Shown: piece by piece, positions 1-64,000 of the stretch
Numbering within the stretch: position 1 is the stretch's first letter
Layout of the letters: each line of letters begins with the position of its first letter
DNA from: Streptomyces sp. TRM68416
Lineage (GTDB): Bacteria > Actinomycetota > Actinomycetes > Streptomycetales > Streptomycetaceae
Assembly: GCF_014596915.1 (NCBI RefSeq)
Contig: NZ_JACVWU010000012.1
Coordinates: 186,001 to 250,000, forward strand
Length of the DNA: 64,000 nt
Reading direction: 5' to 3'
Notes under the pieces: model-generated
Databases searched by the model: none
What the model saw: only the letters and a program-made list of their open reading frames with translations
What the model was told of the DNA's origin: nothing
Translations under genes and position numbers: made by a program

Positions 1-24
1 GCGGGTTCGGGGGAGGCGGTCGGT

Positions 25-1440
25 GTGATCGGTAGTGGTGTGGAGGCGGAGGGGGCACGGCGGCTGCCGCAGGTGCGGGGGTTTGCCGGGTGGCCTGTGC
101 GGGGGACGCCGAAGGAGGAGGGCAAGGCGCTGCGGGAGCGGGTTCCGCGGCGGTCGCACGACCTCCTTGATCTGGACCCCGCCCGTCCCGACGCGCTCGC
201 CGCGGTCGAGGAGTCCAACCGCGGCCGGATTCCCGGGCTCACGCCGATACGGGTCGGCCGGATGGCGGCGACGCCGTTCGCCTTCCTGCGCGGAGCGGCG
301 GGGCTGATGGCCCACGATCTCGCCCGCACCCCCATGACCCGCATCCCCGCCCAGCTCTGCGGCGACGCCCACGTCGCGAACTTCGGTCTGTACGGCGACG
401 CCCGCGGCGGGCTGGTCATCGACCTGAACGACTTCGACGAGACGGTCCCCGGACCCTGGGAGTGGGACCTCAAGCGGCTGGTGGCCTCCCTGGTGCTGGC
501 CGGCCGGGAGGCGGGCGCCGACGAGGACACCTGCCGCCAGGCGGCGCACGACGCGGCGGGGTCCTACCGGCGCACGATGCGACTGCTGGCCAAGCTGCCG
601 GTGCTGGACGCCTGGAACGCCATCGCCGACGAGGAACTCGTCTCCCACGCCGACGCCCACGACCTGCTCGGCACCCTGGAGCGGGTCTCCGAGAAGGCGC
701 GGTCCAACACCAGCGGGCGCTTCGCGGCGAAGTCGACGGAGCCAACCCCGGACGGCGGTCGCCGCTTCGTCGACGCCCCGCCGGTGCTGCGGCGCGTCCC
801 GGACGCGGAGGCCGCGGCGGTCGCCGCCTCCCTGGAGGACTACGTCACCACCCTGGCCGAGGACCGGCTCCCGCTGCTCGCCCGGCACTCGGTGCACGAC
901 GTCGCCTTCCGCGTGGTCGGCACGGGCAGCGTCGGCACCCGCTCGTACGTCGTGCTGCTGCTGGACCACCGGGGCGAGCCGCTCGTCCTGCAGGTGAAGG
1001 AGGCCCGCCCCTCCGCGCTGGTGCCGCATCTGGCGACCGCCGGGTTCGAGCCGCCGGTCGTGGAGCACGAGGGCCGGCGGGTGGTGCTGGGGCAGAAGCG
1101 CATGCAGGTCGTCAGCGACATCCTGCTGGGCTGGACGACGGTCGACGGGCGCCCCTTCCAGGTACGGCAGTTCCGCAACCGCAAGGGCAGCGTCGACCCG
1201 ACCGCCCTCGCCGCCGTCCAGATAGACGACTACGGCCGCATGACCGGCGCCCTCCTGGCCCGCGCCCACTCCCACAGCGCCGACCCACGGCTGATCGCCG
1301 GCTACTGCGGGAAGAACGAGGAGCTGGACGAGGCGATGGCGAGCTTCGCCGTCACGTACGCGGACCGTACGGAGGAGGATCACGGGGCGCTGGTGAAGGC
1401 GGTGCGGGAGGGCAGGATCGCAGCGGAAACAGGGGTGTGA
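25..1440 (+). CDS. DUF2252 family protein
   Basis: A 471-residue protein with the DUF2252 signature: GDAHVANFG at about 113-121 followed by DLNDFDE at about 133-139. These resemble the HxD...N and metal-binding DxD elements of aminoglycoside-phosphotransferase-like kinase folds. The family is widespread in actinobacteria and its substrate is not established; a small-molecule or protein phosphotransferase is only an inference. The GTG start at 25 is the first available in frame, and an upstream start outside the window cannot be excluded. It stands alone and ends in a hairpin-containing dispersed repeat. Confidence 0.85.
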   Translation: MIGSGVEAEGARRLPQVRGFAGWPVRGTPKEEGKALRERVPRRSHDLLDLDPARPDALAAVEESNRGRIPGLTPIRVGRMAATPFAFLRGAAGLMAHDLARTPMTRIPAQLCGDAHVANFGLYGDARGGLVIDLNDFDETVPGPWEWDLKRLVASLVLAGREAGADEDTCRQAAHDAAGSYRRTMRLLAKLPVLDAWNAIADEELVSHADAHDLLGTLERVSEKARSNTSGRFAAKSTEPTPDGGRRFVDAPPVLRRVPDAEAAAVAASLEDYVTTLAEDRLPLLARHSVHDVAFRVVGTGSVGTRSYVVLLLDHRGEPLVLQVKEARPSALVPHLATAGFEPPVVEHEGRRVVLGQKRMQVVSDILLGWTTVDGRPFQVRQFRNRKGSVDPTALAAVQIDDYGRMTGALLARAHSHSADPRLIAGYCGKNEELDEAMASFAVTYADRTEEDHGALVKAVREGRIAAETGV

Positions 1441-1443
1441 GCA

Positions 1444-1495
1444 GCGCCCCCGGAGGGGCGCGGGGAACTGCGCGATCAACCACGGCGGTGCCGCG
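1444..1495. repeat. Dispersed GCGCGGGGAACTGCGCGA element with 3' hairpin
   Basis: GCGCCCC and GGGGCGC (1444-1461) form a 7-bp hairpin directly after the DUF2252 stop. It is followed by CGGGGAACTGCGCGATCAAC. The same hairpin and core recur at 7097-7141 and 41834-41874, each time at the 3' end of a gene. It probably acts as a terminator or mRNA 3' stabiliser and belongs to an abundant Streptomyces intergenic repeat family. Confidence 0.65.
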
Positions 1496-1542
1496 GAGCA
1501 GCAGCGACCTGTCGTGGCACGGGCACCGCTTACGCTGGTCGG

Positions 1543-2355
1543 GTGACGACTCCGGAAGCAGAGCACTCCCCGTCGGATGCCGCGCGGCCAGAAGAGCGGC
1601 TGGAGCGGGCCGTGCGCGCGGCGGAGCAGGCCTTGATCGAGTACGAGATCGCCGTGGAGTCCTTCCGCGTCGAAGTCGAGAACTTCTCCCGGTTGCACCA
1701 CCAGAAACTCGGCCCGATGTACGCCCGCCTCGACGAGCTGGACGCGCAGATCGCCGAGGCCAGGGCCGCCCGCACCGGCGACCCGGAGGACGTCCGCAAG
1801 GCGGAGGAGGCCCGCGCGCGGGTCATGCCGATGCCGGGTGTCGAGGAGCTGTTCCACGGCTGGATGGACGGCGACGGCCTGTTCCCGGAGGCCTCGGCGA
1901 TGCTCACGGACCAGCCGGTACGGCCCCCGCAGCGGGTGCGCCCCAGCGAGGAGGCCCGCAAGCTCTACCGCGAGCTGGCCCGCAAGGCCCATCCCGACCT
2001 CGCCCAGGAGGACAAGGAGCGGGCGCGGCGCGAGGAGTTCATCACCCGGGTCAACGCCGCCTACGCCCGGGGCGACGAGGCCCAGCTGCGGGAGCTGGCC
2101 GAGGAGTGGGCCGCGGGGCCCGCGCCGGAGGAGCGGGGACCGAGTCCCAGCGAGGAGCTGTACGCCCGCCTGGAGTGGCTCGCCCAGCGCAAGGAGCTGC
2201 TCGCGCTGGTCGCGCAGGACCTGGAGGAGAGCGCGATCGGCTCGATGCTGCGGCTGGCCCCGGACGATCCCGACCGCCTCCTGGAGGAGATCGCCGAGCA
2301 GTTGCTGGCCCAGGTCTCCGAACGCGAGGCGGAACTGGCGGAGCTGCTCGGGTAG
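1543..2355 (+). CDS. J-domain (DnaJ-like) protein
   Basis: A 270-residue protein. Residues about 20-95 are charged and likely helical (coiled-coil-like). Residues about 135-190 contain a J-domain core with HPD at 150-152, the motif that stimulates DnaK ATPase. The remainder is acidic and helical. It lacks the Gly/Phe and zinc-finger regions of true DnaJ, so it is a specialised J-protein that may deliver an unknown client to DnaK. The GTG start at 1543 follows the upstream repeat. It lies 10 bp before the rhodanese gene and may be co-transcribed with it. Confidence 0.8.
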   Translation: MTTPEAEHSPSDAARPEERLERAVRAAEQALIEYEIAVESFRVEVENFSRLHHQKLGPMYARLDELDAQIAEARAARTGDPEDVRKAEEARARVMPMPGVEELFHGWMDGDGLFPEASAMLTDQPVRPPQRVRPSEEARKLYRELARKAHPDLAQEDKERARREEFITRVNAAYARGDEAQLRELAEEWAAGPAPEERGPSPSEELYARLEWLAQRKELLALVAQDLEESAIGSMLRLAPDDPDRLLEEIAEQLLAQVSEREAELAELLG

Positions 2356-2365
2356 CGTCGGGCCC

Positions 2366-2713
2366 ATGCATTTCGGAACTGGCGTGCCCACGGTCGAGGT
2401 CTCGGACCTCAAGGACGGTGACTTCCTGCTGGACGTCCGCGAGGACGACGAGTGGCAGGCCGGCCATGCCGAAGGGGCCCTGCACATCCCCATCAGCGAG
2501 TTCGCCGCCCGGTACGGCGAGCTGACCGAGGCCGCCCCGCAGGACGGCCGGGTCAACGTGATCTGCCGCTCCGGCGGCCGCTCGGCGCAGGTCGCGATGT
2601 ACCTCGTACAGCAGGGCATCGACGCGGTGAACGTCGACGGCGGCATGCAGGTGTGGGCGGCCGCGGGCCGGCCGGTCGTGACGGACGCGGGGCAGCCGGG
2701 CTTCGTTCTCTAG
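2366..2713 (+). CDS. Rhodanese-like domain protein
   Basis: A single 115-residue rhodanese domain. DVRE at 23-26 and the active-site loop CRSGGRS, with catalytic Cys67, are intact. Single-domain rhodaneses move sulfane sulfur from thiosulfate, persulfide or glutathione/mycothiol persulfide to an acceptor; the acceptor here is unknown. The ATG start at 2366 is chosen because the rhodanese fold begins there, whereas the open frame extends upstream only through the preceding gene. It is cytoplasmic and converges with the acyl-CoA dehydrogenase, 13 bp away. Confidence 0.9.
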   Translation: MHFGTGVPTVEVSDLKDGDFLLDVREDDEWQAGHAEGALHIPISEFAARYGELTEAAPQDGRVNVICRSGGRSAQVAMYLVQQGIDAVNVDGGMQVWAAAGRPVVTDAGQPGFVL

Positions 2714-2726
2714 GAGCGGCAGCGCC

Positions 2727-3860
2727 TCAGCCCAGGCGGTGCGTGGCCAGTAGGTCGCCCAGGGCCTCCTCGTGTGCCGCTGCCGGGCCGAGGGACAGTT
2801 CCAGGTGCTTGGCCCAGGCGTGGTACCGGTGCAGGGGGTAGTCGACGTCGGCGCCGAAGCCGCCGTGCAGGTGCTGTGCCGTCTGCACGACCCGTCGTAC
2901 GCCGTCCGCGGCCCAGATCTTGGCCACGGCCAGATCGCCGGCGACGGGCAGGGCGCCGGGCGCGCCCGAGGCGAGCCGCCAGGCTGCCTGCCAGAGGGTG
3001 GCCTCCATGGCGCGCAGGTCGATGTAGCGGTCGGCGGCCTGGACGGCGACCGCCTGGAAGGTGGCCAGCGGGAAGCCGAACTGCTCCCGCTTGCCGGTGT
3101 ACTCGGCGGTCATCCGCAGCACCCGTTCGCCAAGACCCAGCGCCAGCGCGCACGTCCCGACGGTGAGCAGCCCGCGCAGCATGTCCCAGGCGCCCTCGGC
3201 GTCGACGACGTCCCGCGCCGCGATCCGCGCCGAGTCGAGCCGCAGCTCCCCGAGCCGCTCCCCGCTGGTGGAGTACTGCTCGGCGAGGACGACGCCCTCG
3301 TGCCCGCGCGGCACCAGCGCGAGGAGGGGCCGGTCCCCGTCCGCGGCGGCCGGTACGACGACGAGATCGGCGTCGTAGGCCCACGGCACCGCGGTCTGGA
3401 CCCCGTCCAGGAGCCAGTCGTCGCCGTCGCGCCGAGCGGTCACCGCGCGCTCGGCGGGGTCGTGGCCGGTGCGGCCGTGTGCGGCGACGGTCAGCACGAG
3501 TTCGCCGCGGCCGGCCCGCGCGAGCACGGCGGACGCCTGCTCGGGGCCGCCGTAGGACTGGAGGGCGGCCAGCGCGGCGCTGTGCTCCAGGAGCGGCACC
3601 CGCGCCAGCACCCGGCCCGCCTCGCGCAGCACCAGGCACAGGGCCACGGCGTCCAGGCCGGCGCCGCCGCGCTCCTCGGCGAGCAGCAGGCTCAGCAGGT
3701 CCGCGTCGGCCAGCCGGGCCCACAGTGCGCGGTCGAAGTCGTCGGCGACGGCGCCCGGGGTCAGCGCGGGGCTCGGGACCGCGTCGGGTGCGACGCCGGC
3801 GAACACGCCCCGGGCCGCCTCGGCCGCCGCCTGCTGCTCCTCGGTGAAGGTGAAGTCCAC
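2727..3860 (-). CDS. Acyl-CoA dehydrogenase family protein
   Basis: A 377-residue FAD acyl-CoA dehydrogenase with an N-terminal helical domain (TEEQQAAAEAARGVF), a middle beta domain and a C-terminal bundle containing QLHGGFGADVDYPLHRY-type sequence (spelled QHLHGGFGAD in the protein). The shape resembles the FadE subunits that act as alpha2beta2 pairs in actinobacterial steroid side-chain catabolism, where one chain may lack the catalytic Glu. No partner FadE lies beside it. A perfect KstR-type palindrome sits 47 bp upstream of the ATG. The enzyme class is secure; steroid involvement is inferred from that operator. Confidence 0.85.
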   Translation of the reverse strand: MDFTFTEEQQAAAEAARGVFAGVAPDAVPSPALTPGAVADDFDRALWARLADADLLSLLLAEERGGAGLDAVALCLVLREAGRVLARVPLLEHSAALAALQSYGGPEQASAVLARAGRGELVLTVAAHGRTGHDPAERAVTARRDGDDWLLDGVQTAVPWAYDADLVVVPAAADGDRPLLALVPRGHEGVVLAEQYSTSGERLGELRLDSARIAARDVVDAEGAWDMLRGLLTVGTCALALGLGERVLRMTAEYTGKREQFGFPLATFQAVAVQAADRYIDLRAMEATLWQAAWRLASGAPGALPVAGDLAVAKIWAADGVRRVVQTAQHLHGGFGADVDYPLHRYHAWAKHLELSLGPAAAHEEALGDLLATHRLG

Positions 3861-3906
3861 GGTGCCTGCCCTCTCACGCGCGCGGAGATCTGACGGTGCG
3901 TCAAGA

Positions 3907-3920
3907 TAGAACAGGTTCTA
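3907..3920. promoter_or_regulatory. KstR-like operator palindrome
   Basis: TAGAACAGGTTCTA is a perfect 14-bp palindrome in the upstream region of the acyl-CoA dehydrogenase gene. It fits the KstR consensus TNNAACNNGTTNNA, known from actinobacterial cholesterol regulons, at every fixed position. The regulator itself is not encoded in the window. Confidence 0.6.
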
Positions 3921-3953
3921 GAAGAAGGGAACGGCTCGGACAGTGGCCCTCCC

Positions 3954-4026
3954 GGTCGGTCGCCGGTGGGTCGTCGGTCGCGGTCGCCGGTCGGTCGTCG
4001 GTCGCGGTCGCCGGTCCGTCGCCGGG
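3954..4026. repeat. 24-bp tandem repeat in intergenic gap
   Basis: The unit GGTCGGTCGTCGGTCGCGGTCGCC is represented by copies at 3965-3988 and 3989-4012 plus partial units on either side, and is itself built from CGGTCG hexamers. It fills part of the 321-bp gap between the acyl-CoA dehydrogenase and DUF5819 genes. The rest of that gap holds the palindrome at 3907 and no gene that I can support. Confidence 0.75.
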
Positions 4027-4181
4027 CCGCCGTCGGCCGACGTGACCCGGTCGTGAACCGAGGGCCGTAAGGTGGCACCCGCCGACCGGGCCGAAGGGGG
4101 CTGTGCCCGGCGGTGGGCCTGAGTACCGTTCCGGTGCGAACGCCGAGGCAGCACGGACCGGAAGCCGAGGATCGAAGCGAC

Positions 4182-5159
4182 ATGGACGCGTACGACGCAG
4201 AGGGCGGGGCCCGACACGGCCCGGACCCCGAGCCCGCCCTCGCGCCCCGCCCGGGTGCGGCTGCCGGGCACGGCTCCGGCCCCGAGTCCGCCCCTGTGCT
4301 CCGCCCGGGTGCGGCTGCCGGGCATGGCCCCGAGTCTGCCCCCGCGCCCCGCCCTGGCAGGGCCGCCGAGCACGGCCCCGACCCCGAGCCTTCCCCCGCG
4401 CCCCGCCCGCGTGTGGCCGCCGGGCACGGCCCCGGCCCCGAGCCTTCCCTCGCGCCCCGCCCGCGTGTGGCCGCCGGGCACGGCCCGGGCCCCGAGCCTG
4501 CCCTCGCCCCCCGCACCGGTGTGGCCGCTCTCTCCCTGCGCTACCAGATCGGCGCCGCCTTCGCCCTGGCCGTCGTCGCGATCGCCGTCTGTGTCCACAT
4601 AGGCATGGTCTTCCTGCATGTCGCGCCCCCGAACACGGTGACCAAGCAGCACGGCAAGGCGATCGACGACTGGATCTACCCCGAGTTCGAGCAGAACTGG
4701 AAGCTCTTCGCGCCGAACCCGCTCCAGCAGAACATCGCCGTCCAGGTCCGCGCCGACGTCCGCGAGGCGGACGGTGACCTGCGTACCACCGGCTGGTACG
4801 ACCTGTCCGCGCAGGACGGCCGGGACATCGACGGCAACCTGCTGCCCAGCCACACCCAGCAGAACGAGCTGCGCCGGGCCTGGGACTTCCTCGTCGCCAC
4901 GCACGACAGCGACAACCGGCCGGTGGGCCTGCGCGGCTCCCTGTCCCAGGACTATCTGCGCCGGATCGTGGTGCTGCGGCTGCAGCGCGAGGAGGCCGCG
5001 GGGCCGGGCGGCGTGCTGGACCGCGTCCAGGTCCGTTCGCGCACTCTCAATGTGGCCCCGCCCGAGTGGAGCGGCGAGAAGGTGTCCGACCAGCCGGTCT
5101 ACCGGGTGCTGCCCTGGTGGCCGGTGCCGGCGGCCGAGGCCGGGGGAGAACAGCGGTGA
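4182..5159 (+). CDS. DUF5819 family membrane-anchored protein
   Basis: A 325-residue protein. Residues about 8-112 are Pro/Ala/Gly-rich tandem repeats. A transmembrane helix follows (YQIGAAFALAVVAIAVCVHI), then an extracytoplasmic domain with NWKLFAPNPLQQNIAVQ, typical of DUF5819. The ATG at 4182 is preferred; an in-frame GTG-type start at 4113 would add 23 unlike residues. The stop overlaps the HTTM start (GTGA), so the two are translationally coupled. DUF5819 and HTTM proteins commonly neighbour each other in Streptomyces. They presumably form a membrane unit of unknown function. Confidence 0.8.
   Translation: MDAYDAEGGARHGPDPEPALAPRPGAAAGHGSGPESAPVLRPGAAAGHGPESAPAPRPGRAAEHGPDPEPSPAPRPRVAAGHGPGPEPSLAPRPRVAAGHGPGPEPALAPRTGVAALSLRYQIGAAFALAVVAIAVCVHIGMVFLHVAPPNTVTKQHGKAIDDWIYPEFEQNWKLFAPNPLQQNIAVQVRADVREADGDLRTTGWYDLSAQDGRDIDGNLLPSHTQQNELRRAWDFLVATHDSDNRPVGLRGSLSQDYLRRIVVLRLQREEAAGPGGVLDRVQVRSRTLNVAPPEWSGEKVSDQPVYRVLPWWPVPAAEAGGEQR
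4205..4515 (+). repeat. Coding tandem repeat, about 54 bp per unit
   Basis: About six units encode the 16-18 residue period PGPEPSLAPRPRVAAGHG with substitutions and length changes at the N-terminus of the DUF5819 protein. The most alike units are the fourth and fifth, suggesting recent duplication. The segment predicts a disordered cytoplasmic tail before the membrane helix. Confidence 0.8.
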
Positions 5160-6361
5160 ACCGGCTCGCCCTCGGGCTCTCGACCGGCATCGCCCGGGTC
5201 ACCGAGTCCGCGCTCGGCCCGTACCAGACGGCCGTGATCCGTATCGGCTTCGCCACCACCTGGCTGCTCTTCCTGCTGCGTGAGCTGCCCCACCGGCATG
5301 AGCTGTACGGGCCCGACGGCCCCTGGAGCTTCGGGCTCGCCGAGCAGCTGATCGACACGAACGGCGCCTTCACGGCGCTGATGTGGTCCGACGGCCGGCT
5401 GTGGTTCGAGGCGGTCTACGCGCTTGCCCTCGTCTTCTGCGTCCTGCTGCTGCTGGGCTGGCGGACCCGCACGACGTCCGTGCTGTTCATGGTCGGCGTG
5501 CTCTCGCTGCAGAACCGCTCCGTCTTCATGGGCGACGGCGGCGACAACGTCCTGCACCTGATGTGCATCTACCTGGTCTTCACGCGCTGCGGCCAGGTGT
5601 GGTCGCTGGACGCGCGCAGGGCCGGCCGGGAACGGGCGGCACGCGCGCGTGGGGAGCGGGTGACGGACCGGGTGGGGCCGCCGCTGTGGGGCGTCTTCGG
5701 TCTGGTGCTGGTCGCGGTCACCGCCGCGGGCCGGCTCGACGGCGATCCCACGGTGCCCGTGATCCTGTGGACGGTATGGCTCGCCCAGGGCGTGTGGTGG
5801 GCCGTCGGACGCTGGGCGCGCACCGGCCAGCCGCGCATCCTGCTCGACGTCGTCGCGAACATCGTGCACAACGGCGCCCTGCTGGTGATCATGGCCGAGG
5901 CCTGTCTGATCTACGCGACCGCGGGCTGGTACAAGATCCAGGGTTCGCGCTGGCAGGACGGCACGGCCGTCTACTACCCGCTGCACCTGGACTACTTCTC
6001 GCCCTGGCCCGCGCTGGCCGACGCGCTCTCGGCCAGCGGCACGATGGTGATGCTGGTGACGTACGGGACGGTCCTGGTGCAGGTCGCCTTCCCGTTCGCG
6101 CTGTTCAACCGGCGGGTGAAGAACGTCCTGCTGGCGGTGATGATGTTCGAGCACGCCGTGATCGCCGTGGTCCTCGGGCTGCCGTTCTTCTCGCTGGCGA
6201 TGATCGCGGCCGACGCCGTGTTCCTGCCGACCTCGTTCCTGCGCCGGCTGGGCGGCCTGGCGGCACGCGTACCGCTCCCCCGCCGGGCCGGTCCCGCGGA
6301 CCTTCCCGAGCCGCGCGGCCCGGAGAACCCCGAGCCCACGCACGTAGGCTTCCCGTCATGA
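5156..6361 (+). CDS. HTTM domain membrane protein
   Basis: A 401-residue multi-pass protein with several hydrophobic segments, for example VIRIGFATTWLLFLL, FCVLLLLGW and GALLVIMAEACLIYATAGW. It also has the HTTM hallmark GWYKIQGSRWQDGTAVYYPL. HTTM domains are related to the membrane part of vitamin-K-dependent gamma-carboxylase. No soluble carboxylase domain is attached, so the activity is unknown. The GTG at 5156 overlaps the DUF5819 stop, and the stop overlaps the next ATG (ATGA), giving a three-gene coupled operon. Confidence 0.85.
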   Translation: MNRLALGLSTGIARVTESALGPYQTAVIRIGFATTWLLFLLRELPHRHELYGPDGPWSFGLAEQLIDTNGAFTALMWSDGRLWFEAVYALALVFCVLLLLGWRTRTTSVLFMVGVLSLQNRSVFMGDGGDNVLHLMCIYLVFTRCGQVWSLDARRAGRERAARARGERVTDRVGPPLWGVFGLVLVAVTAAGRLDGDPTVPVILWTVWLAQGVWWAVGRWARTGQPRILLDVVANIVHNGALLVIMAEACLIYATAGWYKIQGSRWQDGTAVYYPLHLDYFSPWPALADALSASGTMVMLVTYGTVLVQVAFPFALFNRRVKNVLLAVMMFEHAVIAVVLGLPFFSLAMIAADAVFLPTSFLRRLGGLAARVPLPRRAGPADLPEPRGPENPEPTHVGFPS

Positions 6362-7107
6362 ACGACCCCGTGCGCGCCTGGCACCGCCTCGCCGACACCG
6401 CCGTACTCCTCGACGGCTTCCACGCCCTCAAGCACGCGGTGCGTTTCGGGGCCGAGGTGCCGGTGGCGGTCGCGGTGGACCGCGGTGCCGCGCTCGCCCT
6501 CGCCGACGAGCTGGCCCCGGACGTACGGGACACGCTGGACGCCCTGCTGACGCAGGTGCCCTCGCAGACGTACGCGTCCCTGGTGCCGCGACCGCACCCC
6601 ACGGCGGTGGCGGCCCTTGCGGTACGGCCGTCAAGGGCGGCCAACCTGGAGCGGCTGGCCCTGGTGCCGCGCCCCGCGCCCGTCGTGGTCCTCGACCAGC
6701 CCCGCAACCTCGGCAACGCGGGCGCGGTGATCCGCCTGGCGGCCGGTTTCGGCGCGACCGGTGTCGTCACCACCGGCACGCTCGACCCCTGGCACCCCAC
6801 GGTCGTACGCGGCGGGGCGGGCCTGCACTTCGCGACGGCCGTGGAGCGGCTGGCGGTGGAGGAACTGCCCGCGGGGCCGCTGTTCGCGCTCGACCCCGAG
6901 GGCGACGACATCCGGGGCATCAAGCTCCCGGACGACGCCGTCCTCGCGTTCGGCTCGGAGCGCAGCGGGCTCACGGCGGAGGTACGCGCGCGTGCCGACC
7001 ATCTGCTGCGGCTGCCGATGCGCCCGCAGGTGTCGAGCTACAACCTGGCGACGAGCGTGGGGATGACGCTCTACCACTGGAGCTACGGTGGGCATGGCGC
7101 CCCCTAG
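6358..7107 (+). CDS. TrmH/SpoU family RNA methyltransferase
   Basis: A 249-residue protein. The C-terminal SPOUT (trefoil-knot) domain shows motif 1 (LDQPRNLGNAGAVIRLAAGFG), motif 2 (FGSERSGLTAEV) and motif 3 (SSYNLATSVGMTLY). These are the AdoMet- and RNA-binding elements of 2'-O-ribose methyltransferases. The N-terminal part is a shorter substrate-recognition region. The target RNA (rRNA or tRNA) cannot be told from sequence. The ATG at 6358 overlaps the HTTM stop; the much longer open frame upstream is shadow. The stop lies inside a 3' hairpin. Confidence 0.88.
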   Translation: MNDPVRAWHRLADTAVLLDGFHALKHAVRFGAEVPVAVAVDRGAALALADELAPDVRDTLDALLTQVPSQTYASLVPRPHPTAVAALAVRPSRAANLERLALVPRPAPVVVLDQPRNLGNAGAVIRLAAGFGATGVVTTGTLDPWHPTVVRGGAGLHFATAVERLAVEELPAGPLFALDPEGDDIRGIKLPDDAVLAFGSERSGLTAEVRARADHLLRLPMRPQVSSYNLATSVGMTLYHWSYGGHGAP

Positions 7108-7141
7108 GGGCGCGGGGAACTGCGCGACAAGCCACAACGGA
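7097..7141. repeat. Dispersed GCGCGGGGAACTGCGCGA element
   Basis: GCGCCCC (7097-7103) and GGGGCGC (7107-7113) form a hairpin whose 3-base loop and right arm contain the methyltransferase TAG stop. CGGGGAACTGCGCGACAAGC follows. It is the second copy of the element at 1444 and probably serves as 3' end processing signal or terminator. Confidence 0.65.
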
Positions 7142-7176
7142 ACCGCAGCCGCCAGTGGTCCCGTACCCCCGAGCTC

Positions 7177-8868
7177 TCAGGCCTCCCGCCGCACCTCAAC
7201 AACGCGGAAACGATTCGCGACGAACGCCCCGTCGCACAGCGCCGCGTTGGCCGCCGGGTTGCCCCCCGACCCGTGGAAGTCGGAGAACGCGGCCGTCTGG
7301 TTGACGTACACGCCGCCCGTCAGGTTCAGCGACAGCTGTGCCGCCTCCTCCAGGCAGACCTCCCGCACCGCCTGCTCCACCTCGGGGTCGGTGGTGTACG
7401 CGCCGACCGTCATCGCGCCCTTCTCGCGGATCGTCAGCCGCAGCAGCTCGACGGCGTCGGACGCCGAGTCGACGGCGACGGCGAAGGAGACGGGGCCGAA
7501 GCACTCGCTCATGTAGGCGGCCTCGTCGTCCGGCTTGGCGCCGTCCAGCTTGACCATGACCGGCGTGCGGACGACCGCGTCCGGGAAGTCGGGGTTGGTG
7601 ATCTCCCGGGAGGCGAGGGCGACCTCGCCGAGGCCCGTCGCGGCCTCCAGACGGGCCTTGACGTCGGGGTTGACGATCGCGCCGAGCAGGGCGTTCGCGC
7701 GCGCGTCGTCGCCGAGCAGGCCGTCCACCGCGCGGGCGAGGTCCGCGACGACCTCGTCGAAGGTGCGCGGGCCGTCCTCGGTGCGGATGCCGTCCCGGGG
7801 GATCAGCAGGTTCTGCGGGGTGGTGCACATCTGGCCGCTGTACAGGGACAGCGAGAACGCCAGGTTGGACAGCATCCCCTTGTAGTCGTCGGTGGAGTCG
7901 ACGAGCACCGTGTTGACGCCGGCCTTCTCCGTGTAGACCTGCGCCTGGCGGGCGTTGGCCTCCAGCCAGTCGCCGAAGGCGGTCGAGCCGGTGTAGTCGA
8001 TGATCCGGATCTCGGGGCGCACGGCGAGCGTCTTGGCGATGCCCTCGCCGGGGCGCTCGGCGGCCAGGGCGACGAGGTTGGCGTCGAAGCCCGCCTCCGT
8101 CAGCACCTCGCGCGCGACCCGCACGGTCAGCGCGAGCGGCAGCACCGCGCGCGGGTGCGGCTTGACCAGGACCGCGTTGCCGGTGGCCAGGGAGGCGAAC
8201 AGGCCCGGGTAGCCGTTCCAGGTCGGGAAGGTGTTGCAGCCGATCATCAGCGCGATGCCGCGCGGTACCGGCGTGAACGCCTTGGTCAGCGCCAGCGGGT
8301 CGCGCTTGCCCTGCGGCTTGGTCCACTCCGCGGTGTCGGGGGTGCGGACCTGCTCCACGTACGCGTACGCCACCGCCTCCAGGCCGCGGTCCTGTGCGTG
8401 CGGGCCGCCCGCCTGGAACGCCATCATGAAGGCCTGGCCGGAGGTGTGCATGACCGCGTGCGCGAACTCGTGCGTCCGGTCGCTGATCCGCTTGAGGATC
8501 TCCAGGCAGACCACCGCGCGGACCTCCGCGCCCGCGTCCCGCCAGGCCCGCTGTCCGGCCTTCATGGCGGGCAGCAGCACGTCGACGTCCGCGTGCGGGT
8601 ACTCCACGCCCAGCTCGATGCCGTACGGGGAGACCTCGCCGCCCACCCAGCCGTCGGTGCCGGGCTGGCCGAGGTCGAGGCGGGTGCCGAGGACGGCGTC
8701 GAAGGCGGCCTTGCCCGCGGCCATGTCCAGGCTGCCGTTCTCGCCGTAGGCCTTGGGGTGCTCGGGGTGCGGGGACCAGTACGCGCGGGTGCGGATGGCT
8801 TCGAGCGCCTGGTCGAGGGTGGGCCGGTGCTTGGCGATCAGCTCGTGGGTGGTCAGGTCGGCGGCCAT
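7177..8868 (-). CDS. paaN: PaaN-type aldehyde dehydrogenase (phenylacetic acid degradation protein PaaN)
   Basis: A 563-residue aldehyde dehydrogenase of the PaaN family, longer than common ALDHs because of its N-terminal extension (THELIAKHRPTLDQALEAI). The NAD-binding region YTGSTAFGDWLE and the catalytic Cys region SGQMCTTPQN are intact. PaaN proteins were assigned to phenylacetate ring-cleavage aldehyde oxidation. However, no paaABCDE monooxygenase or paaK occurs here, so the physiological aldehyde may differ. It is divergent from the hydroxyacyl-CoA dehydrogenase gene, with a TetR-type palindrome in the shared 159-bp gap. Confidence 0.85.
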   Translation of the reverse strand: MAADLTTHELIAKHRPTLDQALEAIRTRAYWSPHPEHPKAYGENGSLDMAAGKAAFDAVLGTRLDLGQPGTDGWVGGEVSPYGIELGVEYPHADVDVLLPAMKAGQRAWRDAGAEVRAVVCLEILKRISDRTHEFAHAVMHTSGQAFMMAFQAGGPHAQDRGLEAVAYAYVEQVRTPDTAEWTKPQGKRDPLALTKAFTPVPRGIALMIGCNTFPTWNGYPGLFASLATGNAVLVKPHPRAVLPLALTVRVAREVLTEAGFDANLVALAAERPGEGIAKTLAVRPEIRIIDYTGSTAFGDWLEANARQAQVYTEKAGVNTVLVDSTDDYKGMLSNLAFSLSLYSGQMCTTPQNLLIPRDGIRTEDGPRTFDEVVADLARAVDGLLGDDARANALLGAIVNPDVKARLEAATGLGEVALASREITNPDFPDAVVRTPVMVKLDGAKPDDEAAYMSECFGPVSFAVAVDSASDAVELLRLTIREKGAMTVGAYTTDPEVEQAVREVCLEEAAQLSLNLTGGVYVNQTAAFSDFHGSGGNPAANAALCDGAFVANRFRVVEVRREA

Positions 8869-8957
8869 GCGGGACCAACTCCTCGTCTTCCGAACTCTGC
8901 GTCGAGTTCATGACCTGGCAGAAACATGGGCAGGAACGGGCAGTCGGAGTTAGAGTA

Positions 8958-8971
8958 ACCGAACGATCGGT
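8958..8971. promoter_or_regulatory. TetR-type operator between paaN and paaH
   Basis: ACCGAACGATCGGT fits the core ACCGNNCGNNCGGT that I recall for the TetR regulator PaaR of Corynebacterium. The inner CCGANCGATCGNTCGG is symmetrical. TAGAGT at 8951-8956 could be a -10 hexamer for the rightward gene overlapped by this site. The likely ligand-responsive repressor is the TetR gene at 10542. Confidence 0.6.
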
Positions 8972-9027
8972 CGGGACAAGGGGGTCCGCCGCTTCTGTGG
9001 ACAACCCCGTGCGGGAGGATCGCGCAC

Positions 9028-10545
9028 ATGACAGCACTCGACCTCAGCAGCCCCGTGGCCGTCGTCGGCACCGGCACCATGGGCCAGGGCATCGCCCAGG
9101 TCGCGCTGGTCGCCGGTCACCCCGTACGGCTGTACGACGCCGTGCCCGGGCGGGCCCGGGAAGCGGCCGTCGCGATCGGCGCCCGTCTCGACCGGCTCGT
9201 CGAGAAGGACCGCCTGACCGGCGCCGAGCGGGACGCGGCCCGCGCCCGGCTGGTGGCCGCCGAGCAGCTCACCGAGCTCGCGGACTGCGCCCTCGTCGTC
9301 GAGGCCGTCCTGGAGCGCCTGGACGTCAAGCAGGAGCTGTTCCGGCAGCTGGAGGACGTCGTCGGCGAGCACTGCCTGCTCGCCACCAACACCTCCTCCC
9401 TCTCCGTCACGGCGATCGGCGGCGCCCTGCGCAACGCGGGCCGGTTCGTCGGCCTGCACTTCTTCAACCCCGCCCCGCTGCTGCCGCTGGTCGAGGTCGT
9501 CTCCGGGTTCGCCACCGACGTCACGTCGGCCACGCGCGCGTACGAGACCGCCCGCGCGTGGGGCAAGACCCCGGTCGCCTGCGCCGACACCCCCGGCTTC
9601 ATCGTCAACCGCATCGCGCGGCCCTTCTACGCCGAGGCCTTCGCCGTCCACGAGGCGCAAGGAGCCGACCCCGCCACCATCGACGCCGTACTGCGCGAGT
9701 CGGGCGGCTTCCGGATGGGCGCGTTCGAACTGACCGACCTCATCGGGCAGGACGTCAACGAGTCCGTCACACACTCGGTCTGGCAGTCCTTCTTCCAGGA
9801 CGTCCGCTTCACGCCGTCCCTCGCCCAGCGCCGCCTGGTCGAGTCGGGCCGCCTCGGCCGCAAGAGCGGACACGGCTGGTACGACTACGCGGACGGCGCC
9901 GAGCGTCCCGAGCCGCACACCGCGGAGCGCGAGCGGCCGCCCGCGTACGTCGTCGCCGAGGGCGACCTGGGACCGGCCGCCGAACTGCTCGCCCTGATCC
10001 GCGAGGCGGGCATCGGGGTGCGCGAGGAGGACGAGGACCACGGCAGCCGGCTCGTCCTGCCCAGCGGCGGCCACCTGGCGCTCGCCGACGGGCAGACCTC
10101 GGTGGAGTTCCGGGACGTCGTCTACTTCGACCTCGCGCTCGACTACCGCCGGGCCGGCCGGATCGCCCTGTCGGCCTCCCAGGACACCTCACCGCAGACC
10201 CTCGCCGAGGCGATCGGCCTGTTCCAGGCGCTCGGCAAGGACGTCAGCGTCATCGGGGACGTGCCCGGCATGATCGTCGCCCGGACGGTCGCCCGGATCG
10301 TCGACCTGGCGCACGACGCCGTGGCCAAGGGCGTGGCCACCGAGGAGGACGTCGACGTCGCGATGCGGCTCGGGGTCAACTACCCGCTCGGGCCCTTCGA
10401 GTGGAGCCGCAGGCTCGGCCGCGACTGGGCGTACGCCCTCCTGGACGACCTGCACCTGCGCGACCCCTCCGGGCGCTACGCGCCGTCCCTCGCGCTCTAC
10501 CGGCACGCGCACGCCACCGACAAGCGGGAGGGCAGCGGCTCATGA
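9028..10545 (+). CDS. paaH: 3-hydroxyacyl-CoA dehydrogenase, PaaH type
   Basis: A 505-residue NAD-dependent dehydrogenase. The N-terminal Rossmann motif GTGTMG is at about 14-19. GLHFFNP carries the catalytic His region. The NP...GF segments of the C-terminal 3HCDH domain occur twice (residues about 190-280 and 405-490), a duplicated layout typical of PaaH/PaaC enzymes and of some FadB2-like proteins. It oxidises 3-hydroxyacyl-CoA, classically 3-hydroxyadipyl-CoA, to the 3-keto form. The stop overlaps the TetR start (ATGA), so the regulator is co-translated with it. Confidence 0.87.
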   Translation: MTALDLSSPVAVVGTGTMGQGIAQVALVAGHPVRLYDAVPGRAREAAVAIGARLDRLVEKDRLTGAERDAARARLVAAEQLTELADCALVVEAVLERLDVKQELFRQLEDVVGEHCLLATNTSSLSVTAIGGALRNAGRFVGLHFFNPAPLLPLVEVVSGFATDVTSATRAYETARAWGKTPVACADTPGFIVNRIARPFYAEAFAVHEAQGADPATIDAVLRESGGFRMGAFELTDLIGQDVNESVTHSVWQSFFQDVRFTPSLAQRRLVESGRLGRKSGHGWYDYADGAERPEPHTAERERPPAYVVAEGDLGPAAELLALIREAGIGVREEDEDHGSRLVLPSGGHLALADGQTSVEFRDVVYFDLALDYRRAGRIALSASQDTSPQTLAEAIGLFQALGKDVSVIGDVPGMIVARTVARIVDLAHDAVAKGVATEEDVDVAMRLGVNYPLGPFEWSRRLGRDWAYALLDDLHLRDPSGRYAPSLALYRHAHATDKREGSGS

Positions 10546-11132
10546 CCACCGCCAAGCGCGACACGTACACCCCCGAGACACTGCTGTCGGTCGCCGTCCA
10601 GGTCTTCAACGAGCGCGGCTACGACGGCACCTCCATGGAGCACCTCTCCCGCGCGGCCGGCATCTCCAAGTCCTCGATCTACCACCACGTCACGGGCAAG
10701 GAGGAGCTGCTGCGCCGGGCCGTGAGCCGGGCGCTGGACGGCCTCTTCGGGATCCTCGACGAGGAGCACGCGCGCGTGGGACGCGCCTCCGACCGCCTGG
10801 AGTACGTCGTACGGCGCATGGTCGAGGTCCTCATCGCCGAACTGCCCTACGTGACGCTGCTGCTGCGGGTGCGCGGCAACACCGGCACCGAGCGGTGGGC
10901 CCTGGAGCGGCGCCGCGACTTCGACCACGAGGTCGCCGAGCTGCTGAAGGCGGCGGCCGCCGACGGGGACGTGCGCGGGGACGTGGAGGTCCGCCTCGCC
11001 ACCCGGCTCGTCTTCGGCATGATCAACTCCATCGTGGAGTGGTACCGGCCGGACGGGCGCGGCATGGGCGAGCGCGAGGTGGCCGACGCGGTCGCGCAGC
11101 TGGTGTTCGGGGGGCTGCGCCGGGCCGCCTAG
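10542..11132 (+). CDS. TetR family regulator, probable controller of the paa-bkd region
   Basis: A 196-residue TetR protein with an N-terminal helix-turn-helix (YDGTSMEHLSRAAGISKSSI then YHHVTGKEEL) and a helical ligand domain. The ATG at 10542 overlaps the paaH stop. It is probably an acyl-CoA-responsive repressor, as is usual for regulators embedded in beta-oxidation operons. Near-identical palindromes at 8958 (paaN/paaH) and 11769 (first bkd operon) are candidate targets. The family call is secure; the ligand and sites are inferred. Confidence 0.88.
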   Translation: MTTAKRDTYTPETLLSVAVQVFNERGYDGTSMEHLSRAAGISKSSIYHHVTGKEELLRRAVSRALDGLFGILDEEHARVGRASDRLEYVVRRMVEVLIAELPYVTLLLRVRGNTGTERWALERRRDFDHEVAELLKAAAADGDVRGDVEVRLATRLVFGMINSIVEWYRPDGRGMGEREVADAVAQLVFGGLRRAA

Positions 11133-11166
11133 GTCATCCCTGTGGTTCCAGGTCGGTCCGTACAGG

Positions 11167-11667
11167 TCAGCCCTGCGGTTCCAGGTCCTCCTCCTCGAAG
11201 ACCAGCAGGGTGCGGGTGCTGAGTACCTCGGGGATGGCCTGGAGGCGGGTGAGGACCAGTTCGCGCAGGGCCCGGTTGTCGGGGGTGTGCACCAGGAGCA
11301 GGACGTCGAAGTCGCCGCCCACCAGGGCGATGTGCGAGGCGCCGGGCAGCTGTCTGAGCTGCTCGCGGACCGTGCGCCAGGTGTTCTGGACGATCTTCAG
11401 GGTGATGTACGCCGATGTGCCGTGCCCCGCGCGCTCGTGGTCGACGCGGGCGCCGAAACCGCGGATGACGCCGTCCTCGATGAGGCGGTTGATCCGGGCG
11501 TAGGCGTTCGCGCGCGAGACATGGACCCGTTCGGCGACCGACCGTATCGAGGCGCGGCCGTCCGCCTGGAGCATCTGCAGGATGTCCTGATCGATGGCGT
11601 CGAGCGGCCGGGGCGGGGGCGGGGTGCCGCCGCCCTCGGGACCGTCGGCCATTTGTTCAGGTGCCAT
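11167..11667 (-). CDS. bkdR: Lrp/AsnC family regulator, BkdR type
   Basis: A 166-residue Lrp-type protein: N-terminal HTH (IDQDILQMLQADGRASIRSV then AERVHVSRANAYARINRL) and a C-terminal RAM ligand domain (VGGDFDVLLLVHTPD). Such regulators control branched-chain 2-oxo acid dehydrogenase genes in Streptomyces, and this one is divergent from an E1alpha-E1beta-E2 operon. The ATG at 11667 is preferred. The open frame runs 62 residues further, but through the intergenic dyad and with unlike sequence. A perfect 12-bp inverted repeat begins 40 bp upstream and could be its operator. Confidence 0.85.
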   Translation of the reverse strand: MAPEQMADGPEGGGTPPPPRPLDAIDQDILQMLQADGRASIRSVAERVHVSRANAYARINRLIEDGVIRGFGARVDHERAGHGTSAYITLKIVQNTWRTVREQLRQLPGASHIALVGGDFDVLLLVHTPDNRALRELVLTRLQAIPEVLSTRTLLVFEEEDLEPQG

Positions 11668-11706
11668 GTCCCCCCGCCTCCCCCTCGTGGACGTACTGCA
11701 TTCATT

Positions 11707-11740
11707 CCAGGCTGTGGAGAACCGTTTGTCCACAGCCTGG
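11707..11740. promoter_or_regulatory. Perfect 12-bp dyad upstream of bkdR
   Basis: CCAGGCTGTGGA (11707-11718) and TCCACAGCCTGG (11729-11740) are exact inverted copies with a 10-nt spacer. They lie between divergent bkdR and the E1alpha gene. The size suits a dimer or octamer of an Lrp-type regulator. A transcript hairpin in the bkdR leader is the alternative. Confidence 0.6.
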
Positions 11741-11768
11741 CGGTGCCTGTAGCCAAAATGTGCCGACG

Positions 11769-11782
11769 ACCGAACAATCGGT
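11769..11782. promoter_or_regulatory. Second copy of the TetR-type palindrome, before the bkd operon
   Basis: ACCGAACAATCGGT, extended as CCGAACAATCGGTAGG, matches the site at 8959-8974 at 14 of 16 positions. It lies 61 bp before the E1alpha start. This suggests that the TetR protein encoded upstream also controls the first bkd operon. Confidence 0.5.
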
Positions 11783-11842
11783 AGGTGAGGCGCGTCACAG
11801 CCGCTGCGCCTCCCGTAGCCGCTCCCACGAGGAGGTGCCGTC

Positions 11843-12973
11843 ATGACGGTCATGGAGCAGCGAGGCGCGTACCGGCCATCGCCGCCGCCCGCCTGGCAGC
11901 CCCGTACCGACCCCGCGCCGCTGCTGCCCGACGCGGAGCCCTACCGCGTCCTCGGCACAGAGGCGGCGGCCGAGGCCGACCCCGGTCTGCTGCGCCGCCT
12001 CTACGCCGAACTGGTGCGCGGCCGTCGGTACAACGCCCAGGCCACCGCCCTCACCAAGCAGGGCCGGCTCGCCGTCTACCCGTCCACCACCGGCCAGGAG
12101 GCCTGCGAGATCGCCGCCGCGCTCGCTCTGGAGGACCGCGACTGGCTCTTCCCGAGCTACCGCGACACCCTCGCGGCCGTGGCCCGCGGCCTGGACCCGG
12201 TCCAGGCGCTCACGCTCCTGCGCGGCGACTGGCACACCGGCTACGACCCGCGCGAGCACCGCGTGGCCCCCCTGTGCACCCCGCTCGCCACCCAGCTGCC
12301 GCACGCCGTGGGCCTCGCCCACGCCGCCCGCCTCAAGGGCGACGACGTGGTCGCGCTCGCCATGGTCGGCGACGGCGGCACCAGCGAGGGCGACTTCCAC
12401 GAGGCACTGAACTTCGCCGCCGTCTGGCAGGCCCCGGTCGTCTTCCTGGTCCAGAACAACGGCTTCGCGATCTCCGTCCCGCTCGCCAAGCAGACCGCGG
12501 CCCCGTCGCTGGCCCACAAGGCCGTCGGCTACGGCATGCCCGGCCGCCTGGTCGACGGCAACGACGCGGTCGCCGTGCACGAGGTCCTCACCGAGGCCGT
12601 GCGCCACGCGCGCGCGGGCGGCGGTCCCACCCTCGTCGAGGCGATCACCTACCGGATCGACGCCCACACCAACGCCGACGACGCGACCCGCTACCGCGGC
12701 GACGCCGAGGTCGAGACCTGGCGCGGCCACGACCCGATCGCCCTCCTGGAGCACGAACTGACCGAACGCGGCCTCCTCGACGAGGCCGGCAAGCAGGCCG
12801 CGCGGGACGCCGCCGAGGCCATGGCCGCCGATCTGCGCGAGCGCATGAACGCCGACCCGGTGCTCGACCCCATGGACCTGTTCGCCTACGTGTATGCCGA
12901 GCCCACCCCGCAACTGCGGGAGCAGCAGGCCCAGTTGCGGGCCGAGCTGGACGCCGAGGGGGACCAGCGATGA
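11843..12973 (+). CDS. bkdA: 2-oxo acid (branched-chain) dehydrogenase E1 alpha, copy 1
   Basis: A 376-residue ThDP-dependent E1 alpha subunit. The cofactor motif runs from GDGGTSEGD (176-184) to QNN (204-206), and the phosphorylation-loop-like DAHTNADDATRYR follows. With E1 beta it decarboxylates branched-chain 2-oxo acids and acylates the E2 lipoyl group, supplying isobutyryl-, isovaleryl- and 2-methylbutyryl-CoA. GAGGAGG lies 6 nt before the ATG. It is the first gene of a coupled operon (ATGA overlap with E1 beta). The substrate is inferred from the bkdR neighbour; a pyruvate-type E1 is less likely. Confidence 0.88.
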   Translation: MTVMEQRGAYRPSPPPAWQPRTDPAPLLPDAEPYRVLGTEAAAEADPGLLRRLYAELVRGRRYNAQATALTKQGRLAVYPSTTGQEACEIAAALALEDRDWLFPSYRDTLAAVARGLDPVQALTLLRGDWHTGYDPREHRVAPLCTPLATQLPHAVGLAHAARLKGDDVVALAMVGDGGTSEGDFHEALNFAAVWQAPVVFLVQNNGFAISVPLAKQTAAPSLAHKAVGYGMPGRLVDGNDAVAVHEVLTEAVRHARAGGGPTLVEAITYRIDAHTNADDATRYRGDAEVETWRGHDPIALLEHELTERGLLDEAGKQAARDAAEAMAADLRERMNADPVLDPMDLFAYVYAEPTPQLREQQAQLRAELDAEGDQR

Positions 12974-13974
12974 CCACGGTCGCGGTGAAGCCCGCCACCA
13001 TGGCGCAGGCCCTCACGCGCGCGCTGCGCGACTCCATGGCCGAGGACCCCGCCGTCCACGTGCTGGGCGAGGACGTCGGCACCCTCGGCGGCGTCTTCCG
13101 CGTCACCGACGGACTCGCCAAGGAGTTCGGCGAGGACCGCTGCACGGACACCCCGCTCGCCGAGGCCGGCATCCTCGGCACGGCCGTCGGCATGGCGATG
13201 TACGGACTGCGCCCGGTCGTGGAGATGCAGTTCGACGCGTTCGCCTACCCGGCCTTCGAGCAGCTGATCAGCCATGTCGCGCGGATGCGCAACCGCACCC
13301 GCGGCGCCATGCCCCTGCCGATCACCATCCGCGTCCCCTACGGCGGCGGCATCGGCGGCGTCGAGCACCACAGCGACTCCTCCGAGGCGTACTACATGGC
13401 GACCCCGGGGCTCCATGTCGTCACGCCCGCCACGGTCGCCGACGCCTACGGGCTGCTGCGCGCCGCCATCGCCTCCGACGACCCGGTCGTCTTCCTGGAG
13501 CCCAAGCGCCTGTACTGGTCGAAGGACTCCTGGAACCCGGAGGACCCGCAGAGCGTTGAACCGATTGGCCGCGCGGTGGTGCGGCGCTCGGGCCGGAGCG
13601 CCACGCTCATCACGTACGGTCCGTCCGTGCCCGTCTGTCTCGAAGCCGCCGAGGCGGCGCGGGAGGAGGGGTGGGACCTCGAAGTCGTCGATCTGCGCTC
13701 CCTGGTGCCGTTCGACGACGAGACGGTCTGCGCCTCCGTACGGCGGACCGGGCGAGCGGTCGTCGTGCACGAGTCGGGCGGGTTCGGCGGCCCGGGAGGG
13801 GAGATCGCGGCCCGCGTCACGGAGCGCTGCTTCCATTACCTGGAGGCGCCGGTGCTCCGGGTGGCCGGCTTCGACATCCCCTACCCGCCGCCGATGCTGG
13901 AGCGTCACCACCTGCCCGGCGTGGACCGGATCCTGGACGCCGTGGGGCGTCTGCAGTGGGAGGCCGAGAGCTGA
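12970..13974 (+). CDS. bkdB: 2-oxo acid dehydrogenase E1 beta, copy 1
   Basis: A 334-residue E1 beta subunit with VLGEDVGTLGGVFRVTDGL near the N-terminus, RIPYGGGIGGVEHHS-like sequence (here RVPYGGGIGGVEHHS) in the middle and a C-terminal transketolase domain ending near the conserved PPPMLERHHLP. It completes the ThDP site at the alpha-beta interface. The ATG overlaps the E1 alpha stop, and the stop shares one base with the E2 start, so stoichiometric expression is likely. Confidence 0.9.
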   Translation: MTTVAVKPATMAQALTRALRDSMAEDPAVHVLGEDVGTLGGVFRVTDGLAKEFGEDRCTDTPLAEAGILGTAVGMAMYGLRPVVEMQFDAFAYPAFEQLISHVARMRNRTRGAMPLPITIRVPYGGGIGGVEHHSDSSEAYYMATPGLHVVTPATVADAYGLLRAAIASDDPVVFLEPKRLYWSKDSWNPEDPQSVEPIGRAVVRRSGRSATLITYGPSVPVCLEAAEAAREEGWDLEVVDLRSLVPFDDETVCASVRRTGRAVVVHESGGFGGPGGEIAARVTERCFHYLEAPVLRVAGFDIPYPPPMLERHHLPGVDRILDAVGRLQWEAES

Positions 13975-15398
13975 TGGCACACGCTTCTGACATGCACAGC
14001 CTTGAGTTCAGGCTCCCCGACCTCGGGGAGGGGCTCACCGGAGCGGAGATCGTTCGTTGGCTCGTCGAGGTCGGGGACCTCGTCGCCGTCGACCAGCCGG
14101 TCGTCGAGGTCGAGACGGCCAAGGCCATGGTCGACGTGCCCTGCCCCTACGCGGGCGTGGTCACCGCGCGCTTCGGCGAGGAGGGCACCGAACTGCCCGT
14201 GGGCGCGCCGCTGATCACGGTCGCCGTCGGCGCGCCGCCCGCCGACGGGGGGCCGGAGGGCTCGGGCAACGTCCTGGTGGGGTACGGCACCTCCGAGGCA
14301 CCGGCGCGGCGCAGGCGGGTGCGTCCGGCGCAGCCGTCGGCCAGCCCGGTGCAGCCGCCGGTCAATCCGATCCCGCCGTCCGCCAGCCCGGCCCAGCCGC
14401 CGGTCAATCCGATCCCGCCGTCCGCCAGCCCGGTGCAGCCGTCCGCCAACCCGGCCCAGCCGTCCGCCAACGGCACGGCCGTGACCGCTCCCGAGGCGCC
14501 CGAAGGGCCCGTCCCGGTCATCTCCCCGCTGGTCCGCCGCCTCGCCCGGGAGAACGGCCTCGACCTGCGCGAGCTGACCGGCTCCGGCCCCGACGGACTG
14601 ATCCTGCGCGCCGACGTGGAGTACGCCCTGCGGGCCGCCGCCGCCCAGGCCCGCCCGGCGGCCCCGTCCCGCGCACCGGCCGCGCCCGCGCCCGCCCCGG
14701 CCGGCACCGGCGAGATCCGCGTCCCCCTCAAGGGCGTCCGCGGTGCCGTCGCCGACAAGCTCTCCCGCAGCCGGCGCGAGATCCCGGACGCGACCTGCTG
14801 GGTGGACGCCGACGCCACCGAGCTGATGCGCGCCCGCACCGCGATGAACGCCTCCGGCGGCCCGAAGATCTCCCTCCTCGCGCTGCTGGCCCGGATCTGC
14901 ACCGCCGCCCTCGCCCGGTTCCCCGAGCTGAACTCCACCGTCGACCAGGAGGCCAGGGAGGTCGTCCGGTTCGACCACGTCCACCTCGGCTTCGCCGCAC
15001 AGACCGACCGGGGCCTGGTCGTCCCCGTCGTGCGGGACGCCCACGCGCGCGACGCGGAGTCGCTGACCGCGGAGTTCGCCCGGCTGACCGAGTCGGCCCG
15101 CACCGGCTCCCTGACCCCCGGGGAACTCACCGGCGGCACCTTCACGTTGAACAACTACGGCGTGTTCGGCGTCGACGGCTCCACCCCGATCATCAACCAC
15201 CCCGAGGCCGCCATGCTCGGCGTCGGCCGCATCATCCCCAAACCGTGGGTGTACGAAGGCGAGCTGGCGGTGCGTCAGGTCGTGCAGCTCTCCCTCACCT
15301 TCGACCACCGCGTCTGCGACGGTGGCACGGCGGGCGGCTTCCTGCGCTATGTCGCCGACTGCGTGGAACAGCCGGCGGTCCTGCTGCGCACGCTGTGA
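13974..15398 (+). CDS. bkdC: Dihydrolipoamide acyltransferase E2, copy 1
   Basis: A 474-residue E2. The lipoyl domain has Lys50 in ETAKA. A Pro/Ala/Ser linker contains tandem NPIPPSASPVQP units. A peripheral-subunit-binding domain (ISPLVRRLARENGLDLREL) and a catalytic acyltransferase domain with the DHRVCDGG motif near the C-terminus follow. It transfers the branched acyl group to CoA and forms the complex core. The ATG shares an A with the E1 beta stop; Met7 is a less coupled alternative. No E3 (lipoamide dehydrogenase) follows, so E3 must come from elsewhere. Confidence 0.9.
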   Translation: MAHASDMHSLEFRLPDLGEGLTGAEIVRWLVEVGDLVAVDQPVVEVETAKAMVDVPCPYAGVVTARFGEEGTELPVGAPLITVAVGAPPADGGPEGSGNVLVGYGTSEAPARRRRVRPAQPSASPVQPPVNPIPPSASPAQPPVNPIPPSASPVQPSANPAQPSANGTAVTAPEAPEGPVPVISPLVRRLARENGLDLRELTGSGPDGLILRADVEYALRAAAAQARPAAPSRAPAAPAPAPAGTGEIRVPLKGVRGAVADKLSRSRREIPDATCWVDADATELMRARTAMNASGGPKISLLALLARICTAALARFPELNSTVDQEAREVVRFDHVHLGFAAQTDRGLVVPVVRDAHARDAESLTAEFARLTESARTGSLTPGELTGGTFTLNNYGVFGVDGSTPIINHPEAAMLGVGRIIPKPWVYEGELAVRQVVQLSLTFDHRVCDGGTAGGFLRYVADCVEQPAVLLRTL

Positions 15399-15410
15399 TC
15401 CCGGGGACTG

Positions 15411-15458
15411 CCCCGCGTTCCCCGTGATGCCGGTGCCGCCCCCCGCGTTCCCTGTGAT
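15411..15458. repeat. Pair of short direct repeats after E2
   Basis: CCCCGCGTTCCCCGTGAT (15411-15428) recurs as CCCCGCGTTCCCTGTGAT (15441-15458), one mismatch, with a 30-bp period in the 84-bp gap between E2 and the MobA-like gene. No function is evident. Confidence 0.6.
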
Positions 15459-15482
15459 CGCGGGGGCACGCATACTCGGGGG

Positions 15483-16457
15483 GTGACCGCGTACGAGCCC
15501 GAGGGCAGCCCCGGTACCGAGACGTACGACGCCGTCGTGCTCGCCGGGGGTGCCGCACGGCGGCTCGGCGGGGCGGACAAGCCCGGTCTGCGCGTCGGCG
15601 GGCGCGCGCTGCTCGACCGGGTGCTCGCCGCCTGCGCCGACGCCCGCGCCACCGTCGTCGTCGCCGACCCCCGGCCCACCGCCCGCCCGGTGACCTGGGA
15701 GCGCGAGGACCCGCCCGGCGGCGGACCGCTCGCCGCCCTCGCCGCAGGACTGCGCCCCACCACCGCCGGTCACGTCGTGGTGCTCTCCGCCGACCTGCCG
15801 TTCCTCGACGCGGGCACCGTACGGCGACTGCTGGCCGCGCTGCGGGACACGCCGGCGGACGGCGCGGTGCTCACCGACACCGACGGCCGCGACCAGCCGC
15901 TCGTCGCCGCCTACCGCGCGTCCGCGCTGCGCCGTTCACTGGGTGCGCTCACCGATGACCGGGGCGGCGGCCTGACCGGCCTGCCGCTGCGCCGGCTGAC
16001 TGCCGCGCTCGACCTCATCCGCGTCCCCGACCCCGTCGCGTCCTTCGACTGCGACACCTGGGACGACATCGCCACCGCCAGGGCACGCATCAGGGAGCAT
16101 GGGCACGTGTTGGACGAATGGATTTCCGCAGTCAAGGACGAGCTGGGCATCGACCTCGACGTCGACGTCAAGGTCCTGCTGGACCTGGCCCGCGACGCCG
16201 CCCACGGCGTGGCGCGGCCCGCGGCGCCACTGACCACCTTCCTCGTCGGCTACGCGGCGGCACAGGCCGCAGGCGGCCCCGAGGCCGTCGCCGAGGCCGC
16301 CCGCAAGGCCGCCGCCCTCGCCGAGCGCTGGGCGCAGGAGGCCGCGCCCGGCACGAGCGGGGACGGCGGCAGCGGTGACGCCGCGAGCGGTGACGCCGTG
16401 AGCGGTGACGCCGTGAGCGGTGACGCCGAGCCCAACGCCACCCCGGACGCCGGATGA
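15483..16457 (+). CDS. MobA-like nucleotidyltransferase fused to DUF6457
   Basis: A 324-residue protein. Residues 17-205 form an NTP-transferase domain with LAGGAARRLGGADKP at about 20-34 and LSADLPFLD, as in molybdenum cofactor guanylyltransferase MobA. Residues about 212-290 form DUF6457 (DEWISAVKDELGIDLDVDVK). The tail has GDAVS repeats. It likely attaches GMP to molybdopterin, with DUF6457 as an unexplained partner domain. Its stop overlaps moeA (ATGA), supporting a molybdenum cofactor role. The GTG at 15483 is the first plausible start. Confidence 0.8.
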   Translation: MTAYEPEGSPGTETYDAVVLAGGAARRLGGADKPGLRVGGRALLDRVLAACADARATVVVADPRPTARPVTWEREDPPGGGPLAALAAGLRPTTAGHVVVLSADLPFLDAGTVRRLLAALRDTPADGAVLTDTDGRDQPLVAAYRASALRRSLGALTDDRGGGLTGLPLRRLTAALDLIRVPDPVASFDCDTWDDIATARARIREHGHVLDEWISAVKDELGIDLDVDVKVLLDLARDAAHGVARPAAPLTTFLVGYAAAQAAGGPEAVAEAARKAAALAERWAQEAAPGTSGDGGSGDAASGDAVSGDAVSGDAEPNATPDAG

Positions 16458-17809
16458 CCGCCCGCGGCGTCCGGGACGGCCAGGACGCCGAGGAACTCGA
16501 CGTCGAGGAGGTGCTCGCCCTCGTGAACGAGGACACCGGCCGCCAGGTGCCCCCGCCCGCCCCCGCCCCGCAGGCCACCCGGAGCCCCGGCAGCGACCCG
16601 CACCACCGGGCCACGCCCTGGCCCGAGGCCCGCGCGCTCGCGGCCCGCGCCGGCCGGCCGCGCGGCGCCCGCCGCGACCTCGTCTCCGTCACCCTCGACC
16701 ACGCCCTCGGCCTCACCCTGGCCGCCCCCCTCACCGCCCTCACCGACCTGCCCTCCTTCAACACCTCCGCGATGGACGGCTGGGCGGTCGCCGGACCGGG
16801 CCCCTGGGACGTGCGGGAGGCCGGCGTCCTGGCCGGGCACGCCGAGCCCGAGCCGCTCACCGACGGCGAGGCGGTCAGGATCGCCACCGGTGCCCGGATC
16901 CCCCCGGACACCACCGCCGTCCTGCGCAGCGAACACGGCCGCAGCGACGACAAGGGCCGCCTGCACGCCACCCGGGACCTCCAGCACGGCCAGGACATCC
17001 GCCCGCGCGGCCAGGAGTGCCGTTCCGGCGACCAACTGCTGCCCGTGGGCACCCTGGTGACCCCGGCCGTGCTCGGCCTCGCCGCGGCCGCGGGGTACGA
17101 CACCCTGACCGCCGTACCGCGCCCCCGTGCCGAAGTGCTGGTCCTGGGCGACGAGCTGCTCACCGAGGGGCGGCCGCACGACGGGCTGATCCGCGACGCG
17201 CTCGGGCCGATGCTGCCGCCCTGGCTGCGGGCCCTCGGCGCCGAGGTGACCACCGTGCGCCGGCTCGGCGACGACGCCGAGGCGCTGTACAAGGCCGTCG
17301 CGTTCTCCGAGGCCGACCTGATCGTCACCACCGGCGGCACCGCCTCGGGACCGGTCGACCATGTCCACCCCACCCTGCGCCGCCTCGACGCCGAACTCCT
17401 GGTCAACGGCGTCAAGGTGCGCCCCGGGCACCCCATGCTGCTGGCCCGCACCAAGGAGAACCAGCACCTGGTCGGCCTGCCGGGCAACCCCCTCGCGGCC
17501 GTGTCCGGCCTGCTCACGCTCGCCGAGCCCCTGCTGCGCACCCTCGCGGCCCACCCCGCCCCCGAGCCGTACGCGCTGCCCTTGCGGGACGCGGCGCACG
17601 GACACCCGTACGACACCCGGCTCGTGCCCGTCGTCTTGCGCGGTGACGGAGCCGTGCCGCTGCACTACAACGGCCCGGCGATGCTGCGGGGTATCGCGGC
17701 GGCCGACGCCCTGGCCGTCGTACCGCCCGGCGGGGCGCGGGAGGGGCAGGAGGTCGAGCTGCTCGATCTGCCCTGGGCGTCCTCGGGGATCGGAGTGTGT
17801 TTCACGTGA
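16454..17809 (+). CDS. moeA: Molybdopterin molybdenumtransferase MoeA-like
   Basis: A 451-residue protein with the MoeA layout. NTSAMDGWAV marks domain I. TGARIPPDTTAVL and PRPRAEVLVLGDELL start the MoCF-binding domain, where TTGGTASGPVDH is the molybdopterin-binding loop. LVGLPGNPLAAVSG leads to C-terminal domain IV. It inserts molybdate into adenylylated molybdopterin. About 45 extra N-terminal residues are low complexity. The stop codon lies inside a parS site and the 3' end overlaps the K+ channel gene by 13 nt. Confidence 0.85.
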   Translation: MTARGVRDGQDAEELDVEEVLALVNEDTGRQVPPPAPAPQATRSPGSDPHHRATPWPEARALAARAGRPRGARRDLVSVTLDHALGLTLAAPLTALTDLPSFNTSAMDGWAVAGPGPWDVREAGVLAGHAEPEPLTDGEAVRIATGARIPPDTTAVLRSEHGRSDDKGRLHATRDLQHGQDIRPRGQECRSGDQLLPVGTLVTPAVLGLAAAAGYDTLTAVPRPRAEVLVLGDELLTEGRPHDGLIRDALGPMLPPWLRALGAEVTTVRRLGDDAEALYKAVAFSEADLIVTTGGTASGPVDHVHPTLRRLDAELLVNGVKVRPGHPMLLARTKENQHLVGLPGNPLAAVSGLLTLAEPLLRTLAAHPAPEPYALPLRDAAHGHPYDTRLVPVVLRGDGAVPLHYNGPAMLRGIAAADALAVVPPGGAREGQEVELLDLPWASSGIGVCFT

Positions 17810-18903
17810 AACTTCCGGGCCAAGACGTGATCGCCCGGCAGCCGGACGAACACCTCGTCACCCACCGGGTGAAGCTGCCGCAGAAGGTGGTGGCGCACCC
17901 GTTCCGCCAGGTCGCCCGACGGGTGCTCATGGCCTTGCTGCTGCTCGTGTCGACCGCGCTCATCGTCTACGCCGACCGTGACGGCTACACCGACAGCTCC
18001 GACGGAACCGTCGACTTCCTCGATGCTTTCTACTACGCGACCGTCTCCCTCTCCACCACGGGATACGGCGACGTCAGCCCGGTCAGTGACGCGGCCCGGC
18101 TCACCAACATCCTCGTCGTGACGCCCATGCGCGTGCTGTTCCTGATCATCCTGGTCGGCACCACGCTGGAGGTCCTCACCGAACGCACCCGGGAGGAATG
18201 GCGTCTGAACCGCTGGAGGTCCACCTTGCGTGACCACACCGTCGTTGTCGGCTTCGGTACGAAGGGGCGGTCGGCGATCCAGACCGTCTGCGCCTCGGGC
18301 CTGAAGAAGGAGCAGGTCGTCGTGGTCGACCCCAGCGCCAAGGTGATCGACGCCGCGACGGCCGACGGGTACGCCGGGATCGTGGGCGACGCGACCCGCA
18401 GCGAGGTGCTCAAGCGGGCCGAGGTGCACAAGGCGCGGAAGGTCATCATCGCCACCCAGCGCGACGACACGGCCGTCCTGGTGACGCTGACGGCCCGGCA
18501 GCTCAACCGGGGCGCGAAGATCGTGGCCGCGGTCCGCGAGGAGGAGAACGCGCCGCTGCTGAAGCAGTCCGGCGCCGACGCGGTCATCACCAGCGCCAGC
18601 GCGGCCGGACGGCTGCTCGGCCTCTCCGTGCTCAGCCCCGCGGCCGGCATGGTGATGGAGGACCTGATCCAGCAGGGCAGCGGCCTCGACATCGTCGAAC
18701 GGCCGGTCATAAAGGCCGAGGTGGGCAAGGGGCCGCGGGAGATCTCCGACCTGGTGCTGAGTGTCCTGCGCGGCCACCGGGTGCTCGGTTACGACGATCC
18801 GGCCGTCGGCACGCTCGAACCGACGGACCGGCTCATCACCATCGTGCGGGTGACGCCGAGCTCGCAGGTCGCGCCCGACGCCCGCCCGCTTCCGCAGGAC
18901 TGA
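17797..18903 (+). CDS. Two-helix potassium channel with RCK/TrkA-N domain
   Basis: A 368-residue protein: TM1 (LMALLLLVSTALIVYA), pore with selectivity filter TTGYGD at 87-92, TM2 (MRVLFLIILVGTTLEVL), then a cytosolic RCK domain starting VVVGFGTKGRS with a Rossmann nucleotide-binding fold, and a C-terminal regulatory segment. It should be a tetrameric ligand-gated K+ channel. The GTG start at 17797 lies in the moeA 3' end, and the first codons (Phe-His-Val-Lys) are encoded by parS. A downstream GTG at 17806 inside parS is an alternative start. Confidence 0.88.
   Translation: MFHVKLPGQDVIARQPDEHLVTHRVKLPQKVVAHPFRQVARRVLMALLLLVSTALIVYADRDGYTDSSDGTVDFLDAFYYATVSLSTTGYGDVSPVSDAARLTNILVVTPMRVLFLIILVGTTLEVLTERTREEWRLNRWRSTLRDHTVVVGFGTKGRSAIQTVCASGLKKEQVVVVDPSAKVIDAATADGYAGIVGDATRSEVLKRAEVHKARKVIIATQRDDTAVLVTLTARQLNRGAKIVAAVREEENAPLLKQSGADAVITSASAAGRLLGLSVLSPAAGMVMEDLIQQGSGLDIVERPVIKAEVGKGPREISDLVLSVLRGHRVLGYDDPAVGTLEPTDRLITIVRVTPSSQVAPDARPLPQD
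17799..17812. other. parS site (ParB binding), perfect consensus
   Basis: GTTTCACGTGAAAC is the exact Streptomyces parS 14-mer. It straddles the moeA stop codon (17807-17809) and the first codons of the K+ channel gene. parS sites cluster around oriC and load ParB for origin segregation during sporulation. Confidence 0.9.
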
Positions 18904-18924
18904 GGGCCACCCCCGTAGGCCCTC
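18902..18924. terminator. Short terminator between convergent genes
   Basis: GAGGGCC (18902-18908) and GGCCCTC (18918-18924) form a perfect 7-bp stem with a 9-nt loop immediately after the K+ channel stop. The ABC permease converges from the other side. There is no U-tract. Confidence 0.4.
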
Positions 18925-18935
18925 GGTCCCGGGAG

Positions 18936-19781
18936 CTACTTGCGGTTGTACAGCCGCATCGTGATCGGCCCGAAGACCAGCACGAACAGGCCCGCCCACC
19001 CCAGCGACCAGGCGATTTCGTCGGCCGGCCAGTCGCCCGCCATCAGCTCGCGCACGGCGGACGCCAGGTGGCTGATCGGGCTGTTGTTGACGAACGCCTG
19101 GAGCCAGCCCGGCATGGTGCTGGGCTCGACGAAGACGTTGGACAGGAAGGTCAGCGGGAAGATCACCATCATGCTGACGCCCATCACCGACTTCTCGGTG
19201 CGCAGCAGCAGCCCGAACATCGTCCAGATCCACGAGAACGCGAACGAGAACACCACCAGCAGCGCGATCCCGGCGAGTACGCCGACGACCCCGTCCGGCC
19301 GGTAGCCGAGGATCATGCCGACGGTGAGCATCACCACGGACGCGATCGTGTAGCGCAGGGCGTCGCCAAGCAGATAGCCGACCATCGTCGACGGCCGCCA
19401 GATCGGCAGCGAGCGGAAACGGTCGAAGACGCCCTTCTCGATGTCCGTGTTGACCGAGACGCCGGTGTACATGGTGATCATCACGACCGACATCACCAGG
19501 ATGCCCGGCAACAGGAACTGGATGTACTCCTCGGGGGACCCGGCCAGGGCGCCCCCGAACAGGTACGTGTACATCAGCACCATCATGATCGGGAACGCGG
19601 TGACGTCGAAGAGCTGCTCCGGAACGTGCTTGATCTTCAGCATCGCCCGCCAGCCGAACGTCAGCGACGCCGACCAGGCGCTCGGCCGCGGCGGACGCTC
19701 GCCGGAGACGAGCAGCGCGGCGAGCGACTCGGCGCTGACGGGGGCGAGTTCCTTGGTCTCCGGGGTCGTCGCGGTGCTCAT
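18936..19781 (-). CDS. ABC-2 type transporter permease (DrrB-like)
   Basis: A 281-residue permease with about six hydrophobic segments, for example [30 protein letters not shown] and [19 protein letters not shown]. The ABC-2 signature [13 protein letters not shown]-like region ([15 protein letters not shown]) is near the C-terminus. It pairs with the ATP-binding gene immediately upstream, whose stop overlaps its ATG (ATGA), forming a drug or lipid exporter of the daunorubicin-resistance class. The substrate is unknown. Confidence 0.87.
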
Positions 19782-20803
19782 GCCGCCACCTCGTCCTTGT
19801 CGTCGTGGCCGGAGCCGTGTCCGGTGTCTTGTCCGGTGTCGTGTCCGGTGAGGGCGAGGAACACCTCGTCCAGGCTGGGCTGTCCCAGCGAGAAGTTGTC
19901 GACCGTGATGCCCGTACGGGCCAGCTCGGCGAGCGCCCGGGCGGCCTGCTCCGCCGCGGAGTCGCTCGTCGCCGTGCCCAGCCGCGCCGTGAGCGCCACC
20001 GGATCGGGCTCCAGCTGAACGTCCGAGTCGAGCGCCAGCCGCAGCACGCGCTCCGCCTCCGGCCGCTGCCCGGCGTCCCGCAGCCGCAGATGTACGGAGC
20101 CGGCGCCGACGGACGCCTTCAGCTCGCCCTTCGTGCCCTCGGCGATCACCCTGCCGTGGTCGATGACCGCGATCCGGGACGCCAGCTGGTCGGCCTCGTC
20201 CAGGTACTGCGTGGTCAGCAGCACGGTCGTGCCCTGGGCGACCACCGCGCGCACGATGTCCCACACCTGGTTGCGGCTGCGCGGGTCGAGCCCGGTCGTC
20301 GGCTCGTCCAGGAAGAGCAGGTCGGGGGTGTTGAGGATGGACGCGGCGATGTCGATACGGCGCCGCATGCCGCCCGAGTAGTGCTTGATCTGCTTTCCGG
20401 CCGCCTCGGTCAGCCCGAAGGCCTCCAGCAGTTGCTCGCTGCGCCGGCGCGCGGCCTGTTTGCCGTGGCCCAGGAGCCGGGCCAGCAGGACCAGGTTCTC
20501 GGTGCCGGTGAGGTCCTCGTCCACGGAGGCGTACTGGCCGGTCAGGCTGACCCGGCTGCGTACGTCGTCGGCCTCGCGCACGACGTCGTGGCCGAAGACG
20601 TGGGCCGTTCCGCCGTCGGGCTTGAGGAGGGTGGCGAGCATCTTCACGGTCGTGGTCTTCCCGGCGCCGTTCGGGCCGAGGACGCCGTAGACCGTGCCGG
20701 CCGGGACCGCCAGGTCCACGCCGTCGACGGCCCGGGTCTCACCGAACGTCTTCACCAGGCCTGCGGTCTCGATCGCGAGCCCGGACGTCGTCTGCGTGCT
20801 CAT
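19778..20803 (-). CDS. Daunorubicin-resistance-type ABC transporter ATP-binding protein (DrrA-like)
   Basis: A 341-residue ATPase with Walker A GPNGAGKT, signature YSGGMRRR, Walker [17 protein letters not shown] and the H-loop region. A DrrA-type C-terminal extension, with [17 protein letters not shown], is followed by a Gly/His/Asp-rich tail ([18 protein letters not shown]). The ATG at 20803 matches the family N-terminus; the open frame upstream is not conserved-looking. It energises the permease encoded downstream. Confidence 0.9.
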
Positions 20804-21005
20804 GGTGCGGGGTCCTTCCGGAGTTCCGTCCGCGTAAGTGGGGCTACGCAAGGGGAGACCCTCACAGTCGCGCAAACTCATCGGTGGCGCACAGGGTTTT
20901 TCCGCGGGTTCCGACCATGGACCGAGGGTGGGTAGGACCAGCGACGGAGGATCCGGACGGGGCGGGGCAGCGGGGCGGGGGCGGCTGGGGAGTAGCGTCC
21001 CCTTC

Positions 21006-21986
21006 ATGCATGCGATCACGATTCCCGAACCCGGTGGGCCCGAGGCGCTGGTGTGGGCCGAGGTCCCGGATCCGGTGCCCGGCGAGGGCGAAGTCCTGGT
21101 CGAGGTGGCGGCGAGCGCCGTGAACCGGGCCGACATCCTCCAGCGGCAGGGCTTCTACGACCCACCGCCCGGCGCCTCGCCCTACCCGGGCCTGGAGTGC
21201 TCCGGGCGGATCGTCGCGCTCGGCCCGGGGGTCTCCGGGTGGAGCGTCGGCGACGAGGTGTGCGCGCTGCTCGCCGGGGGCGGTTACGCCGAGAAGGTGG
21301 TCGTACCGGCCGGTCAGCTGCTGCCGGTGCCGAAGGGTGTCGACCTGGTCCGGGCCGCGGCGCTGCCCGAGGTGGTCTGCACGGTCTGGTCCAACGTCTT
21401 CATGGTCGCGCACCTCCGTCCGGGTGAGACGCTGCTCGTGCACGGCGGCTCCAGCGGCATCGGCACCATGGCGATCCAGCTGGCCAAGGCGGTCGGGGCG
21501 AGGGTCGCGGTGACCGCGGGCACGGAGGAGAAGCTGGCGCGGTGCGCCGAGCTGGGCGCGGACATCCTGGTCAACTACCGGGAGCAGGACTTCGTCGAGG
21601 AGGTGAAGGAGGCCACGGGTGGGGCGGGGGCCGACGTCATCCTCGACAACATGGGGGCGAAGTACCTGGACCGCAACGTCCGGACCCTTGCCGTCAACGG
21701 GCGGCTCGCGATCATCGGTATGCAGGGCGGGGTCAAGGGGGAGCTGAACATCGGTGCGCTGCTGAGCAAGCGGGCGGCGGTCAGTGCGACGTCGCTGCGG
21801 GCGCGGCCGCTGAACGAGAAGACCTCGATCGTGGCGGCCGTGCGGGAGCATGTGTGGCCGTTGGCGGAGGCCGGGCATGTGCGGCCGGTCGTCGACCGTG
21901 AGCTGCCGATGCCGGAGGCTGCTGCCGCGCACCGGGTGGTGGAGGAGAGCGGCCACGTGGGGAAGGTGCTGCTGGTCGCTCCCTGA
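21006..21986 (+). CDS. NAD(P)H-quinone oxidoreductase (PIG3/Qor type)
   Basis: A 326-residue MDR-family enzyme without structural zinc: GroES-like N-terminal domain ([19 protein letters not shown]) and Rossmann domain with the glycine-rich segment [20 protein letters not shown]. These features match zeta-crystallin-like quinone oxidoreductases such as PIG3, which reduce quinones with NADPH. The ATG at 21006 fits the family N-terminus ([15 protein letters not shown]). It is a single gene. The 201-bp gap upstream shows no other feature I can support. Confidence 0.88.
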
Positions 21987-22133
21987 CCGGCGTCTTTTGC
22001 GGGGTGCCGCCGGTTGTGCTGGCCGGGGGTGGGGCGCGCGGCCCGGCGCCAACGGGGTGCCGCCTGCGCCCACCCTCCCCCACGCTCGGCTTCGCTCGCG
22101 CGGGGGGACCCCCATCGCCCCAGGCGGCACGCA
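21987..22133. repeat. Intergenic hairpin repeat shared with 41676-41830
   Basis: From 22021 the DNA closely matches the block at 41676, including GGGGTGCCGCCTGCGCCCAC. Arms GTGCCGCCTG (22057-22066) and CAGGCGGCAC (22121-22130) are perfectly complementary and could fold into a long hairpin. A GC-rich insert between the arms contains CTCGGCTTCGCTCGCGC. Both copies lie just after a rightward gene. Probably a mobile-like intergenic repeat also acting as a terminator. Confidence 0.6.
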
Positions 22134-22345
22134 TGCCCGCAGGCCGGACGGTGGCGCGCGTGCCCGCAGGCCGGACCGTGGCGCGCGTGCCCGCAGGTCG
22201 GGCGGTGGCGCGGGTGTCTGCAGGTTCAGCGGTGGCGCGCGCCCGCGGTCTCAGCAGTGGCGCGCGTGCCCGCAGGTGGGGCGGTGGCATGCATGCCCGC
22301 GGGTTCAGCGGTGGCGCGCGTGCCTGCGGGCCCAGGGGGAGTGGG
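22134..22345. repeat. 27-bp minisatellite, about eight copies
   Basis: The unit begins TGCCCGCAGGCCGGACGGTG and continues GCGCGCG. It repeats about eight times with rising divergence; one copy is shorter. Because 27 is divisible by three, several frames stay open, but no start, ribosome site or plausible protein supports coding. It fills the gap between the quinone oxidoreductase and the small secreted protein. Confidence 0.75.
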
Positions 22346-22360
22346 GTGGTGCCGTCTGCT

Positions 22361-22744
22361 TCAGGGGGTGCGGCGGAGGCGTAGGCCCAGGAAGGTGAGG
22401 GCGAGGCCCAGGCCGGTGAGGAGGAGGCCGAGGCCGAGGGGGAGGAGTTCGAGGGCGGGTTCGGGGTGGGCGGAGGCGGGGCGCGGCGGCGGGTCGTGCG
22501 AGGGCGGCTCGGCGATGGTCAGGTGCTCCTCCTCCGCCATTGCCTCCGGCTCCTCCTCCACCAGCACCTCGTGGCGGCCCGGCCGCTCCCGGCCCTCACC
22601 GGCCGCGCTGCCGGCCCGGGAGGGCACGGGGGCCGACACCGATGGCTTCGGTGCCTTCTCCGCCCCGAGGGCCGGTGGCGCGGTGAGGACGGTCAGCAGG
22701 GCCGCCGCCCCCACTGACCGCAGCACTGTCTGCCGAGGAGTCAC
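22361..22744 (-). CDS. Small secreted, membrane-anchored hypothetical protein
   Basis: A 127-residue protein. A signal peptide covers residues 1-27 (VLRSVGAAALLTVLTAPPALG). An acidic, Pro-rich middle follows (VLVEEEPEAMAEEEH). A C-terminal transmembrane helix at about 99-121 (LLPLGLGLLLTGLGLALTFL) ends in the basic tail RLRRTP. The layout of a sortase-like or single-pass envelope protein is visible, but there is no LPXTG, so it is probably tail-anchored after export. The function is unknown. It is divergent from bpa. Confidence 0.7.
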   Translation of the reverse strand: MTPRQTVLRSVGAAALLTVLTAPPALGAEKAPKPSVSAPVPSRAGSAAGEGRERPGRHEVLVEEEPEAMAEEEHLTIAEPPSHDPPPRPASAHPEPALELLPLGLGLLLTGLGLALTFLGLRLRRTP

Positions 22745-22877
22745 GGGACCAGCCTCACACCAGCGGCGGGATCCGGCATTCCGGGAGCACGGCGGAAAGT
22801 CGGCCCCGTAAACGGTGGATCACCCCCCGCAGGGGGCACCACGCTGATGAGATGTACGGGTGCGAGAGAATGGCGGC

Positions 22878-23417
22878 ATGGAGATGCCGAGGAACGAACG
22901 GTCGCCGGAGAATCCGCAGATCCTGGTCGTGGGCCAGGACGGGATGGCCATCGGCGGCGGAGGAGACGAGGACTCCCGCGAGGTTCCCGTGACGGACATG
23001 GTCGAACAGCCGGCGAAGGTCATGCGGATCGGCAGCATGATCAAGCAGTTGCTGGAGGAGGTCCGCGTGGCCCCTCTCGACGAGGCCAGCCGGGTCCGGC
23101 TCAAGGAGATCCACGCCAGCTCGGTGAAGGAGCTGGAGGACGGCCTGGCCCCGGAGCTCGTGGAGGAACTGGAGCGGCTCTCCCTGCCGTTCACGGACGA
23201 GGCCACCCCGAGCGACGCGGAACTGCGGATCGCCCAGGCCCAGTTGGTGGGCTGGCTGGAGGGCCTCTTCCACGGCATCCAGACCACCCTCTTCGCCCAG
23301 CAGATGGCCGCCCGGGCCCAGTTGGAGCAGATGCGCCGCGCCCTCCCGCCGGGCGTCGGCCACGACGGAGAGGACCCCAACCACGCGGGCGGCCGTACCG
23401 GCGGCCCCTACCTGTAG
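22878..23417 (+). CDS. bpa: Bacterial proteasome activator Bpa
   Basis: A 179-residue protein matching the actinobacterial Bpa/PafE family: conserved helical core (IGSMIKQLLEEVRVAPLDEA and LVGWLEGLFHGIQTTLFAQQ) and a C-terminal GPYL, the HbYX-like tail (GQYL in Mycobacterium) that docks on the 20S core and opens its gate. Bpa forms an ATP-independent dodecameric ring feeding unfolded proteins to the proteasome. The ATG at 22878 is preferred over the GTG at 22860 because family members start with MEMPRN-like sequence. The proteasome genes are not in the window. Confidence 0.9.
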   Translation: MEMPRNERSPENPQILVVGQDGMAIGGGGDEDSREVPVTDMVEQPAKVMRIGSMIKQLLEEVRVAPLDEASRVRLKEIHASSVKELEDGLAPELVEELERLSLPFTDEATPSDAELRIAQAQLVGWLEGLFHGIQTTLFAQQMAARAQLEQMRRALPPGVGHDGEDPNHAGGRTGGPYL

Positions 23418-23456
23418 TGCCGTAGTCGCCGCAGCGACCCGGCCGCGGGATCAGCC

Positions 23457-25094
23457 CTAGGCCGGGTTACCGGTGGAGACGGCGAACGACAGCTTGCCCG
23501 GGTCCTCCGGGTCGATGTCCGTGCCCGCCTGGGGGTACTGCTTGATGACCGTGCCCTCGCCCCAGGTGTTCTCGTCGGTCTCGGTGGTCTCGATCTCCCA
23601 GCCGGCGGCCTGGAGACACTTCCGTACCGAGTCGATGTTCTTGTAGAGGAAGTTGGGCATGCGCACCTTGTCGGGGTCGTTGTACGACTCCTGCGGTTCG
23701 CTGCACACCTCCGGGTCGATGGTGCGGTTCGGGTCCGGCCCGCGGTAGCCCTCCGCCTTGGTCGGGGTCGGGCTGGTGGTGGAGGCGCCCTCCTCCTTCT
23801 TGGAGCCGTCGCCGCCGCTCAGCGTCAGCGCCGCGACCAGTCCGCCGACCGCGAGGACCGAGACGACGGCCGAGCCGATGATCACCAGTCTGCTGGTCTT
23901 GCGACCACCACCGCCACCGCCACCCCCCGCGGCCACCGACACGGTCTGCTGGGGCGTGCCGTTGTACGGCGGCGGCGTCGCCGAGTACGGGGTCGGCGCC
24001 GGCGTCGCGTACCCCGGCTGCTGCTGCGGATAGCCGTACGAGGGCGCGGGGGTGGGGGCGGGCGTCGGCGTGCCGTACGCGTTCGGCTGGTACGGCGTCT
24101 GGACCTGCCCCGAGGGCGGCGGCGTCTGCTGCCCGACCGGCGGGAAGACCGCGGAACCCACGCCCGCGCCGCTGGAGGTCTGCGCGCCCGGCACGATGCT
24201 CGGCGCCGCGGCCTGGAAGGACGAGGCCACCCGCAGGCACTCGTCGCGCATGGACTCGGCGCTCGGGAAGCGCTCGTTCGGGTTCTTCTTCAGCGCCCGC
24301 GCGACGAGCGCGTCCACCGCCGGCGGCAGCGAGCGGTTGACGGAGGACGGAGCCACCGGCTCCTCCTGGACATGCGCGTACGCGATGGCCAGCGGCGAGT
24401 CGGCGTCGAACGGCAGTCGCCCGGTGACCAGTTGGAACAGCATGATGCCGACCGAGTACAGGTCGGAGCGGGCGTCCACGCCCCGGCCGAGCGCCTGCTC
24501 GGGCGAGAGGTACTGCGGGGTGCCGACGACCATGCCGGTCTGTGTCATCGAGGTCACGCCGGACTGCATGGCGCGCGCGATGCCGAAGTCCATGACCTTG
24601 ACCACGCCACGCTTGGTCATCATCACGTTGCCCGGCTTGATGTCCCGGTGGACCAGGCCCATCTCGTGGCTGATCTCCAGGGCCGCGAGCACGTCCGCGG
24701 TGATCTTCAGCGCCTTGTCGGCGGGCATCGCGCCGTACTGCCGGATGTCCTCGTCGAGCACCGAGCCGAGCGGGCGGCCCTCGACGTACTCCATGACGAT
24801 GTACGGCATCGTCATGCCGTCGAGGTCTTCCTCGCCGGTGTCGAAGACCGAGACGATGTTGGTGTGCGTGAGCTTGGCCACGGCCTGGGCCTCGCGGCGG
24901 AAACGCTCGCGGAAGGCCTGCTCGCGGCCGAGTTCGGTGTGCAGGGTCTTGATCGCGACCTGGCGGTCGAGCACGGCGTCGTACGCCAGGTGCACCGAGG
25001 CCATGCCGCCCTCGCCGAGCAAATCGCGCAGCTGATAGCGGTTGTTGGCCAGTGCCCGTCCCGCGTACCGCCCCTTGGCGCCGTCCTGGCTCAT
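23457..25094 (-). CDS. Membrane Ser/Thr protein kinase with one PASTA domain
   Basis: A 545-residue Hanks-type kinase: Gly-rich loop LGEGGMAS (27-34), Lys49, HRD at 149-151, DFG at 169-171 and an activation loop rich in Ser/Thr (SMTQTGMVVGTPQY). A Pro/Tyr/Gln-rich juxtamembrane linker is followed by a TM helix (RLVIIGSAVVSVLAVGGLVAAL). The extracellular part has a single PASTA domain (LYKNIDSVRKCLQAAGWEIE to TGNPA), which binds muropeptide or lipid II in relatives. It is divergent from the second kinase gene, with 351 bp between. Likely a cell-wall-sensing kinase. Confidence 0.92.
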   Translation of the reverse strand: MSQDGAKGRYAGRALANNRYQLRDLLGEGGMASVHLAYDAVLDRQVAIKTLHTELGREQAFRERFRREAQAVAKLTHTNIVSVFDTGEEDLDGMTMPYIVMEYVEGRPLGSVLDEDIRQYGAMPADKALKITADVLAALEISHEMGLVHRDIKPGNVMMTKRGVVKVMDFGIARAMQSGVTSMTQTGMVVGTPQYLSPEQALGRGVDARSDLYSVGIMLFQLVTGRLPFDADSPLAIAYAHVQEEPVAPSSVNRSLPPAVDALVARALKKNPNERFPSAESMRDECLRVASSFQAAAPSIVPGAQTSSGAGVGSAVFPPVGQQTPPPSGQVQTPYQPNAYGTPTPAPTPAPSYGYPQQQPGYATPAPTPYSATPPPYNGTPQQTVSVAAGGGGGGGGRKTSRLVIIGSAVVSVLAVGGLVAALTLSGGDGSKKEEGASTTSPTPTKAEGYRGPDPNRTIDPEVCSEPQESYNDPDKVRMPNFLYKNIDSVRKCLQAAGWEIETTETDENTWGEGTVIKQYPQAGTDIDPEDPGKLSFAVSTGNPA

Positions 25095-25445
25095 GTCTCC
25101 GTGTCCCCCATAGCCCGTTGGCGCCGGCGATGTAGTCGTCGATCAGTTCTCGTTGATCGAAAGTGCTATTCCCGGCCAAGTCTGCCCCAGGGCACTGACA
25201 CGTCAAGCTCGGTGCCCGTTCCGTGACCGTACGCGAAAGAAGAGTCGCGCAAGCGTTACAGGGGTCGTACGGCCGGTACACAGAATTTGCACCACGGCCC
25301 GGCTTGCGGGTTTCATGGCCGCTCCCGTACCGGACCGGCCCCGGGTCCCGTCCCGGACCGGCGGCTTGCGCGGAGGCTGTAGCGTGGCCGACGGAGACCG
25401 TAACAACACCGCGCGCACCGCGGGCAGAAACGACGGCGAGGACCG
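25095..25445. other. 351-bp divergent promoter region of the two kinase genes
   Basis: No ORF here looks real on either strand. The left half is relatively AT-rich (25135-25270), with runs such as TTGATCGAAAGTGCTATTCC, and probably holds the promoter of the leftward kinase. TAGCGT at 25380-25385 is a possible -10 for the rightward kinase, but I see no convincing -35. Confidence 0.4.
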
Positions 25446-27017
25446 ATGGCACAGCAGCAGCGCGCTCAGGGCCCGTCCGACCCCGAGGCGACTGGCGGCG
25501 GTATGTCAGATGCGCCGGAGCTGTGGGGTAACGGCGGGCTGGTCGGCGACGGCCGATATCGGCTGACCCGCAGACTCGGCCGGGGCGGCATGGCCGAGGT
25601 GTTCGCCGCCGAGGACGTCCGTCTGGGGCGTACCGTCGCCGTCAAGCTGCTGCGCGCCGACCTCGCCGAGGACCCGGTCTCCAAGGCCCGTTTCACCCGC
25701 GAGGCCCAGTCGGTGGCCGGCCTCAACCACCACTCGATCGTCGCCGTGTACGACTCCGGCGAGGACGTCGTGGGCGGCCAGAGCGTGCCGTACATCGTGA
25801 TGGAGATCGTCGAGGGGCGGACCATCCGCGATCTGCTCCTCAACGCCGAGGCGCCGGGGCCCGAGCAGGCGCTGATCATCGTTTCCGGTGTGCTGGAGGC
25901 GCTGGCCTACTCGCACCAGCACGGCATCGTGCACCGGGACATCAAGCCGGCCAACGTCATCATCACGCACAACGGCGCCGTCAAGGTGATGGACTTCGGC
26001 ATCGCCCGCGCCCTGCACGGCGCGTCGACAACGATGACGCAGACCGGCATGGTCATGGGCACCCCGCAGTACCTCTCGCCCGAGCAGGCGCTCGGCAAGG
26101 CCGTCGACCACCGCTCCGACCTCTACGCGACCGGCTGCCTCCTCTACGAACTCCTCGCACTCAGGCCCCCGTTCACCGGCGAGACCCCGCTGTCGGTGGT
26201 CTACCAGCACGTCCAGGACATTCCGACGCCCCCGTCGGAGGCCTCCGACGCCTGCCCGCCGGAGCTCGACGGCCTCGTCATGCGCTCCCTGGCCAAGGAG
26301 CCGGACGACCGCTTCCAGACCGCCGAGGAGATGCGCGGCCTGGTCCAGTACGGCCTCCAGATGCTCTACGACCAGGGCGGCCACACCGGCACCTGGAACA
26401 CCGGCCCGGTCGACGTGCACGACAGCCGGAACACGCCCTCGGCGGGCTTCGCGCAGACGGCCGTGATGGGCCACCCCGGCGCGGACGCCTCCGGCACCAC
26501 GCAGATCCCGCAGCCGATCCTGCCCGGCCGCTACGGCGGCGGGGACGACGGCGGCTTCGAGGGGAACGGGAACAGGGGCAGCGGGCGCGGCAAGCTGTGG
26601 ATCCTCGCCGTCCTCGCGGTGATCGCCATCGCGGCGGGCGTCGCGCTGGCGCTGAACGGCGGCAACGGCAACAAGCCCGGCCCCGGGACCACGCAGTCGC
26701 CGACCGCCTCGGAGACCAAGGACGACAAGTCGGCCGACGCGACGCCGAGCGACGAGGCGACCGAGGAGGAGACCGGCTCCTCCACCGGCGACACCGGGCC
26801 GGGCGCGGGCGGGGGCTGGACGCCGTCGTACACGCCGTCGTACACGCCCTCGCCGTCGTTCACGGACGAGCCGACGACCGAGCCGACCGAGACGGAGACC
26901 GAGCCGACCGAGCCGACGGGCGATCCGAGCCAGACGGTGACCGAGCCGACCGAGCCGACGGGCGATCCGACCGGTGGCACCGTCGAGGGCGCGGGCGGCG
27001 AGGAAGGCGACGACTGA
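25446..27017 (+). CDS. Membrane Ser/Thr protein kinase without PASTA
   Basis: A 523-residue Hanks-type kinase. Gly loop LGRGGMAE (44-51), Lys67, HRD at 163-165, DFG at 183-185 and the TMTQTGMVMGTPQY activation segment are intact. A TM helix (LWILAVLAVIAIAAGVALAL) is followed by an extracellular Thr/Glu/Pro/Ser-rich tail with repeats of EPTEPTGDP, likely glycosylated or wall-spanning. It has no PASTA domain, unlike its divergent neighbour. Met20 is an alternative start; the ATG at 25446 has GAGG upstream. The kinase domain is close to that of the neighbour, so an old duplication is likely. Confidence 0.9.
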   Translation: MAQQQRAQGPSDPEATGGGMSDAPELWGNGGLVGDGRYRLTRRLGRGGMAEVFAAEDVRLGRTVAVKLLRADLAEDPVSKARFTREAQSVAGLNHHSIVAVYDSGEDVVGGQSVPYIVMEIVEGRTIRDLLLNAEAPGPEQALIIVSGVLEALAYSHQHGIVHRDIKPANVIITHNGAVKVMDFGIARALHGASTTMTQTGMVMGTPQYLSPEQALGKAVDHRSDLYATGCLLYELLALRPPFTGETPLSVVYQHVQDIPTPPSEASDACPPELDGLVMRSLAKEPDDRFQTAEEMRGLVQYGLQMLYDQGGHTGTWNTGPVDVHDSRNTPSAGFAQTAVMGHPGADASGTTQIPQPILPGRYGGGDDGGFEGNGNRGSGRGKLWILAVLAVIAIAAGVALALNGGNGNKPGPGTTQSPTASETKDDKSADATPSDEATEEETGSSTGDTGPGAGGGWTPSYTPSYTPSPSFTDEPTTEPTETETEPTEPTGDPSQTVTEPTEPTGDPTGGTVEGAGGEEGDD

Positions 27018-27031
27018 CGCCGGCCGAACCG

Positions 27032-27064
27032 ACAGCCTCCACGCGCACGCGTGGGGGCTGTTTT
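27032..27064 (+). terminator. Rho-independent terminator after the second kinase
   Basis: CAGCCTCCACGC and GCGTGGGGGCTG form a 12-bp stem (one mismatch, 4-nt loop), followed by TTTT. It lies between the kinase gene and the convergent phosphotransferase gene. Confidence 0.8.
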
Positions 27065-27071
27065 CGTATCG

Positions 27072-28094
27072 TCAGCCCGCGAACGCCTCGCACACCTCCT
27101 CGTACGCCCCCGTCCACCACACCACCAGCGCCGAAGCCGCCGGGAACTGGGAGTCCGCGCGCGTGTCGCCGCGCTCGTAGTGCCAGCGCAGCATCCAGAA
27201 GTCGTTCAGGCGCTCCCACCACACGCGGTGCACGGCCGCCGCGAGCTCGGACGGGCTGGCGCCCGCGGTGCGCCGGTACGCGCGCGCGTAGGCCCGCACC
27301 TTCGGCAGGTCGAGGGTGCCGACGGGGCGTACGAAGAAGATCGCCGCGGCGCGTACGGCCTCCTCCGCGCGCGGCTGGACGCCGAGCCGGTCCCAGTCGA
27401 CGATCGCGGCGGGCGCGTCGCCCCGGTAGAGCAGGTTGAACGGGTGGAAGTCGCCGTGCACCCAGCCGACCGGGCCGCCGTGCGGCGGGCGCCGGCCGGC
27501 GTGCCGTTCCAGCAGGGTGCGGCGTTCCAGGAGGCGGTGGCGGGCCAGCGCGTCGAAGGGGTCGGCGGGGCGGTGCCGGCCCACGCGCGCGAGCAGGTCC
27601 GTGATGAGGGCGAAGGTGTCGGCGGGGTCGGCGCTCGCGGCGGGCGCCCGCCCGTCCGGCGGCATCACACGCTCCAGACCGGCGTGCACGGCCCCCAGCA
27701 GGGCGCCCAGCCTGGTGCACTGCTCCGGGGTGAGCTGGCCGCCGTGCCGGTGCCTGCCGTCGATCCACGGGTGCAGGGCGTAGGCGTGGCCGCCGACGAC
27801 GGCGACCGTGCGGCCGTCGCGGCCGGACAGCGGCGGCGCCACCGGGACGCCCAGGTCGGCCAGGCGCCGGGTGGCCCGGTGCTGGCGGGCGATGGCGGCC
27901 GGGTCGGCGGTCTCGGGGTCGAAGTGCTGCTTGAGGAAGTAGCGGCCGCGGGTGGTGCGCAGCCGGTAGCCGCGGTTGAGCAGCCCCTGGTCGACGGGTT
28001 CGCAGGTGACGGCGTGGCCGGCGGCGTACCGGCTCAGGAGGGCGCCCAGCGGGGGCGCGTGAGGCACAGGGGGTGGTACACAAGGGCGCGGCAC
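27072..28094 (-). CDS. Aminoglycoside phosphotransferase family protein
   Basis: A 340-residue APH/choline-kinase-like protein. GWVHGDFHPFNLLY gives the catalytic HxDxxxxN motif and AAIVDWDRL the metal-binding Asp. The N-terminal lobe has RYFLKQHF-like nucleotide contacts. It may phosphorylate a small molecule; a resistance role cannot be claimed, because many core-genome members act in metabolism (homoserine, methylthioribose or choline kinases). Single gene, convergent with the kinase. Confidence 0.82.
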   Translation of the reverse strand: MPRPCVPPPVPHAPPLGALLSRYAAGHAVTCEPVDQGLLNRGYRLRTTRGRYFLKQHFDPETADPAAIARQHRATRRLADLGVPVAPPLSGRDGRTVAVVGGHAYALHPWIDGRHRHGGQLTPEQCTRLGALLGAVHAGLERVMPPDGRAPAASADPADTFALITDLLARVGRHRPADPFDALARHRLLERRTLLERHAGRRPPHGGPVGWVHGDFHPFNLLYRGDAPAAIVDWDRLGVQPRAEEAVRAAAIFFVRPVGTLDLPKVRAYARAYRRTAGASPSELAAAVHRVWWERLNDFWMLRWHYERGDTRADSQFPAASALVVWWTGAYEEVCEAFAG

Positions 28095-28169
28095 GCGCCA
28101 GATGCTAGGGCACGGGATGAGCCGGTGAGCTGGGCGTTGTCACAGAACGTCGTTGGCGGTCGCTTTCGG

Positions 28170-28601
28170 TCACGGGGTGCTCGCGAAGTGGCGTTCCAGG
28201 CCATCCGGGCCGGTGTCGGTCGAGTGGACGGTTCCGAACCGCGGCCGGAGGCTCAAATAGACGGGCTCGAAGGGCTCGCCGTCCACCAGGAGGGGTGCCG
28301 GGCCGAAGCGCTCCAGCTCGGCGGCGGTCGGCTCGTGCGCTGCGCACTCGCCCACGACCTGGACCGACCACAGGGACTCGCCCGGCCGGGCCGAGCCCAG
28401 GTTGTCGGAGCCGTAGGCCACGACACCGCCGGCGCACGCCCGGTGGTAGCCACAGCTCCCCGGCATGCGCAGCAGGACGCGGCCCTCGCTCACGATGTGC
28501 CGCGCGAAGGCGAGGAAGGGCAGGGCGCGCATGCTGGTGGCGATCCGGCCGTAGTCGGTGCGGCTCAGCAGGTCGACCGCGCGCTGTTCGGCAGTGGGCA
28601 T
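28170..28601 (-). CDS. Pyridoxamine 5'-phosphate oxidase family protein
   Basis: A 143-residue split-barrel flavin-binding protein. GRIATSMRALPFLAFARHIV and VAYGSDN fit the PPOX family of FMN or F420 binders, and WSVQVVGECA is the dimer strand. Proteins of this size next to response regulators often appear in actinobacterial dormancy-type regulons, but no catalytic role can be assigned. The ATG at 28601 is chosen; the longer frame upstream runs into repeat DNA. Confidence 0.8.
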   Translation of the reverse strand: MPTAEQRAVDLLSRTDYGRIATSMRALPFLAFARHIVSEGRVLLRMPGSCGYHRACAGGVVAYGSDNLGSARPGESLWSVQVVGECAAHEPTAAELERFGPAPLLVDGEPFEPVYLSLRPRFGTVHSTDTGPDGLERHFASTP

Positions 28602-28684
28602 GCACCCACTGTGCGTGGGCGACGACACACGGAACAGGGTCGTAAGTCCTGAGCGCCGAAGGGCTCTGCCGGGTCGGCAGCACC

Positions 28685-28850
28685 CTGAAGGGGCGCGGGG
28701 CTGTGTCGGCGTGTGCGGCTCCGCCTGCTGGGCCGGGGGCTGTGTCGGTGTGCGGCTCCGTCTGCCGGGCCGCGGAGCTGCGTCGATATGCGGCTCCGCC
28801 GCGATGGGGGCGCGGCCGGCCACGACGGTGCCGCGGACGACCGCACCCCG
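28685..28850. repeat. Dispersed GGCTGTGTCGG-TGCGGCTCCG element, three units
   Basis: Three diverged units of about 36-40 bp share GCTGYGTCGRYRTGCGGCTC and end in GGGGGCGCGGCCGGCCACGA. It begins with GGGGCGCGGGGCTGTGTCGG, the longer form of the element seen at 1444, 7097 and 41834. It occupies most of the 279-bp gap between the PPOX and response-regulator genes, where I see no gene. Confidence 0.65.
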
Positions 28851-28880
28851 TCGCGCATCGCGGTACTCCCAGCGGAGCGC

Positions 28881-29558
28881 CTACCGTTTCTCCGCCTGCA
28901 TGCGCGCGACATACGCCGCCGCCTGCGAACGTCGCTGCATGCCGAGCTTGGCCAGCAGATTCGACACGTAGTTCTTGATTGTCTTTTCGGCCAGATGGAG
29001 TTCCTCGCCGATCTGCCGGTTGGTGAGCCCCTCGCCGATCAGGTCCAGGATCCGGCGCTCCTGCTCGGTGAGGTGCGCGAGCCTGTCGTCGGCCCGCGCG
29101 GTGCCCCCGTCCCGCAGCCGCTCCAGCACGCGCGCGGTCGCCACCGGGTCCAGCAGGGACTTCCCGGCCGCCACGTCCCGTACGGCGTCCAGCAGCTCAT
29201 GGCCCCGGATGGCCTTGAGGACGTATCCGGAGGCGCCAGCCATGATCGCCTCGAAGAGGGCCTCGTCGTCGGCGAACGACGTCAGCATCAGGCACTTCAC
29301 CGACTCGTCCCGCGAGCGGATCTCCCGGCACACCTCGACGCCGCTGCCGTCCGGGAGGCGGACGTCGAGCACCGCCACGTCGGGCCGGACGGCCGGAATC
29401 CGGGCCAGCGCGTGGTCCGCCGTACCGGCCTCGCCGACCACCTCGATGTCGTCCTCGCCCGAGAGCAGCTCGTGGACGCCGCGCCGGACCACTTCATGGT
29501 CGTCGAGGAGAAATACCCGGATTTTTCCTTCTTCGCGCACGGGGTAAGTCAAACACAC
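28881..29558 (-). CDS. NarL/LuxR-type response regulator
   Basis: A 225-residue regulator: receiver domain with acidic pair Asp19-Asp20 (FLLDDHEVV), phospho-acceptor Asp65 (VAVLDVRLP) and conserved Lys (GYVLKAI), then a LuxR-type HTH (LTEQERRILDLIGEGLTNRQ then IGEELHLAEKTIKNYVSNLL). It resembles DevR/DosR-like regulators. No histidine kinase is adjacent, so it is an orphan here. The GTG at 29558 has GGAAG 5 nt upstream; GTG at 29540 is the alternative. Confidence 0.9.
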   Translation of the reverse strand: MCLTYPVREEGKIRVFLLDDHEVVRRGVHELLSGEDDIEVVGEAGTADHALARIPAVRPDVAVLDVRLPDGSGVEVCREIRSRDESVKCLMLTSFADDEALFEAIMAGASGYVLKAIRGHELLDAVRDVAAGKSLLDPVATARVLERLRDGGTARADDRLAHLTEQERRILDLIGEGLTNRQIGEELHLAEKTIKNYVSNLLAKLGMQRRSQAAAYVARMQAEKR

Positions 29559-29643
29559 AAAGTCTTCCGGTGAGCCGGGTGCGCGGGATAACGTGCCGTT
29601 GCTCCGGCCTCCTGCAAGGCTGTGACCAGCACCCTTCGAGTAC

Positions 29644-29679
29644 TGCGCGATTTACTTGGAAATCCAAGCAAAATCGCAG
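29644..29679. promoter_or_regulatory. AT-rich dyad before the second bkd operon
   Basis: CTTGGA (29655-29660), AA, TCCAAG (29663-29668) is a perfect palindrome. Imperfect outer arms (TGCGCGATTT against AAAATCGCA) extend it to about 36 bp. It lies 200 bp before the E1 alpha GTG in the 305-bp divergent gap, which is otherwise without genes. An Lrp-type regulator such as BkdR is one candidate. Confidence 0.45.
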
Positions 29680-29863
29680 GTCAAATGGGGTTTCACAGAA
29701 ATGTGGAGCACTGGGTAACGTGAGGATTGCAGGGCGCTCGCCGGGGCACCTGTCACGCCTGTTCCGGCCGAGTGACACCCACCCCGTGCACGGGTGTCGG
29801 ACCAGGTGGAGCCGCACTGGTTGTCCCGGCAACCCCGGGGACCGGACCGACGGAGGAGCACAC

Positions 29864-31018
29864 GTGACCGTGGAGAGCACTGCCGCGCGCAAGCCGCGAC
29901 GCAGCGCCGGGACCAAGAAGTCCCCGAGCACCGCCAGCAAGCCCGAACTGGTTCAACTGCTGACGCCGGAAGGCAAGCGCGTCAAGAACGCCCAGTACGA
30001 CAAGTACGTCGCCGGCATCACCCCCGAAGAGCTCCGCGGCCTGTATCGCGACATGGTGCTCACCCGGCGCTTCGACGCCGAGGCCACCTCCCTGCAGCGC
30101 CAGGGAGAGCTGGGCCTGTGGGCCTCGCTGCTCGGCCAGGAGGCCGCCCAGATCGGCTCCGGCCGCGCCACCCGCGAGGACGACTACGTCTTCCCGACCT
30201 ACCGCGAGCACGGCGTCGCCTGGTGCCGTGGCGTGGACCCGACGAACCTGCTCGGCATGTTCCGCGGCGTGAACAACGGCGGCTGGGACCCGAACGGCAA
30301 CAACTTCCACCTCTACACGATCGTCATCGGCTCCCAGGCGCTGCACGCCACCGGGTACGCGATGGGCGTCGCCAAGGACGGCGCGGACAGCGCGGTGGTC
30401 GCCTACTTCGGCGACGGCGCCTCCAGCCAGGGCGATGTCAGCGAGGCCTTCAACTTCGCGGCCGTCTACAACGCGCCGGTGGTGTTCTTCTGCCAGAACA
30501 ACCAGTGGGCGATCTCCGAGTCCAACGAGAAGCAGACCCGCGTGCCGCTCTACCAGCGCGCCCAGGGCTTCGGCTTCCCCGGCGTCCGCGTCGACGGCAA
30601 CGACGTACTGGCCTCCCTCGCGGTCACCCGGTGGGCGCTGGAGCGCGCCCGGCGCGGTGAGGGACCGGCGCTGATCGAGGCGTGGACGTACCGCATGGGC
30701 GCCCACACCACCTCCGACGACCCCACCCGCTACCGCCACGACGACGAGCGCCAGGCCTGGGAGGCCAAGGACCCGATCCTGCGCCTTCGCCGCTTCCTGG
30801 AGAGCTCAAACCACGCGGACGAGGGATTTTTCGCGGAACTCGAGGACGAGAGCGAGGCGTTGGGCAAACGAGTGCGCGACGCGGTCCGCGCCATGCCGGA
30901 CCCGGACCACTTCGCCATCTTCGAGAACGTGTACGCGGACGGGCACGCGCTCGTCGACGAGGAGCGAGCCCAGTTCGCCGCCTACCAGGCGTCGTTCGCG
31001 GACGGAATGGGGGCCTGA
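29864..31018 (+). CDS. bkdA: 2-oxo acid (branched-chain) dehydrogenase E1 alpha, copy 2
   Basis: A 384-residue ThDP-dependent E1 alpha: GDGASSQGD (183-191) to QNN (211-213), then GAHTTSDDPTRYR. It is a paralogue of the 12 kb copy but differs clearly, with a basic N-terminal extension (ARKPRRSAGTKKSPSTASK). With E1 beta it feeds acyl groups to its own E2. The GTG at 29864 has GGAGGAG 6 nt upstream, while the open frame extends to 29570. It probably supplies branched starter units for fatty acids and polyketides. Confidence 0.88.
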   Translation: MTVESTAARKPRRSAGTKKSPSTASKPELVQLLTPEGKRVKNAQYDKYVAGITPEELRGLYRDMVLTRRFDAEATSLQRQGELGLWASLLGQEAAQIGSGRATREDDYVFPTYREHGVAWCRGVDPTNLLGMFRGVNNGGWDPNGNNFHLYTIVIGSQALHATGYAMGVAKDGADSAVVAYFGDGASSQGDVSEAFNFAAVYNAPVVFFCQNNQWAISESNEKQTRVPLYQRAQGFGFPGVRVDGNDVLASLAVTRWALERARRGEGPALIEAWTYRMGAHTTSDDPTRYRHDDERQAWEAKDPILRLRRFLESSNHADEGFFAELEDESEALGKRVRDAVRAMPDPDHFAIFENVYADGHALVDEERAQFAAYQASFADGMGA

Positions 31019-31020
31019 TC

Positions 31021-32001
31021 ATGGCAGCGGAAAAGATGGCTCTGGCCAAGGCGATCAACGAGTCGCTGCGCCGCGCGCTGGAGGCGGACCCCAAGGTCCT
31101 CGTCATGGGCGAGGACGTCGGCAAGCTCGGCGGCGTGTTCCGGGTGACGGACGGCCTGCAGAAGGACTTCGGCGAGGAGCGGGTCATCGACACCCCGCTC
31201 GCCGAGTCCGGCATCGTCGGCACCGCCATCGGGCTCGCCCTGCGCGGCTACCGCCCGGTGGTGGAGATCCAGTTCGACGGTTTCGTCTTCCCGGCGTACG
31301 ACCAGATCGTCACGCAGCTCGCGAAGATGCACGCCCGCTCGCTGGGCAAGGTGAAGCTCCCGGTCGTCGTGCGCATTCCCTACGGCGGCGGCATCGGCGC
31401 CGTCGAGCACCACTCGGAGTCCCCCGAGTCGCTGTTCGCGCACGTGGCGGGCCTGAAGGTGGTCACGCCCGCGAACGCCTCGGACGCCTACTGGATGATG
31501 CAGCAGGCCATCCAGAGCGACGACCCGGTGATCTTCTTCGAGCCCAAGCGGCGCTACTGGGACAAGGCCGAGGTCAACACCGAGGCGATCCCCGGCCCGC
31601 TGCACAAGGCCCAGGTCGTCCGCGAGGGCACCGACCTGACCCTGGCCGCGTACGGCCCGATGGTGAAGACCTGCCTGGAGGTCGCCGCGGCGGCCGCCGA
31701 GGAGGGCAGGTCCCTGGAGGTCCTGGACCTGCGCTCGGTCTCCCCGATGGACTTCGACGCCATCCAGGCCTCGGTCGAGAAGACCCGCCGCCTGGTCGTG
31801 GTCCACGAGGCGCCGGTGTTCTTCGGCTCGGGCGCGGAGATCGCCGCCCGGATCACGGAGCGCTGCTTCTACCACCTGGAGGCCCCGGTGCTGAGGGTCG
31901 GCGGCTACCACGCCCCGTATCCGCCGGCGCGTCTGGAGGAGGAGTACCTGCCGGGCCTGGACCGGGTACTCGACGCCGTCGACCGCTCGCTGGCGTACTG
32001 A
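31021..32001 (+). CDS. bkdB: 2-oxo acid dehydrogenase E1 beta, copy 2
   Basis: A 326-residue E1 beta subunit with VMGEDVGKLGGVFRVTDGLQ, RIPYGGGIGAVEHHS, FFEPKRRYW and the C-terminal PPARLEEEYLPGLDR. It begins 2 bp after the E1 alpha stop and pairs with that subunit to complete the ThDP site. All hallmark segments of the family are intact. Confidence 0.9.
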   Translation: MAAEKMALAKAINESLRRALEADPKVLVMGEDVGKLGGVFRVTDGLQKDFGEERVIDTPLAESGIVGTAIGLALRGYRPVVEIQFDGFVFPAYDQIVTQLAKMHARSLGKVKLPVVVRIPYGGGIGAVEHHSESPESLFAHVAGLKVVTPANASDAYWMMQQAIQSDDPVIFFEPKRRYWDKAEVNTEAIPGPLHKAQVVREGTDLTLAAYGPMVKTCLEVAAAAAEEGRSLEVLDLRSVSPMDFDAIQASVEKTRRLVVVHEAPVFFGSGAEIAARITERCFYHLEAPVLRVGGYHAPYPPARLEEEYLPGLDRVLDAVDRSLAY

Positions 32002-32011
32002 GGAGAGGGTC

Positions 32012-33442
32012 GTGACGACGATGACGGAAGCGTCCGTACGCGAGTTCAAGATGCCCGACGTGGGCGAGGGGCTCACCGAGGCGGAGATCCTCAAGTGGTA
32101 CGTCCAGGTCGGTGACACGGTCACCGACGGACAGGTGGTGTGCGAGGTGGAGACGGCCAAGGCGGCCGTCGAACTGCCCATCCCGTACGACGGCGTGGTG
32201 CGCGAGCTGCACTTCCCCGAGGGCACCACGGTCGACGTGGGTACGGCCATCATCGCGGTCGACGTGAGCGGCGGCGCCGCCCCCGCAGAGACGCCGGCCC
32301 CGGCACCCGCACCGGCCGCCGCCGAGGAGGACGAGGACAAGCCCCAGGGCCGTCAGCCGGTCCTCGTCGGCTACGGCGTCGCCGCGTCCTCCACCAAGCG
32401 CCGCCCGCGCAAGGGCCCCACGGTCCCGGTGCAGGAGGCGTCGGCCGCGATCCAGGCCGTCCAGACCGAGCTGAACGGCCACAGCCCCGCGCCCACCCCC
32501 ACCCCCACCCCCACCCCCGCCCCCGTCAAGGAGCGCCCGCTGGCCAAGCCGCCGGTGCGCAAGCTGGCCAAGGACCTCGGCGTGGACCTGACGACGGTGG
32601 TTCCGTCCGGCCCGGACGGCATCATCACGCGCGAGGACGTACACGCGGCGGTGACGGCGACTCCGGCACCCGAGCCGGTCGTAGAAGCGCCCGCGCCGGC
32701 CCAGGCCCCGGCCCCGGCGCCGGTGGCGACGTACGACACCTCCCGTGAGACCCGCATCCCGGTCAAGGGCGTCCGCAAGGCGACCGCCGCGGCGATGGTG
32801 GGCTCGGCGTTCACCGCGCCGCACGTCACGGAGTTCGTGACGGTCGACGTCACCCGCACGATGAAGCTGGTCGAGGAGCTCAAGCAGGACAAGGCGATGC
32901 AGGGCCTGCGGGTCAACCCGCTGCTGCTGATCGCCAAGGCCCTGCTGGTGGCGATCAAGCGCAACCCGGAGGTCAACGCCTCCTGGGACGAGGCGAACCA
33001 GGAGATCGTCCTCAAGCGCTACGTCAACCTGGGCATCGCCGCGGCCACCCCGCGCGGCCTGATCGTGCCGAACATCAAGGACGCGCACGACAAGACCCTG
33101 CCCCAACTGGCGGAGGCCCTCGGCGAGCTGGTGTCGACGGCGCGGGACGGCAAGACGTCCCCGGCGGCCATGCAGGGCGGCACCATCACCATCACCAACG
33201 TCGGTGTCTTCGGCGTCGACACCGGCACGCCCATCCTCAACCCGGGCGAGTCCGCGATCCTCGCGGTCGGCGCGATCAAGCTCCAGCCGTGGGTCCACAA
33301 GGGCAAGGTCAAGCCCCGCCAGGTGACCACCCTGGCCCTCTCCTTCGACCACCGTCTGGTGGACGGGGAGTTGGGCTCGAAGGTACTGGCGGACGTCGCG
33401 GCGATCCTGGAACAGCCGAAGCGGCTGATTACGTGGGCGTGA
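32012..33442 (+). CDS. bkdC: Dihydrolipoamide acyltransferase E2, copy 2
   Basis: A 476-residue E2: lipoyl domain with Lys50 (VETAKAAVELP), a Pro/Thr/Ala linker (PTPTPTPTPAP), a peripheral-subunit-binding domain (PPVRKLAKDLGVDLTTV) and a catalytic domain with FDHRLVDG near the C-terminus. GAGGAGAGG precedes the GTG at 32012. It is followed by a strong terminator, so the operon ends without an E3 gene. The linker differs fully from that of copy 1, so the clusters are old paralogues rather than a recent duplication. Confidence 0.9.
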   Translation: MTTMTEASVREFKMPDVGEGLTEAEILKWYVQVGDTVTDGQVVCEVETAKAAVELPIPYDGVVRELHFPEGTTVDVGTAIIAVDVSGGAAPAETPAPAPAPAAAEEDEDKPQGRQPVLVGYGVAASSTKRRPRKGPTVPVQEASAAIQAVQTELNGHSPAPTPTPTPTPAPVKERPLAKPPVRKLAKDLGVDLTTVVPSGPDGIITREDVHAAVTATPAPEPVVEAPAPAQAPAPAPVATYDTSRETRIPVKGVRKATAAAMVGSAFTAPHVTEFVTVDVTRTMKLVEELKQDKAMQGLRVNPLLLIAKALLVAIKRNPEVNASWDEANQEIVLKRYVNLGIAAATPRGLIVPNIKDAHDKTLPQLAEALGELVSTARDGKTSPAAMQGGTITITNVGVFGVDTGTPILNPGESAILAVGAIKLQPWVHKGKVKPRQVTTLALSFDHRLVDGELGSKVLADVAAILEQPKRLITWA

Positions 33443-33459
33443 CGGTATAGGTTGAAATC

Positions 33460-33500
33460 TGAAGGGACGGCCGCAACTGAAGCTTGCGGCCGCCCCTTCA
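33460..33500. terminator. Bidirectional terminator between bkd operon 2 and the BRO gene
   Basis: TGAAGGGACGGCCGCA (33460-33475) and TGCGGCCGCCCCTTCA (33485-33500) form a 16-bp stem with one mismatch and a 9-nt loop. It serves the rightward E2 and the leftward BRO-N gene. Confidence 0.8.
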
Positions 33501-33515
33501 GCTATTCGTGCGGCG

Positions 33516-34496
33516 TCAGGCCTGGTTGAGCACGTACACCGGCGCTCCGTCCGCCGCCGCCCCCTGCGAGCGGATGCAGGCATGCTTGCGCAGCAGCCGC
33601 AGGCACTCGTTCACCCGCTGCACGGTCAGCCCCGTACGCGCCGCGATCGCTTCGAGCGACTGCCGGAGTTCACCCTTCTCGACGAGAACCGGCGCGATGA
33701 CCACGGCCACCGTCCAGACGTCCTCCGTCACGGCCAACCTCCGCCGCCAGTCGGCCAGGACGGACTCCGTGGTGGGCTGCGCCGGGAAGTCGGCGGCGGG
33801 CGCCGGGCGGTCGAGGGCCAGGGCATCGAGCCGGTCCGCGATGCGCTCCATGGCCCGGGCGATGGTCTGCTGGACGGCAAGGGTGGCGCGCTGCATCTCC
33901 ACCATTTCCCGCTGTGCTTCTGCGATGTCCTGTTGCAGGGCGAGCGACTTGTGCTGCGCCTCGGCGAACTGCTCGTCCGCCCGGAGATTGCGCTCTTCGA
34001 GCCGGACAATGGCATCGGCGATCTGCTCCGGCATGGCGTAGGCGACGGGGCCGCCAGGCGCGGAGGGCTGCACCTCGGCTTCCGCGAGCCGGTACGAGCC
34101 GTACTGCTGGACGGCCTCGATCACCTCGGCGGCCCACTGCTTGAAGGGCAGACAGGAGGGCTTCGTACAGGCGTTGACGAGGAGGATCAGACCTTGGAGA
34201 GAGATGACGTTCAGGTCTCGACGCCACTCTCTACCTGCGGGAATGTCGAGACCGTAAGCTCCAGTTACGGTCTCAAGAATGTCTCGGTGCTCATCCGGGA
34301 CATGGTCGGCGAGAGCTTGCCGAGAGTTGGTGTGCCCCAACTGCTTGCACACATCCACCGCCGGAAACCAGTGCGCCCCGTCCGGCATGGTCAGCCGCCG
34401 GACGCGGGCCCCCGTCGCCGCGTACACGAAGTCGCCGATGTCGATCGCCTCGTGCTGTGTGGTCGGGTTGGGCTCGTGCTTGCTGGGTTCGATCAC
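33516..34496 (-). CDS. Orphan BRO-N domain (phage antirepressor-like) protein
   Basis: A 326-residue protein. The N-terminal BRO domain is at about 25-125, with WFPAVDVCKQLGHTNSRQAL and DLNVISLQGLILLVNACTKP. The middle is a long helical/coiled-coil segment (LEERNLRADEQFAEAQHKS to MERIADRLDAL). A winged-helix-like C-terminus follows (LRQSLEAIAARTGLTVQRVN). BRO-N proteins in phages act as antirepressors or DNA binders. No other phage gene is nearby. The GTG at 34496 has GGAGG 7-8 nt upstream; an in-frame ATG at 34547 lacks such a site. It may be a domesticated regulator. Confidence 0.82.
   Translation of the reverse strand: MIEPSKHEPNPTTQHEAIDIGDFVYAATGARVRRLTMPDGAHWFPAVDVCKQLGHTNSRQALADHVPDEHRDILETVTGAYGLDIPAGREWRRDLNVISLQGLILLVNACTKPSCLPFKQWAAEVIEAVQQYGSYRLAEAEVQPSAPGGPVAYAMPEQIADAIVRLEERNLRADEQFAEAQHKSLALQQDIAEAQREMVEMQRATLAVQQTIARAMERIADRLDALALDRPAPAADFPAQPTTESVLADWRRRLAVTEDVWTVAVVIAPVLVEKGELRQSLEAIAARTGLTVQRVNECLRLLRKHACIRSQGAAADGAPVYVLNQA
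34248..34274. other. 10-bp inverted repeat inside the BRO-N gene
   Basis: GAGACCGTAA (34248-34257) and TTACGGTCTC (34265-34274) are perfect inverted copies around a 7-nt loop in the coding sequence for ETVTGAYGLD. It could be an operator for the protein itself or a transcript hairpin. Codon constraint makes chance less likely but not excluded. Confidence 0.5.
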
Positions 34497-34517
34497 GTGA
34501 ACCACCTCCGCTGCGGA

Positions 34518-34548
34518 AGATAGAGCGGAGGAAATCGAATATGCCAAG
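34518..34548 (-). promoter_or_regulatory. Putative promoter of the BRO-N gene
   Basis: On the minus strand TTGGCA (34548-34543) and TATCTT (34523-34518) are separated by 19 bp, in a locally AT-rich region. The predicted transcript starts near 34511, leaving a short leader with GGAGG before the GTG at 34496. Confidence 0.4.
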
Positions 34549-34730
34549 TCACATAAGGATGTTCACGATTGCGAGGGAAGAGATCGCCATTTCTCCCACG
34601 CCGGACGCCGGACGCGTGTAGGGCAGACCCTGTCGCCGAATTCACGTGCGATTCATGGACTTGGGTGAGCCCTTGACGGCCATGAGGCCGAGCGGGTGGC
34701 CGTCGGTTTCCCCTCTCACATCCCACGACC

Positions 34731-34765
34731 AGGGGCCCACCGCGAAAACCCGCGGTGGGCCCCTT
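34731..34765 (-). terminator. Terminator of the first DD-peptidase gene
   Basis: GGGGCCCACCGCG and CGCGGTGGGCCCC form a perfect 13-bp stem with a short loop (AAAAC) between the DD-peptidase gene and the BRO gene promoter region. Confidence 0.8.
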
Positions 34766-34782
34766 CATGCTCGTGCCGTGGT

Positions 34783-35721
34783 TCAGTCCTGCTGGGCGCC
34801 TGCCGGGAGGGTGCGGAGGCGCATGGTGGTGGCCGTGGTCGTGCCGAAGGCGTAGTCCATCAGCTTTGCGGCGTCCGTGAAGCGGTTCGGGTCGTTGAGG
34901 AGGACGCCGATGACGGTCTTGCCGTCGCGGGTGGCGGAGAAGACCAGGCAGGGGCCGGAGGGGGTGTTGGTGCCCGTCTTCACGCCGGTGGCGCCGGTGT
35001 AGGAGCCCAGGAGCTGGTTGGTGTTGTACCAGGTGTAGGTGCGGGTGCCGCCGGTGCTGGTCGGCGCGGACTGCACGGTCTTGGGCTTCTTCACGACACC
35101 GCGGAACACCGAGTACTTCATCGCGCTCTGGGTGAGCTTGGCGAGGTCGCGCGGGGTCGTGTAGTTCGTGTTCTGCGTCGAGTTGCCGTCGAACGAGTCG
35201 AAGTGCGTGTTCGTCAGGCCGAGCGCCGCGGCCTTCTTGTTCATTTTGGCGACGAAGTTCTTGGTGCGGGCCGCGACCGTGGTGCCGGTGCCGAACTTGT
35301 CGGCCAGGGCCATCGCGGCGTCGCAGCCGGAGGGCAGCATCATCGCGTGCAGCAGCTGGCGGACGGAGACCTTGTCGCCGGTCTTCAGGTCCGCGGTGCT
35401 CGCGCCCACCTTGGTGACGTAGTCACGGTAGGCCTGCTTGATGGTGACCTTGGCGTCCAGGTTCACGTCCGGGATGGACAGCACGACCCGCGCCGTCATG
35501 ATCTTCGTCGTGCTGGCCATCGGCCGCTTGGTGTCGGCCGACTTGGCGAAGAGCTTGGCGCCCGTCGTGCCGTCGAGCATGAACGCACCCTTGGCACCGA
35601 CCGTGGGGGCGGCCGCCGCGTGGGCGGGGGCGGTCAGGGCGCCGCCCGCCAGCAGCGCGCCGGTGGTGACGACGACTGCTGCGGCTCTGCGGACACGTAC
35701 GCCCTTGATGCCGGTTATCAC
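34783..35721 (-). CDS. K15-type penicillin-binding DD-peptidase, copy 1
   Basis: A 312-residue exported serine DD-peptidase. Signal peptide 1-35 has the basic start KGVRVRR and ends at AHA. Catalytic motifs are S70-T-T-K73, S131-G-C133 and K248-T-G250. The SGC triad, in place of SGN, and the spacings of 61 and 178 residues equal those of the Streptomyces K15 DD-transpeptidase (Ser35, Ser96-Gly-Cys98, Lys213). It therefore likely performs DD-transpeptidation/carboxypeptidation in peptidoglycan maturation. It has a tandem paralogue upstream and its own terminator. Confidence 0.9.
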   Translation of the reverse strand: MITGIKGVRVRRAAAVVVTTGALLAGGALTAPAHAAAAPTVGAKGAFMLDGTTGAKLFAKSADTKRPMASTTKIMTARVVLSIPDVNLDAKVTIKQAYRDYVTKVGASTADLKTGDKVSVRQLLHAMMLPSGCDAAMALADKFGTGTTVAARTKNFVAKMNKKAAALGLTNTHFDSFDGNSTQNTNYTTPRDLAKLTQSAMKYSVFRGVVKKPKTVQSAPTSTGGTRTYTWYNTNQLLGSYTGATGVKTGTNTPSGPCLVFSATRDGKTVIGVLLNDPNRFTDAAKLMDYAFGTTTATTMRLRTLPAGAQQD

Positions 35722-35866
35722 TATGAACGCTCCCGATGGAGAGGGTGGCCGCCCTGGGCCATGACGAAGGGGGTGCTCACAGAAGACGCGGAAAGAGCGC
35801 CAACGGTTGTACGTCCAGGGGGAATTCGTCCACGGCGCGGTCGTTGTCGTCCCGGTGCGTCAACGA

Positions 35867-35900
35867 GGAGGGGGCCCGTACCGGTGCACGGGCCCCCTCC
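35867..35900 (-). terminator. Terminator of the second DD-peptidase gene
   Basis: GGAGGGGGCCCGT and ACGGGCCCCCTCC form a perfect 13-bp stem with an 8-nt loop between the two DD-peptidase genes. This indicates that they are separate transcripts. Confidence 0.8.
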
Positions 35901-35914
35901 TGTGCGCCCTCGCG

Positions 35915-36814
35915 TCAGGTGATCTTCGCGTAGCCGTAGTTGATGAGCTTCTTCACGTCCGCCGTGCGGTTCGCCGCCGAGGAGGAGGTGAGGACGGTGC
36001 CCATCACCGACTCGCCGTTGAGGGTGGCGGCGAAGACGAGGCAGTACTTGGAACTGGAACCGGAGCCGGTCTTGATGCCGAGCGTGCCGTTCCAGCCGAG
36101 CAGGGTGTTCGTGTTCTTCCAGGGCGCCATCGTGCGCGTGGAGCCGGACGACGTGATCGTCTTGGCCGTGTACGTCTTCTTCTTCACGATCGCCCGGAAC
36201 GTGGAGCTCTTCATCGTGCTGCGGGCGAGCAGCGTCAGGTCCTTCGGCGTGGAGTAGTTGGAGCCATTGCTTATGCCGTCGAACGAGTCGAAGCGCGTGT
36301 TCGTCATGCCGAGCTGCGCGGCCTTCTTGTTCATCTTGGCGATGAAGTTCTTCACGCGCGCGTTGACCGTGGTGCCGGTGCCGAACTTGTCGGCCAGCGC
36401 CATCGCGGCGTCACAGCCGGAGGGCAGCATCAGCCCGTGCAGCAGCTGGCGGACCGTGACCTTGTCGCCGACGATCAGCCGGGCCGAGGAGGCCCCCCTG
36501 GACACGATGTAGTCGCTGTACGCCTTCTTGATCGTGACCTTGGCGTCCAGGTTCAGGTTCGACTGCGTGAGCACGACCTTGGCGGTCATGATCTTCGTGG
36601 TGGAGGCGGTGAGGCGCTTGGTGTTGGGGGACTTGTAGTAGAGCGTCTTGCCGGTGGCGCCGTTCATCAGGTAAGCGCCCTTGGCGGTGACGGTGGGCTT
36701 GGTGAGAGCCTGCGCCGGTGCCGCGGTGAGAACTCCGGTGGAGAGCATCGCGCCTGCCGTGACGGCGACGGCCGCGGCTCTGCGGACACGGAAGCCCTTG
36801 GTGGCGGTAATCAC
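35915..36814 (-). CDS. K15-type penicillin-binding DD-peptidase, copy 2
   Basis: A 299-residue paralogue of the adjacent gene. The signal peptide 1-36 ends near AQA. Motifs are S71-T-T-K74, S132-G-C134 and K248-T-G250. The signal-peptide and SGC regions are very similar between the copies (DKFGTGTTV, FDSFDG), while the C-terminal thirds diverge. This fits a tandem duplication with later specialisation. A perfect 10-bp inverted repeat sits 33 bp upstream of the start, so regulation may differ from copy 1. Confidence 0.9.
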   Translation of the reverse strand: MITATKGFRVRRAAAVAVTAGAMLSTGVLTAAPAQALTKPTVTAKGAYLMNGATGKTLYYKSPNTKRLTASTTKIMTAKVVLTQSNLNLDAKVTIKKAYSDYIVSRGASSARLIVGDKVTVRQLLHGLMLPSGCDAAMALADKFGTGTTVNARVKNFIAKMNKKAAQLGMTNTRFDSFDGISNGSNYSTPKDLTLLARSTMKSSTFRAIVKKKTYTAKTITSSGSTRTMAPWKNTNTLLGWNGTLGIKTGSGSSSKYCLVFAATLNGESVMGTVLTSSSAANRTADVKKLINYGYAKIT

Positions 36815-36846
36815 TGAAATACCCCGATTTATGTCGAAAACCCCTG

Positions 36847-36887
36847 ATGTGCGGCCGAATTGAAGGTGGAACAGCTAGGCCGCACAT
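36847..36887. promoter_or_regulatory. 10-bp inverted repeat upstream of the second DD-peptidase
   Basis: ATGTGCGGCC (36847-36856) and GGCCGCACAT (36878-36887) are perfect inverted copies with a 21-nt spacer containing GAAGGTGGAACAGC. Operator for a dimeric regulator or leader hairpin. The remaining gap up to 37035 contains GC-rich CCGGGTCNGC-type imperfect repeats (36945-37005) and no gene. Confidence 0.5.
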
Positions 36888-37023
36888 GTGTGACACGTGA
36901 TTAGCACAAAAGGTTGTGTGATCGCTGGGGTGGAAAAAGAGGGCGGCCCTCCGGGTCGGCTTCCTGGGCCGGCCTCCGGGTCCGCATCCTGGACGGCGCT
37001 CCGGCATGCGTCCCTGTTGTATC

Positions 37024-37029
37024 TAAGAT
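37024..37029 (+). promoter_or_regulatory. -10 element of a leaderless GntR-MFS transcript
   Basis: TAAGAT, within TTGTATCTAAGATGTGCGC, ends 6 nt before the ATG at 37036. This spacing predicts a leaderless mRNA beginning at or next to the start codon. No convincing -35 is visible. Confidence 0.5.
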
Positions 37030-37035
37030 GTGCGC

Positions 37036-37722
37036 ATGCCGTCTGCCCCGCCCACCTCCGCCTCCGCCCCCTCCACCGCCCCCGTCAAGCAGCCCCCCGC
37101 CGCCGAGCGCGTCTACGGCCACGTCAAACAGGGCGTCCTGGACCGCCGCTACGAGGGCGGCACCCTGCTCACCGAGGGCGAGCTGGCCGAGGCCGTCGGG
37201 GTCTCCCGCACCCCGGTGCGCGAGGCGCTGCTGCGGCTTGAGGCGGAGGGGCTGATCAAGCTCTACCCGAAGAAGGGCGCCCTGGTCCTGCCGGTGTCCG
37301 CGCAGGAGATCGCCGACGTCGTGGAGACCCGGCTGCTGGTCGAGGAGCACGCCGCCCGCAAGGCCGTACCCGCCCCGCCCGCCCTCGTCGAACGCCTGGA
37401 GCGGCTGCTCGCGCGGCAGAAGGAGGAGGCGGCCCGGGGCGACCTCGCCGCGGCCGCCGTCACCGACCGCTGCTTCCACGCCGAGATCGTCCGCAATGGC
37501 GGCAACGAGATCCTCTCCCGGCTCTACGACCAGCTCCGCGACCGGCAGTTGCGGATGGGCGTCGCCATCATGCACGCCCACCCCGACCGCGTCGCCAAGA
37601 ACGTCCACGAGCACGAGGAGATCCTCGACGCGCTGCGCTCGGGGGACGCGGAGGCCGCCGTAGGCCTTGTCCACCGGCACATCGGGTGGTTCTCGCACCT
37701 GGCGCGGGGTGAGGTCCGGTGA
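37036..37722 (+). CDS. GntR family (FadR-type) regulator
   Basis: A 228-residue protein: N-terminal winged helix-turn-helix (LLTEGELAEAVGVSRTPVRE then ALLRLEAEGLIKL) and a C-terminal FCD ligand domain (VVETRLLVEEHAARKA, HAEIVRNGGNEIL). FCD-GntR proteins sense organic acids and related metabolites. The stop overlaps the MFS start (GTGA), so it likely controls that transporter and itself. The ATG at 37036 has no ribosome site; the promoter suggests leaderless translation. Confidence 0.9.
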   Translation: MPSAPPTSASAPSTAPVKQPPAAERVYGHVKQGVLDRRYEGGTLLTEGELAEAVGVSRTPVREALLRLEAEGLIKLYPKKGALVLPVSAQEIADVVETRLLVEEHAARKAVPAPPALVERLERLLARQKEEAARGDLAAAAVTDRCFHAEIVRNGGNEILSRLYDQLRDRQLRMGVAIMHAHPDRVAKNVHEHEEILDALRSGDAEAAVGLVHRHIGWFSHLARGEVR

Positions 37723-39008
37723 CCGCGCTGCCGGGAGACCCTCCGGGCGGGCGGCGCGCGCTCGCCGTCTGGGGCATCGGCGTCTCGGTCTACTTCGTCG
37801 CCGTCATCTTCCGTACCTCGCTCGGCGTGGCCGGTCTCGACGCCGCCGACCGCTTCCACGTCAACGCCTCCGCGCTGTCCACCTTCTCCATCCTCCAACT
37901 CCTCGTCTACGCGGGCATGCAGATACCCGTGGGCCTGCTGGTCGACCGGCTCGGCACCAAGAAGGTGCTCGGCCTCGGGGTCGTGCTGCTCACCGCCGGC
38001 CAGCTCGGCTTCGCCTTCTCCCCCACGTACGGCATGGCCCTCGCCTCCCGGGCGCTGCTCGGCTGCGGCGACGCGATGACGTTCATCAGCGTGCTGCGGC
38101 TGGGCTCCCGCTGGTTCCCGGCCCGGCGCGGGCCGCTGATCGCCCAGCTCGCCGGTCTCGCCGGCATGGCGGGCAACCTGGTCTCCACGCTCGTCCTGGC
38201 CAGGCTGCTGCACGGCGTCGGCTGGACGGCGGCCTTCGCGGGCAGCGCACTGGCCGGCGCGCTCGTCTTCGTCCTGCTCGTGCTGTTCCTCAAGGACCAC
38301 CCCGAGGGCCACGCGCCGGAGCCCGTCCCGCACCAGGGCGTGGCCTACGTACGCCGCCAGATCGCCGCCTCCTGGCGGGAACCGGGCACCCGGCTCGGCC
38401 TGTGGGTGCACTTCACCACCCAGTTCCCGGCCATGGTGTTCCTGCTGCTGTGGGGCCTGCCCTTCCTGGTCGAGGCCCAGGGCCTGTCCCGCGCCACGGC
38501 CGGCGAACTGCTCACCCTCGTCGTCCTGTCCAACATGGTGATCGGCCTGGTCTACGGCCAGATCGTCGCCCGGCACCACGGCGCGCGCCTGCCGCTGGCG
38601 CTGGGCACGGTCGGAGCGACCGCGCTGCTGTGGGCCTCGACGCTCGCCTATCCCGCCGACCGCGCGCCCATGTGGCTGCTGATCGTGCTGTGCGCGGTGC
38701 TCGGCGCGTGCGGGCCGGCGTCGATGCTGGGCTTCGACTTCGCCCGCCCGGCCAACCCGCCCGAGCGCCAGGGCACCGCCTCCGGCATCACGAACATGGG
38801 CGGCTTCGTCGCCTCCATGACGACGCTCTTCGCCATCGGTGTGCTGCTGGACGCCACCGGCGACAACTACTCGATCGCCTTCTCGGCCGTGTTCGTGCTC
38901 CAGGCCCTGGGTGTCAGCCAGATCCTGCGCCTGCGCGGACGCGCGGCCCGCCGGGAGCGGGAGCGGCTGGTGGCGAGCCGGGTGGAGACGGTGCACGTCC
39001 CGGCGTGA
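37719..39008 (+). CDS. MFS transporter
   Basis: A 429-residue major facilitator protein with about 12 hydrophobic segments. The loop DRLGTKKVLGLG after TM2 is the MFS motif A region (GxLaDrxGrkx). The second half has a similar topology, with MFS-type glycines in ITNMGGFVASMTTLFAI. It is a probable proton symporter or exporter of a metabolite sensed by the GntR protein encoded just upstream. The coupled GTG start at 37719 is supported by the overlap. The substrate is unknown. Confidence 0.88.
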   Translation: MTALPGDPPGGRRALAVWGIGVSVYFVAVIFRTSLGVAGLDAADRFHVNASALSTFSILQLLVYAGMQIPVGLLVDRLGTKKVLGLGVVLLTAGQLGFAFSPTYGMALASRALLGCGDAMTFISVLRLGSRWFPARRGPLIAQLAGLAGMAGNLVSTLVLARLLHGVGWTAAFAGSALAGALVFVLLVLFLKDHPEGHAPEPVPHQGVAYVRRQIAASWREPGTRLGLWVHFTTQFPAMVFLLLWGLPFLVEAQGLSRATAGELLTLVVLSNMVIGLVYGQIVARHHGARLPLALGTVGATALLWASTLAYPADRAPMWLLIVLCAVLGACGPASMLGFDFARPANPPERQGTASGITNMGGFVASMTTLFAIGVLLDATGDNYSIAFSAVFVLQALGVSQILRLRGRAARRERERLVASRVETVHVPA

Positions 39009-39018
39009 GCCCTCCTGG

Positions 39019-39795
39019 TCAGCGGACGGGCACGAGCGTGAGGTAGGCGAAGCCCAGCACGCCGCGGTAGGCCATCCACCGGGCGCGGTGCCCGTCGAGG
39101 CGCTCGCGGGTCTCGGCGGCGAGCGGATGGTCGCCGTTGCCGGCCAGCCACACCTCCGCGTCCGCTTGGTACGCCGACTCGAACGCCTCCCACTCGTCGA
39201 GGCTCGCCGTCTCCGTCCACTCGGGCCGGAAACCGGCCGCTACGGCGAGATCGACGAGGCCCGCGAGGTCGTGCAGTTCCTCGGCGGCGGCGCCGGGCCA
39301 CATGCCGGACAGCTCGGCCGGGGTCGGAGGCCGCTGCCAGATGCCCTCGCCGAACAGGACACGGCCGCCGTCGGTGACCAGGCCACGCAGGGTGCACAGC
39401 GCCTCGGAGGTGTGGTGGGGCGGGGCGGCCGGGGACAGGGCGTGGCTGGAGCCGAGGCAGAGGACCAGGTCGGCGGGGCCGTGCGCGGTGCCGCGCGCCG
39501 ACTCCTCCCGGAACTCCGCCCGCCCCGCGAGCCCGCGCGCCTCGGCCGCCCGACGGCCCCGGTCCAGGTCCTCGGCGTTGACGTCGACACCGATGCCCTT
39601 CGCCCCGGGTACGGCGGCCAGGACCCGCAGCATCAGCTCGCCCCAGCCGCAGCCGAGGTCGAGGACGGTCCCCGGGCCGGTCCCCGCGAGCCGCCGGACC
39701 AGGTTGTCGGCCCGTGCCTCGGAGAGCGGTCCGTGAAAGGTCAGACGGGTCAGGCGGGGCGGCCCTTCGTTCTTCGCATCGGTCACGGCAGGCAC
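39019..39795 (-). CDS. SAM-dependent methyltransferase
   Basis: A 258-residue class I methyltransferase. Motif I, VLDLGCGWGELMLRVL, and an acidic residue after motif II (GIGVDVNAEDL) are visible. The C-terminal half has GRVLFGEGIWQRPP. The substrate cannot be told. It converges with the MFS gene 11 bp away; a 65-bp gap separates it from the mycothiol-dependent enzyme gene, which runs in the same direction. Confidence 0.82.
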   Translation of the reverse strand: MPAVTDAKNEGPPRLTRLTFHGPLSEARADNLVRRLAGTGPGTVLDLGCGWGELMLRVLAAVPGAKGIGVDVNAEDLDRGRRAAEARGLAGRAEFREESARGTAHGPADLVLCLGSSHALSPAAPPHHTSEALCTLRGLVTDGGRVLFGEGIWQRPPTPAELSGMWPGAAAEELHDLAGLVDLAVAAGFRPEWTETASLDEWEAFESAYQADAEVWLAGNGDHPLAAETRERLDGHRARWMAYRGVLGFAYLTLVPVR

Positions 39796-39860
39796 GCTAG
39801 GTGCGAACGAGGTTGCCCGGACACCGAATTACCGGGGCCGAGGCCGGGACCGCGGTCGCG

Positions 39861-40685
39861 CTACGGCGTCACCGTGAAGTTCCGCAGGATCGCCGACGTC
39901 AGCGCCGGGTCTCCCTCCGTCTTCACCCGGTCCGCCACCGCATCCGGGGTCACCCGGCCGCAGGCCAGGCGGACGAAGGTCTCCCAGTCGAGGGTGAGGG
40001 TGGCGGCGGGGCCGAGGGCGGGGGCCGTCTCCACGGTGCCGCGGCCCTGGATGTCTATGCGGATCGTGCGCAGGAACTCGACCGGGCCGTGGACGTCCAG
40101 CACGATCGCCGAACTGCGCGGGGCGTTCGCCCTGTTCGCGATGGTGTCGGGGAGGGCGGCCAGCAGCACGTCCCGCGCGATGTGCGCGCCCGGCGAGTCG
40201 AGGTTGCCGGGGCGGCCGAGGGCGGCGCGCAGGTCCTGCTCGTGGACCCACACGTCGAAGGCGTGACCGCGCATGGCCTCTTCGAGGGTCTGCTCGGTGC
40301 CCAGCGGGCCGCGCACCTTCGTGCCCGGGGCCCGCGACTCGTTGCGCAGCTGGCGGTTGCGCCGGATGATCGTGTACTCCAGCTCGGAGGTCATCTCCGG
40401 TGCCGTGTGGTGGCGGCGGACGTCGACCTGCATCTCCATGTAGCGCTGGTGGTCGTTGGTGACGTGGAAGAGGTCGCGCGGGAGCGTGTGGATGGGGCGG
40501 GGGTCGCCGAGCATCTCGCTGTCCAGGCCGATGACATGGGAGACCACATCGCGGACCGACCAGCCGGGGCACGGCGTACGCCGGTTCCACTCTCCCTCCA
40601 CGAGCGGCTGCACCAGCTCGGATATCGCTTCGATGGAGTGGGTCCAGGCGTCGGCGTAGGGCTGGAGGGTGGGATGCAGACTCAC
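39861..40685 (-). CDS. Maleylpyruvate isomerase family (mycothiol-dependent) protein
   Basis: A 274-residue DinB/MDMPI-like protein: the start (ISELVQPLVEGEWNRRTPCP then GWSVRDVVSHVIG) contains the metal-binding His pattern, and the C-terminal MDMPI domain is present (TLTLDWETFVRLACGRV). Family members use mycothiol, the actinobacterial thiol, as cofactor; maleylpyruvate isomerisation is one example. The actual substrate here is unknown and no ring-cleavage operon is adjacent. Divergent from the nitrilase with 156 bp between. Confidence 0.82.
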   Translation of the reverse strand: MSLHPTLQPYADAWTHSIEAISELVQPLVEGEWNRRTPCPGWSVRDVVSHVIGLDSEMLGDPRPIHTLPRDLFHVTNDHQRYMEMQVDVRRHHTAPEMTSELEYTIIRRNRQLRNESRAPGTKVRGPLGTEQTLEEAMRGHAFDVWVHEQDLRAALGRPGNLDSPGAHIARDVLLAALPDTIANRANAPRSSAIVLDVHGPVEFLRTIRIDIQGRGTVETAPALGPAATLTLDWETFVRLACGRVTPDAVADRVKTEGDPALTSAILRNFTVTP

Positions 40686-40841
40686 GGAACGGGACCCCTC
40701 GGCGGTCGGTACACGGGCGGTGGCTGCTGTCGGCGGGTGTCTTGAACCGCTAAGTTACGCTGCTGCGAGGCACCCCGGCAGTGCTTTCGTGTGACGATCG
40801 TAGGCCCGTGTTGACGGCTCGAATGCCAGGACGGTGGTAGT

Positions 40842-41654
40842 GTGCGCGCCTCGTTGATCCAAATCGCTGTAGACGAGGGTGAATCGGTCGAATCGCGCCG
40901 GGTGCGGGTCGCTTCGCTGGTGCGCGCGCAGGGGGGTCGTGCGCAGGGGGGTGGCGCCGACCTCGTCGTCCTGCCGGAGCTGTGGACCACCGGTGCCTTC
41001 GCCTACGAGGAGTTCGGGCGGGAGGCCGAGCCGCTCGAAGGGCCCACGTACGAGGTGATGGCCAAGGCGGCGAGTGACGCGGGCGTGTGGCTGCACGCGG
41101 GGTCGATTCCGGAGCGGGATCCGGACGGGCCGCTGTACAACACCTCCCTTGTCTTCTCCCCTTCCGGTGAGCTGGCCGCCGCCTACCGCAAGATCCATCG
41201 CTTCGGCTTCGACAAGGGCGAGGCCGTGCTGATGGGGGCGGGGCGGGAGCTGGTGACGGTCCGTCTGCCGGAGACGGTGCTGGGGGTGGCCACCTGTTAC
41301 GACCTCCGTTTCCCTGAACTCTTCCGTGGGCTTGTCGATGCCGGGGCCGAGACCCTGGTCGTCCCGGCGGGGTGGCCGGAGCGGCGGCGCGGGCACTGGA
41401 CGCTGCTGGCTCGGGCGCGGGCGGTGGAGAACCAGGCGTTCGTGCTTGCGTGTGGAACGGCCGGGACCCATGCGGGAGTTCCGCAGGCCGGTCACTCGAT
41501 CGTGGTGGATCCGTGGGGCGAGGTGCTGGCGGAGGCCGGTGCGGGCGAGGAGATCCTCACGGTGGATTTCGACCCCGGGAAGGTCGGGGTGACGCGGGAA
41601 CAGTTCCCCGCGCTGAAGGACCGCGTCCTTGGCCTGGAGCCGCCTCGCCGCTGA
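40842..41654 (+). CDS. Nitrilase/omega-amidase family carbon-nitrogen hydrolase
   Basis: A 270-residue nitrilase-fold hydrolase with the Glu-Lys-Cys triad at E46 (VVLPELW), K117 (YRKIHRFG) and C152 (VATCYDLRFPE). It resembles Nit/omega-amidase-type enzymes hydrolysing amides of dicarboxylates or deaminated glutathione. GTG at 40842 gives the family N-terminus MRASLIQIAVDE. A -35-like TTGACG lies at 40811, but TAGTGT at 40838 is too close to be a normal -10 for this start. Confidence 0.88.
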   Translation: MRASLIQIAVDEGESVESRRVRVASLVRAQGGRAQGGGADLVVLPELWTTGAFAYEEFGREAEPLEGPTYEVMAKAASDAGVWLHAGSIPERDPDGPLYNTSLVFSPSGELAAAYRKIHRFGFDKGEAVLMGAGRELVTVRLPETVLGVATCYDLRFPELFRGLVDAGAETLVVPAGWPERRRGHWTLLARARAVENQAFVLACGTAGTHAGVPQAGHSIVVDPWGEVLAEAGAGEEILTVDFDPGKVGVTREQFPALKDRVLGLEPPRR

Positions 41655-41675
41655 CCGGTCGCCCGGCGCTGCGGT

Positions 41676-41830
41676 GGCCGGGGGCGGGTCGCGCAGCCCG
41701 GCGCTACCGGGGTGCCGCCTGCGCCCACCCGTGCCGCCCCGGGCGGCACTCTGCCCGCAGGCTGGACGGCGTGAGGCAGCACCGCCTGCCAGGGTGGGCG
41801 CCGCCCCGGGCGGCACGCATGCCCGCAGGC
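41676..41830. repeat. Intergenic repeat shared with 22021-22133
   Basis: Matches the block after the quinone oxidoreductase, including GGGGTGCCGCCTGCGCCCAC and GCGGCACGCATGCCCGCAGG. Its own partially inverted halves (GTGCCGCC with GGCGGCAC) could form a long imperfect hairpin. Both copies follow a rightward gene by only 10-40 bp. Confidence 0.6.
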
Positions 41831-41833
41831 TGA

Positions 41834-41874
41834 GCGCCCCGAAGGAGCGCGGGGAACTGCGCGATCAGCCCCCG
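41834..41874. repeat. Dispersed GCGCGGGGAACTGCGCGA element
   Basis: GCGCCCC then GAAGGAGCGC and CGGGGAACTGCGCGATCAGC: a third copy of the element at 1444 and 7097. It lies between the convergent nitrilase and LURP-one genes. Confidence 0.6.
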
Positions 41875-41893
41875 CCGGGCCGCGGACGACCGC

Positions 41894-42388
41894 CTACCCC
41901 TCCCGTTCCTTCTCCGCCAGGTTGATCACGCACACCGCCACCGCGATCAGCAGCGCGGGGTCCGCGTCGTCCCGTACCACGTCGACGCCGTAGGTCTCGC
42001 GGAGGCGGAGCCAGCGGCGGGAGATGACGGCGAGGAGTTCGCCGTCGTACTCGATGGCGAACTCCCGGTCCAGGACCTTGCCGCTGACGTCGAGTTCGGT
42101 GGTGCCGTCGGCCAGGGCGACGCGGTAGTGGTTGCGCAGCAGGGACAGGCGCTTGCGCCGCACCGTGGCCAGCGGCTCGTCGCCCCGCTCGATGACCATC
42201 GTGTCCCGCAGGGCGAACATCTTGCGGCGGATGTCGATCAGTACCCGCCCCTGCCGGTCCTTCAGCTCGAAGGTGTCCCGCAGCCGCATGGCCTTGCCGT
42301 CGACGAGGAACACCTTCTCGCCCCGGTCGTCCTCGATCCAGTAGTCGTCACCGAAGCCGAGGAGCCGGTCGCGCACGAGGAATCTCAT
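41894..42388 (-). CDS. LURP-one-related (DUF567) protein
   Basis: A 164-residue Tubby-C2-like beta-barrel protein: LGFGDDYWIEDDRGEKVFLV, FELKDRQGRVLIDIRRKMF and the repeated strand-turn pattern VSGKVLDREFAIE. The fold binds phospholipid or nucleic acid in relatives and functions as an interaction domain. The stop of the GlxA-type gene upstream overlaps its start (ATGA), so the two are co-transcribed. Function unknown. Confidence 0.82.
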   Translation of the reverse strand: MRFLVRDRLLGFGDDYWIEDDRGEKVFLVDGKAMRLRDTFELKDRQGRVLIDIRRKMFALRDTMVIERGDEPLATVRRKRLSLLRNHYRVALADGTTELDVSGKVLDREFAIEYDGELLAVISRRWLRLRETYGVDVVRDDADPALLIAVAVCVINLAEKEREG

Positions 42389-43386
42389 GACACCAGGGCT
42401 TCCCCGCCACCGGTTCCGAAACGCCGCCGGTAGGCCGACGGGCTGAGCCCGGTCTCCCGCCGCAGCCGCACCCGCAGGTTCGCGGCCGTCCCCAGCCCGC
42501 TCCGCTCCGCCACCACGTCCAGCCGCTCCTCGCCGCGTTCGATGAGCCGGCAGGCCAGCGCCACCCGCTCACCCGTCAGCCAGGCCAGCGGTGTCGTGCC
42601 GAGCTGGGTGCGGAAGCGCCGGTGGAGCGTGGCCGGCGACACCGCCGCGCGTGCCGCGAGGTCGGCCACCGTCAGCGGCTCGTCCAGCCGCTCCTGTGCC
42701 CACGCCAGCAGCGGCGCCAGCGACTCGTCGGGCACGTCCGGCAGCGGCCGTTCCACGAACTGGCGCTGCCCGCCGTCCCGGTGCGCGGCGAAGACGAGCC
42801 GTCGGGAGACCGCGTTGGCGATCTCGGCGCCGTGGTCCCGGCGGACGAGGTACAGGCCCAGGTCGAGCGCGGCGGCGCTGCCCGCGGCGGTGAGGATCCG
42901 CTCCTCGTCGACGAAGAGCACGTCGGGTTCGAGACGTACCCGCGGATGCAGTTCGCGGAAGGCGTCGGCCCACATCCAGTGGGTGGTGGCGCGGCGGTCA
43001 TCGAGCAGCCCGGCCTCGGCGAGCGCGAAGCTGCCCGTGCAGAAGCTCAGGATGCGCGCCCCGCGCGCGTGGGTGCGGCGAATGGCGTCCAGCACCTCGG
43101 GGCCGCGCGGTACGACGTTGTCGGGCCGCCCCGGTACGACGAGGGTGTCGGCGCTGTCCACGGCGTCCAGTCCGGCCGTACCGGTCATGGAGAAGAACCC
43201 GTGGTTCATGCGCACCACGCGCGTGGGCGTGCACAGCGTCACCTCGTACAGCGGCCCGGGCAGCCCCAGTTCGGGCCGGGGCAGGCCGAACAGCTCGGTG
43301 GCCACCCCCACCTCGAACGGGTTGGTGCCCTCGTCGACGATCACGGCGACCCGATGCGGAACACGCTGAGAGGATCCTTGCGCCAT
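42385..43386 (-). CDS. GlxA-type AraC family regulator with DJ-1/PfpI domain
   Basis: A 333-residue regulator. The N-terminal DJ-1/PfpI domain (about 10-185) has FCTGSFALAEAG at the nucleophile-elbow region, where the Cys is present. The C-terminal AraC HTH pair follows (LTVADLAARAAVSPATLHRR and LDVVAERSGLGTAANLRVRL). GlxA-type regulators control nitrogen, glyoxylate or carnitine catabolism, and in Streptomyces also morphological and antibiotic genes. It lies in an operon with the LURP-one gene and is divergent from the cupin, 52 bp away. Confidence 0.88.
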   Translation of the reverse strand: MAQGSSQRVPHRVAVIVDEGTNPFEVGVATELFGLPRPELGLPGPLYEVTLCTPTRVVRMNHGFFSMTGTAGLDAVDSADTLVVPGRPDNVVPRGPEVLDAIRRTHARGARILSFCTGSFALAEAGLLDDRRATTHWMWADAFRELHPRVRLEPDVLFVDEERILTAAGSAAALDLGLYLVRRDHGAEIANAVSRRLVFAAHRDGGQRQFVERPLPDVPDESLAPLLAWAQERLDEPLTVADLAARAAVSPATLHRRFRTQLGTTPLAWLTGERVALACRLIERGEERLDVVAERSGLGTAANLRVRLRRETGLSPSAYRRRFGTGGGEALVS

Positions 43387-43438
43387 GTGCGATTCCTAGC
43401 ACTCGCGCACCACCCCGATCCAGCCCCACGATGACGGC

Positions 43439-43879
43439 ATGACCAAAGAACCCGTCGGCATGCCCCACGACCCCGTCTCCCTGCCCGCCGCCCTCGCCTC
43501 CTTCACCGAGCAGTGGAGCCCGCGCATCGCCACCACCGTCAACGACTACGACGTCCGGATCACCCACGTGGAGGGCGAGCACCTCTGGCACGTCCACGAC
43601 GACACCGACGAGTTCTTCCTGGTCCTCGACGGCGAACTGCACATCTCCCTGCGGGAGCCGGCCGGGGAGCGCACGGTCGTCCTGCCGAAGCTGTCCGTCT
43701 TCACCGTCCCGCGCGGCGTCGAGCACAAGCCGTACGCCCCGGTCCCCACCGACATCCTGCTCCTGGAGCCCACCGGCACCTCCACCGTCGGCGACCGCCA
43801 CGACGAGATCCCGGCGCACGTGGACGCCACCACCGGGCACGCGCTGGCCGGGACGGCCGCTCACAGGCCGTCGTCGTAG
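43439..43879 (+). CDS. Cupin domain protein
   Basis: A 146-residue single cupin barrel. VEGEHLWHVHDDTDEFFLVL contains the metal-binding HxHx4E of motif 1, and GVEHKPYAP supplies the third His of motif 2. It is a likely small metal-dependent enzyme or sensor and a candidate target of the divergent GlxA-type regulator. The 3' end overlaps the 3' end of the DUF6458 gene by 19 bp. Confidence 0.82.
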   Translation: MTKEPVGMPHDPVSLPAALASFTEQWSPRIATTVNDYDVRITHVEGEHLWHVHDDTDEFFLVLDGELHISLREPAGERTVVLPKLSVFTVPRGVEHKPYAPVPTDILLLEPTGTSTVGDRHDEIPAHVDATTGHALAGTAAHRPSS

Positions 43880-44103
43880 CCGTCCCGCCGGTGCTGCCCG
43901 TGCACGTCGATGACCTGTGTCGAGTGGGGCATCATCACCCGGCGCCGGCGGGCGACGGAGCCGAAGACCGCGAGGCCGATCAGTCCGACGATCATCAGAA
44001 TGACCCCGGTCAGGTCGAGGTTGATGCCCTCCATCTCCCAGTCGGTCGCGAACGTGAGAATGGCTCCCGCGGCGATGAGGATGATGCATCCGCCGAGGCC
44101 CAT
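43861..44103 (-). CDS. DUF6458 family small membrane protein
   Basis: An 80-residue protein with two TM helices (GGCIILIAAGAILTF and GVILMIVGLIGLAVFGS) and a basic cytoplasmic tail (RRRRVMMPHSTQVID). It is a conserved actinobacterial small protein of unknown function. It overlaps the convergent cupin gene at the 3' ends. Confidence 0.75.
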   Translation of the reverse strand: MGLGGCIILIAAGAILTFATDWEMEGINLDLTGVILMIVGLIGLAVFGSVARRRRVMMPHSTQVIDVHGQHRRDGYDDGL

Positions 44104-44162
44104 GACGCGTCGCCTCCCTCGTAGGTGCTTGCGTCAACGGCGGGTACCCGGGGCCGCGCGAA

Positions 44163-45464
44163 CTACCCCTCCAGGAACGCCACCAGCGCGTTCGCCAGCA
44201 GGAACGGGTCGTCCGCGCCGCACAGTTCGCGCACGCTGTGCATGGACAGGATCGCCACGCCGATGTCGACGGTGCGGATGCCGTGCCGGGCGGCGGTGAT
44301 CGGGCCGATGGTCGTGCCGCACGGCATGGAGTTGTTGGAGACGAACGACTGGAACGGCACGCCGGCCTTCTCGCAGGCGGCGGCGAACACCGCCCGGCCC
44401 GAACCGTCGGTGGCGTAGCGGTTGTTGACGTTGACCTTGAGGATGGGCCCGCCGTTGACCCGCGGGTGGTGCGTCGGGTCGTGCCGCTCCGCGTAGTTGG
44501 GGTGGACGGCGTGCCCGGTGTCGGAGGACAGGCAGACGGTCCCGGCGAAGGCACGGGCCCGGTCCTCGTACGACCCACCGCGCGCGAACACCGAACGCTC
44601 CAGCACGCTGCCCAGCAGCGGGCCGTCCGCCCCCGTGTCCGACTGCGAGCCGTTCTCCTCGTGGTCGAAGGCGGCCAGGACGGGGATGTACGACAGGTTC
44701 TCGCCGGAGGCGGCCACCGCGGCCAGCGCCGCCGTACCTGCGTGCACGGACAGCAGGTTGTCCATGCGCGGGCCGGCCAGCAGTTCGCGGTCGCGGCCGA
44801 GGTAGGCCGGCGGCTCCACGGGGTGGGTCATCAGGTCCCAGCCGGTGACCTCGCCCGCCGAAAGCCCGCTCTCCTCCTCCAGGAAGGCGATCAGATCGCC
44901 GTCGCGCACGTCGGAGCCGAGCCCCCACACGGGCTGGAGGTGACGCTGCTTGTCGAGCTTGAGGCCGTCCGCGGACACCGTGCGGTCCAGGTGGATGGCG
45001 AGCTGCGGCACCCGCAGCAGCGGCCGGTCGACGTTCACCAGCCGGGTGGAACCGTCCCGCAGCGTCAGCCGCCCGGCCAGGCCCAGGTCACGGTCGAGCC
45101 AGGAGTTGAGCAGCGGACCGCCGTAGATCTCCACGGCCACCTGGCGCCAGCCGTGCGCCCCGGTGTCGGGCAGCGGCTTGACCCGCAGGTTGGGGGAGTC
45201 GGTGTGGGCGCCGACGATACGGAACGGGGTGTGCGCCTCGGCGCCCTCGGGCACGTACCAGGCCACGATCGCGCCACCGCGCAGCACGTACTTGCCGCCG
45301 CTCGTCCCGTCCCACGCGTCCGTCTCCGCGACCTGCCGGAAACCGGCCTTCTCCAGCCGCTCGGCCGCGCTCGCCACGGCGTGGTACGGCGACGGCCCGG
45401 CCGCCAGGAAGGTCATGAGGTCGTCGGTGTGCCCGCGGTCGAAGCGGGAGGCGCTGCTGCTCAT
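44163..45464 (-). CDS. apeB: M18 family aminopeptidase (aspartyl aminopeptidase-like)
   Basis: A 433-residue metalloprotease with the M18 residues: HTDSPNLRV (zinc His-Asp), AFDHEENGS (catalytic Glu pair), SSDTGHAVHPNY and a C-terminal His-containing MPCGTTIGPI. Relatives release N-terminal acidic residues in the cytoplasm as large dodecamers. An ATG at 45476 precedes the chosen 45464; the latter has GGTGG upstream and a family-like MSSSASRFD start. Single gene. Confidence 0.88.
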   Translation of the reverse strand: MSSSASRFDRGHTDDLMTFLAAGPSPYHAVASAAERLEKAGFRQVAETDAWDGTSGGKYVLRGGAIVAWYVPEGAEAHTPFRIVGAHTDSPNLRVKPLPDTGAHGWRQVAVEIYGGPLLNSWLDRDLGLAGRLTLRDGSTRLVNVDRPLLRVPQLAIHLDRTVSADGLKLDKQRHLQPVWGLGSDVRDGDLIAFLEEESGLSAGEVTGWDLMTHPVEPPAYLGRDRELLAGPRMDNLLSVHAGTAALAAVAASGENLSYIPVLAAFDHEENGSQSDTGADGPLLGSVLERSVFARGGSYEDRARAFAGTVCLSSDTGHAVHPNYAERHDPTHHPRVNGGPILKVNVNNRYATDGSGRAVFAAACEKAGVPFQSFVSNNSMPCGTTIGPITAARHGIRTVDIGVAILSMHSVRELCGADDPFLLANALVAFLEG

Positions 45465-45569
45465 GCCAGCCACCATAAGGCGCGGCGTGTCCGCGCAGGG
45501 TCGGGGTTCGGTGAAGCTCGCGGCGCTGTGGACATGGGCTGGCCGGAAAGAGCGGGACGGATCGGCAGA

Positions 45570-46829
45570 TCACCGGCGCAGCGCCTCCGCGGGCTGGATC
45601 CGGGCGGCGCGCCATGCCGGGTAGAGGCCGGCCAGGAGGCCCGTGGCCAGGCCCACGGCAGGGGCGGCGGCGACGGTGACCGGGTGCACCACGGGAGTCC
45701 AGTCCCGTACCACCGCCACCGACACCACCGTGATCACACCGACGCTGGTGCCGACCAGGCCGCCCAGCGCGCCGAGCGTGCCCGACTCGGCGAGGAACTG
45801 GACCGTGATGTGGCGGCTGCGCGCGCCGAGCGCACGGCGCAGGCCGATCTCGCCGGTGCGCTCCAGCACCGCCACCAGGGTGGTGTTGGCGATGCCGACG
45901 GCGCCGATGACCAGACAGATCGCGGCCAGCAGCAGGAAGAGGTCGCCCAGGTCGGAGGTGACCGACGTACGCAGGGACTTCGGGTCGGGCGGCGGGACGG
46001 CCTTGAGGTACTCGGGGTGGTCCGGCCGCAGCGCGGTCGGTGCCTCGTGCGCCACCTGGGCCGCCGCGCCGGTCCTGGTGGCCACCAGCATCTTGGCGCC
46101 GCCCTCCGCGGGGGCGCCCCACAGCCTCTCCGCCGTGCTGCTGGGCACGACCACACTGAGCAGCAGGTCGGCCTTGCGCTGCACGTCGTCGATGATGCCG
46201 ATCACCGCGAACGGCTCGCCGTCGATGAAGACGGCCGGGCGCGTGTCCAGCGTGGTGATGCCGAGCCGGGCGGCGGTTCCGGAGCCGAGGAGCGCCACCT
46301 GGGAGGCGGTGTTCTGCTGGAAGTCGTCGTACAGCCGCCCCTGGGCCAGGGTGGGCAGGGCGGCCCGGAGCGTTCCGGGTGAGGCGGCCAGGATCTGGGC
46401 CCGTTCGCCGGACGCGTCGCCGAGTGGGGAGGCGCGGACCGTGTCCTGCCCGGCGGTCCGCACCTGCCAGTACACGCCGGCGTGCTGGACGCCGTTCAGT
46501 GCCTCGATCCGGTCGTCGGCGTCGTCGGGGAAGGCGAAGCCGGCGAACTCGTCGTGCTCGCGGCTCACGTCCTCGATGGTGACCTCGGTGGCGCTGAGCA
46601 GGTCGAAGCGGGAGTCGATTTGCGAGGAGGTCGTGGCCGTCAGACCGAGTACGGCGACGAAGGTGCCGACTCCCAGCACGGTGCCCAGTGCGGTGAGCGC
46701 GGAGCGCGCCGGACGCTGGAGCATGCCGGCGAGGGACTCGCCGAACAGGTCGCGCGGGGAGAAGGAGGAGAACGCGGAGAGCCCGTCGGAGCGACGCAGC
46801 CGTGGCAGTCGCCTTCGCTTGTCGGTCAC
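45570..46829 (-). CDS. MacB/FtsX-type ABC transporter permease
   Basis: A 419-residue permease: one N-terminal TM helix (RSALTALGTVLGVGTFVAVLGL), a large extracellular domain (about 60-290) and three C-terminal TM helices (LFLLLAAICLVIGAVGIANT, LGGLVGTSVGVITVVSVAV and AVGLATGLLAGLYPAW). This is the mechanotransmitter MacB/FtsX topology, without an ATPase domain. The ATPase gene immediately upstream supplies that (overlap ATGA). It likely works with the adaptor and lipoprotein encoded further upstream in exporting a cell-envelope substrate. Confidence 0.88.
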   Translation of the reverse strand: MTDKRRRLPRLRRSDGLSAFSSFSPRDLFGESLAGMLQRPARSALTALGTVLGVGTFVAVLGLTATTSSQIDSRFDLLSATEVTIEDVSREHDEFAGFAFPDDADDRIEALNGVQHAGVYWQVRTAGQDTVRASPLGDASGERAQILAASPGTLRAALPTLAQGRLYDDFQQNTASQVALLGSGTAARLGITTLDTRPAVFIDGEPFAVIGIIDDVQRKADLLLSVVVPSSTAERLWGAPAEGGAKMLVATRTGAAAQVAHEAPTALRPDHPEYLKAVPPPDPKSLRTSVTSDLGDLFLLLAAICLVIGAVGIANTTLVAVLERTGEIGLRRALGARSRHITVQFLAESGTLGALGGLVGTSVGVITVVSVAVVRDWTPVVHPVTVAAAPAVGLATGLLAGLYPAWRAARIQPAEALRR

Positions 46830-47584
46830 CCGGCGACTCCCGCCCGGGCCTGCTCGGCGAGTACGCCGTCACGGATGGCGATGGTGCGTTGCCCGTGCGC
46901 GGCGACCGCCGGGTCGTGGGTGATGACGAGGACGGTCATCCCCTCGCCGTGCAGCTCGTCGAGGAGCGCGAGGACGCTCTCGGCCGTGGCCGTGTCGAGG
47001 TTGCCCGTCGGTTCGTCGCACAGCAGCAGCGAGGGCCTGGCCACCAGGGCGCGCGCGATCGCCACCCGCTGCCGTTCACCGCCGGACAGCCGGGTCGGCA
47101 GGGCGTCGATGCGGTGGCCGAGCCCGACCCTGGTCAGGGCGGCACGCGCGCGTGCCGTGCGGTCGGTGCGCGGGGAGCGGTTGTAGACCATGGCGAGCGT
47201 GACGTTCTCCAGGGCGCTGCGGTGCGGCATGAGGTGGAACGACTGGAAGACGAAGCCGATGTGCCGCCCCCGCAGTGCGGCGCGGGCCGCCTCGCCGGCG
47301 CCGGCGACGTCGATGCCGTCCAGGAGGTACGAGCCCTCGGTCGGCGCGTCGAGCAGCCCCGCCACGTTGAGGAAGGTGGACTTGCCCGATCCGGAGGGCC
47401 CGATCACCGTGACGAACTCGCCCCGCCGCACGATCAGGTCGCAGGGCCGCAGCGCGGTGACGGGCGGCGGGCCGGGGTAGGTCAGCCTGACTCCGCGGAA
47501 CTCCATGACCGGGGTCTCCCGGCCCTGCGGGGACACGGCCGCCGGTGACGTTGCACGGCGGCGGACGGGGACGCGCAGCCTCAT
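46826..47584 (-). CDS. MacB/LolD-type ABC transporter ATP-binding protein
   Basis: A 252-residue ATPase. Walker A GPSGSGKST, signature LSGGERQR, Walker B LLLCDEPTGNLD and the H-loop His (VITHDPAVAAHG) match the MacB/LolD class. A Met at 47506 (MEFRGVRL) would give the usual N-terminus, but the ATG at 47584 overlaps the adaptor stop in an ATGA, so it is preferred. The short N-terminal extension is basic. Part of the exporter operon. Confidence 0.88.
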   Translation of the reverse strand: MRLRVPVRRRATSPAAVSPQGRETPVMEFRGVRLTYPGPPPVTALRPCDLIVRRGEFVTVIGPSGSGKSTFLNVAGLLDAPTEGSYLLDGIDVAGAGEAARAALRGRHIGFVFQSFHLMPHRSALENVTLAMVYNRSPRTDRTARARAALTRVGLGHRIDALPTRLSGGERQRVAIARALVARPSLLLCDEPTGNLDTATAESVLALLDELHGEGMTVLVITHDPAVAAHGQRTIAIRDGVLAEQARAGVAG

Positions 47585-49038
47585 GCACCGCCTCCCGAGG
47601 TCTGCCGTATGCCGGTGACCACGAGGGCGCCGGACTCCAGACGGCCTCCGCCCACGGGAACCACCTCCACGTATCCGTCGCCCTGGGTACCGGCCCTGAC
47701 CGGCACGCGGCGCTGTGTGCCGCCCGCCGCGACGACGGTGACGACGCTCTTGCCGTCCGAGCCCACGGACACCGCCGTCACCGGCACCACCAGGGCCTTG
47801 CCGGCCGTGGAGCCGGCCTCGACGGTCAGCCGCACCTCCTGGCCCGCCAGCGCGGGGTCCAGGGGTTTGCCGGGCTCCACCACGACCGGATAGCCCTGGG
47901 GCGCGGCCGGGGCCCGCTCGCCGTCCGTCCCGTTCGCGGACGTGCCGCCCTGCTCCTGGCCCGCGTCGAGGGTCTTCGCCACGGACCGCACCTCGCCGGG
48001 GACGGTGGTGCCGGAGCGTTCGGCGAGGATCTCGACCCGCTGACCGGCCCTGACCAGCCCCTTCTGACGTTCCTGGAGGTATCCCCGGACGACGAGCTTT
48101 CCCGCGGACACCGTCATCACGCCGCCGGTCACGCGGGCGCCGATCGTGGCGGACACGGAGTCGACCCGGGCCGGGAACCCGGGCAGGAACACCACTTCCC
48201 CGGCCGGCAGCATCGGACCGGCGGCGGCCTGGGCTTCGGTGAGGGCCTGCCGGGCGGTCTGGAGGTCCTCCTGTGCCCACTCGACGGTGCGCTCGGCCTC
48301 CGCGTTGCCGGCGCCGCCGGTGGTGTCCTCGCCGTCCTCGCCGTCCTGCTCCTGGCCCTCCTCGGCGGTTTCGGCGGCCGACTGCGCCTGCTCCAGCGCG
48401 CGTTCGGCGGCGCGTACGCCCTGCTCCGCCGCCTCCACGGCCTCGCCGTCGTCGTCGACCGCGGGCCTGGGGTCGTAGCCGAGCCCGGCGTAGAAGGCCT
48501 GGAGCGCCGCCTTCGTACCGGCCCCGAAGGTGCCCGACACGTCGTTGCCGGTGCCGTGCCCGAGGTCCCGCAGCGCCTGCTGCACCTGGGCGACGTCGTC
48601 GCCCTTGGCCCCCGGCTTGAGGTCCCGGTACACGGGGAGTTCGCCCTTGAGTACGAACACCGGGCGGCCGGAGACCTCCAGCAGGAGCTGTCCGGCCCTG
48701 ACCGTGCCCCCGGCGTTGACCGGCAGCTTCGTCACCACCGGCTCGGCGGCGCTTTCGCCGCCGCCCACGGCGGGCGTGACGGTCACGGACTGCCCGGCCG
48801 CCACGGTGCCGCGCAGTACCACGGTCTCCTTCAGCACGCGCCGCTCCACCGGCGCGGTCAGCACGTCCGCGGCCGGCGGTTTGGTGTCGGCCGCGGCCTG
48901 GGCGGGTGACTTGATGACCTGTGAAGCGGCGAAACCGGCCGCGGCCAGCAGGGTCGAACCCGCGGCCACGGCGGCCACCCAGCGGCGGCGGGTCATACGG
49001 ACCGGGGTGGTCGGCTCGGCTTCCGGCTGCTGGTCCAT
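47581..49038 (-). CDS. Membrane-fusion-like adaptor with peptidoglycan-binding domain
   Basis: A 485-residue exported protein: N-terminal basic segment and TM/signal helix (WVAAVAAGSTLLAAAGFAAS). A barrel-like region is interrupted by a PG_binding_1 domain at about 136-190 (RDLKPGAKGDDVAQVQQALRD). A coiled-coil hairpin at about 195-290 (VEAAEQGVRAAERALEQAQS) and HlyD-type beta domains follow. In Gram-positives this design links an ABC pump to peptidoglycan. It begins 3 bp after the lipoprotein stop and is coupled to the ATPase. Confidence 0.87.
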   Translation of the reverse strand: MDQQPEAEPTTPVRMTRRRWVAAVAAGSTLLAAAGFAASQVIKSPAQAAADTKPPAADVLTAPVERRVLKETVVLRGTVAAGQSVTVTPAVGGGESAAEPVVTKLPVNAGGTVRAGQLLLEVSGRPVFVLKGELPVYRDLKPGAKGDDVAQVQQALRDLGHGTGNDVSGTFGAGTKAALQAFYAGLGYDPRPAVDDDGEAVEAAEQGVRAAERALEQAQSAAETAEEGQEQDGEDGEDTTGGAGNAEAERTVEWAQEDLQTARQALTEAQAAAGPMLPAGEVVFLPGFPARVDSVSATIGARVTGGVMTVSAGKLVVRGYLQERQKGLVRAGQRVEILAERSGTTVPGEVRSVAKTLDAGQEQGGTSANGTDGERAPAAPQGYPVVVEPGKPLDPALAGQEVRLTVEAGSTAGKALVVPVTAVSVGSDGKSVVTVVAAGGTQRRVPVRAGTQGDGYVEVVPVGGGRLESGALVVTGIRQTSGGGA

Positions 49039-49041
49039 CGC

Positions 49042-49995
49042 TCACCCGGCCTGCGCGGTCGCGGCAGCCTTGAGCATGTCGTCGATGCCGTTCCTGACGT
49101 CGGCCAGCGCCTCGGCGTTCTGCTCCACCGCCTGCTCCTGGTAGGCGTAGTCGACGGCGAACCAGACACCCACCACGTTGTGCTTCTTGCGGCAGTCCTG
49201 GTCGGCGGTGGCGACCTGGATCTCGTGCTGGGTGGGTTGGGGGGTCTTCGACCACTCCTCGTCACCGTTGGCCTCTATCGGGTCGGCGTAGTCGAATCCC
49301 TTGCCCTTCATGCAAGTCGACCATTTGGCGAAGACGGCGCGGGTGCGCTTGTCCTGCTGCGCCTTGGTCAGTGTGTCGAACTTGAGGTCGGTGGCCAGTT
49401 TCGCGTCGACCGTGTTGCCGTTGACCGAGCCGGTGAGCTTCTTGCGTGCCTCTCCGACGCAGCCGTGGTCCGGCACCTTCTCGCCGTTGATGACCTGTCC
49501 GCCGGGGCCGAATTTCTGCTTGGGGTCGGATGATCCGTTCATGGCCGTTTGCATCCCGGCCGTCAACTTCGGTCCCCCCCAGGGGTTGCTGTCCTCGCCG
49601 GTATCGCTCCCCACGGAGTGGTATCCCCACTTTTCCGCGTCCTCGGCGCTCTGGCGGCCGAAACGGCCGTCGATCCGCGTGGTCGGGGAGTCGCCGTAGC
49701 CCGAGTCCGGGTCCTGCGAGAGCGTGTAGTCGAATCCGAAGCGCTTCATGCAGTCGGACACGATCCCCCTGTAGGCGTTGTCGATGGTCTCGCTCTGCTC
49801 GGGGTTCAGAAGGTATGTATCCAACGGCATCGACTTTTCGTTGGCGTTGGTGATCTTCGGAGTCTCGGCCACGGCGGGGGGTGCCTTGGGGTTCTCCTTC
49901 GATCCCGCTGATGAGCTGTCGTCGTCCGAACAGCCAGCCAGGAGAAGCGGCGTACAAACCAGGAGAGCCGAAAAGCGGCGCATTGTACGAGACAC
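49042..49995 (-). CDS. Exported lipoprotein of the exporter operon
   Basis: A 317-residue lipoprotein precursor: basic N-terminus (MSRTMRRF), hydrophobic stretch and lipobox LLLAGC with Cys22. The mature part starts DDDSSSAGSKENPKAPP and is hydrophilic, with paired Cys in conserved-looking segments (DCMKRFGFDY, TCMKGKGFDY). No enzyme signature is visible. It could capture cargo or sense the envelope for the adjacent pump. The GTG at 49995 is chosen from the signal peptide; the open frame extends to 50103. First gene of the four-gene operon. Confidence 0.82.
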   Translation of the reverse strand: MSRTMRRFSALLVCTPLLLAGCSDDDSSSAGSKENPKAPPAVAETPKITNANEKSMPLDTYLLNPEQSETIDNAYRGIVSDCMKRFGFDYTLSQDPDSGYGDSPTTRIDGRFGRQSAEDAEKWGYHSVGSDTGEDSNPWGGPKLTAGMQTAMNGSSDPKQKFGPGGQVINGEKVPDHGCVGEARKKLTGSVNGNTVDAKLATDLKFDTLTKAQQDKRTRAVFAKWSTCMKGKGFDYADPIEANGDEEWSKTPQPTQHEIQVATADQDCRKKHNVVGVWFAVDYAYQEQAVEQNAEALADVRNGIDDMLKAAATAQAG

Positions 49996-50099
49996 GATGG
50001 TGGCTTCTTCCGATTCTTCTGAGGGGATTGGGGTCGATGCCGGGTTCGATTCCCGTGCCGGGGGTGCGGGCAGGTGCCCGCACCCCCGAGCTGCTTGGA

Positions 50100-50389
50100 T
50101 CAAGAGACGTTCTGACCCGACGCGTTGTTGTTCTTCACCGACGAATTGAGATTCGCGGTGGCGCGAGGTGCGATGGTCTGACAGGCGATTTCGCAGTTGT
50201 ACTTGCTGTTGTAGTAGACCCTGAACTTGTCGTAGATCCAGCTGTCCACGGCCGCGGCGTGGTTCTTGACCTCGACGCCGGCACCGCTGCTGCCGTTTCT
50301 GCCACTGCTGAAGTAGCGGCCCTGGTAGTCCGAGACCTTGTCGTACTGCACGTAGACCGCGCGGGAATCTTGTGCCCGGTGTGACGGAC
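50100..50389 (-). pseudogene. 5'-truncated small secreted protein remnant
   Basis: The minus strand encodes about 95 residues that look protein-like: RAVYVQYDKVSDYQGRYFSS, then DSWIYDKFRVYYNSKYNC and ATANLNSSVKNNNASGQ. No signal peptide or good start precedes them, and the frame runs directly into the stop of the upstream membrane-protein gene. The motif pattern resembles the C-terminal half of small secreted Streptomyces proteins of the I36 inhibitor type, with low confidence. The base composition is lower in GC than the neighbours. Could be a degraded cargo gene. Confidence 0.45.
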
Positions 50390-50395
50390 GGGGCC

Positions 50396-51247
50396 TCAGT
50401 CGCCGACCCGCGCCGCGGCGGCGTTCACCTCCGGATCGACCCACTGCTGCCACCGCTTGCTCGTCGCGAGGGCCTGCACCTGGGCCGCCCGGTAGTCGGT
50501 CCCGGTCGCGGTCACGACCACGCGCGTGCCGTCCGGGCGCAGTACGTCGGCCGTGAGTTCGGAGCCGCCGTCGTGCTCCCGGAAGAGCAGCACCGCCCCG
50601 TCACCGAGCTTGGCGATCCGGCAGCCGTCGTCCCCTTCCCGGCAGGAGTAGTGCCTGCCCAGCTCGGACAGCGACGGCATGTGGGTCGGTCCGGTCATCT
50701 CGGGCTTGCGCGTGGGGCGGTTGAACCCGGAGCCGTCCTCGCCGCTCTTCTCCGCCTCCTGCACAAAGGCCCCTTGCAGCCACACGGCCACTGTCCCCCC
50801 GCCCCCCAGCGTGACCTTCCCGTGCGTCTGCACGGCGGTGTACGCCGGATCGCTGTCCCGCGACTCGGTCTTCGTCACCGAGGGCCTGTCCGGCAGGAGT
50901 TCGGCCAGCAGCGCGACCGTGGCGGCGCCCGTCACGGCCTCCTTGCCCGGTGGGGCGGAGCGGCTGCCGACGGAGAAGTCGGGCAGGGCGACGGTCTGCA
51001 CCGTGTCCTGCTGTTCCGGCAGGGTGAGCAGCAGTGCCGCGGCGGTCAGTGCCGCCGTCGCCGTCACGGCCGTGCTCCACAGCGCCACCCGCCTGTGCCG
51101 CCGGGTGCGGGTGCCTCGGGCCACCGCGCCCGACACCAGGAACTCGGTGCGCAGCGGGAGGTCGTTCAGCGCGGTGTCGAGGGCGCGGGACAGCTCGGGG
51201 CCGTACCGCAGGTCGTCGTCGAGGGGAGTGGACTCGTCGTGCCGCAT
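50396..51247 (-). CDS. Single-pass membrane protein paired with ECF sigma factor
   Basis: A 283-residue protein. A short cytoplasmic N-terminal part (PLDDDLRYGPELSRALDTAL) is followed by a TM helix at about 55-77 (VALWSTAVTATAALTAAALL) and an extracellular beta-rich domain (LGGGGTVAVWLQGAFVQEAE). The position after a SigE-family sigma gene suggests a membrane regulator or anti-sigma factor, but the HxxxCxxC zinc motif of ZAS anti-sigmas is absent. The genes are separated by 75 bp. The role is inferred from context only. Confidence 0.7.
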   Translation of the reverse strand: MRHDESTPLDDDLRYGPELSRALDTALNDLPLRTEFLVSGAVARGTRTRRHRRVALWSTAVTATAALTAAALLLTLPEQQDTVQTVALPDFSVGSRSAPPGKEAVTGAATVALLAELLPDRPSVTKTESRDSDPAYTAVQTHGKVTLGGGGTVAVWLQGAFVQEAEKSGEDGSGFNRPTRKPEMTGPTHMPSLSELGRHYSCREGDDGCRIAKLGDGAVLLFREHDGGSELTADVLRPDGTRVVVTATGTDYRAAQVQALATSKRWQQWVDPEVNAAAARVGD

Positions 51248-51322
51248 GGGTGCACCGTCCTTTCCGGTGTCGCGGGGTCCGGGACGCGGGGCGGGGTCCG
51301 GCCGGCGGGGCCGGGATCGGGG

Positions 51323-51832
51323 TCAGCGCACGGCTATCGAGTCCTGTCCGTCCCCTATCGTGCGGCGCAGTCTGGCCAGCGCGCGGCTGCTGCGGTTGCG
51401 CACGGAACTCTGGGTCATCCCCAGCACGGACGCGGTCTCCTCCACGCTGCGGTCCTCCCAGTAGCGCAGGACGACCACGGCACGGTCGCGCAGGGGCAGT
51501 TCGGCCAGCGCCGCGAGCAGGGTGACGCGCAGCGCGCCGTCCGGGTCGGAGGCGGCGGACGGTTCGGGCAGGGTCGCCACGGGACGCTCCGTGGAGCGCC
51601 GCAGCCGCCGGTGCGAGATGTAGGTACGCATGAGCACGGTGTGCGCGTACGCCTCCGGGCTGTCCGTGCGCCGTACCCGGGACCAGGACGAGAAGATCTT
51701 GCCGAGTGCCGTCTGCACCAGATCCTCGGCCAGGTGCCAGTCGCCGCTCATCAGCAGGGCGGTGCGGAAGAGGCGCGGCGTGAGGGCGCGGGCGAACCCC
51801 TGGAACTCCTCAAGAGTCCTGGCAGTCGACAC
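51323..51832 (-). CDS. SigE family (ECF) RNA polymerase sigma factor
   Basis: A 169-residue sigma-70 family ECF protein. Region 2 includes LTPRLFRTALLMSGDWHLAE and DLVQTALGKIFSSWSRVRRT. Region 4 has the HTH WEDRSVEETASVLGMTQSSV. It matches the SigE family typical of Streptomyces. The GTG at 51832 gives the usual N-terminus (STARTLEEFQGFARAL) and has GGAA upstream; the open frame extends to 51958. It heads the block of membrane partner, lipoprotein and exporter genes. Confidence 0.9.
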   Translation of the reverse strand: MSTARTLEEFQGFARALTPRLFRTALLMSGDWHLAEDLVQTALGKIFSSWSRVRRTDSPEAYAHTVLMRTYISHRRLRRSTERPVATLPEPSAASDPDGALRVTLLAALAELPLRDRAVVVLRYWEDRSVEETASVLGMTQSSVRNRSSRALARLRRTIGDGQDSIAVR

Positions 51833-51940
51833 TCGGTTCCGCCCTTTCCCCGCCGTCAGCTCCTCCACATCCGGTAGACGCTTCGGCCGGCCGCCCGTGT
51901 CGCACCCGGAGCGGAGATTTTTTCGCGGCCGCCAAAACGG

Positions 51941-51977
51941 CGGCGGCCCGCTCCCCACCAGGGGGAGCGGGCCGCCG
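51941..51977 (-). terminator. Strong terminator of the large acyl-CoA dehydrogenase
   Basis: CGGCGGCCCGCTCCCC (51941-51956) and GGGGAGCGGGCCGCCG (51962-51977) form a perfect 16-bp stem with a 5-nt loop. On the minus strand it is followed by CCGTTTTGGC. It isolates the sigma factor gene from the dehydrogenase transcript. Confidence 0.85.
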
Positions 51978-51990
51978 CAGAGCGGTCGGG

Positions 51991-53817
51991 TCAGAACGCG
52001 GCCTCGTCCAGCTCCATCAGGTCCAGGTCCACGCCCGCGGCGAGCTTGCGCGCGCCGGTGACGCCCGGCAGGACGTTGGCCGCGAAGAACTTCGCCGCCG
52101 CGATCTTGCCGGTGTAGAAGGCCTTGTCCTTGGCGGAGGCGGTCTCCAGCTTCTCGGCGGCCACGGCCGCGCCCTTGAGGAGCAGGTAGCCGACGACGAC
52201 GTCACCGGAGGCCATGAGGAGGCGGGTGGTGTTGAGGCCCACCTTGTAGATGTTCTTGACGTCCTGCTCGGTGGCCGCGAGGTCGGTCAGCATCAGGCCG
52301 ACGATGGCCTCCAGCTCGACGGCGGCCTTGGCCAGGTGGTCCCGGGCGCCCGCGAGCTCCTCGCCGCCCGTGCCGAGGGCCAGGAACTTCTTGATGTCCT
52401 CGGCCAGGGCGTTCAGGGCCGCGCCCTGGTTGCGGACGATCTTCCGGAAGAAGAAGTCCTGGCCCTGGATGGCCGTGGTGCCCTCGTAGAGGGTGTCGAT
52501 CTTGGCGTCCCGGATGTACTGCTCGATCGGGTACTCCTGCAGGAAGCCGGAGCCGCCGAAGGTCTGCAGCGACTGGGCGAGCTGCTCGTAACCCTTCTCG
52601 GAGCCGTAGCCCTTGACGATGGGCAGGAGGAGGTCGTTGAGCGCGTGCTCGGCCTTGGCGTCCTCGCCCGCCGCCTCCTTGACCGCGATGGTGTCCTGGA
52701 TCGAGGCCGTGTAGAGGACGAGGGCGCGCATGCCCTCCGCGTACGCCTTCTGCGTCATCAGCGAGCGGCGCACGTCCGGGTGGTGGGTGATGGTGACCTT
52801 GGGCGCGGTCTTGTCCATGAAGTTCGCCAGGTCCGGACCCTGGACGCGCTCCTTGGCGTACTCCAGGGCGTTGAGGTAGCCGGTGGAGAGCGTGGAGATC
52901 GCCTTCGTGCCGACCATCATGCGGGCGAACTCGATGATGCGGAACATCTGGCGGATGCCGTCGTGCTTGTCGCCGATCAGCCAGCCCTTGGCGGGGTGCC
53001 GGTCGCCGAAGGTCATCTCGCAGGTGTTGGAGGCCTTCAGGCCCATCTTGTGCTCGACGTTGGTGGCGTAGACGCCGTTGCGCTCGCCCAGCTCGCCGGT
53101 CTCGAAGTCGAAGAGGTACTTCGGGACGAGGAAGAGGGACAGGCCCTTGGTGCCGGGGCCGGCGCCCTCGGGACGGGCGAGGACGTAGTGGAGGATGTTC
53201 TCCTCCATGTCGTGCTCACCGGAGGTGATGAAGCGCTTGACGCCCTCGATGTGCCAGGAGCCGTCCTCCTGCTGCACGGCCTTGGTGCGGCCGGCGCCCA
53301 CGTCGGAGCCCGCGTCGGGCTCGGTGAGCACCATGGTCGAGCCCCAGGTCCGCTCGACCGCGATCTGCGCGATCTTCTTCTGGACGTCGTTGCCCTCGTC
53401 GTAGAGGATCCCGGCGAACGCCGGGCCGGAGGAGTACATCCACACGGCCGGGTTCGAGCCGAGGATCAGCTCCGCGTACGACCAGATCAGCGACGGCGGG
53501 GCGGTGGTGCCGCCGATCGGCTCGGGCAGGCCCAGACGCCAGTACTCGGAGTCCATGAAGGCCTTGTAGCTCTTCTTGAAGGACGCCGGGACCGGCGCGG
53601 TGTTCGTCTCGGGGTCGAAGACCGGCGGGTTGCGGTCGGCGTCCGCGAAGGACTCCGCCAGGTCGTTCTCGGCCAGGCGGGTCATCTCCTCGAGGATGCT
53701 CTTCGCGGTCTCGACGTCCATCTCCTCGAAGGGACCGGTGCCGTACAGCTTGTCGCGTCCGAGTACTTCGAAGAGGTTGAACTCGATGTCACGCAGATTC
53801 GACTTGTAGTGCCCCAT
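51991..53817 (-). CDS. Acyl-CoA dehydrogenase, large (about 600-residue) type
   Basis: A 608-residue acyl-CoA dehydrogenase of the long class, with extra N- and C-terminal domains compared with the 377-residue enzyme at 2.7 kb. [17 protein letters not shown]-type sequence ([18 protein letters not shown]) and FITSGEHDM mark the flavin site, and [20 protein letters not shown] gives the catalytic-Glu end region. ATG at 53817 ([20 protein letters not shown]) has GGAG 8 nt upstream. It oxidises long- or medium-chain acyl-CoAs in beta-oxidation. Single gene with strong terminator. Confidence 0.9.
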
Positions 53818-53945
53818 GGCGACGGCTCCGTAGAGAGATCGGCGAGGCACTGGATCCTCGCGCTAGTTCACGTACCAACAAGTAGCTACGATGATGCTAC
53901 CCGTCAGTAATAAGCCGCAACCCCGATCCGGCCATCTGTGACGGG

Positions 53946-54788
53946 TCACACCGGAACCACCAGCGTGGCGGTGTATCCCTCCTTCGCGTTCCCCCGCACG
54001 GTCGCCAGCTGCCGGTCGTAGCCGTCGCTGAAAATGTTGTCCGTCTCGATCGAAAGCCGCCGGAGGTTGGCCACACTCCCGCTGTAGCCGTCCGTCGCGT
54101 ACACCGCTTCGCACACGTCGGCGGGGAGCGCGAGCTGCGAGGTGTTGGTGATCGCGGTGGCCGCGGTGGCGTCCGCCAGGCTGCCGTAGACCTCGAAGTG
54201 GATGTGCGGCCAGCGGCCCGGGTAGCAGCCCGGGAAGACGCTTCTGAAGGTCACCCGCCCCTTGTCGTCCGTCTCCTGGACGCCCCGCAGGTAGTTCTCC
54301 TCCGTGACGCCCTCGGAGTACAGCGAGTAGGCGCCGTCCCGGTCGCAGTGCCAGACGTACACGGCCGCACCCGCCTTCGGAGTCCCGCAGCCCGCCGAGT
54401 CCGCGTCCACCACCGTGAGCGTGAACGTCAGCGGTACGCCCTCGGCGGTGCCCCCGGCCGAGTCGCCGAAGCTGGAGGTGATGTCACCGCGCACGACACC
54501 GCTCTCCCGCAGCACGTTCACGCCGTTGGAACCGTCGCCCGGGAAGGGACCGGCGGTCTCCTCGGGGATGGTCGCGCACTCACCGGGGGAGTCGGGGGAT
54601 GCGGGATCGGGGGACGCGGCGCCCTCCTCGGACGTGCAGCCCACCAGCGGGATCAGCCCCGCTCCCGCCCCCGCCATCAGCCGGATCATCCGCCGACGGG
54701 CGAGGACGGGAAGGTCGTAGGACAACCCCCGGTCGTGCTCGTCGTGCGCGGTGTGCTCATGGGGCCCTGCGTGGTCATGGCTCGGCAT
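53946..54788 (-). CDS. Exported intradiol dioxygenase-like protein (Tat lipoprotein)
   Basis: A 280-residue protein. A His-rich N-terminal tail (HDHAGPHEHTAHDEHD) precedes a Tat-type signal (ARRRMIRLMAGAGAGLIPLV) and lipobox Cys51. The mature part is an intradiol ring-cleavage dioxygenase fold. VYVWHCDRDGAYSLYS and GCYPGRWPHIHFEVY hold the Tyr, Tyr, His, His iron ligands. Secreted relatives act on catechols or plant aromatics. The N-terminal His stretch may bind metal. The catalytic class is visible; the substrate is not. Confidence 0.85.
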   Translation of the reverse strand: MPSHDHAGPHEHTAHDEHDRGLSYDLPVLARRRMIRLMAGAGAGLIPLVGCTSEEGAASPDPASPDSPGECATIPEETAGPFPGDGSNGVNVLRESGVVRGDITSSFGDSAGGTAEGVPLTFTLTVVDADSAGCGTPKAGAAVYVWHCDRDGAYSLYSEGVTEENYLRGVQETDDKGRVTFRSVFPGCYPGRWPHIHFEVYGSLADATAATAITNTSQLALPADVCEAVYATDGYSGSVANLRRLSIETDNIFSDGYDRQLATVRGNAKEGYTATLVVPV

Positions 54789-54900
54789 GCCACGACGCTA
54801 CGAGCGGCGGACGCGCGGAAACCAGGGCGGCGGCTTGTCAAACTCCTGTCGATTTGCCGCGGCCCCCTGCACCGGCCCGCCTCTCGGTACGCTTGCGCCT

Positions 54901-55374
54901 ATGTATGGATACGGCCAGCCCATGGAAGGAGGGGCTGCACAGCAGGGCTACGTCCCGCCGCAGCAGCCCATGTCCGGCGGTTACGGCCAGCAGCCACCGC
55001 TGTACCCCGAGCCGTCCCCGCCCTCGCTCGCGGACGCGGTGCGGGCCTTCACCACCGGCCAGCTGGCGGCGGAGGACTTCCAGCAGGTCTTCGCGACCTC
55101 CAAGGTCTACTGCCCGCGCGGCGACAACCCGGGCTTCCTCGCCCTGCACAACACCCAGCAGCCGGTGATCCCCATGTTCACCTCGCTGAAGGAGCTGCGC
55201 CGGTACGCGGGCAAGGAGTCCAAGTACTTCGTGATCACCGGCGCCGAGGTGATCGACCTCCTGCCGACCGGCTACGGCTTCGTCCTCGACATGGAGGGCG
55301 AGCACCGCATGGTCTTCGACGCGAAGGCGGTCGAGGAGATGGTCGACTTCGCGATGCGCAGGATGTACGGCTAG
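54901..55374 (+). CDS. SseB family protein
   Basis: A 157-residue protein: a Gly/Gln/Pro-rich disordered N-terminus (about 1-45; QQGYVPPQQPMSGGYGQQPP), then an SseB-type domain (SLADAVRAFTTGQLAAEDFQ to YGFVLDMEGEHRMVF). SseB-domain proteins in actinobacteria are of unknown function, although some relatives are secretion-system chaperones. The ATG at 54901 is the first reasonable start; the open frame upstream is antisense shadow. It stands alone; the 207 bp after it hold no gene or hairpin I can support. Confidence 0.82.
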   Translation: MYGYGQPMEGGAAQQGYVPPQQPMSGGYGQQPPLYPEPSPPSLADAVRAFTTGQLAAEDFQQVFATSKVYCPRGDNPGFLALHNTQQPVIPMFTSLKELRRYAGKESKYFVITGAEVIDLLPTGYGFVLDMEGEHRMVFDAKAVEEMVDFAMRRMYG

Positions 55375-55581
55375 GCCTTCCGCTCACGGAGGTGAGTGCA
55401 GGAACATCTCGCCTGGACATCACCCCCCGGATATTCCTCCCCCCTTGTCACAGCCATGCCATAGAGTGCCCCTGGCAGCCGCGCCCCGCAGGCCATCGCC
55501 TTCCGGCGATCCGCTTCCGGGCGTCGCGCGGCGCTCTCAACTCCCCGGCACTGCCGGGTCCTTCTGTGGGGGTACATCACT

Positions 55582-57519
55582 GTGCGCATGCGCAGCACTT
55601 CGGCCGCGACGGCACTCGCGGTCCTCTTCAGCTCGGCGGCCCTGAGCGTCGCCGCGGCCGGCCCCGCCTCGGCCGCGACGGCCGTCGTCGCCTCGCCCGG
55701 CGGAATCGTCACGGACGGCCAGCGGGTCTTCCTGGGCGACAGCTCGGCCGGCAAGGTCCTGGCCGCCGACCACACCGGCGCCGTGCGCGCCTCGGTGAGC
55801 GGGGTCGCCGGGGTCACCGACCTGGCGCTGTCGGAGGACGGCGCCACGCTGTACGCGGCCTCGCCCGCCCGGCACGAGATCGTGGCCCTGGACGCGGCCA
55901 CCCTGGGCGTCAAGGCCCGCTACGCCGTCGCCACCGACACCGGCCCGCGCCACGTGGCGTTCTCCGCCGGCAAGGTCTGGTTCACGTACGGCGACCAGTG
56001 GGACGGCGACCTGGGCTCGGTCGACCCGGCGGTGGACCCGGAGACCGGCGCCGACCCGGTGGCGCTGGCCCAGTTCCCGAAGGAGGGCACCTCGGTCGGG
56101 ATGTGGGGCCAGGCCCTGCTGGACACCGACCCGCAGCGTCCGGGCGTGCTGGCCGTCGGCGAGACCGGACTGTCCACGGGCTCGATGGCCGTCCTCGACG
56201 TGTCGAGCGGGACGCCCCAGCTGACCGCCTGGCACTCCGGTGACTACTCGCTGAACCACGGCATCGGGGACGTCGACCTCGTCGCCGGCGCCGACGAGGT
56301 GCTCGTCAACGGCACCGACCGGGACGCCTACGCGGACGGCAAGTTCGCCAAGGCCGGCGCCTACCCTGCCGGACAGCGGGCCGACGTCGCGAGCGACGGC
56401 CTGATCGCGCAGATCGCGGGCAGCAAGGTCGCCGTCTACCGGCCGAACGCCAAGCAGCCCGTACGCACCTACAGCGTCACCGCGTCCGACGTGGCCTGGG
56501 CCCCGGACTCCTCCCGGATCTTCGCCCTGGTCCCGAGCGGCGGCGGCTACGCCCTCAAGGCGCTCACCAACCCGACGCTCAACGTCCCCACCCTCACCGT
56601 CAACGCCCCGGCCACGGCCGCCCGCGCCAAGCCGCTCACCGTCACCGGCAAGCTCTCCGCGACGGTGCCGCTGCCGGCCGGCGCCCAGCTCTCGGTCACC
56701 CGCACCGACATCGAGAGCCCCAACGGCAAGGCGCTGCCCGCCGTCACGGTCAAGGCGGACGGCACCTACTCCTTCACCAACACCCCGCCCGCCGGCGGCA
56801 AGGTGAAGTACACGGTGAAGTACGCGGGCGACGCCACGCACACCTCGGCGACCGCCTCCGACACCGTCGAGGTCTCCCGCGCCGCGACCTCGCTCAGCCT
56901 GAACAACAACGGCAAGGTGTACGGCTACGGCGCCGACGTCAGGTTCACCGCCCACCTCGGCAAGACGTACAAGAACCGCACGGTGGAGATCTGGGCCGAC
57001 CCGTACGGCAAGGACAAGCCCAAGAAGCTGATCAAGAAGGGCACGGTCAACTCCAACGGCAACCTCTCCGCCGTCGTGGACATGAAGCGGAACACCGCCG
57101 TCACGGCCGTCTTCAAGGGTGACGCCCGGTACAAGCCGAAGACCGTGAAGTCGACCGCGTACGCCAGGGCGAAGGTCTCCGTCGCCGTCTCCAAGCACTA
57201 CAAGAAGGCGAAGATCGGCACGAAGACGTACTACTGGTTCCGCAAGAGCACCGACCCGCTGCTCACCACGACCATGAACTACTACCAGGGCCGCCAGCAG
57301 CGCTTCGACCTCCAGGTCTACTACCAGGGCTCGTGGTACGCGCTGGACTCCGAGTACTTCCAGCTCGGCCCGGACGGCAAGTCGGCCGTGAGCCTCGGCG
57401 CGCCCGGCGAGGCGGGCATCAAGGCGCGGATGCGTTCGGTCTACGTCAAGGGCTCGTCCGGTGACAACGTGAACGCGACGACCTACAGCTCCTGGAAGTA
57501 CCTGTACTTCAGCAACTGA
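55582..57519 (+). CDS. Secreted protein with beta-propeller-like and Ig-like regions
   Basis: A 645-residue exported protein. The signal peptide (TSAATALAVLFSSAALSVAA) cleaves near PASA-AT. Residues about 30-330 have YncE-like repeats (VTDLALSEDGATLYAASPAR), suggesting a beta-propeller. Residues about 330-430 contain an Ig-like/Big domain (FTNTPPAGGKVKYTVKYAGD). The rest has further beta-sandwich-like repeats rich in Lys and Tyr. No enzyme motif. It is probably a cell-surface or matrix protein. GTG at 55582 or ATG at 55588 starts the same frame. Confidence 0.78.
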   Translation: MRMRSTSAATALAVLFSSAALSVAAAGPASAATAVVASPGGIVTDGQRVFLGDSSAGKVLAADHTGAVRASVSGVAGVTDLALSEDGATLYAASPARHEIVALDAATLGVKARYAVATDTGPRHVAFSAGKVWFTYGDQWDGDLGSVDPAVDPETGADPVALAQFPKEGTSVGMWGQALLDTDPQRPGVLAVGETGLSTGSMAVLDVSSGTPQLTAWHSGDYSLNHGIGDVDLVAGADEVLVNGTDRDAYADGKFAKAGAYPAGQRADVASDGLIAQIAGSKVAVYRPNAKQPVRTYSVTASDVAWAPDSSRIFALVPSGGGYALKALTNPTLNVPTLTVNAPATAARAKPLTVTGKLSATVPLPAGAQLSVTRTDIESPNGKALPAVTVKADGTYSFTNTPPAGGKVKYTVKYAGDATHTSATASDTVEVSRAATSLSLNNNGKVYGYGADVRFTAHLGKTYKNRTVEIWADPYGKDKPKKLIKKGTVNSNGNLSAVVDMKRNTAVTAVFKGDARYKPKTVKSTAYARAKVSVAVSKHYKKAKIGTKTYYWFRKSTDPLLTTTMNYYQGRQQRFDLQVYYQGSWYALDSEYFQLGPDGKSAVSLGAPGEAGIKARMRSVYVKGSSGDNVNATTYSSWKYLYFSN

Positions 57520-57533
57520 CGCCACTGAGAGAG

Positions 57534-57563
57534 AGCCCGGAGGGAATGCCCTCCGGGCTTTCT
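57534..57563 (+). terminator. Rho-independent terminator after the secreted protein
   Basis: AGCCCGGAGGG (57534-57544) and CCCTCCGGGCT (57549-57559) form a perfect 11-bp stem with a 4-nt loop, followed by TTCT. Confidence 0.85.
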
Positions 57564-57624
57564 GTGTTGGGGCTGGCAGAAAGTTCAATGCTCAACTAAA
57601 GTGGACGCACAAGGAGGTACCGAC

Positions 57625-58596
57625 ATGCCTGCAGTGACCGTCGAGAACCCACTGACGCTGCCGCGCGTCACCGCCCCCGCCGACGCAGCGGCCCGTCCCG
57701 TCCTCACCGTCACGACCGCCCCGAGCGGCTTCGAGGGCGAGGGCTTCCCGGTACGCCGTGCGTTCGCCGGGATCAACTACCGTCATCTGGACCCGTTCAT
57801 CATGATGGACCAGATGGGAGAGGTGGACTACGGTCCGATGGAGCCGAAGGGGACCCCCTGGCACCCCCATCGAGGCTTCGAGACCGTCACGTACATCATC
57901 GACGGGACCTTCATCCACCAGGACAGCAATGGTGGCGGCGGCACGATCACCAATGGCGACACCCAGTGGATGACCGCGGGCTCCGGCCTACTCCACATCG
58001 AGACCCCGCCCGAGTCGCTCGTGATGTCCGGCGGACTCTTCCACGGCCTCCAGCTGTGGGTGAACCTCCCCGCCAAGGACAAGATGAAGGACCCGCGCTA
58101 CCAGGACATCCGCGGCGGCCAGGTCCAGCTCCTGACCTCGCCGGACGGCGGCGCCCTCGTGCGCGTCATCGCCGGTGAACTGGACGGCCACCAGGGTCCG
58201 GGCATCACGCACACCCCGATCACGATGGTCCACGCGACCCTCGCGCCGGGCGCGGAGATCACGCTTCCGTGGCGTGAGGACTTCAACGCGCTGGCCTACG
58301 TCCTCGCCGGCCGCGGCTCGGTCGGCACGGACCGGCGTCCCGTCCACCTCGGCCAGACGGCGGTCTTCGGCGCCGGCGGCTCCCTGACCGTCCGCGCGGA
58401 CGACAAGCAGGACTCCCACACCCCGGACCTGGAGGTCGTCCTCCTCGGCGGACAGCCGATCCGTGAGCCCATGGCCCACTACGGCCCGTTCGTGATGAAC
58501 ACCAAGGACGAGCTCATGCAGGCCTTCGAGGACTTCCAGAAGGGCCGCCTGGGCACGATCCCGGCCGTGCACGGGATGTCGGAGGGCGGCCTGTAG
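57625..58596 (+). CDS. Pirin family protein
   Basis: A 323-residue bicupin of the pirin family. HPHRGFETVTYIIDG and TAGSGLLHIETPP supply the metal ligands (three His and one Glu) of the N-terminal cupin; GAEITLPWREDFNALAYVLA belongs to the C-terminal one. Some pirins are quercetinases, and in Streptomyces they have been linked to oxidative stress and fatty acid oxidation. AAGGAGG lies 7 nt before the ATG at 57625, which decides the start. No adjacent regulator. Confidence 0.9.
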   Translation: MPAVTVENPLTLPRVTAPADAAARPVLTVTTAPSGFEGEGFPVRRAFAGINYRHLDPFIMMDQMGEVDYGPMEPKGTPWHPHRGFETVTYIIDGTFIHQDSNGGGGTITNGDTQWMTAGSGLLHIETPPESLVMSGGLFHGLQLWVNLPAKDKMKDPRYQDIRGGQVQLLTSPDGGALVRVIAGELDGHQGPGITHTPITMVHATLAPGAEITLPWREDFNALAYVLAGRGSVGTDRRPVHLGQTAVFGAGGSLTVRADDKQDSHTPDLEVVLLGGQPIREPMAHYGPFVMNTKDELMQAFEDFQKGRLGTIPAVHGMSEGGL

Positions 58597-58623
58597 GGGC
58601 GCGGACCTCACAGGTCGGGCGAG

Positions 58624-58658
58624 GCCCGAAGCCGCACGTCGGATCCGCGGCTTCGGGC
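58624..58658 (+). terminator. Terminator of the pirin gene
   Basis: GCCCGAAGCCGC (58624-58635) and GCGGCTTCGGGC (58647-58658) form a perfect 12-bp stem with an 11-nt loop, 28 bp after the stop. No U-tract, as is common in Streptomyces. Confidence 0.75.
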
Positions 58659-58699
58659 TCCCGCGCGCCGGTCCACGGCAGCACGTCGAGACGGACGCC

Positions 58700-58764
58700 G
58701 CCTGCCCGCCGGCCAGGGTGCGGACGTCCGCGAAGGCCGTCGCGGGGCGGACCTCGATGACCAT
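58700..58764 (-). pseudogene. Remnant of a GNAT acetyltransferase N-terminus
   Basis: The minus strand starting at ATG 58764 reads MVIEVRPATAFADVRTLAG, which resembles the N-terminus of the actinobacterial GNAT proteins that begin with IEVRPATAFEDVR. The frame then loses similarity (AASVSTCCRGPARG) and ends after terminator DNA. No complete domain remains. Probably an eroded gene between the pirin and membrane-protein genes; chance similarity cannot be excluded. Confidence 0.4.
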
Positions 58765-58868
58765 GCGTCCACGGTCGTACGACGGGAGAGGCCGTCGCGG
58801 CGGGCGCATACTGAGAAAGAGTCCTGTTCCGGGACCCTCGCGTGAGTGTCTTCACGTGGGAGGCCGAC

Positions 58869-59552
58869 ATGACGACACCGACGACCACCCCTGCGGCGCA
58901 CGGCGGCGCCGGGGAGAGCCCGCGCAGAACCCTCTGGCCCGGTCTCGCCGGGGTCGCCTCGGGCGTACTGATGCTCGTGGCGCTGCTGGTGATCTTCGCC
59001 GGTGGACCGGACACCGAGGGCAGGGACGGGCTGCGCGAGACCCTCGCCTTCTACAGCGACGACGGCAACCTCGACCGTACCGAGGGCATGGCCGTGATGC
59101 TGCTGCTGTCGGCGCTGCTGTTCCTGTGGTTCCTCGGGGCGCTCGCGCGGCTCGCCGGGAACCGCTCGCACCTGGTACTCGCCGGCGGAGCCGTCTACGC
59201 GGCGCTGTTGATGATCGCCACGCTCGCCGGGTCCATCTACGCCATCTCCGCCAACAACACCGACTCCTTCCAGGTCGGCCCCGGCACGGCCATGGTCGCG
59301 CTGCTGCTCCTGGACATGGCCTACGCCGGTTTCGTCGCCGCCATGGCAGCCGCTGCGGTGCTGCTGTTCACGGTGTGGCGGGTGGCCGTGACGACCCGGG
59401 CGGTGCCGGCCTGGCTGGGCTGGTGCGCGTTCGCCATCGCGGTGCTGTCCCTGGCGGGGCCGTTCAGCGCCTGGCTGACCGTGCTGCTCATGCCCCTGTG
59501 GACGCTGGCCGCGGGACTGCTGCTCGCGCTGCGCGGACCGGCCGCACCCTGA
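58869..59552 (+). CDS. DUF4386-like multi-pass membrane protein
   Basis: A 227-residue protein with about six TM helices (LAGVASGVLMLVALLVIFAG, MLLLSALLFLWFLGALARLA, LVLAGGAVYAALLMIATLAG and others). It resembles hypothetical actinobacterial membrane proteins; the DUF4386 comparison is from topology alone and uncertain. The ATG at 58869 has GGAGG 6 nt upstream. It may be an independent gene; the next gene begins 75 bp later. Confidence 0.65.
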   Translation: MTTPTTTPAAHGGAGESPRRTLWPGLAGVASGVLMLVALLVIFAGGPDTEGRDGLRETLAFYSDDGNLDRTEGMAVMLLLSALLFLWFLGALARLAGNRSHLVLAGGAVYAALLMIATLAGSIYAISANNTDSFQVGPGTAMVALLLLDMAYAGFVAAMAAAAVLLFTVWRVAVTTRAVPAWLGWCAFAIAVLSLAGPFSAWLTVLLMPLWTLAAGLLLALRGPAAP

Positions 59553-59627
59553 CCGGCCGCTGACGCCTCGTCACCCGAGTGGGTCCGCCGAGGGGTGGGG
59601 GCGGGGCGGGCGTGGTCGGCTGGAGGG

Positions 59628-60674
59628 GTGCAGCTCCTCCCCGAACCCGTACGGCGGCTCGCCGCCTGGTGCGCCGTGATCCTGCTCGTAGCCGGGGTCG
59701 TCTACGTCGGGATCCGGCTGTGCGTGGAGTTCCGCACGGCGGTCGTGCCGGTGCTGCTCGCGCTGCTCGGCACGGCGCTGCTCGGGCCGTTCCACCGGCG
59801 GCTCGTGCGGGCGCGCGTGAACAGGTCCGTCGCCGCCGGGCTGACCTGCGTGGCCGTGGTCGCGGTGGTCGGCGGGGCGGTGTACATCGTGGTGGCCGCG
59901 CTCATCGAGACCGGCGACCAGATCGTCGCCTCGCTCAAGGCCGCGGCGCAGGATCTCGCCGAGCACTTCGGGGCGGCCGGGACCTCGCTGGAGGACATCG
60001 CCTCCAACGCCCGCGAGCTGCTGGCCAAGTTCGGCGGGACCGCGGCGTCGGGCGTCATCAGCGGGGTCAGCGTGGTGGGCGAGACCATCGCCATGGCCGT
60101 ACTCGCCCTGCTGCTCGTCTTCTTCTTCCTGCGCGACTCCCATCTGGCCGCCGGGACGCTGCGGGCGATGGCGCCCCGCGGGACGGGCGACACGGTCGAG
60201 GCGATGGCGCGGCGGGCCTTCCAGGCCGTCGAGGGGTTCATGCGGGGGACGACCTTCATCGCGTTCATCGACGCGGTCTGCATCACCGTGGGCCTGCTCG
60301 TGCTGGACGTGCCGGGGGCCGTGGGGCTCGGTGCGCTCGTCTTCGTCGGCGCCTACATCCCCTACCTCGGCGCCTTCATCTCCGGGGCGGTCGCGGTGCT
60401 GGTGGCGCTCGCCGACCGCGGGTTCGTGATCGCGCTGTGGGCGCTGGGGGTCGTCCTCGCCGTGCAGGTGCTGGAGGGGCATGTGCTCCAGCCGATGATC
60501 CAGAGCCGGACCGTCCAGATGCACCCGGCGGTGGTGATGTTGACGATCACCGCGGGCGCCTCCGTGGCCGGCGTCCTCGGCATGCTCCTCGCGGTGCCGT
60601 TGACAGCGGCGGCGTTCGGGGTGGTCCATGAGCTGCGTACGCATTACGGGGCACCCGAGCCGTCCGAGTCGTAG
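59628..60674 (+). CDS. AI-2E family transporter
   Basis: A 348-residue integral membrane protein of the AI-2E/TqsA/PerM family. It has N-terminal TM helices (AAWCAVILLVAGVVYVGIRL), a cytoplasmic helical segment (ALIETGDQIVASLKAAAQDL) and C-terminal TM helices with GALVFVGAYIPYLGAFISG and the PMIQSRTVQMHPAVVMLTI signature. Relatives act as Na+/H+ antiporters or export small molecules; a quorum-sensing role is not implied. The GTG at 59628 or the earlier GTG at 59595 could start it, and neither has an ideal ribosome site. An 11-bp gap precedes the SnoaL-like gene. Confidence 0.82.
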   Translation: MQLLPEPVRRLAAWCAVILLVAGVVYVGIRLCVEFRTAVVPVLLALLGTALLGPFHRRLVRARVNRSVAAGLTCVAVVAVVGGAVYIVVAALIETGDQIVASLKAAAQDLAEHFGAAGTSLEDIASNARELLAKFGGTAASGVISGVSVVGETIAMAVLALLLVFFFLRDSHLAAGTLRAMAPRGTGDTVEAMARRAFQAVEGFMRGTTFIAFIDAVCITVGLLVLDVPGAVGLGALVFVGAYIPYLGAFISGAVAVLVALADRGFVIALWALGVVLAVQVLEGHVLQPMIQSRTVQMHPAVVMLTITAGASVAGVLGMLLAVPLTAAAFGVVHELRTHYGAPEPSES

Positions 60675-60684
60675 AGGAGGCCGT

Positions 60685-61023
60685 ATGAACGGCAGTCCGG
60701 CCGACGTCGTCGAGGCCGCGTTCCGGTTCTACCGGGCTCAGGACCGTGAGGCGGCGCTGCCGCTGTACGCCGACGACTTCACCTTCACCAGCCCGCGCGA
60801 CGACCACATCGACCGCGCCGCGTTCTTCGCACGCTGCTTTCCCACGGCCGACCGGATGCGCGAGCAGCGGATGCTGCATCTCACGGAGGCCGGTCCCGAA
60901 CTCGTCTTCGCCTACTACGAGTACGAGCCGACGGCCGGCGGCCGCTACCGCAACGTCGAGGCGATCACCGTCCGCGACGGCCTCATCCGGGAGGTGCGGG
61001 TCTTCTTCGGCGGGGAGGTGTGA
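60685..61023 (+). CDS. SnoaL/NTF2-like protein
   Basis: A 112-residue protein with the cystatin-like NTF2 fold: VVEAAFRFYRAQDREAALPL, YADDFTFTSP and a C-terminal strand-rich half (VEAITVRDGLIREVRVFFGG). Typical roles are small-molecule isomerase, hydrolase or accessory. The function is unknown. GAGGAGG lies 6 nt upstream of the ATG at 60685, which decides the start. It probably shares a transcript with the AI-2E gene, whose stop is 10 bp upstream. Confidence 0.85.
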   Translation: MNGSPADVVEAAFRFYRAQDREAALPLYADDFTFTSPRDDHIDRAAFFARCFPTADRMREQRMLHLTEAGPELVFAYYEYEPTAGGRYRNVEAITVRDGLIREVRVFFGGEV

Positions 61024-61043
61024 GCGGGGGCCGGGGAGGGGGC

Positions 61044-63203
61044 CTACGGCGTCTGCGGGACCGTCCCCTCCGGCTCCGTCAGTTCGAACCAGATGCTCTT
61101 GCCCTCGCCCCGCGGGTCCACTCCCCAGGCGTCCGCGAGGAGTTCGATGAGCATCAGGCCGCGGCCGGAGGAGGCCAGTTCGCCGGGGCGGCGTTTGTGG
61201 GGGAGGTCGTCGCTGGTGTCGGTGACCTCGACGCGCATCCGGCGTCCGTCCGGTCCGCTGTGCACCTCGGCGAGGAGCAGGGCGTCGGCGTCGGTGTGGA
61301 CCAGGACGTTCGTCAGCATCTCGGAGAGCAGCAGGACGGCGGAGTCGACCTGGTCGGGGGAGGCCCAGTCGTGCAGCAGTTCGCGCAGTTGCTGGCGGCC
61401 GATCGCGACCCGTTCGGGCTCGGCCTGGGCGACCGTCAGTACCGTGCGGCGGACGGTCGGTCCGACGACGGTCGTGTCCCCGTGGCCGCCGCCTCCCGCC
61501 CGGCCCAGCAGCAGGACCGCTATGTCGTCCTCGCGCCGGTCGGCCAGCGGGCCGGTGGTGTGGTGCGAGGAGGGGCCGTGCACGGCCTGGAGCAGGGCGT
61601 CGGCGAGCTGCTCCAGATCGCCGTCGTGCTCCTCCAGGATGGAGCGGATCCGCTTCCAGCCGGTCTCCAGGTCGTGGCCGCCGGTCTCGATGAGGCCGTC
61701 GGTGCACAGCAGCATCGTTTCGCCGGGTTCGAGGGTGAGCCGGGTCGTCGGGTAGTCCGCGTCCGGGTCGATGCCGAGGGGCAGCCCGCCCGCCGTGGGC
61801 CGGGTCAGTACCGTGCCGTCCGCCATGCGGATCGCGGGGTCGGGATGGCCGGCGCGGGCGATGTCGAGGGTCGCGGCGGCGGGGTCGACCTCGACGTACA
61901 GGCAGGTCGCGAAGCGCAGGTCGGCGGAGTCGGGGCCGTCGTCCGTCATGCCGTGCAGGAAGCGGGAGGCGCGGGAGAGGACCGCGTCGGGGCGGTGGCC
62001 CTCGGAGGCGTAGGCGCGCAGGGCGATGCGCAGCTGGCCCATCAGCCCGGCCGCCCGCACGTCATGGCCCTGGACGTCACCGATGACCAGCGCGAACCGG
62101 CCGCCCCCGGACGCCGCCCGGGAGGTGCCCCCGGGCAGCGGGATCATGTCGTACCAGTCGCCGCCGACCTGGAGGCCGCCGCCGGTGGGCACATAGCGCG
62201 CGGCAACGCGCATGCCGGGTATCTCCCGCGGGCCGAGCGTCGGCATCATCGAGCGCTGGAGTCCGTCGGTCAGCTCCCGCTGGGTCTCGGCGGCCCCGGC
62301 CCGCGACAGCGCCTGCGCCAGCATCCGGGCCACCGTCGTCAGCACGGACCGCTCGTCGGGGGTGAACGCGACCGGGTAGGTGAAGGCCGCCATCCAGGCG
62401 CCCATCGTGCGGCCGGCCACGGTCAGCGGCAGGAACGCCCAGGAGCGGCGGCCGAAGTGTGCCGCGAGCGGCCAGGTGAGCGGGTAGCGGGCGCGGTACT
62501 GCTCGGGCGTGGAGAGGTAGACGGCCCGGCCGGTGCGCACCACCTCGGCGGCCGGGTAGTCGGTGTCCAGCGCCATGTGGGTGAAGGGGTCCTCCTCGCC
62601 GGGCTGATGCCCGTGGTGGCCGATGATCGTCAGGCGGTCGCCCGAGACCCCGAAGACGGCGAGCCCGTCCGGTGAGAAGCCCGGCATCGACAGACCGGCC
62701 GCCACCCGCAGGACCTCGGCGGTGGAGCGGGCCTCGGCCAGCGCCCGGCCCGCGTCCAGCAGGAACGCCTCCCGCGAGCGCCGCCAGTCCCCGGTGACCG
62801 CCCGCCGCCCGGCCGGGGTGCCCGGAGTCGGCTCGGTGACCTCCTGGAGGGTGCCGATCACCTCGTAGGAGCGTTTCTCGGGGTCGAAGCCCGGCTTGAA
62901 GCGGCTGCGGGTGACGCGGACGACCTCGCCCCGCTCGTCCATGATCCGCACCCGCACCTCGCCGAGGGTGTCCTCGGCGACGGCCAGCTGGATCACGCCG
63001 GCGATCTCGTTCCAGTCGACCGGGTGAAGGCGGGCGCGTACCTGTGACTCCCGGAGGGTGGCCTGCTCGGCGGGCAGCCCGAGGAGCCGGGCGGCCTCGG
63101 CGTCGACCGTGACCTGCCCGGTGGCGGTGGACCAGTGCCACTGGCCGGTCGCGAGGGCGGCCAGAACCTCCCCCACGGCGGGCAGGGGCTCACCAGTGCG
63201 CAT
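61044..63203 (-). CDS. SpoIIE-type PP2C phosphatase with PAS, GAF and HATPase domains
   Basis: A 719-residue multi-domain protein: PAS-like region (about 15-130), GAF (about 150-310), PP2C/SpoIIE phosphatase (about 345-560; VGGDWYDMIPLPG, GDVQGHD, PLADRREDDIAVLLL) and a C-terminal HATPase anti-sigma-kinase-like domain (about 590-710; LLSEMLTNVLVHTDADALLL). It likely couples a sensed signal to dephosphorylation and phosphorylation of anti-anti-sigma factors. No cognate STAS gene is adjacent. Divergent from aspS. Confidence 0.9.
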   Translation of the reverse strand: MRTGEPLPAVGEVLAALATGQWHWSTATGQVTVDAEAARLLGLPAEQATLRESQVRARLHPVDWNEIAGVIQLAVAEDTLGEVRVRIMDERGEVVRVTRSRFKPGFDPEKRSYEVIGTLQEVTEPTPGTPAGRRAVTGDWRRSREAFLLDAGRALAEARSTAEVLRVAAGLSMPGFSPDGLAVFGVSGDRLTIIGHHGHQPGEEDPFTHMALDTDYPAAEVVRTGRAVYLSTPEQYRARYPLTWPLAAHFGRRSWAFLPLTVAGRTMGAWMAAFTYPVAFTPDERSVLTTVARMLAQALSRAGAAETQRELTDGLQRSMMPTLGPREIPGMRVAARYVPTGGGLQVGGDWYDMIPLPGGTSRAASGGGRFALVIGDVQGHDVRAAGLMGQLRIALRAYASEGHRPDAVLSRASRFLHGMTDDGPDSADLRFATCLYVEVDPAAATLDIARAGHPDPAIRMADGTVLTRPTAGGLPLGIDPDADYPTTRLTLEPGETMLLCTDGLIETGGHDLETGWKRIRSILEEHDGDLEQLADALLQAVHGPSSHHTTGPLADRREDDIAVLLLGRAGGGGHGDTTVVGPTVRRTVLTVAQAEPERVAIGRQQLRELLHDWASPDQVDSAVLLLSEMLTNVLVHTDADALLLAEVHSGPDGRRMRVEVTDTSDDLPHKRRPGELASSGRGLMLIELLADAWGVDPRGEGKSIWFELTEPEGTVPQTP

Positions 63204-63315
63204 TGACCCACTCTAAGAACAGGCGCTCGCACCCTGCCACCGAAGACGTCCTCCGCGCAGTGGCCGCGGTCAATGGTGGGGAGCCGATCGTGGGGCGGCC
63301 GGTAGTCTTGGAGGC

Positions 63316-63329
63316 GTTTCACGTGAAAC
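63316..63329. other. parS site (ParB binding), perfect consensus
   Basis: GTTTCACGTGAAAC lies in the divergent gap between the SpoIIE-type gene and aspS, 35 bp before the aspS ATG. It is the second perfect copy in the window, 45.5 kb from the first. Confidence 0.9.
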
Positions 63330-63363
63330 AGGTCCCCGATCCGCGAAGACTGGATGAACGACG

Positions 63364-64000
63364 ATGCATCGGTACAGGTCCCACACCTGCGGCGAGCTCC
63401 GCGCCTCTGACGTCGGCACCGACGTCCGGCTCAGTGGCTGGCTGCACAATCGGCGCGACCTGGGCGGCATCCTCTTCATCGATCTGCGCGACCACTACGG
63501 CATCACGCAGCTCGTCGCCCGCCCCGGCACCGCCGCCTACGAGGCCCTGGACAAGCTCTCCAAGGAGTCCACGGTCCGTATCGACGGCCGCGTTGTTTCA
63601 CGTGGAACCGAGAACGTGAACCCCGACCTGCCCACCGGCGAGATCGAGGTCGAGGTCGGCGAGGTCGAGCTGCTCGGCGCCGCCGCCCCGCTGCCGTTCA
63701 CGATCAACACCGAGGACGGGGTCAACGAGGAGCGGCGCCTTGAGTACCGCTTCCTGGACCTGCGCCGCGAGCGCATGCACAAGAACATCATGCTGCGGTC
63801 GTCGGTGATCGCCTCGATCCGCTCGAAGATGGTCGCCCTCGGCTTCAACGAGATGGCGACGCCGATCCTGTCCGCGACCTCCCCCGAGGGCGCCCGCGAC
63901 TTCGTCGTCCCCTCCCGTCTGAACCCGGGCAAGTTCTACGCCCTCCCCCAGGCGCCGCAGCAGTTCAAGCAGCTGCTGATGATCTCCGGCTTCGACCGCT
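63364..64000 (+). CDS. aspS: Aspartyl-tRNA synthetase, 5' part (truncated by the window end)
   Basis: The first 212 residues of a bacterial-type AspRS. The N-terminal anticodon-binding OB fold starts [17 protein letters not shown] with [20 protein letters not shown], and the catalytic core begins with motif-2-type segments ([35 protein letters not shown]). Bacterial AspRS has a further GAD insertion that would lie beyond the end. It charges tRNA-Asp (or tRNA-Asn in species without AsnRS). The ATG at 63364 is preceded by a parS site. Confidence 0.95.
63595..63608. other. parS variant inside aspS, one mismatch
   Basis: GTTTCACGTGGAAC differs from the parS consensus at one base (A to G at position 11). 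It is encoded in the aspS codons for VSRGT, 279 bp from the perfect site. Degenerate parS copies of this type occur near the origin in Streptomyces. Confidence 0.65.

Follow-up and report, generated by a model that had tools for sequence, protein, structure and literature searches.

Phage antirepressors with a Bro-N domain (Ant; PF02498, phrog_130) and operators embedded in coding sequence, with lac O2 inside lacZ as the textbook case, are the described systems that come closest to the locus analyzed here. Bro-N is a common phage-regulator domain, a single Bro-N query matching 1184 of 50,697 phage records; in the open-access PMC literature, we found no measured target of Bro-N binding and, by word searches, no description of a palindrome in Bro-N genes. 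Inverted repeats kept inside protein-coding genes have been reported for the mitochondria of Nematomorpha, where coding palindromes of up to 284 bp reportedly occur in several genes of one animal group (PMC6649704). For yeast, repeats homogenized by template switching have been described, with events in 39 different genes (PMC8604942). The Odn nuclease of ICP1 needs semi-palindromic repeats of about 30 bp (the PLE iterons), and a Bro-N/KilAC gene adjoins Odn; in the passages concerned, Odn itself is not called a Bro-N protein, and its sites lie at a replication origin, not in its own gene (PMC8263062).

The window, i.e. the whole stretch of 64,000 nucleotides of Streptomyces sp. TRM68416 DNA that was analyzed, contains a Bro-N gene that is present as a single copy in its genome. 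It resembles the phage antirepressors in its Bro-N domain, which scores above the Pfam cut-off, and in a nine-codon palindrome that many of them carry at the corresponding place. In contrast to them, its C-terminus is winged-helix-like, with no KilA-C or ANT domain found, there are no phage genes among the neighbors tested, and the gene holds a conserved chromosomal place. With intragenic operators, the palindrome has in common that it is a symmetric DNA sequence within a coding sequence, but it is a candidate site only, it is locked to one codon of the domain across many phages, and its base pairing sets covariation of amino acids. Compared with the Nematomorpha palindromes, it is short (about 27–45 nt), belongs to one domain, occurs in phages and bacteria, and goes along with frozen codons. 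The yeast repeats are alike in the joint changes of their arms and in spacer inversion, whereas the Bro-N palindrome occupies a fixed site over a whole family.

The gene, its product and its chromosomal setting

The gene occupies positions 33516–34496 of the minus strand, starts with GTG, preceded by GGAGG at 34505–34509, and encodes a protein of 326 amino acids. Its Bro-N domain (PF02498; residues 32–125, 34122–34403, minus strand) had been recognized in an earlier note made from the letters of the window and stands, with 54.9 bits against a cut-off of 25.6; the best phage family for the protein is anti-repressor Ant, matching residues 31–186. The same note had this domain joined to a coiled coil and a winged-helix-like C-terminus. 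For the coiled coil, the model predicts one helix at residues 157–229 (33810–34028, minus strand), with pLDDT blocks of 61–93; in the alignment, the length of the coiled coil differs among gene copies. The winged-helix-like domain (residues 243–323, 33528–33770, minus strand) is weak by sequence, the match to DUF4423 reaching 21.7 bits, under the Pfam cut-off of 30, and the Foldseek matches of the model agree with it: these are winged-helix regulators of the CodY, Fur and ArsR types (probability mostly 0.9–1.0, best E 0.029), taken to stem from the well-predicted C-terminus, as the matches come with no aligned range. Overall, the quality of the model is low (mean pLDDT 70.9, pTM 0.31), namely outside the helices. 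It has two predicted strands with a badly predicted loop between them, and the palindrome codons (residues 75–83) run over the first strand into the beginning of that loop; pLDDT values below 50 within the Bro-N domain concern residues 81–94. Pfam gave eight matches with E ≤ 1, none of them to a KilA-C or an ANT domain, and a sequence search with the same limit gave no solved structure matching the Bro-N domain. In PADLOC, the Bro-N part of the product also matches PDC-S13, a candidate family (E 3.3e-4).

The bkd E2 gene and the Bro-N gene are convergent, with a terminator-like stem-loop (33459–33501, no strand assigned) between them. The synteny survey that the earlier note had proposed gave a gene conserved in place, the bkd E2 gene adjoining it in 32 of 35 named loci (exceptions L033, L063 and L065); a recent isolated insertion was therefore rejected. 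Neighbors searched for and found were bkd E1/E2, DD-peptidase, GntR and MFS genes, which bears out, for the neighbors tested, the remark that no phage gene lies around and sets the gene apart from a phage or prophage location beside a repressor. Relatives are patchily distributed: one was found in 83 of 295 Streptomyces genomes at E ≤ 1e-10, in 52 of 197 genomes (2 of 6 genera) of the order at 1e-15, and in 9 of 296 genomes of the class at E ≤ 1e-15, all from one genus (1 of 114 genera sampled). An exact-peptide scan revealed no close relative of the full protein in viral contigs, and 39 phage records matched, none of them (0/39) covering 80% of the protein. Judged by these sequence comparisons, the Bro-N gene is an old chromosomal gene that is patchily kept; the term ‘domesticated’, suggested previously, fits.

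Copies of the gene form three groups, A at the bkd locus, B with about 50% identity and C with about 40% identity, copies under 120 aa having been left out of the group analysis. Eight group-B loci (L108–L111, L113 and similar) have a neighbor set in common, which the neighbor set of group C resembles by eye, with a response regulator and kinase-like pair; other group-B genes are located elsewhere, in some genomes at a distance of 15–26 kb from the group-A copy. Between bkd E2 and the DD-peptidase gene (33443–34782 in the window), relatives vary in content (L033, L039, L044, L062, L096, L097), and some of the other genes present there are presumably of the WXG100, MurJ, XRE/DUF397 or RelE types. 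Decayed tandem gene fragments were seen directly upstream of an intact copy in L100 (9670–11225) and L003.

A covarying palindrome in the Streptomyces coding sequence

The internal inverted repeat to which the earlier note had drawn attention, GAGACCGTAA-N7-TTACGGTCTC at 34248–34274 (minus strand), proved exact on checking. These 27 nt, GAGACCGTAACTGGAGCTTACGGTCTC, fill nine codons (ETVTGAYGL, residues 75–83) with the center in codon 79. The repeat is conserved in relatives, compensatory changes included: at least 8 of 9 pairs are kept in 91% of 33 scorable named relatives, with 5 extra pair types. The best values among 10 neighbor genes scored were 75% for GntR (4 extra types) and 71% for E2 (none), so that conservation of the repeat alone is not extreme in comparison with neighbor genes and the covariation counts are the stronger evidence. 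The earlier observation is confirmed and larger than had been stated.

In 49 aligned sequences, a set without pairing filter, third-base changes in the left arm (ACC to ACA or ACT, GTA to GTG) are accompanied by complementary, amino acid-replacing changes in the right arm (Gly to Cys or Ser, Tyr to His). Silent changes are tied in this manner to distant replacements because the arms pair; selection on the protein alone gives no such link. For counting, a first row filter (flank anchor and at least 6 of 9 pairs) yielded 84 rows, one of them a chance match, which were sorted into 61 in-gene copies of group A, 14 in-gene copies of group B and 7 copies outside the gene or in fragments. Alignment A1 combines the 61 and the 14 with L028, which would have failed the pairing filter, and omits copies lacking the anchor or having fewer than 6 pairs (e.g. 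L062, L133, L157 and L160). In its 54 distinct type-1 sequences, 92.6% of cells are paired versus 82.8 ± 0.8% after shuffling, the former value being biased upward because nearly all rows were picked for at least 6 of 9 pairs; double changes affect 64 cells versus 19.9 when shuffled, and slid structures reach at most 38%. A joint set of 48 type-1 and type-2 rows, restricted to rows of exactly 51 nt ending in an A-G-like motif, has no pairing filter; here 81.1% of cells are paired versus 62.0 ± 1.1%, with changes on both sides at 14 of 17 pairs. Type 2 alone, to which 26 rows of this set belong (alignment A3), gave 83.5% versus 76.8 ± 0.9%.

The two types reflect a split of group B, in which some copies have a GAGAGTGTG form of the same palindrome and others a different one (type 2), near CTTGCxCGAAGCGTC...GACGCTTCGxGCAAG and with up to 20 perfect pairs; copies under 450 nt were left out of the repeat listing. 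The gap-free alignment of types 1 and 2 extends over 17 codons, and both have a common center, the middle base of the same codon. Comparison of group A with type-1 B and type-2 B gives 63–76% identity for the flanking parts of Bro-N and, between the types, only 21–22% for the palindrome segment (residues 68–95). The strongest repeat of the gene is at most 15 nt from the expected center in 52 of 67 copies of group A and 20 of 36 of group B, 8 of the 16 group-B misses sitting 25–37 nt off through a wrong reading frame in scoring; group C has a palindrome at that place in 0 of 12 copies. Among 19 loci labeled new, the best repeat is at the expected place in 15, the misses being L187, L188, L204 and L207. 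At the same place, L203 (gene nt 198–220) carries another palindrome sequence, CGGGGGCTATGGACTAGCCCCCG, and L198 a palindrome with an altered spacer; there may thus be more than two palindrome types. L062, which is without the palindrome, was considered in terms of an insertion, an idea rejected since its segment is internally deleted.

Compensatory changes of this sort are as seen in structured RNA, and stems of up to 20 bp with loops of 3–5 nt would suit an mRNA hairpin through which the antirepressor transcript is controlled in its translation or decay. In structured mRNA, however, G-U pairs should be over-represented on the transcribed strand, and they were not: G-T versus A-C mismatches on the coding strand amounted to 45 versus 42 at phage pairs 3–12, 9 versus 25 at phage pairs 3–9, 5 versus 5 in Streptomyces type 1 and 15 versus 40 in type 2. 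In addition, some arms leave a loop of 1 nt, and no Rfam family matched at E ≤ 1 between 33400 and 34900. Mainly because G-T does not exceed A-C, we consider an mRNA hairpin decidedly improbable. The surplus of A-C over G-T at phage pairs 3–9 and in type 2 looks as if wobble of the other strand were tolerated, and may be due to codon bias.

Around the palindrome lies a block with several frozen codons (residues 71–94, 34215–34286, minus strand; GCAGGT at 34233–34238). In 48 group-A sequences, the nine-codon windows starting at residues 75–82 have the lowest synonymous diversity of the gene (0.05–0.13 versus a background of 0.35), and their GC3 is 0.43–0.53 versus a background of 0.87. Many frozen codons in or near the palindrome are AT-ending, contrary to the habit of the gene, and frozen AT-ending codons are also found outside the arms (Arg 71, Ile 85, Ala 87, Arg 93). 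Covariation and frozen codons together mark a conserved symmetric DNA site within the gene. At the level of sequence, we regard the existence of the palindrome, its place and its maintenance as DNA as established; its function is a guess.

The palindrome in phage Bro-N genes

A first hint that phages are involved came from three phage genes (Ldl1, Tripp and 38502), of which only Tripp holds at the aligned codon. The claim for phages rests instead on IMG/VR Bro-N genes, 328 loci giving 324 domains and, below 80% identity, 167 genes, which are the best matches to chosen queries and not a random sample; L214, L215, L218 and L219, which are further Bro-N genes from the class, were not securely placed and did not enter the counts. 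Genes below 80% identity were counted as separate, and the result holds at 50%. Over the 167 genes, the mean inverted-repeat score per alignment column peaks at 5.25 in a single codon and nowhere else exceeds 2.75, and the summed score at that codon is 877 versus 398 ± 15 under synonymous recoding with own codon usage. Scores of at least 7 were obtained for 64 genes versus 3.1 expected, with a null maximum of 9 in 500 rounds; the other 103 of the 167 score below 7 at the peak codon. Clustering at 70, 60 and 50% identity (n = 138, 65 and 15) leaves the peak codon unchanged, the 15 genes of the last set scoring 5.00 there versus 2.33. We also examined 18 named phages, taken from match lists before any repeat search: at the aligned codon, a score of 7 or more was reached by four of them (Mycobacterium Adzzy, Aggregatibacter S1249, Moraxella Mcat15 and Paenibacillus Tripp), and the palindromes of N15 and Donkeykong are 1 and 3 codons off, respectively.

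In phages, the palindrome typically reads AAG GGT GTC xxx xxx xxx GAC ACC CTT (KGVxxxDTL), spanning nine codons as in Streptomyces; 58 of 95 genes with a KG-like start score at least 7, compared with 6 of the remaining 72. In 65 of the 167 genes, codon 7 reads as the reverse complement of codon 3, versus 13.3 when shuffled (maximum 24 in 2000). This complement rule gives amino acid pairs such as V-D, I-N, M-H, L-Q, R-P and T-S, and it is broken by pairs such as S-D and I-D (9 each of 167). The codon choice at the arms deviates strongly from that in the rest of each gene, with ACC for 106 of 112 Thr (39.5 expected), CTT for 50 of 63 Leu (12.1 expected) and AAG for 105 of 117 Lys (58.9 expected); where Pro replaces Leu, a T-ending codon is still favored (31 of 53, 10.3 expected). 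This bias holds over phage loci of 31–68% GC. Sequence comparison has thus shown that the palindrome is not special to the Streptomyces gene, as many Bro-N genes, of phages and of the Streptomyces family, carry a nine-codon palindrome at a fixed place of the domain, maintained as DNA and with joint changes of its arms. To read the repeat as a mark of domestication, as previously suggested, was wrong; since many Bro-N genes of phages have a palindrome at the equivalent codon, it looks like an old property of the domain.

It has to be asked whether mutation alone could generate such a pattern. Both arms differ between types 1 and 2 about one center, and the spacer GGA is found as TCC in L081/L083, as would be expected of a by-product of template switching, in which a quasi-palindrome in a tolerant stretch repeatedly regains full symmetry, with occasional inversion of the spacer. 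Template switching has been reported to cause arm homogenization and spacer inversion in yeast coding DNA (PMC8604942) and to be able to create and keep hairpins (PMC8794818). If the model is trusted, the pLDDT below 50 of residues 81–94 suggests that the stretch may tolerate change. The product could be functionless, or useful for rewriting several loop residues at once; we judge these two variants, taken together, to be unlikely. Template switching leaves unexplained the fixed place (5.25 versus 2.75 for the next best column), the same codons over loci of 31–68% GC, and the frozen AT-ending codons of Streptomyces, some of them outside the arms. It probably helps to match the arms, but provides no explanation for the frozen codons.

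Copies outside the gene

With up to 3 mismatches allowed, the internal repeat has a single match in the whole genome of 8.86 Mb; this search found only the internal copy and none in the promoter of the gene. In 150 genomes, a model search (scoring of a filtered first look) gave 22 hits at E ≤ 2e-13 and then only weak ones from 6e-5 up. Twenty-one of the strong hits are in Bro-N gene copies or fragments and one is a remnant (G118), a perfect type-1 palindrome at L097 7466–7492 with only about 24 gene residues recognizable. Extra copies occur 23–205 bp from the gene in some Streptomyces, and in L098, a type-1 copy lies beside a type-2 gene. Remnants of about 60–70 nt centered on the palindrome (L096, L097, L098 and L038) are what a mobile palindromic element inserted into the gene might leave behind. 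A dispersed element of this kind is largely refuted by the single genomic copy and by the strong model hits, which are confined to Bro-N gene copies and one remnant, and dispersed copies outside one gene family, as known for REP or palindromic mobile elements, were not seen; moreover, an insertion need not be invoked, since the palindromes of phages and of Streptomyces occupy equivalent positions within one domain. We therefore consider insertion of a mobile element highly improbable.

In phages, a second copy near the gene was found, as 23-mers with 3–4 mismatches, in 3 of 93 loci (L392, L446 and L267), that in L446 lying just upstream of the antirepressor start codon. When the arms were searched with a free spacer in 78 phage loci, own loci had 5.50 mismatches and controls 5.62, with only L392 and L446 standing out; on these counts, an operator repeated near the gene would be rare in phages. 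This bears on the idea that the palindrome serves another protein, be it as the operator of a phage repressor or host factor or as the place where a recombinase or homing nuclease acts. Ten-base arms around a seven-base spacer resemble a recombinase core, and the variable interval beside the gene and the tandem fragments (L003/L100) would be in line with such a target, although a non-systematic look revealed no integration into the palindrome. For a phage repressor, recurrent operators would be expected close to the gene, where they are mostly absent. As to a host factor, we know of none common to all hosts with the palindrome, and since the named hosts span Mycobacterium, Aggregatibacter, Moraxella and Paenibacillus, a single one is disfavored. 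An operator or recombinase target of this sort thus appears quite unlikely.

A site read by its own product?

Our first choice, which we rate somewhat below an even chance, is that the palindrome is a recognition site in double-stranded DNA that is read by the protein encoded by the same gene. The Streptomyces protein would probably act as a dimer, as the long predicted coiled coil suggests, which would suit a symmetric site, and by sitting in mid-gene it might hold back transcription of the gene that encodes it. A site within coding sequence would travel with the gene behind any promoter, in keeping with the movement of such genes between phages. Simultaneous change of both arms would have a likely mutational route in template switching at the hairpin, and selection for the site would then preserve the product. 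Self-reading is in line with the symmetric sequence, its nearly fixed outer ends, its association with Bro-N genes, its lack of dispersal and its retention in hosts for which we know of no other common factor, as well as with the extra copies near some Streptomyces genes and just before the gene in phage L446. Other observations count against self-reading. Phage loci seldom have a second copy (3 of 93), with own loci no better than controls in the free-spacer search; 103 of 167 phage genes score below 7, the S-D and I-D pairs are off-rule and group C has the palindrome in 0 of 12 copies; one copy persists at G118 with the gene nearly gone, and another of type 1 is found beside a type-2 gene (L098). 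Furthermore, a protein reading the bases would itself need changes that match the widely varying arms. Autoregulation by the Streptomyces Bro-N protein, the role proposed in the earlier note, is plausible but putative, as its own promoter has no copy of the repeat.

A stronger version, which we find rather doubtful, is that Bro-N genes are self-referential, in that the DNA encoding part of the reading surface would be the DNA that the protein reads. If so, one change would alter message and reader at once, recognition site and residues would diverge together, the control element would move with the gene, and base pairing in the gene, rather than contacts in the protein, would set the amino acid covariation of the family. 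More generally, a cis-acting site inside the Bro-N coding sequence would explain how moving genes carry their control along, and the palindrome offers a direct and cheap test of what Bro-N binds. It also illustrates that amino acid covariation in protein alignments can arise from DNA pairing and may then mislead contact prediction.

Upstream footprint and start codon palindrome

The imperfect palindrome over the start codon noted previously (34486–34503, minus strand) is present, as GGTTCACGTGATCGAACC here and usually as GGTTCACATGAACGAACC in relatives, and is the last element of a conserved upstream footprint. The latter extends over 34505–34579, carries GTGAAC/GTTCAC half-sites and was found in the form TTCnCTCGCAnnnGTGAACAT ... 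TGGCATAT ... TTCCGCnGCGGAGG ... GGTTCACATGAACGAACC in most of 49 aligned upstream sequences (48 of group A and one of group B). Its elements in the window, all on the minus strand, are the conserved box TTCCCTCGCAATCGTGAAC (34561–34579), an imperfect TTCNC-N8-GTGAA, the conserved TGGCATAT box (34539–34546), and TTCCGCAGCGGAGG (34505–34518), which is conserved in most sequences and contains TCCGC-A-GCGGA and the ribosome site. The start codon and internal palindromes have no evident sequence in common, and the idea that they represent the same site was rejected. Independently of the internal palindrome, the sequence conservation of this footprint points to regulation of the Bro-N gene.
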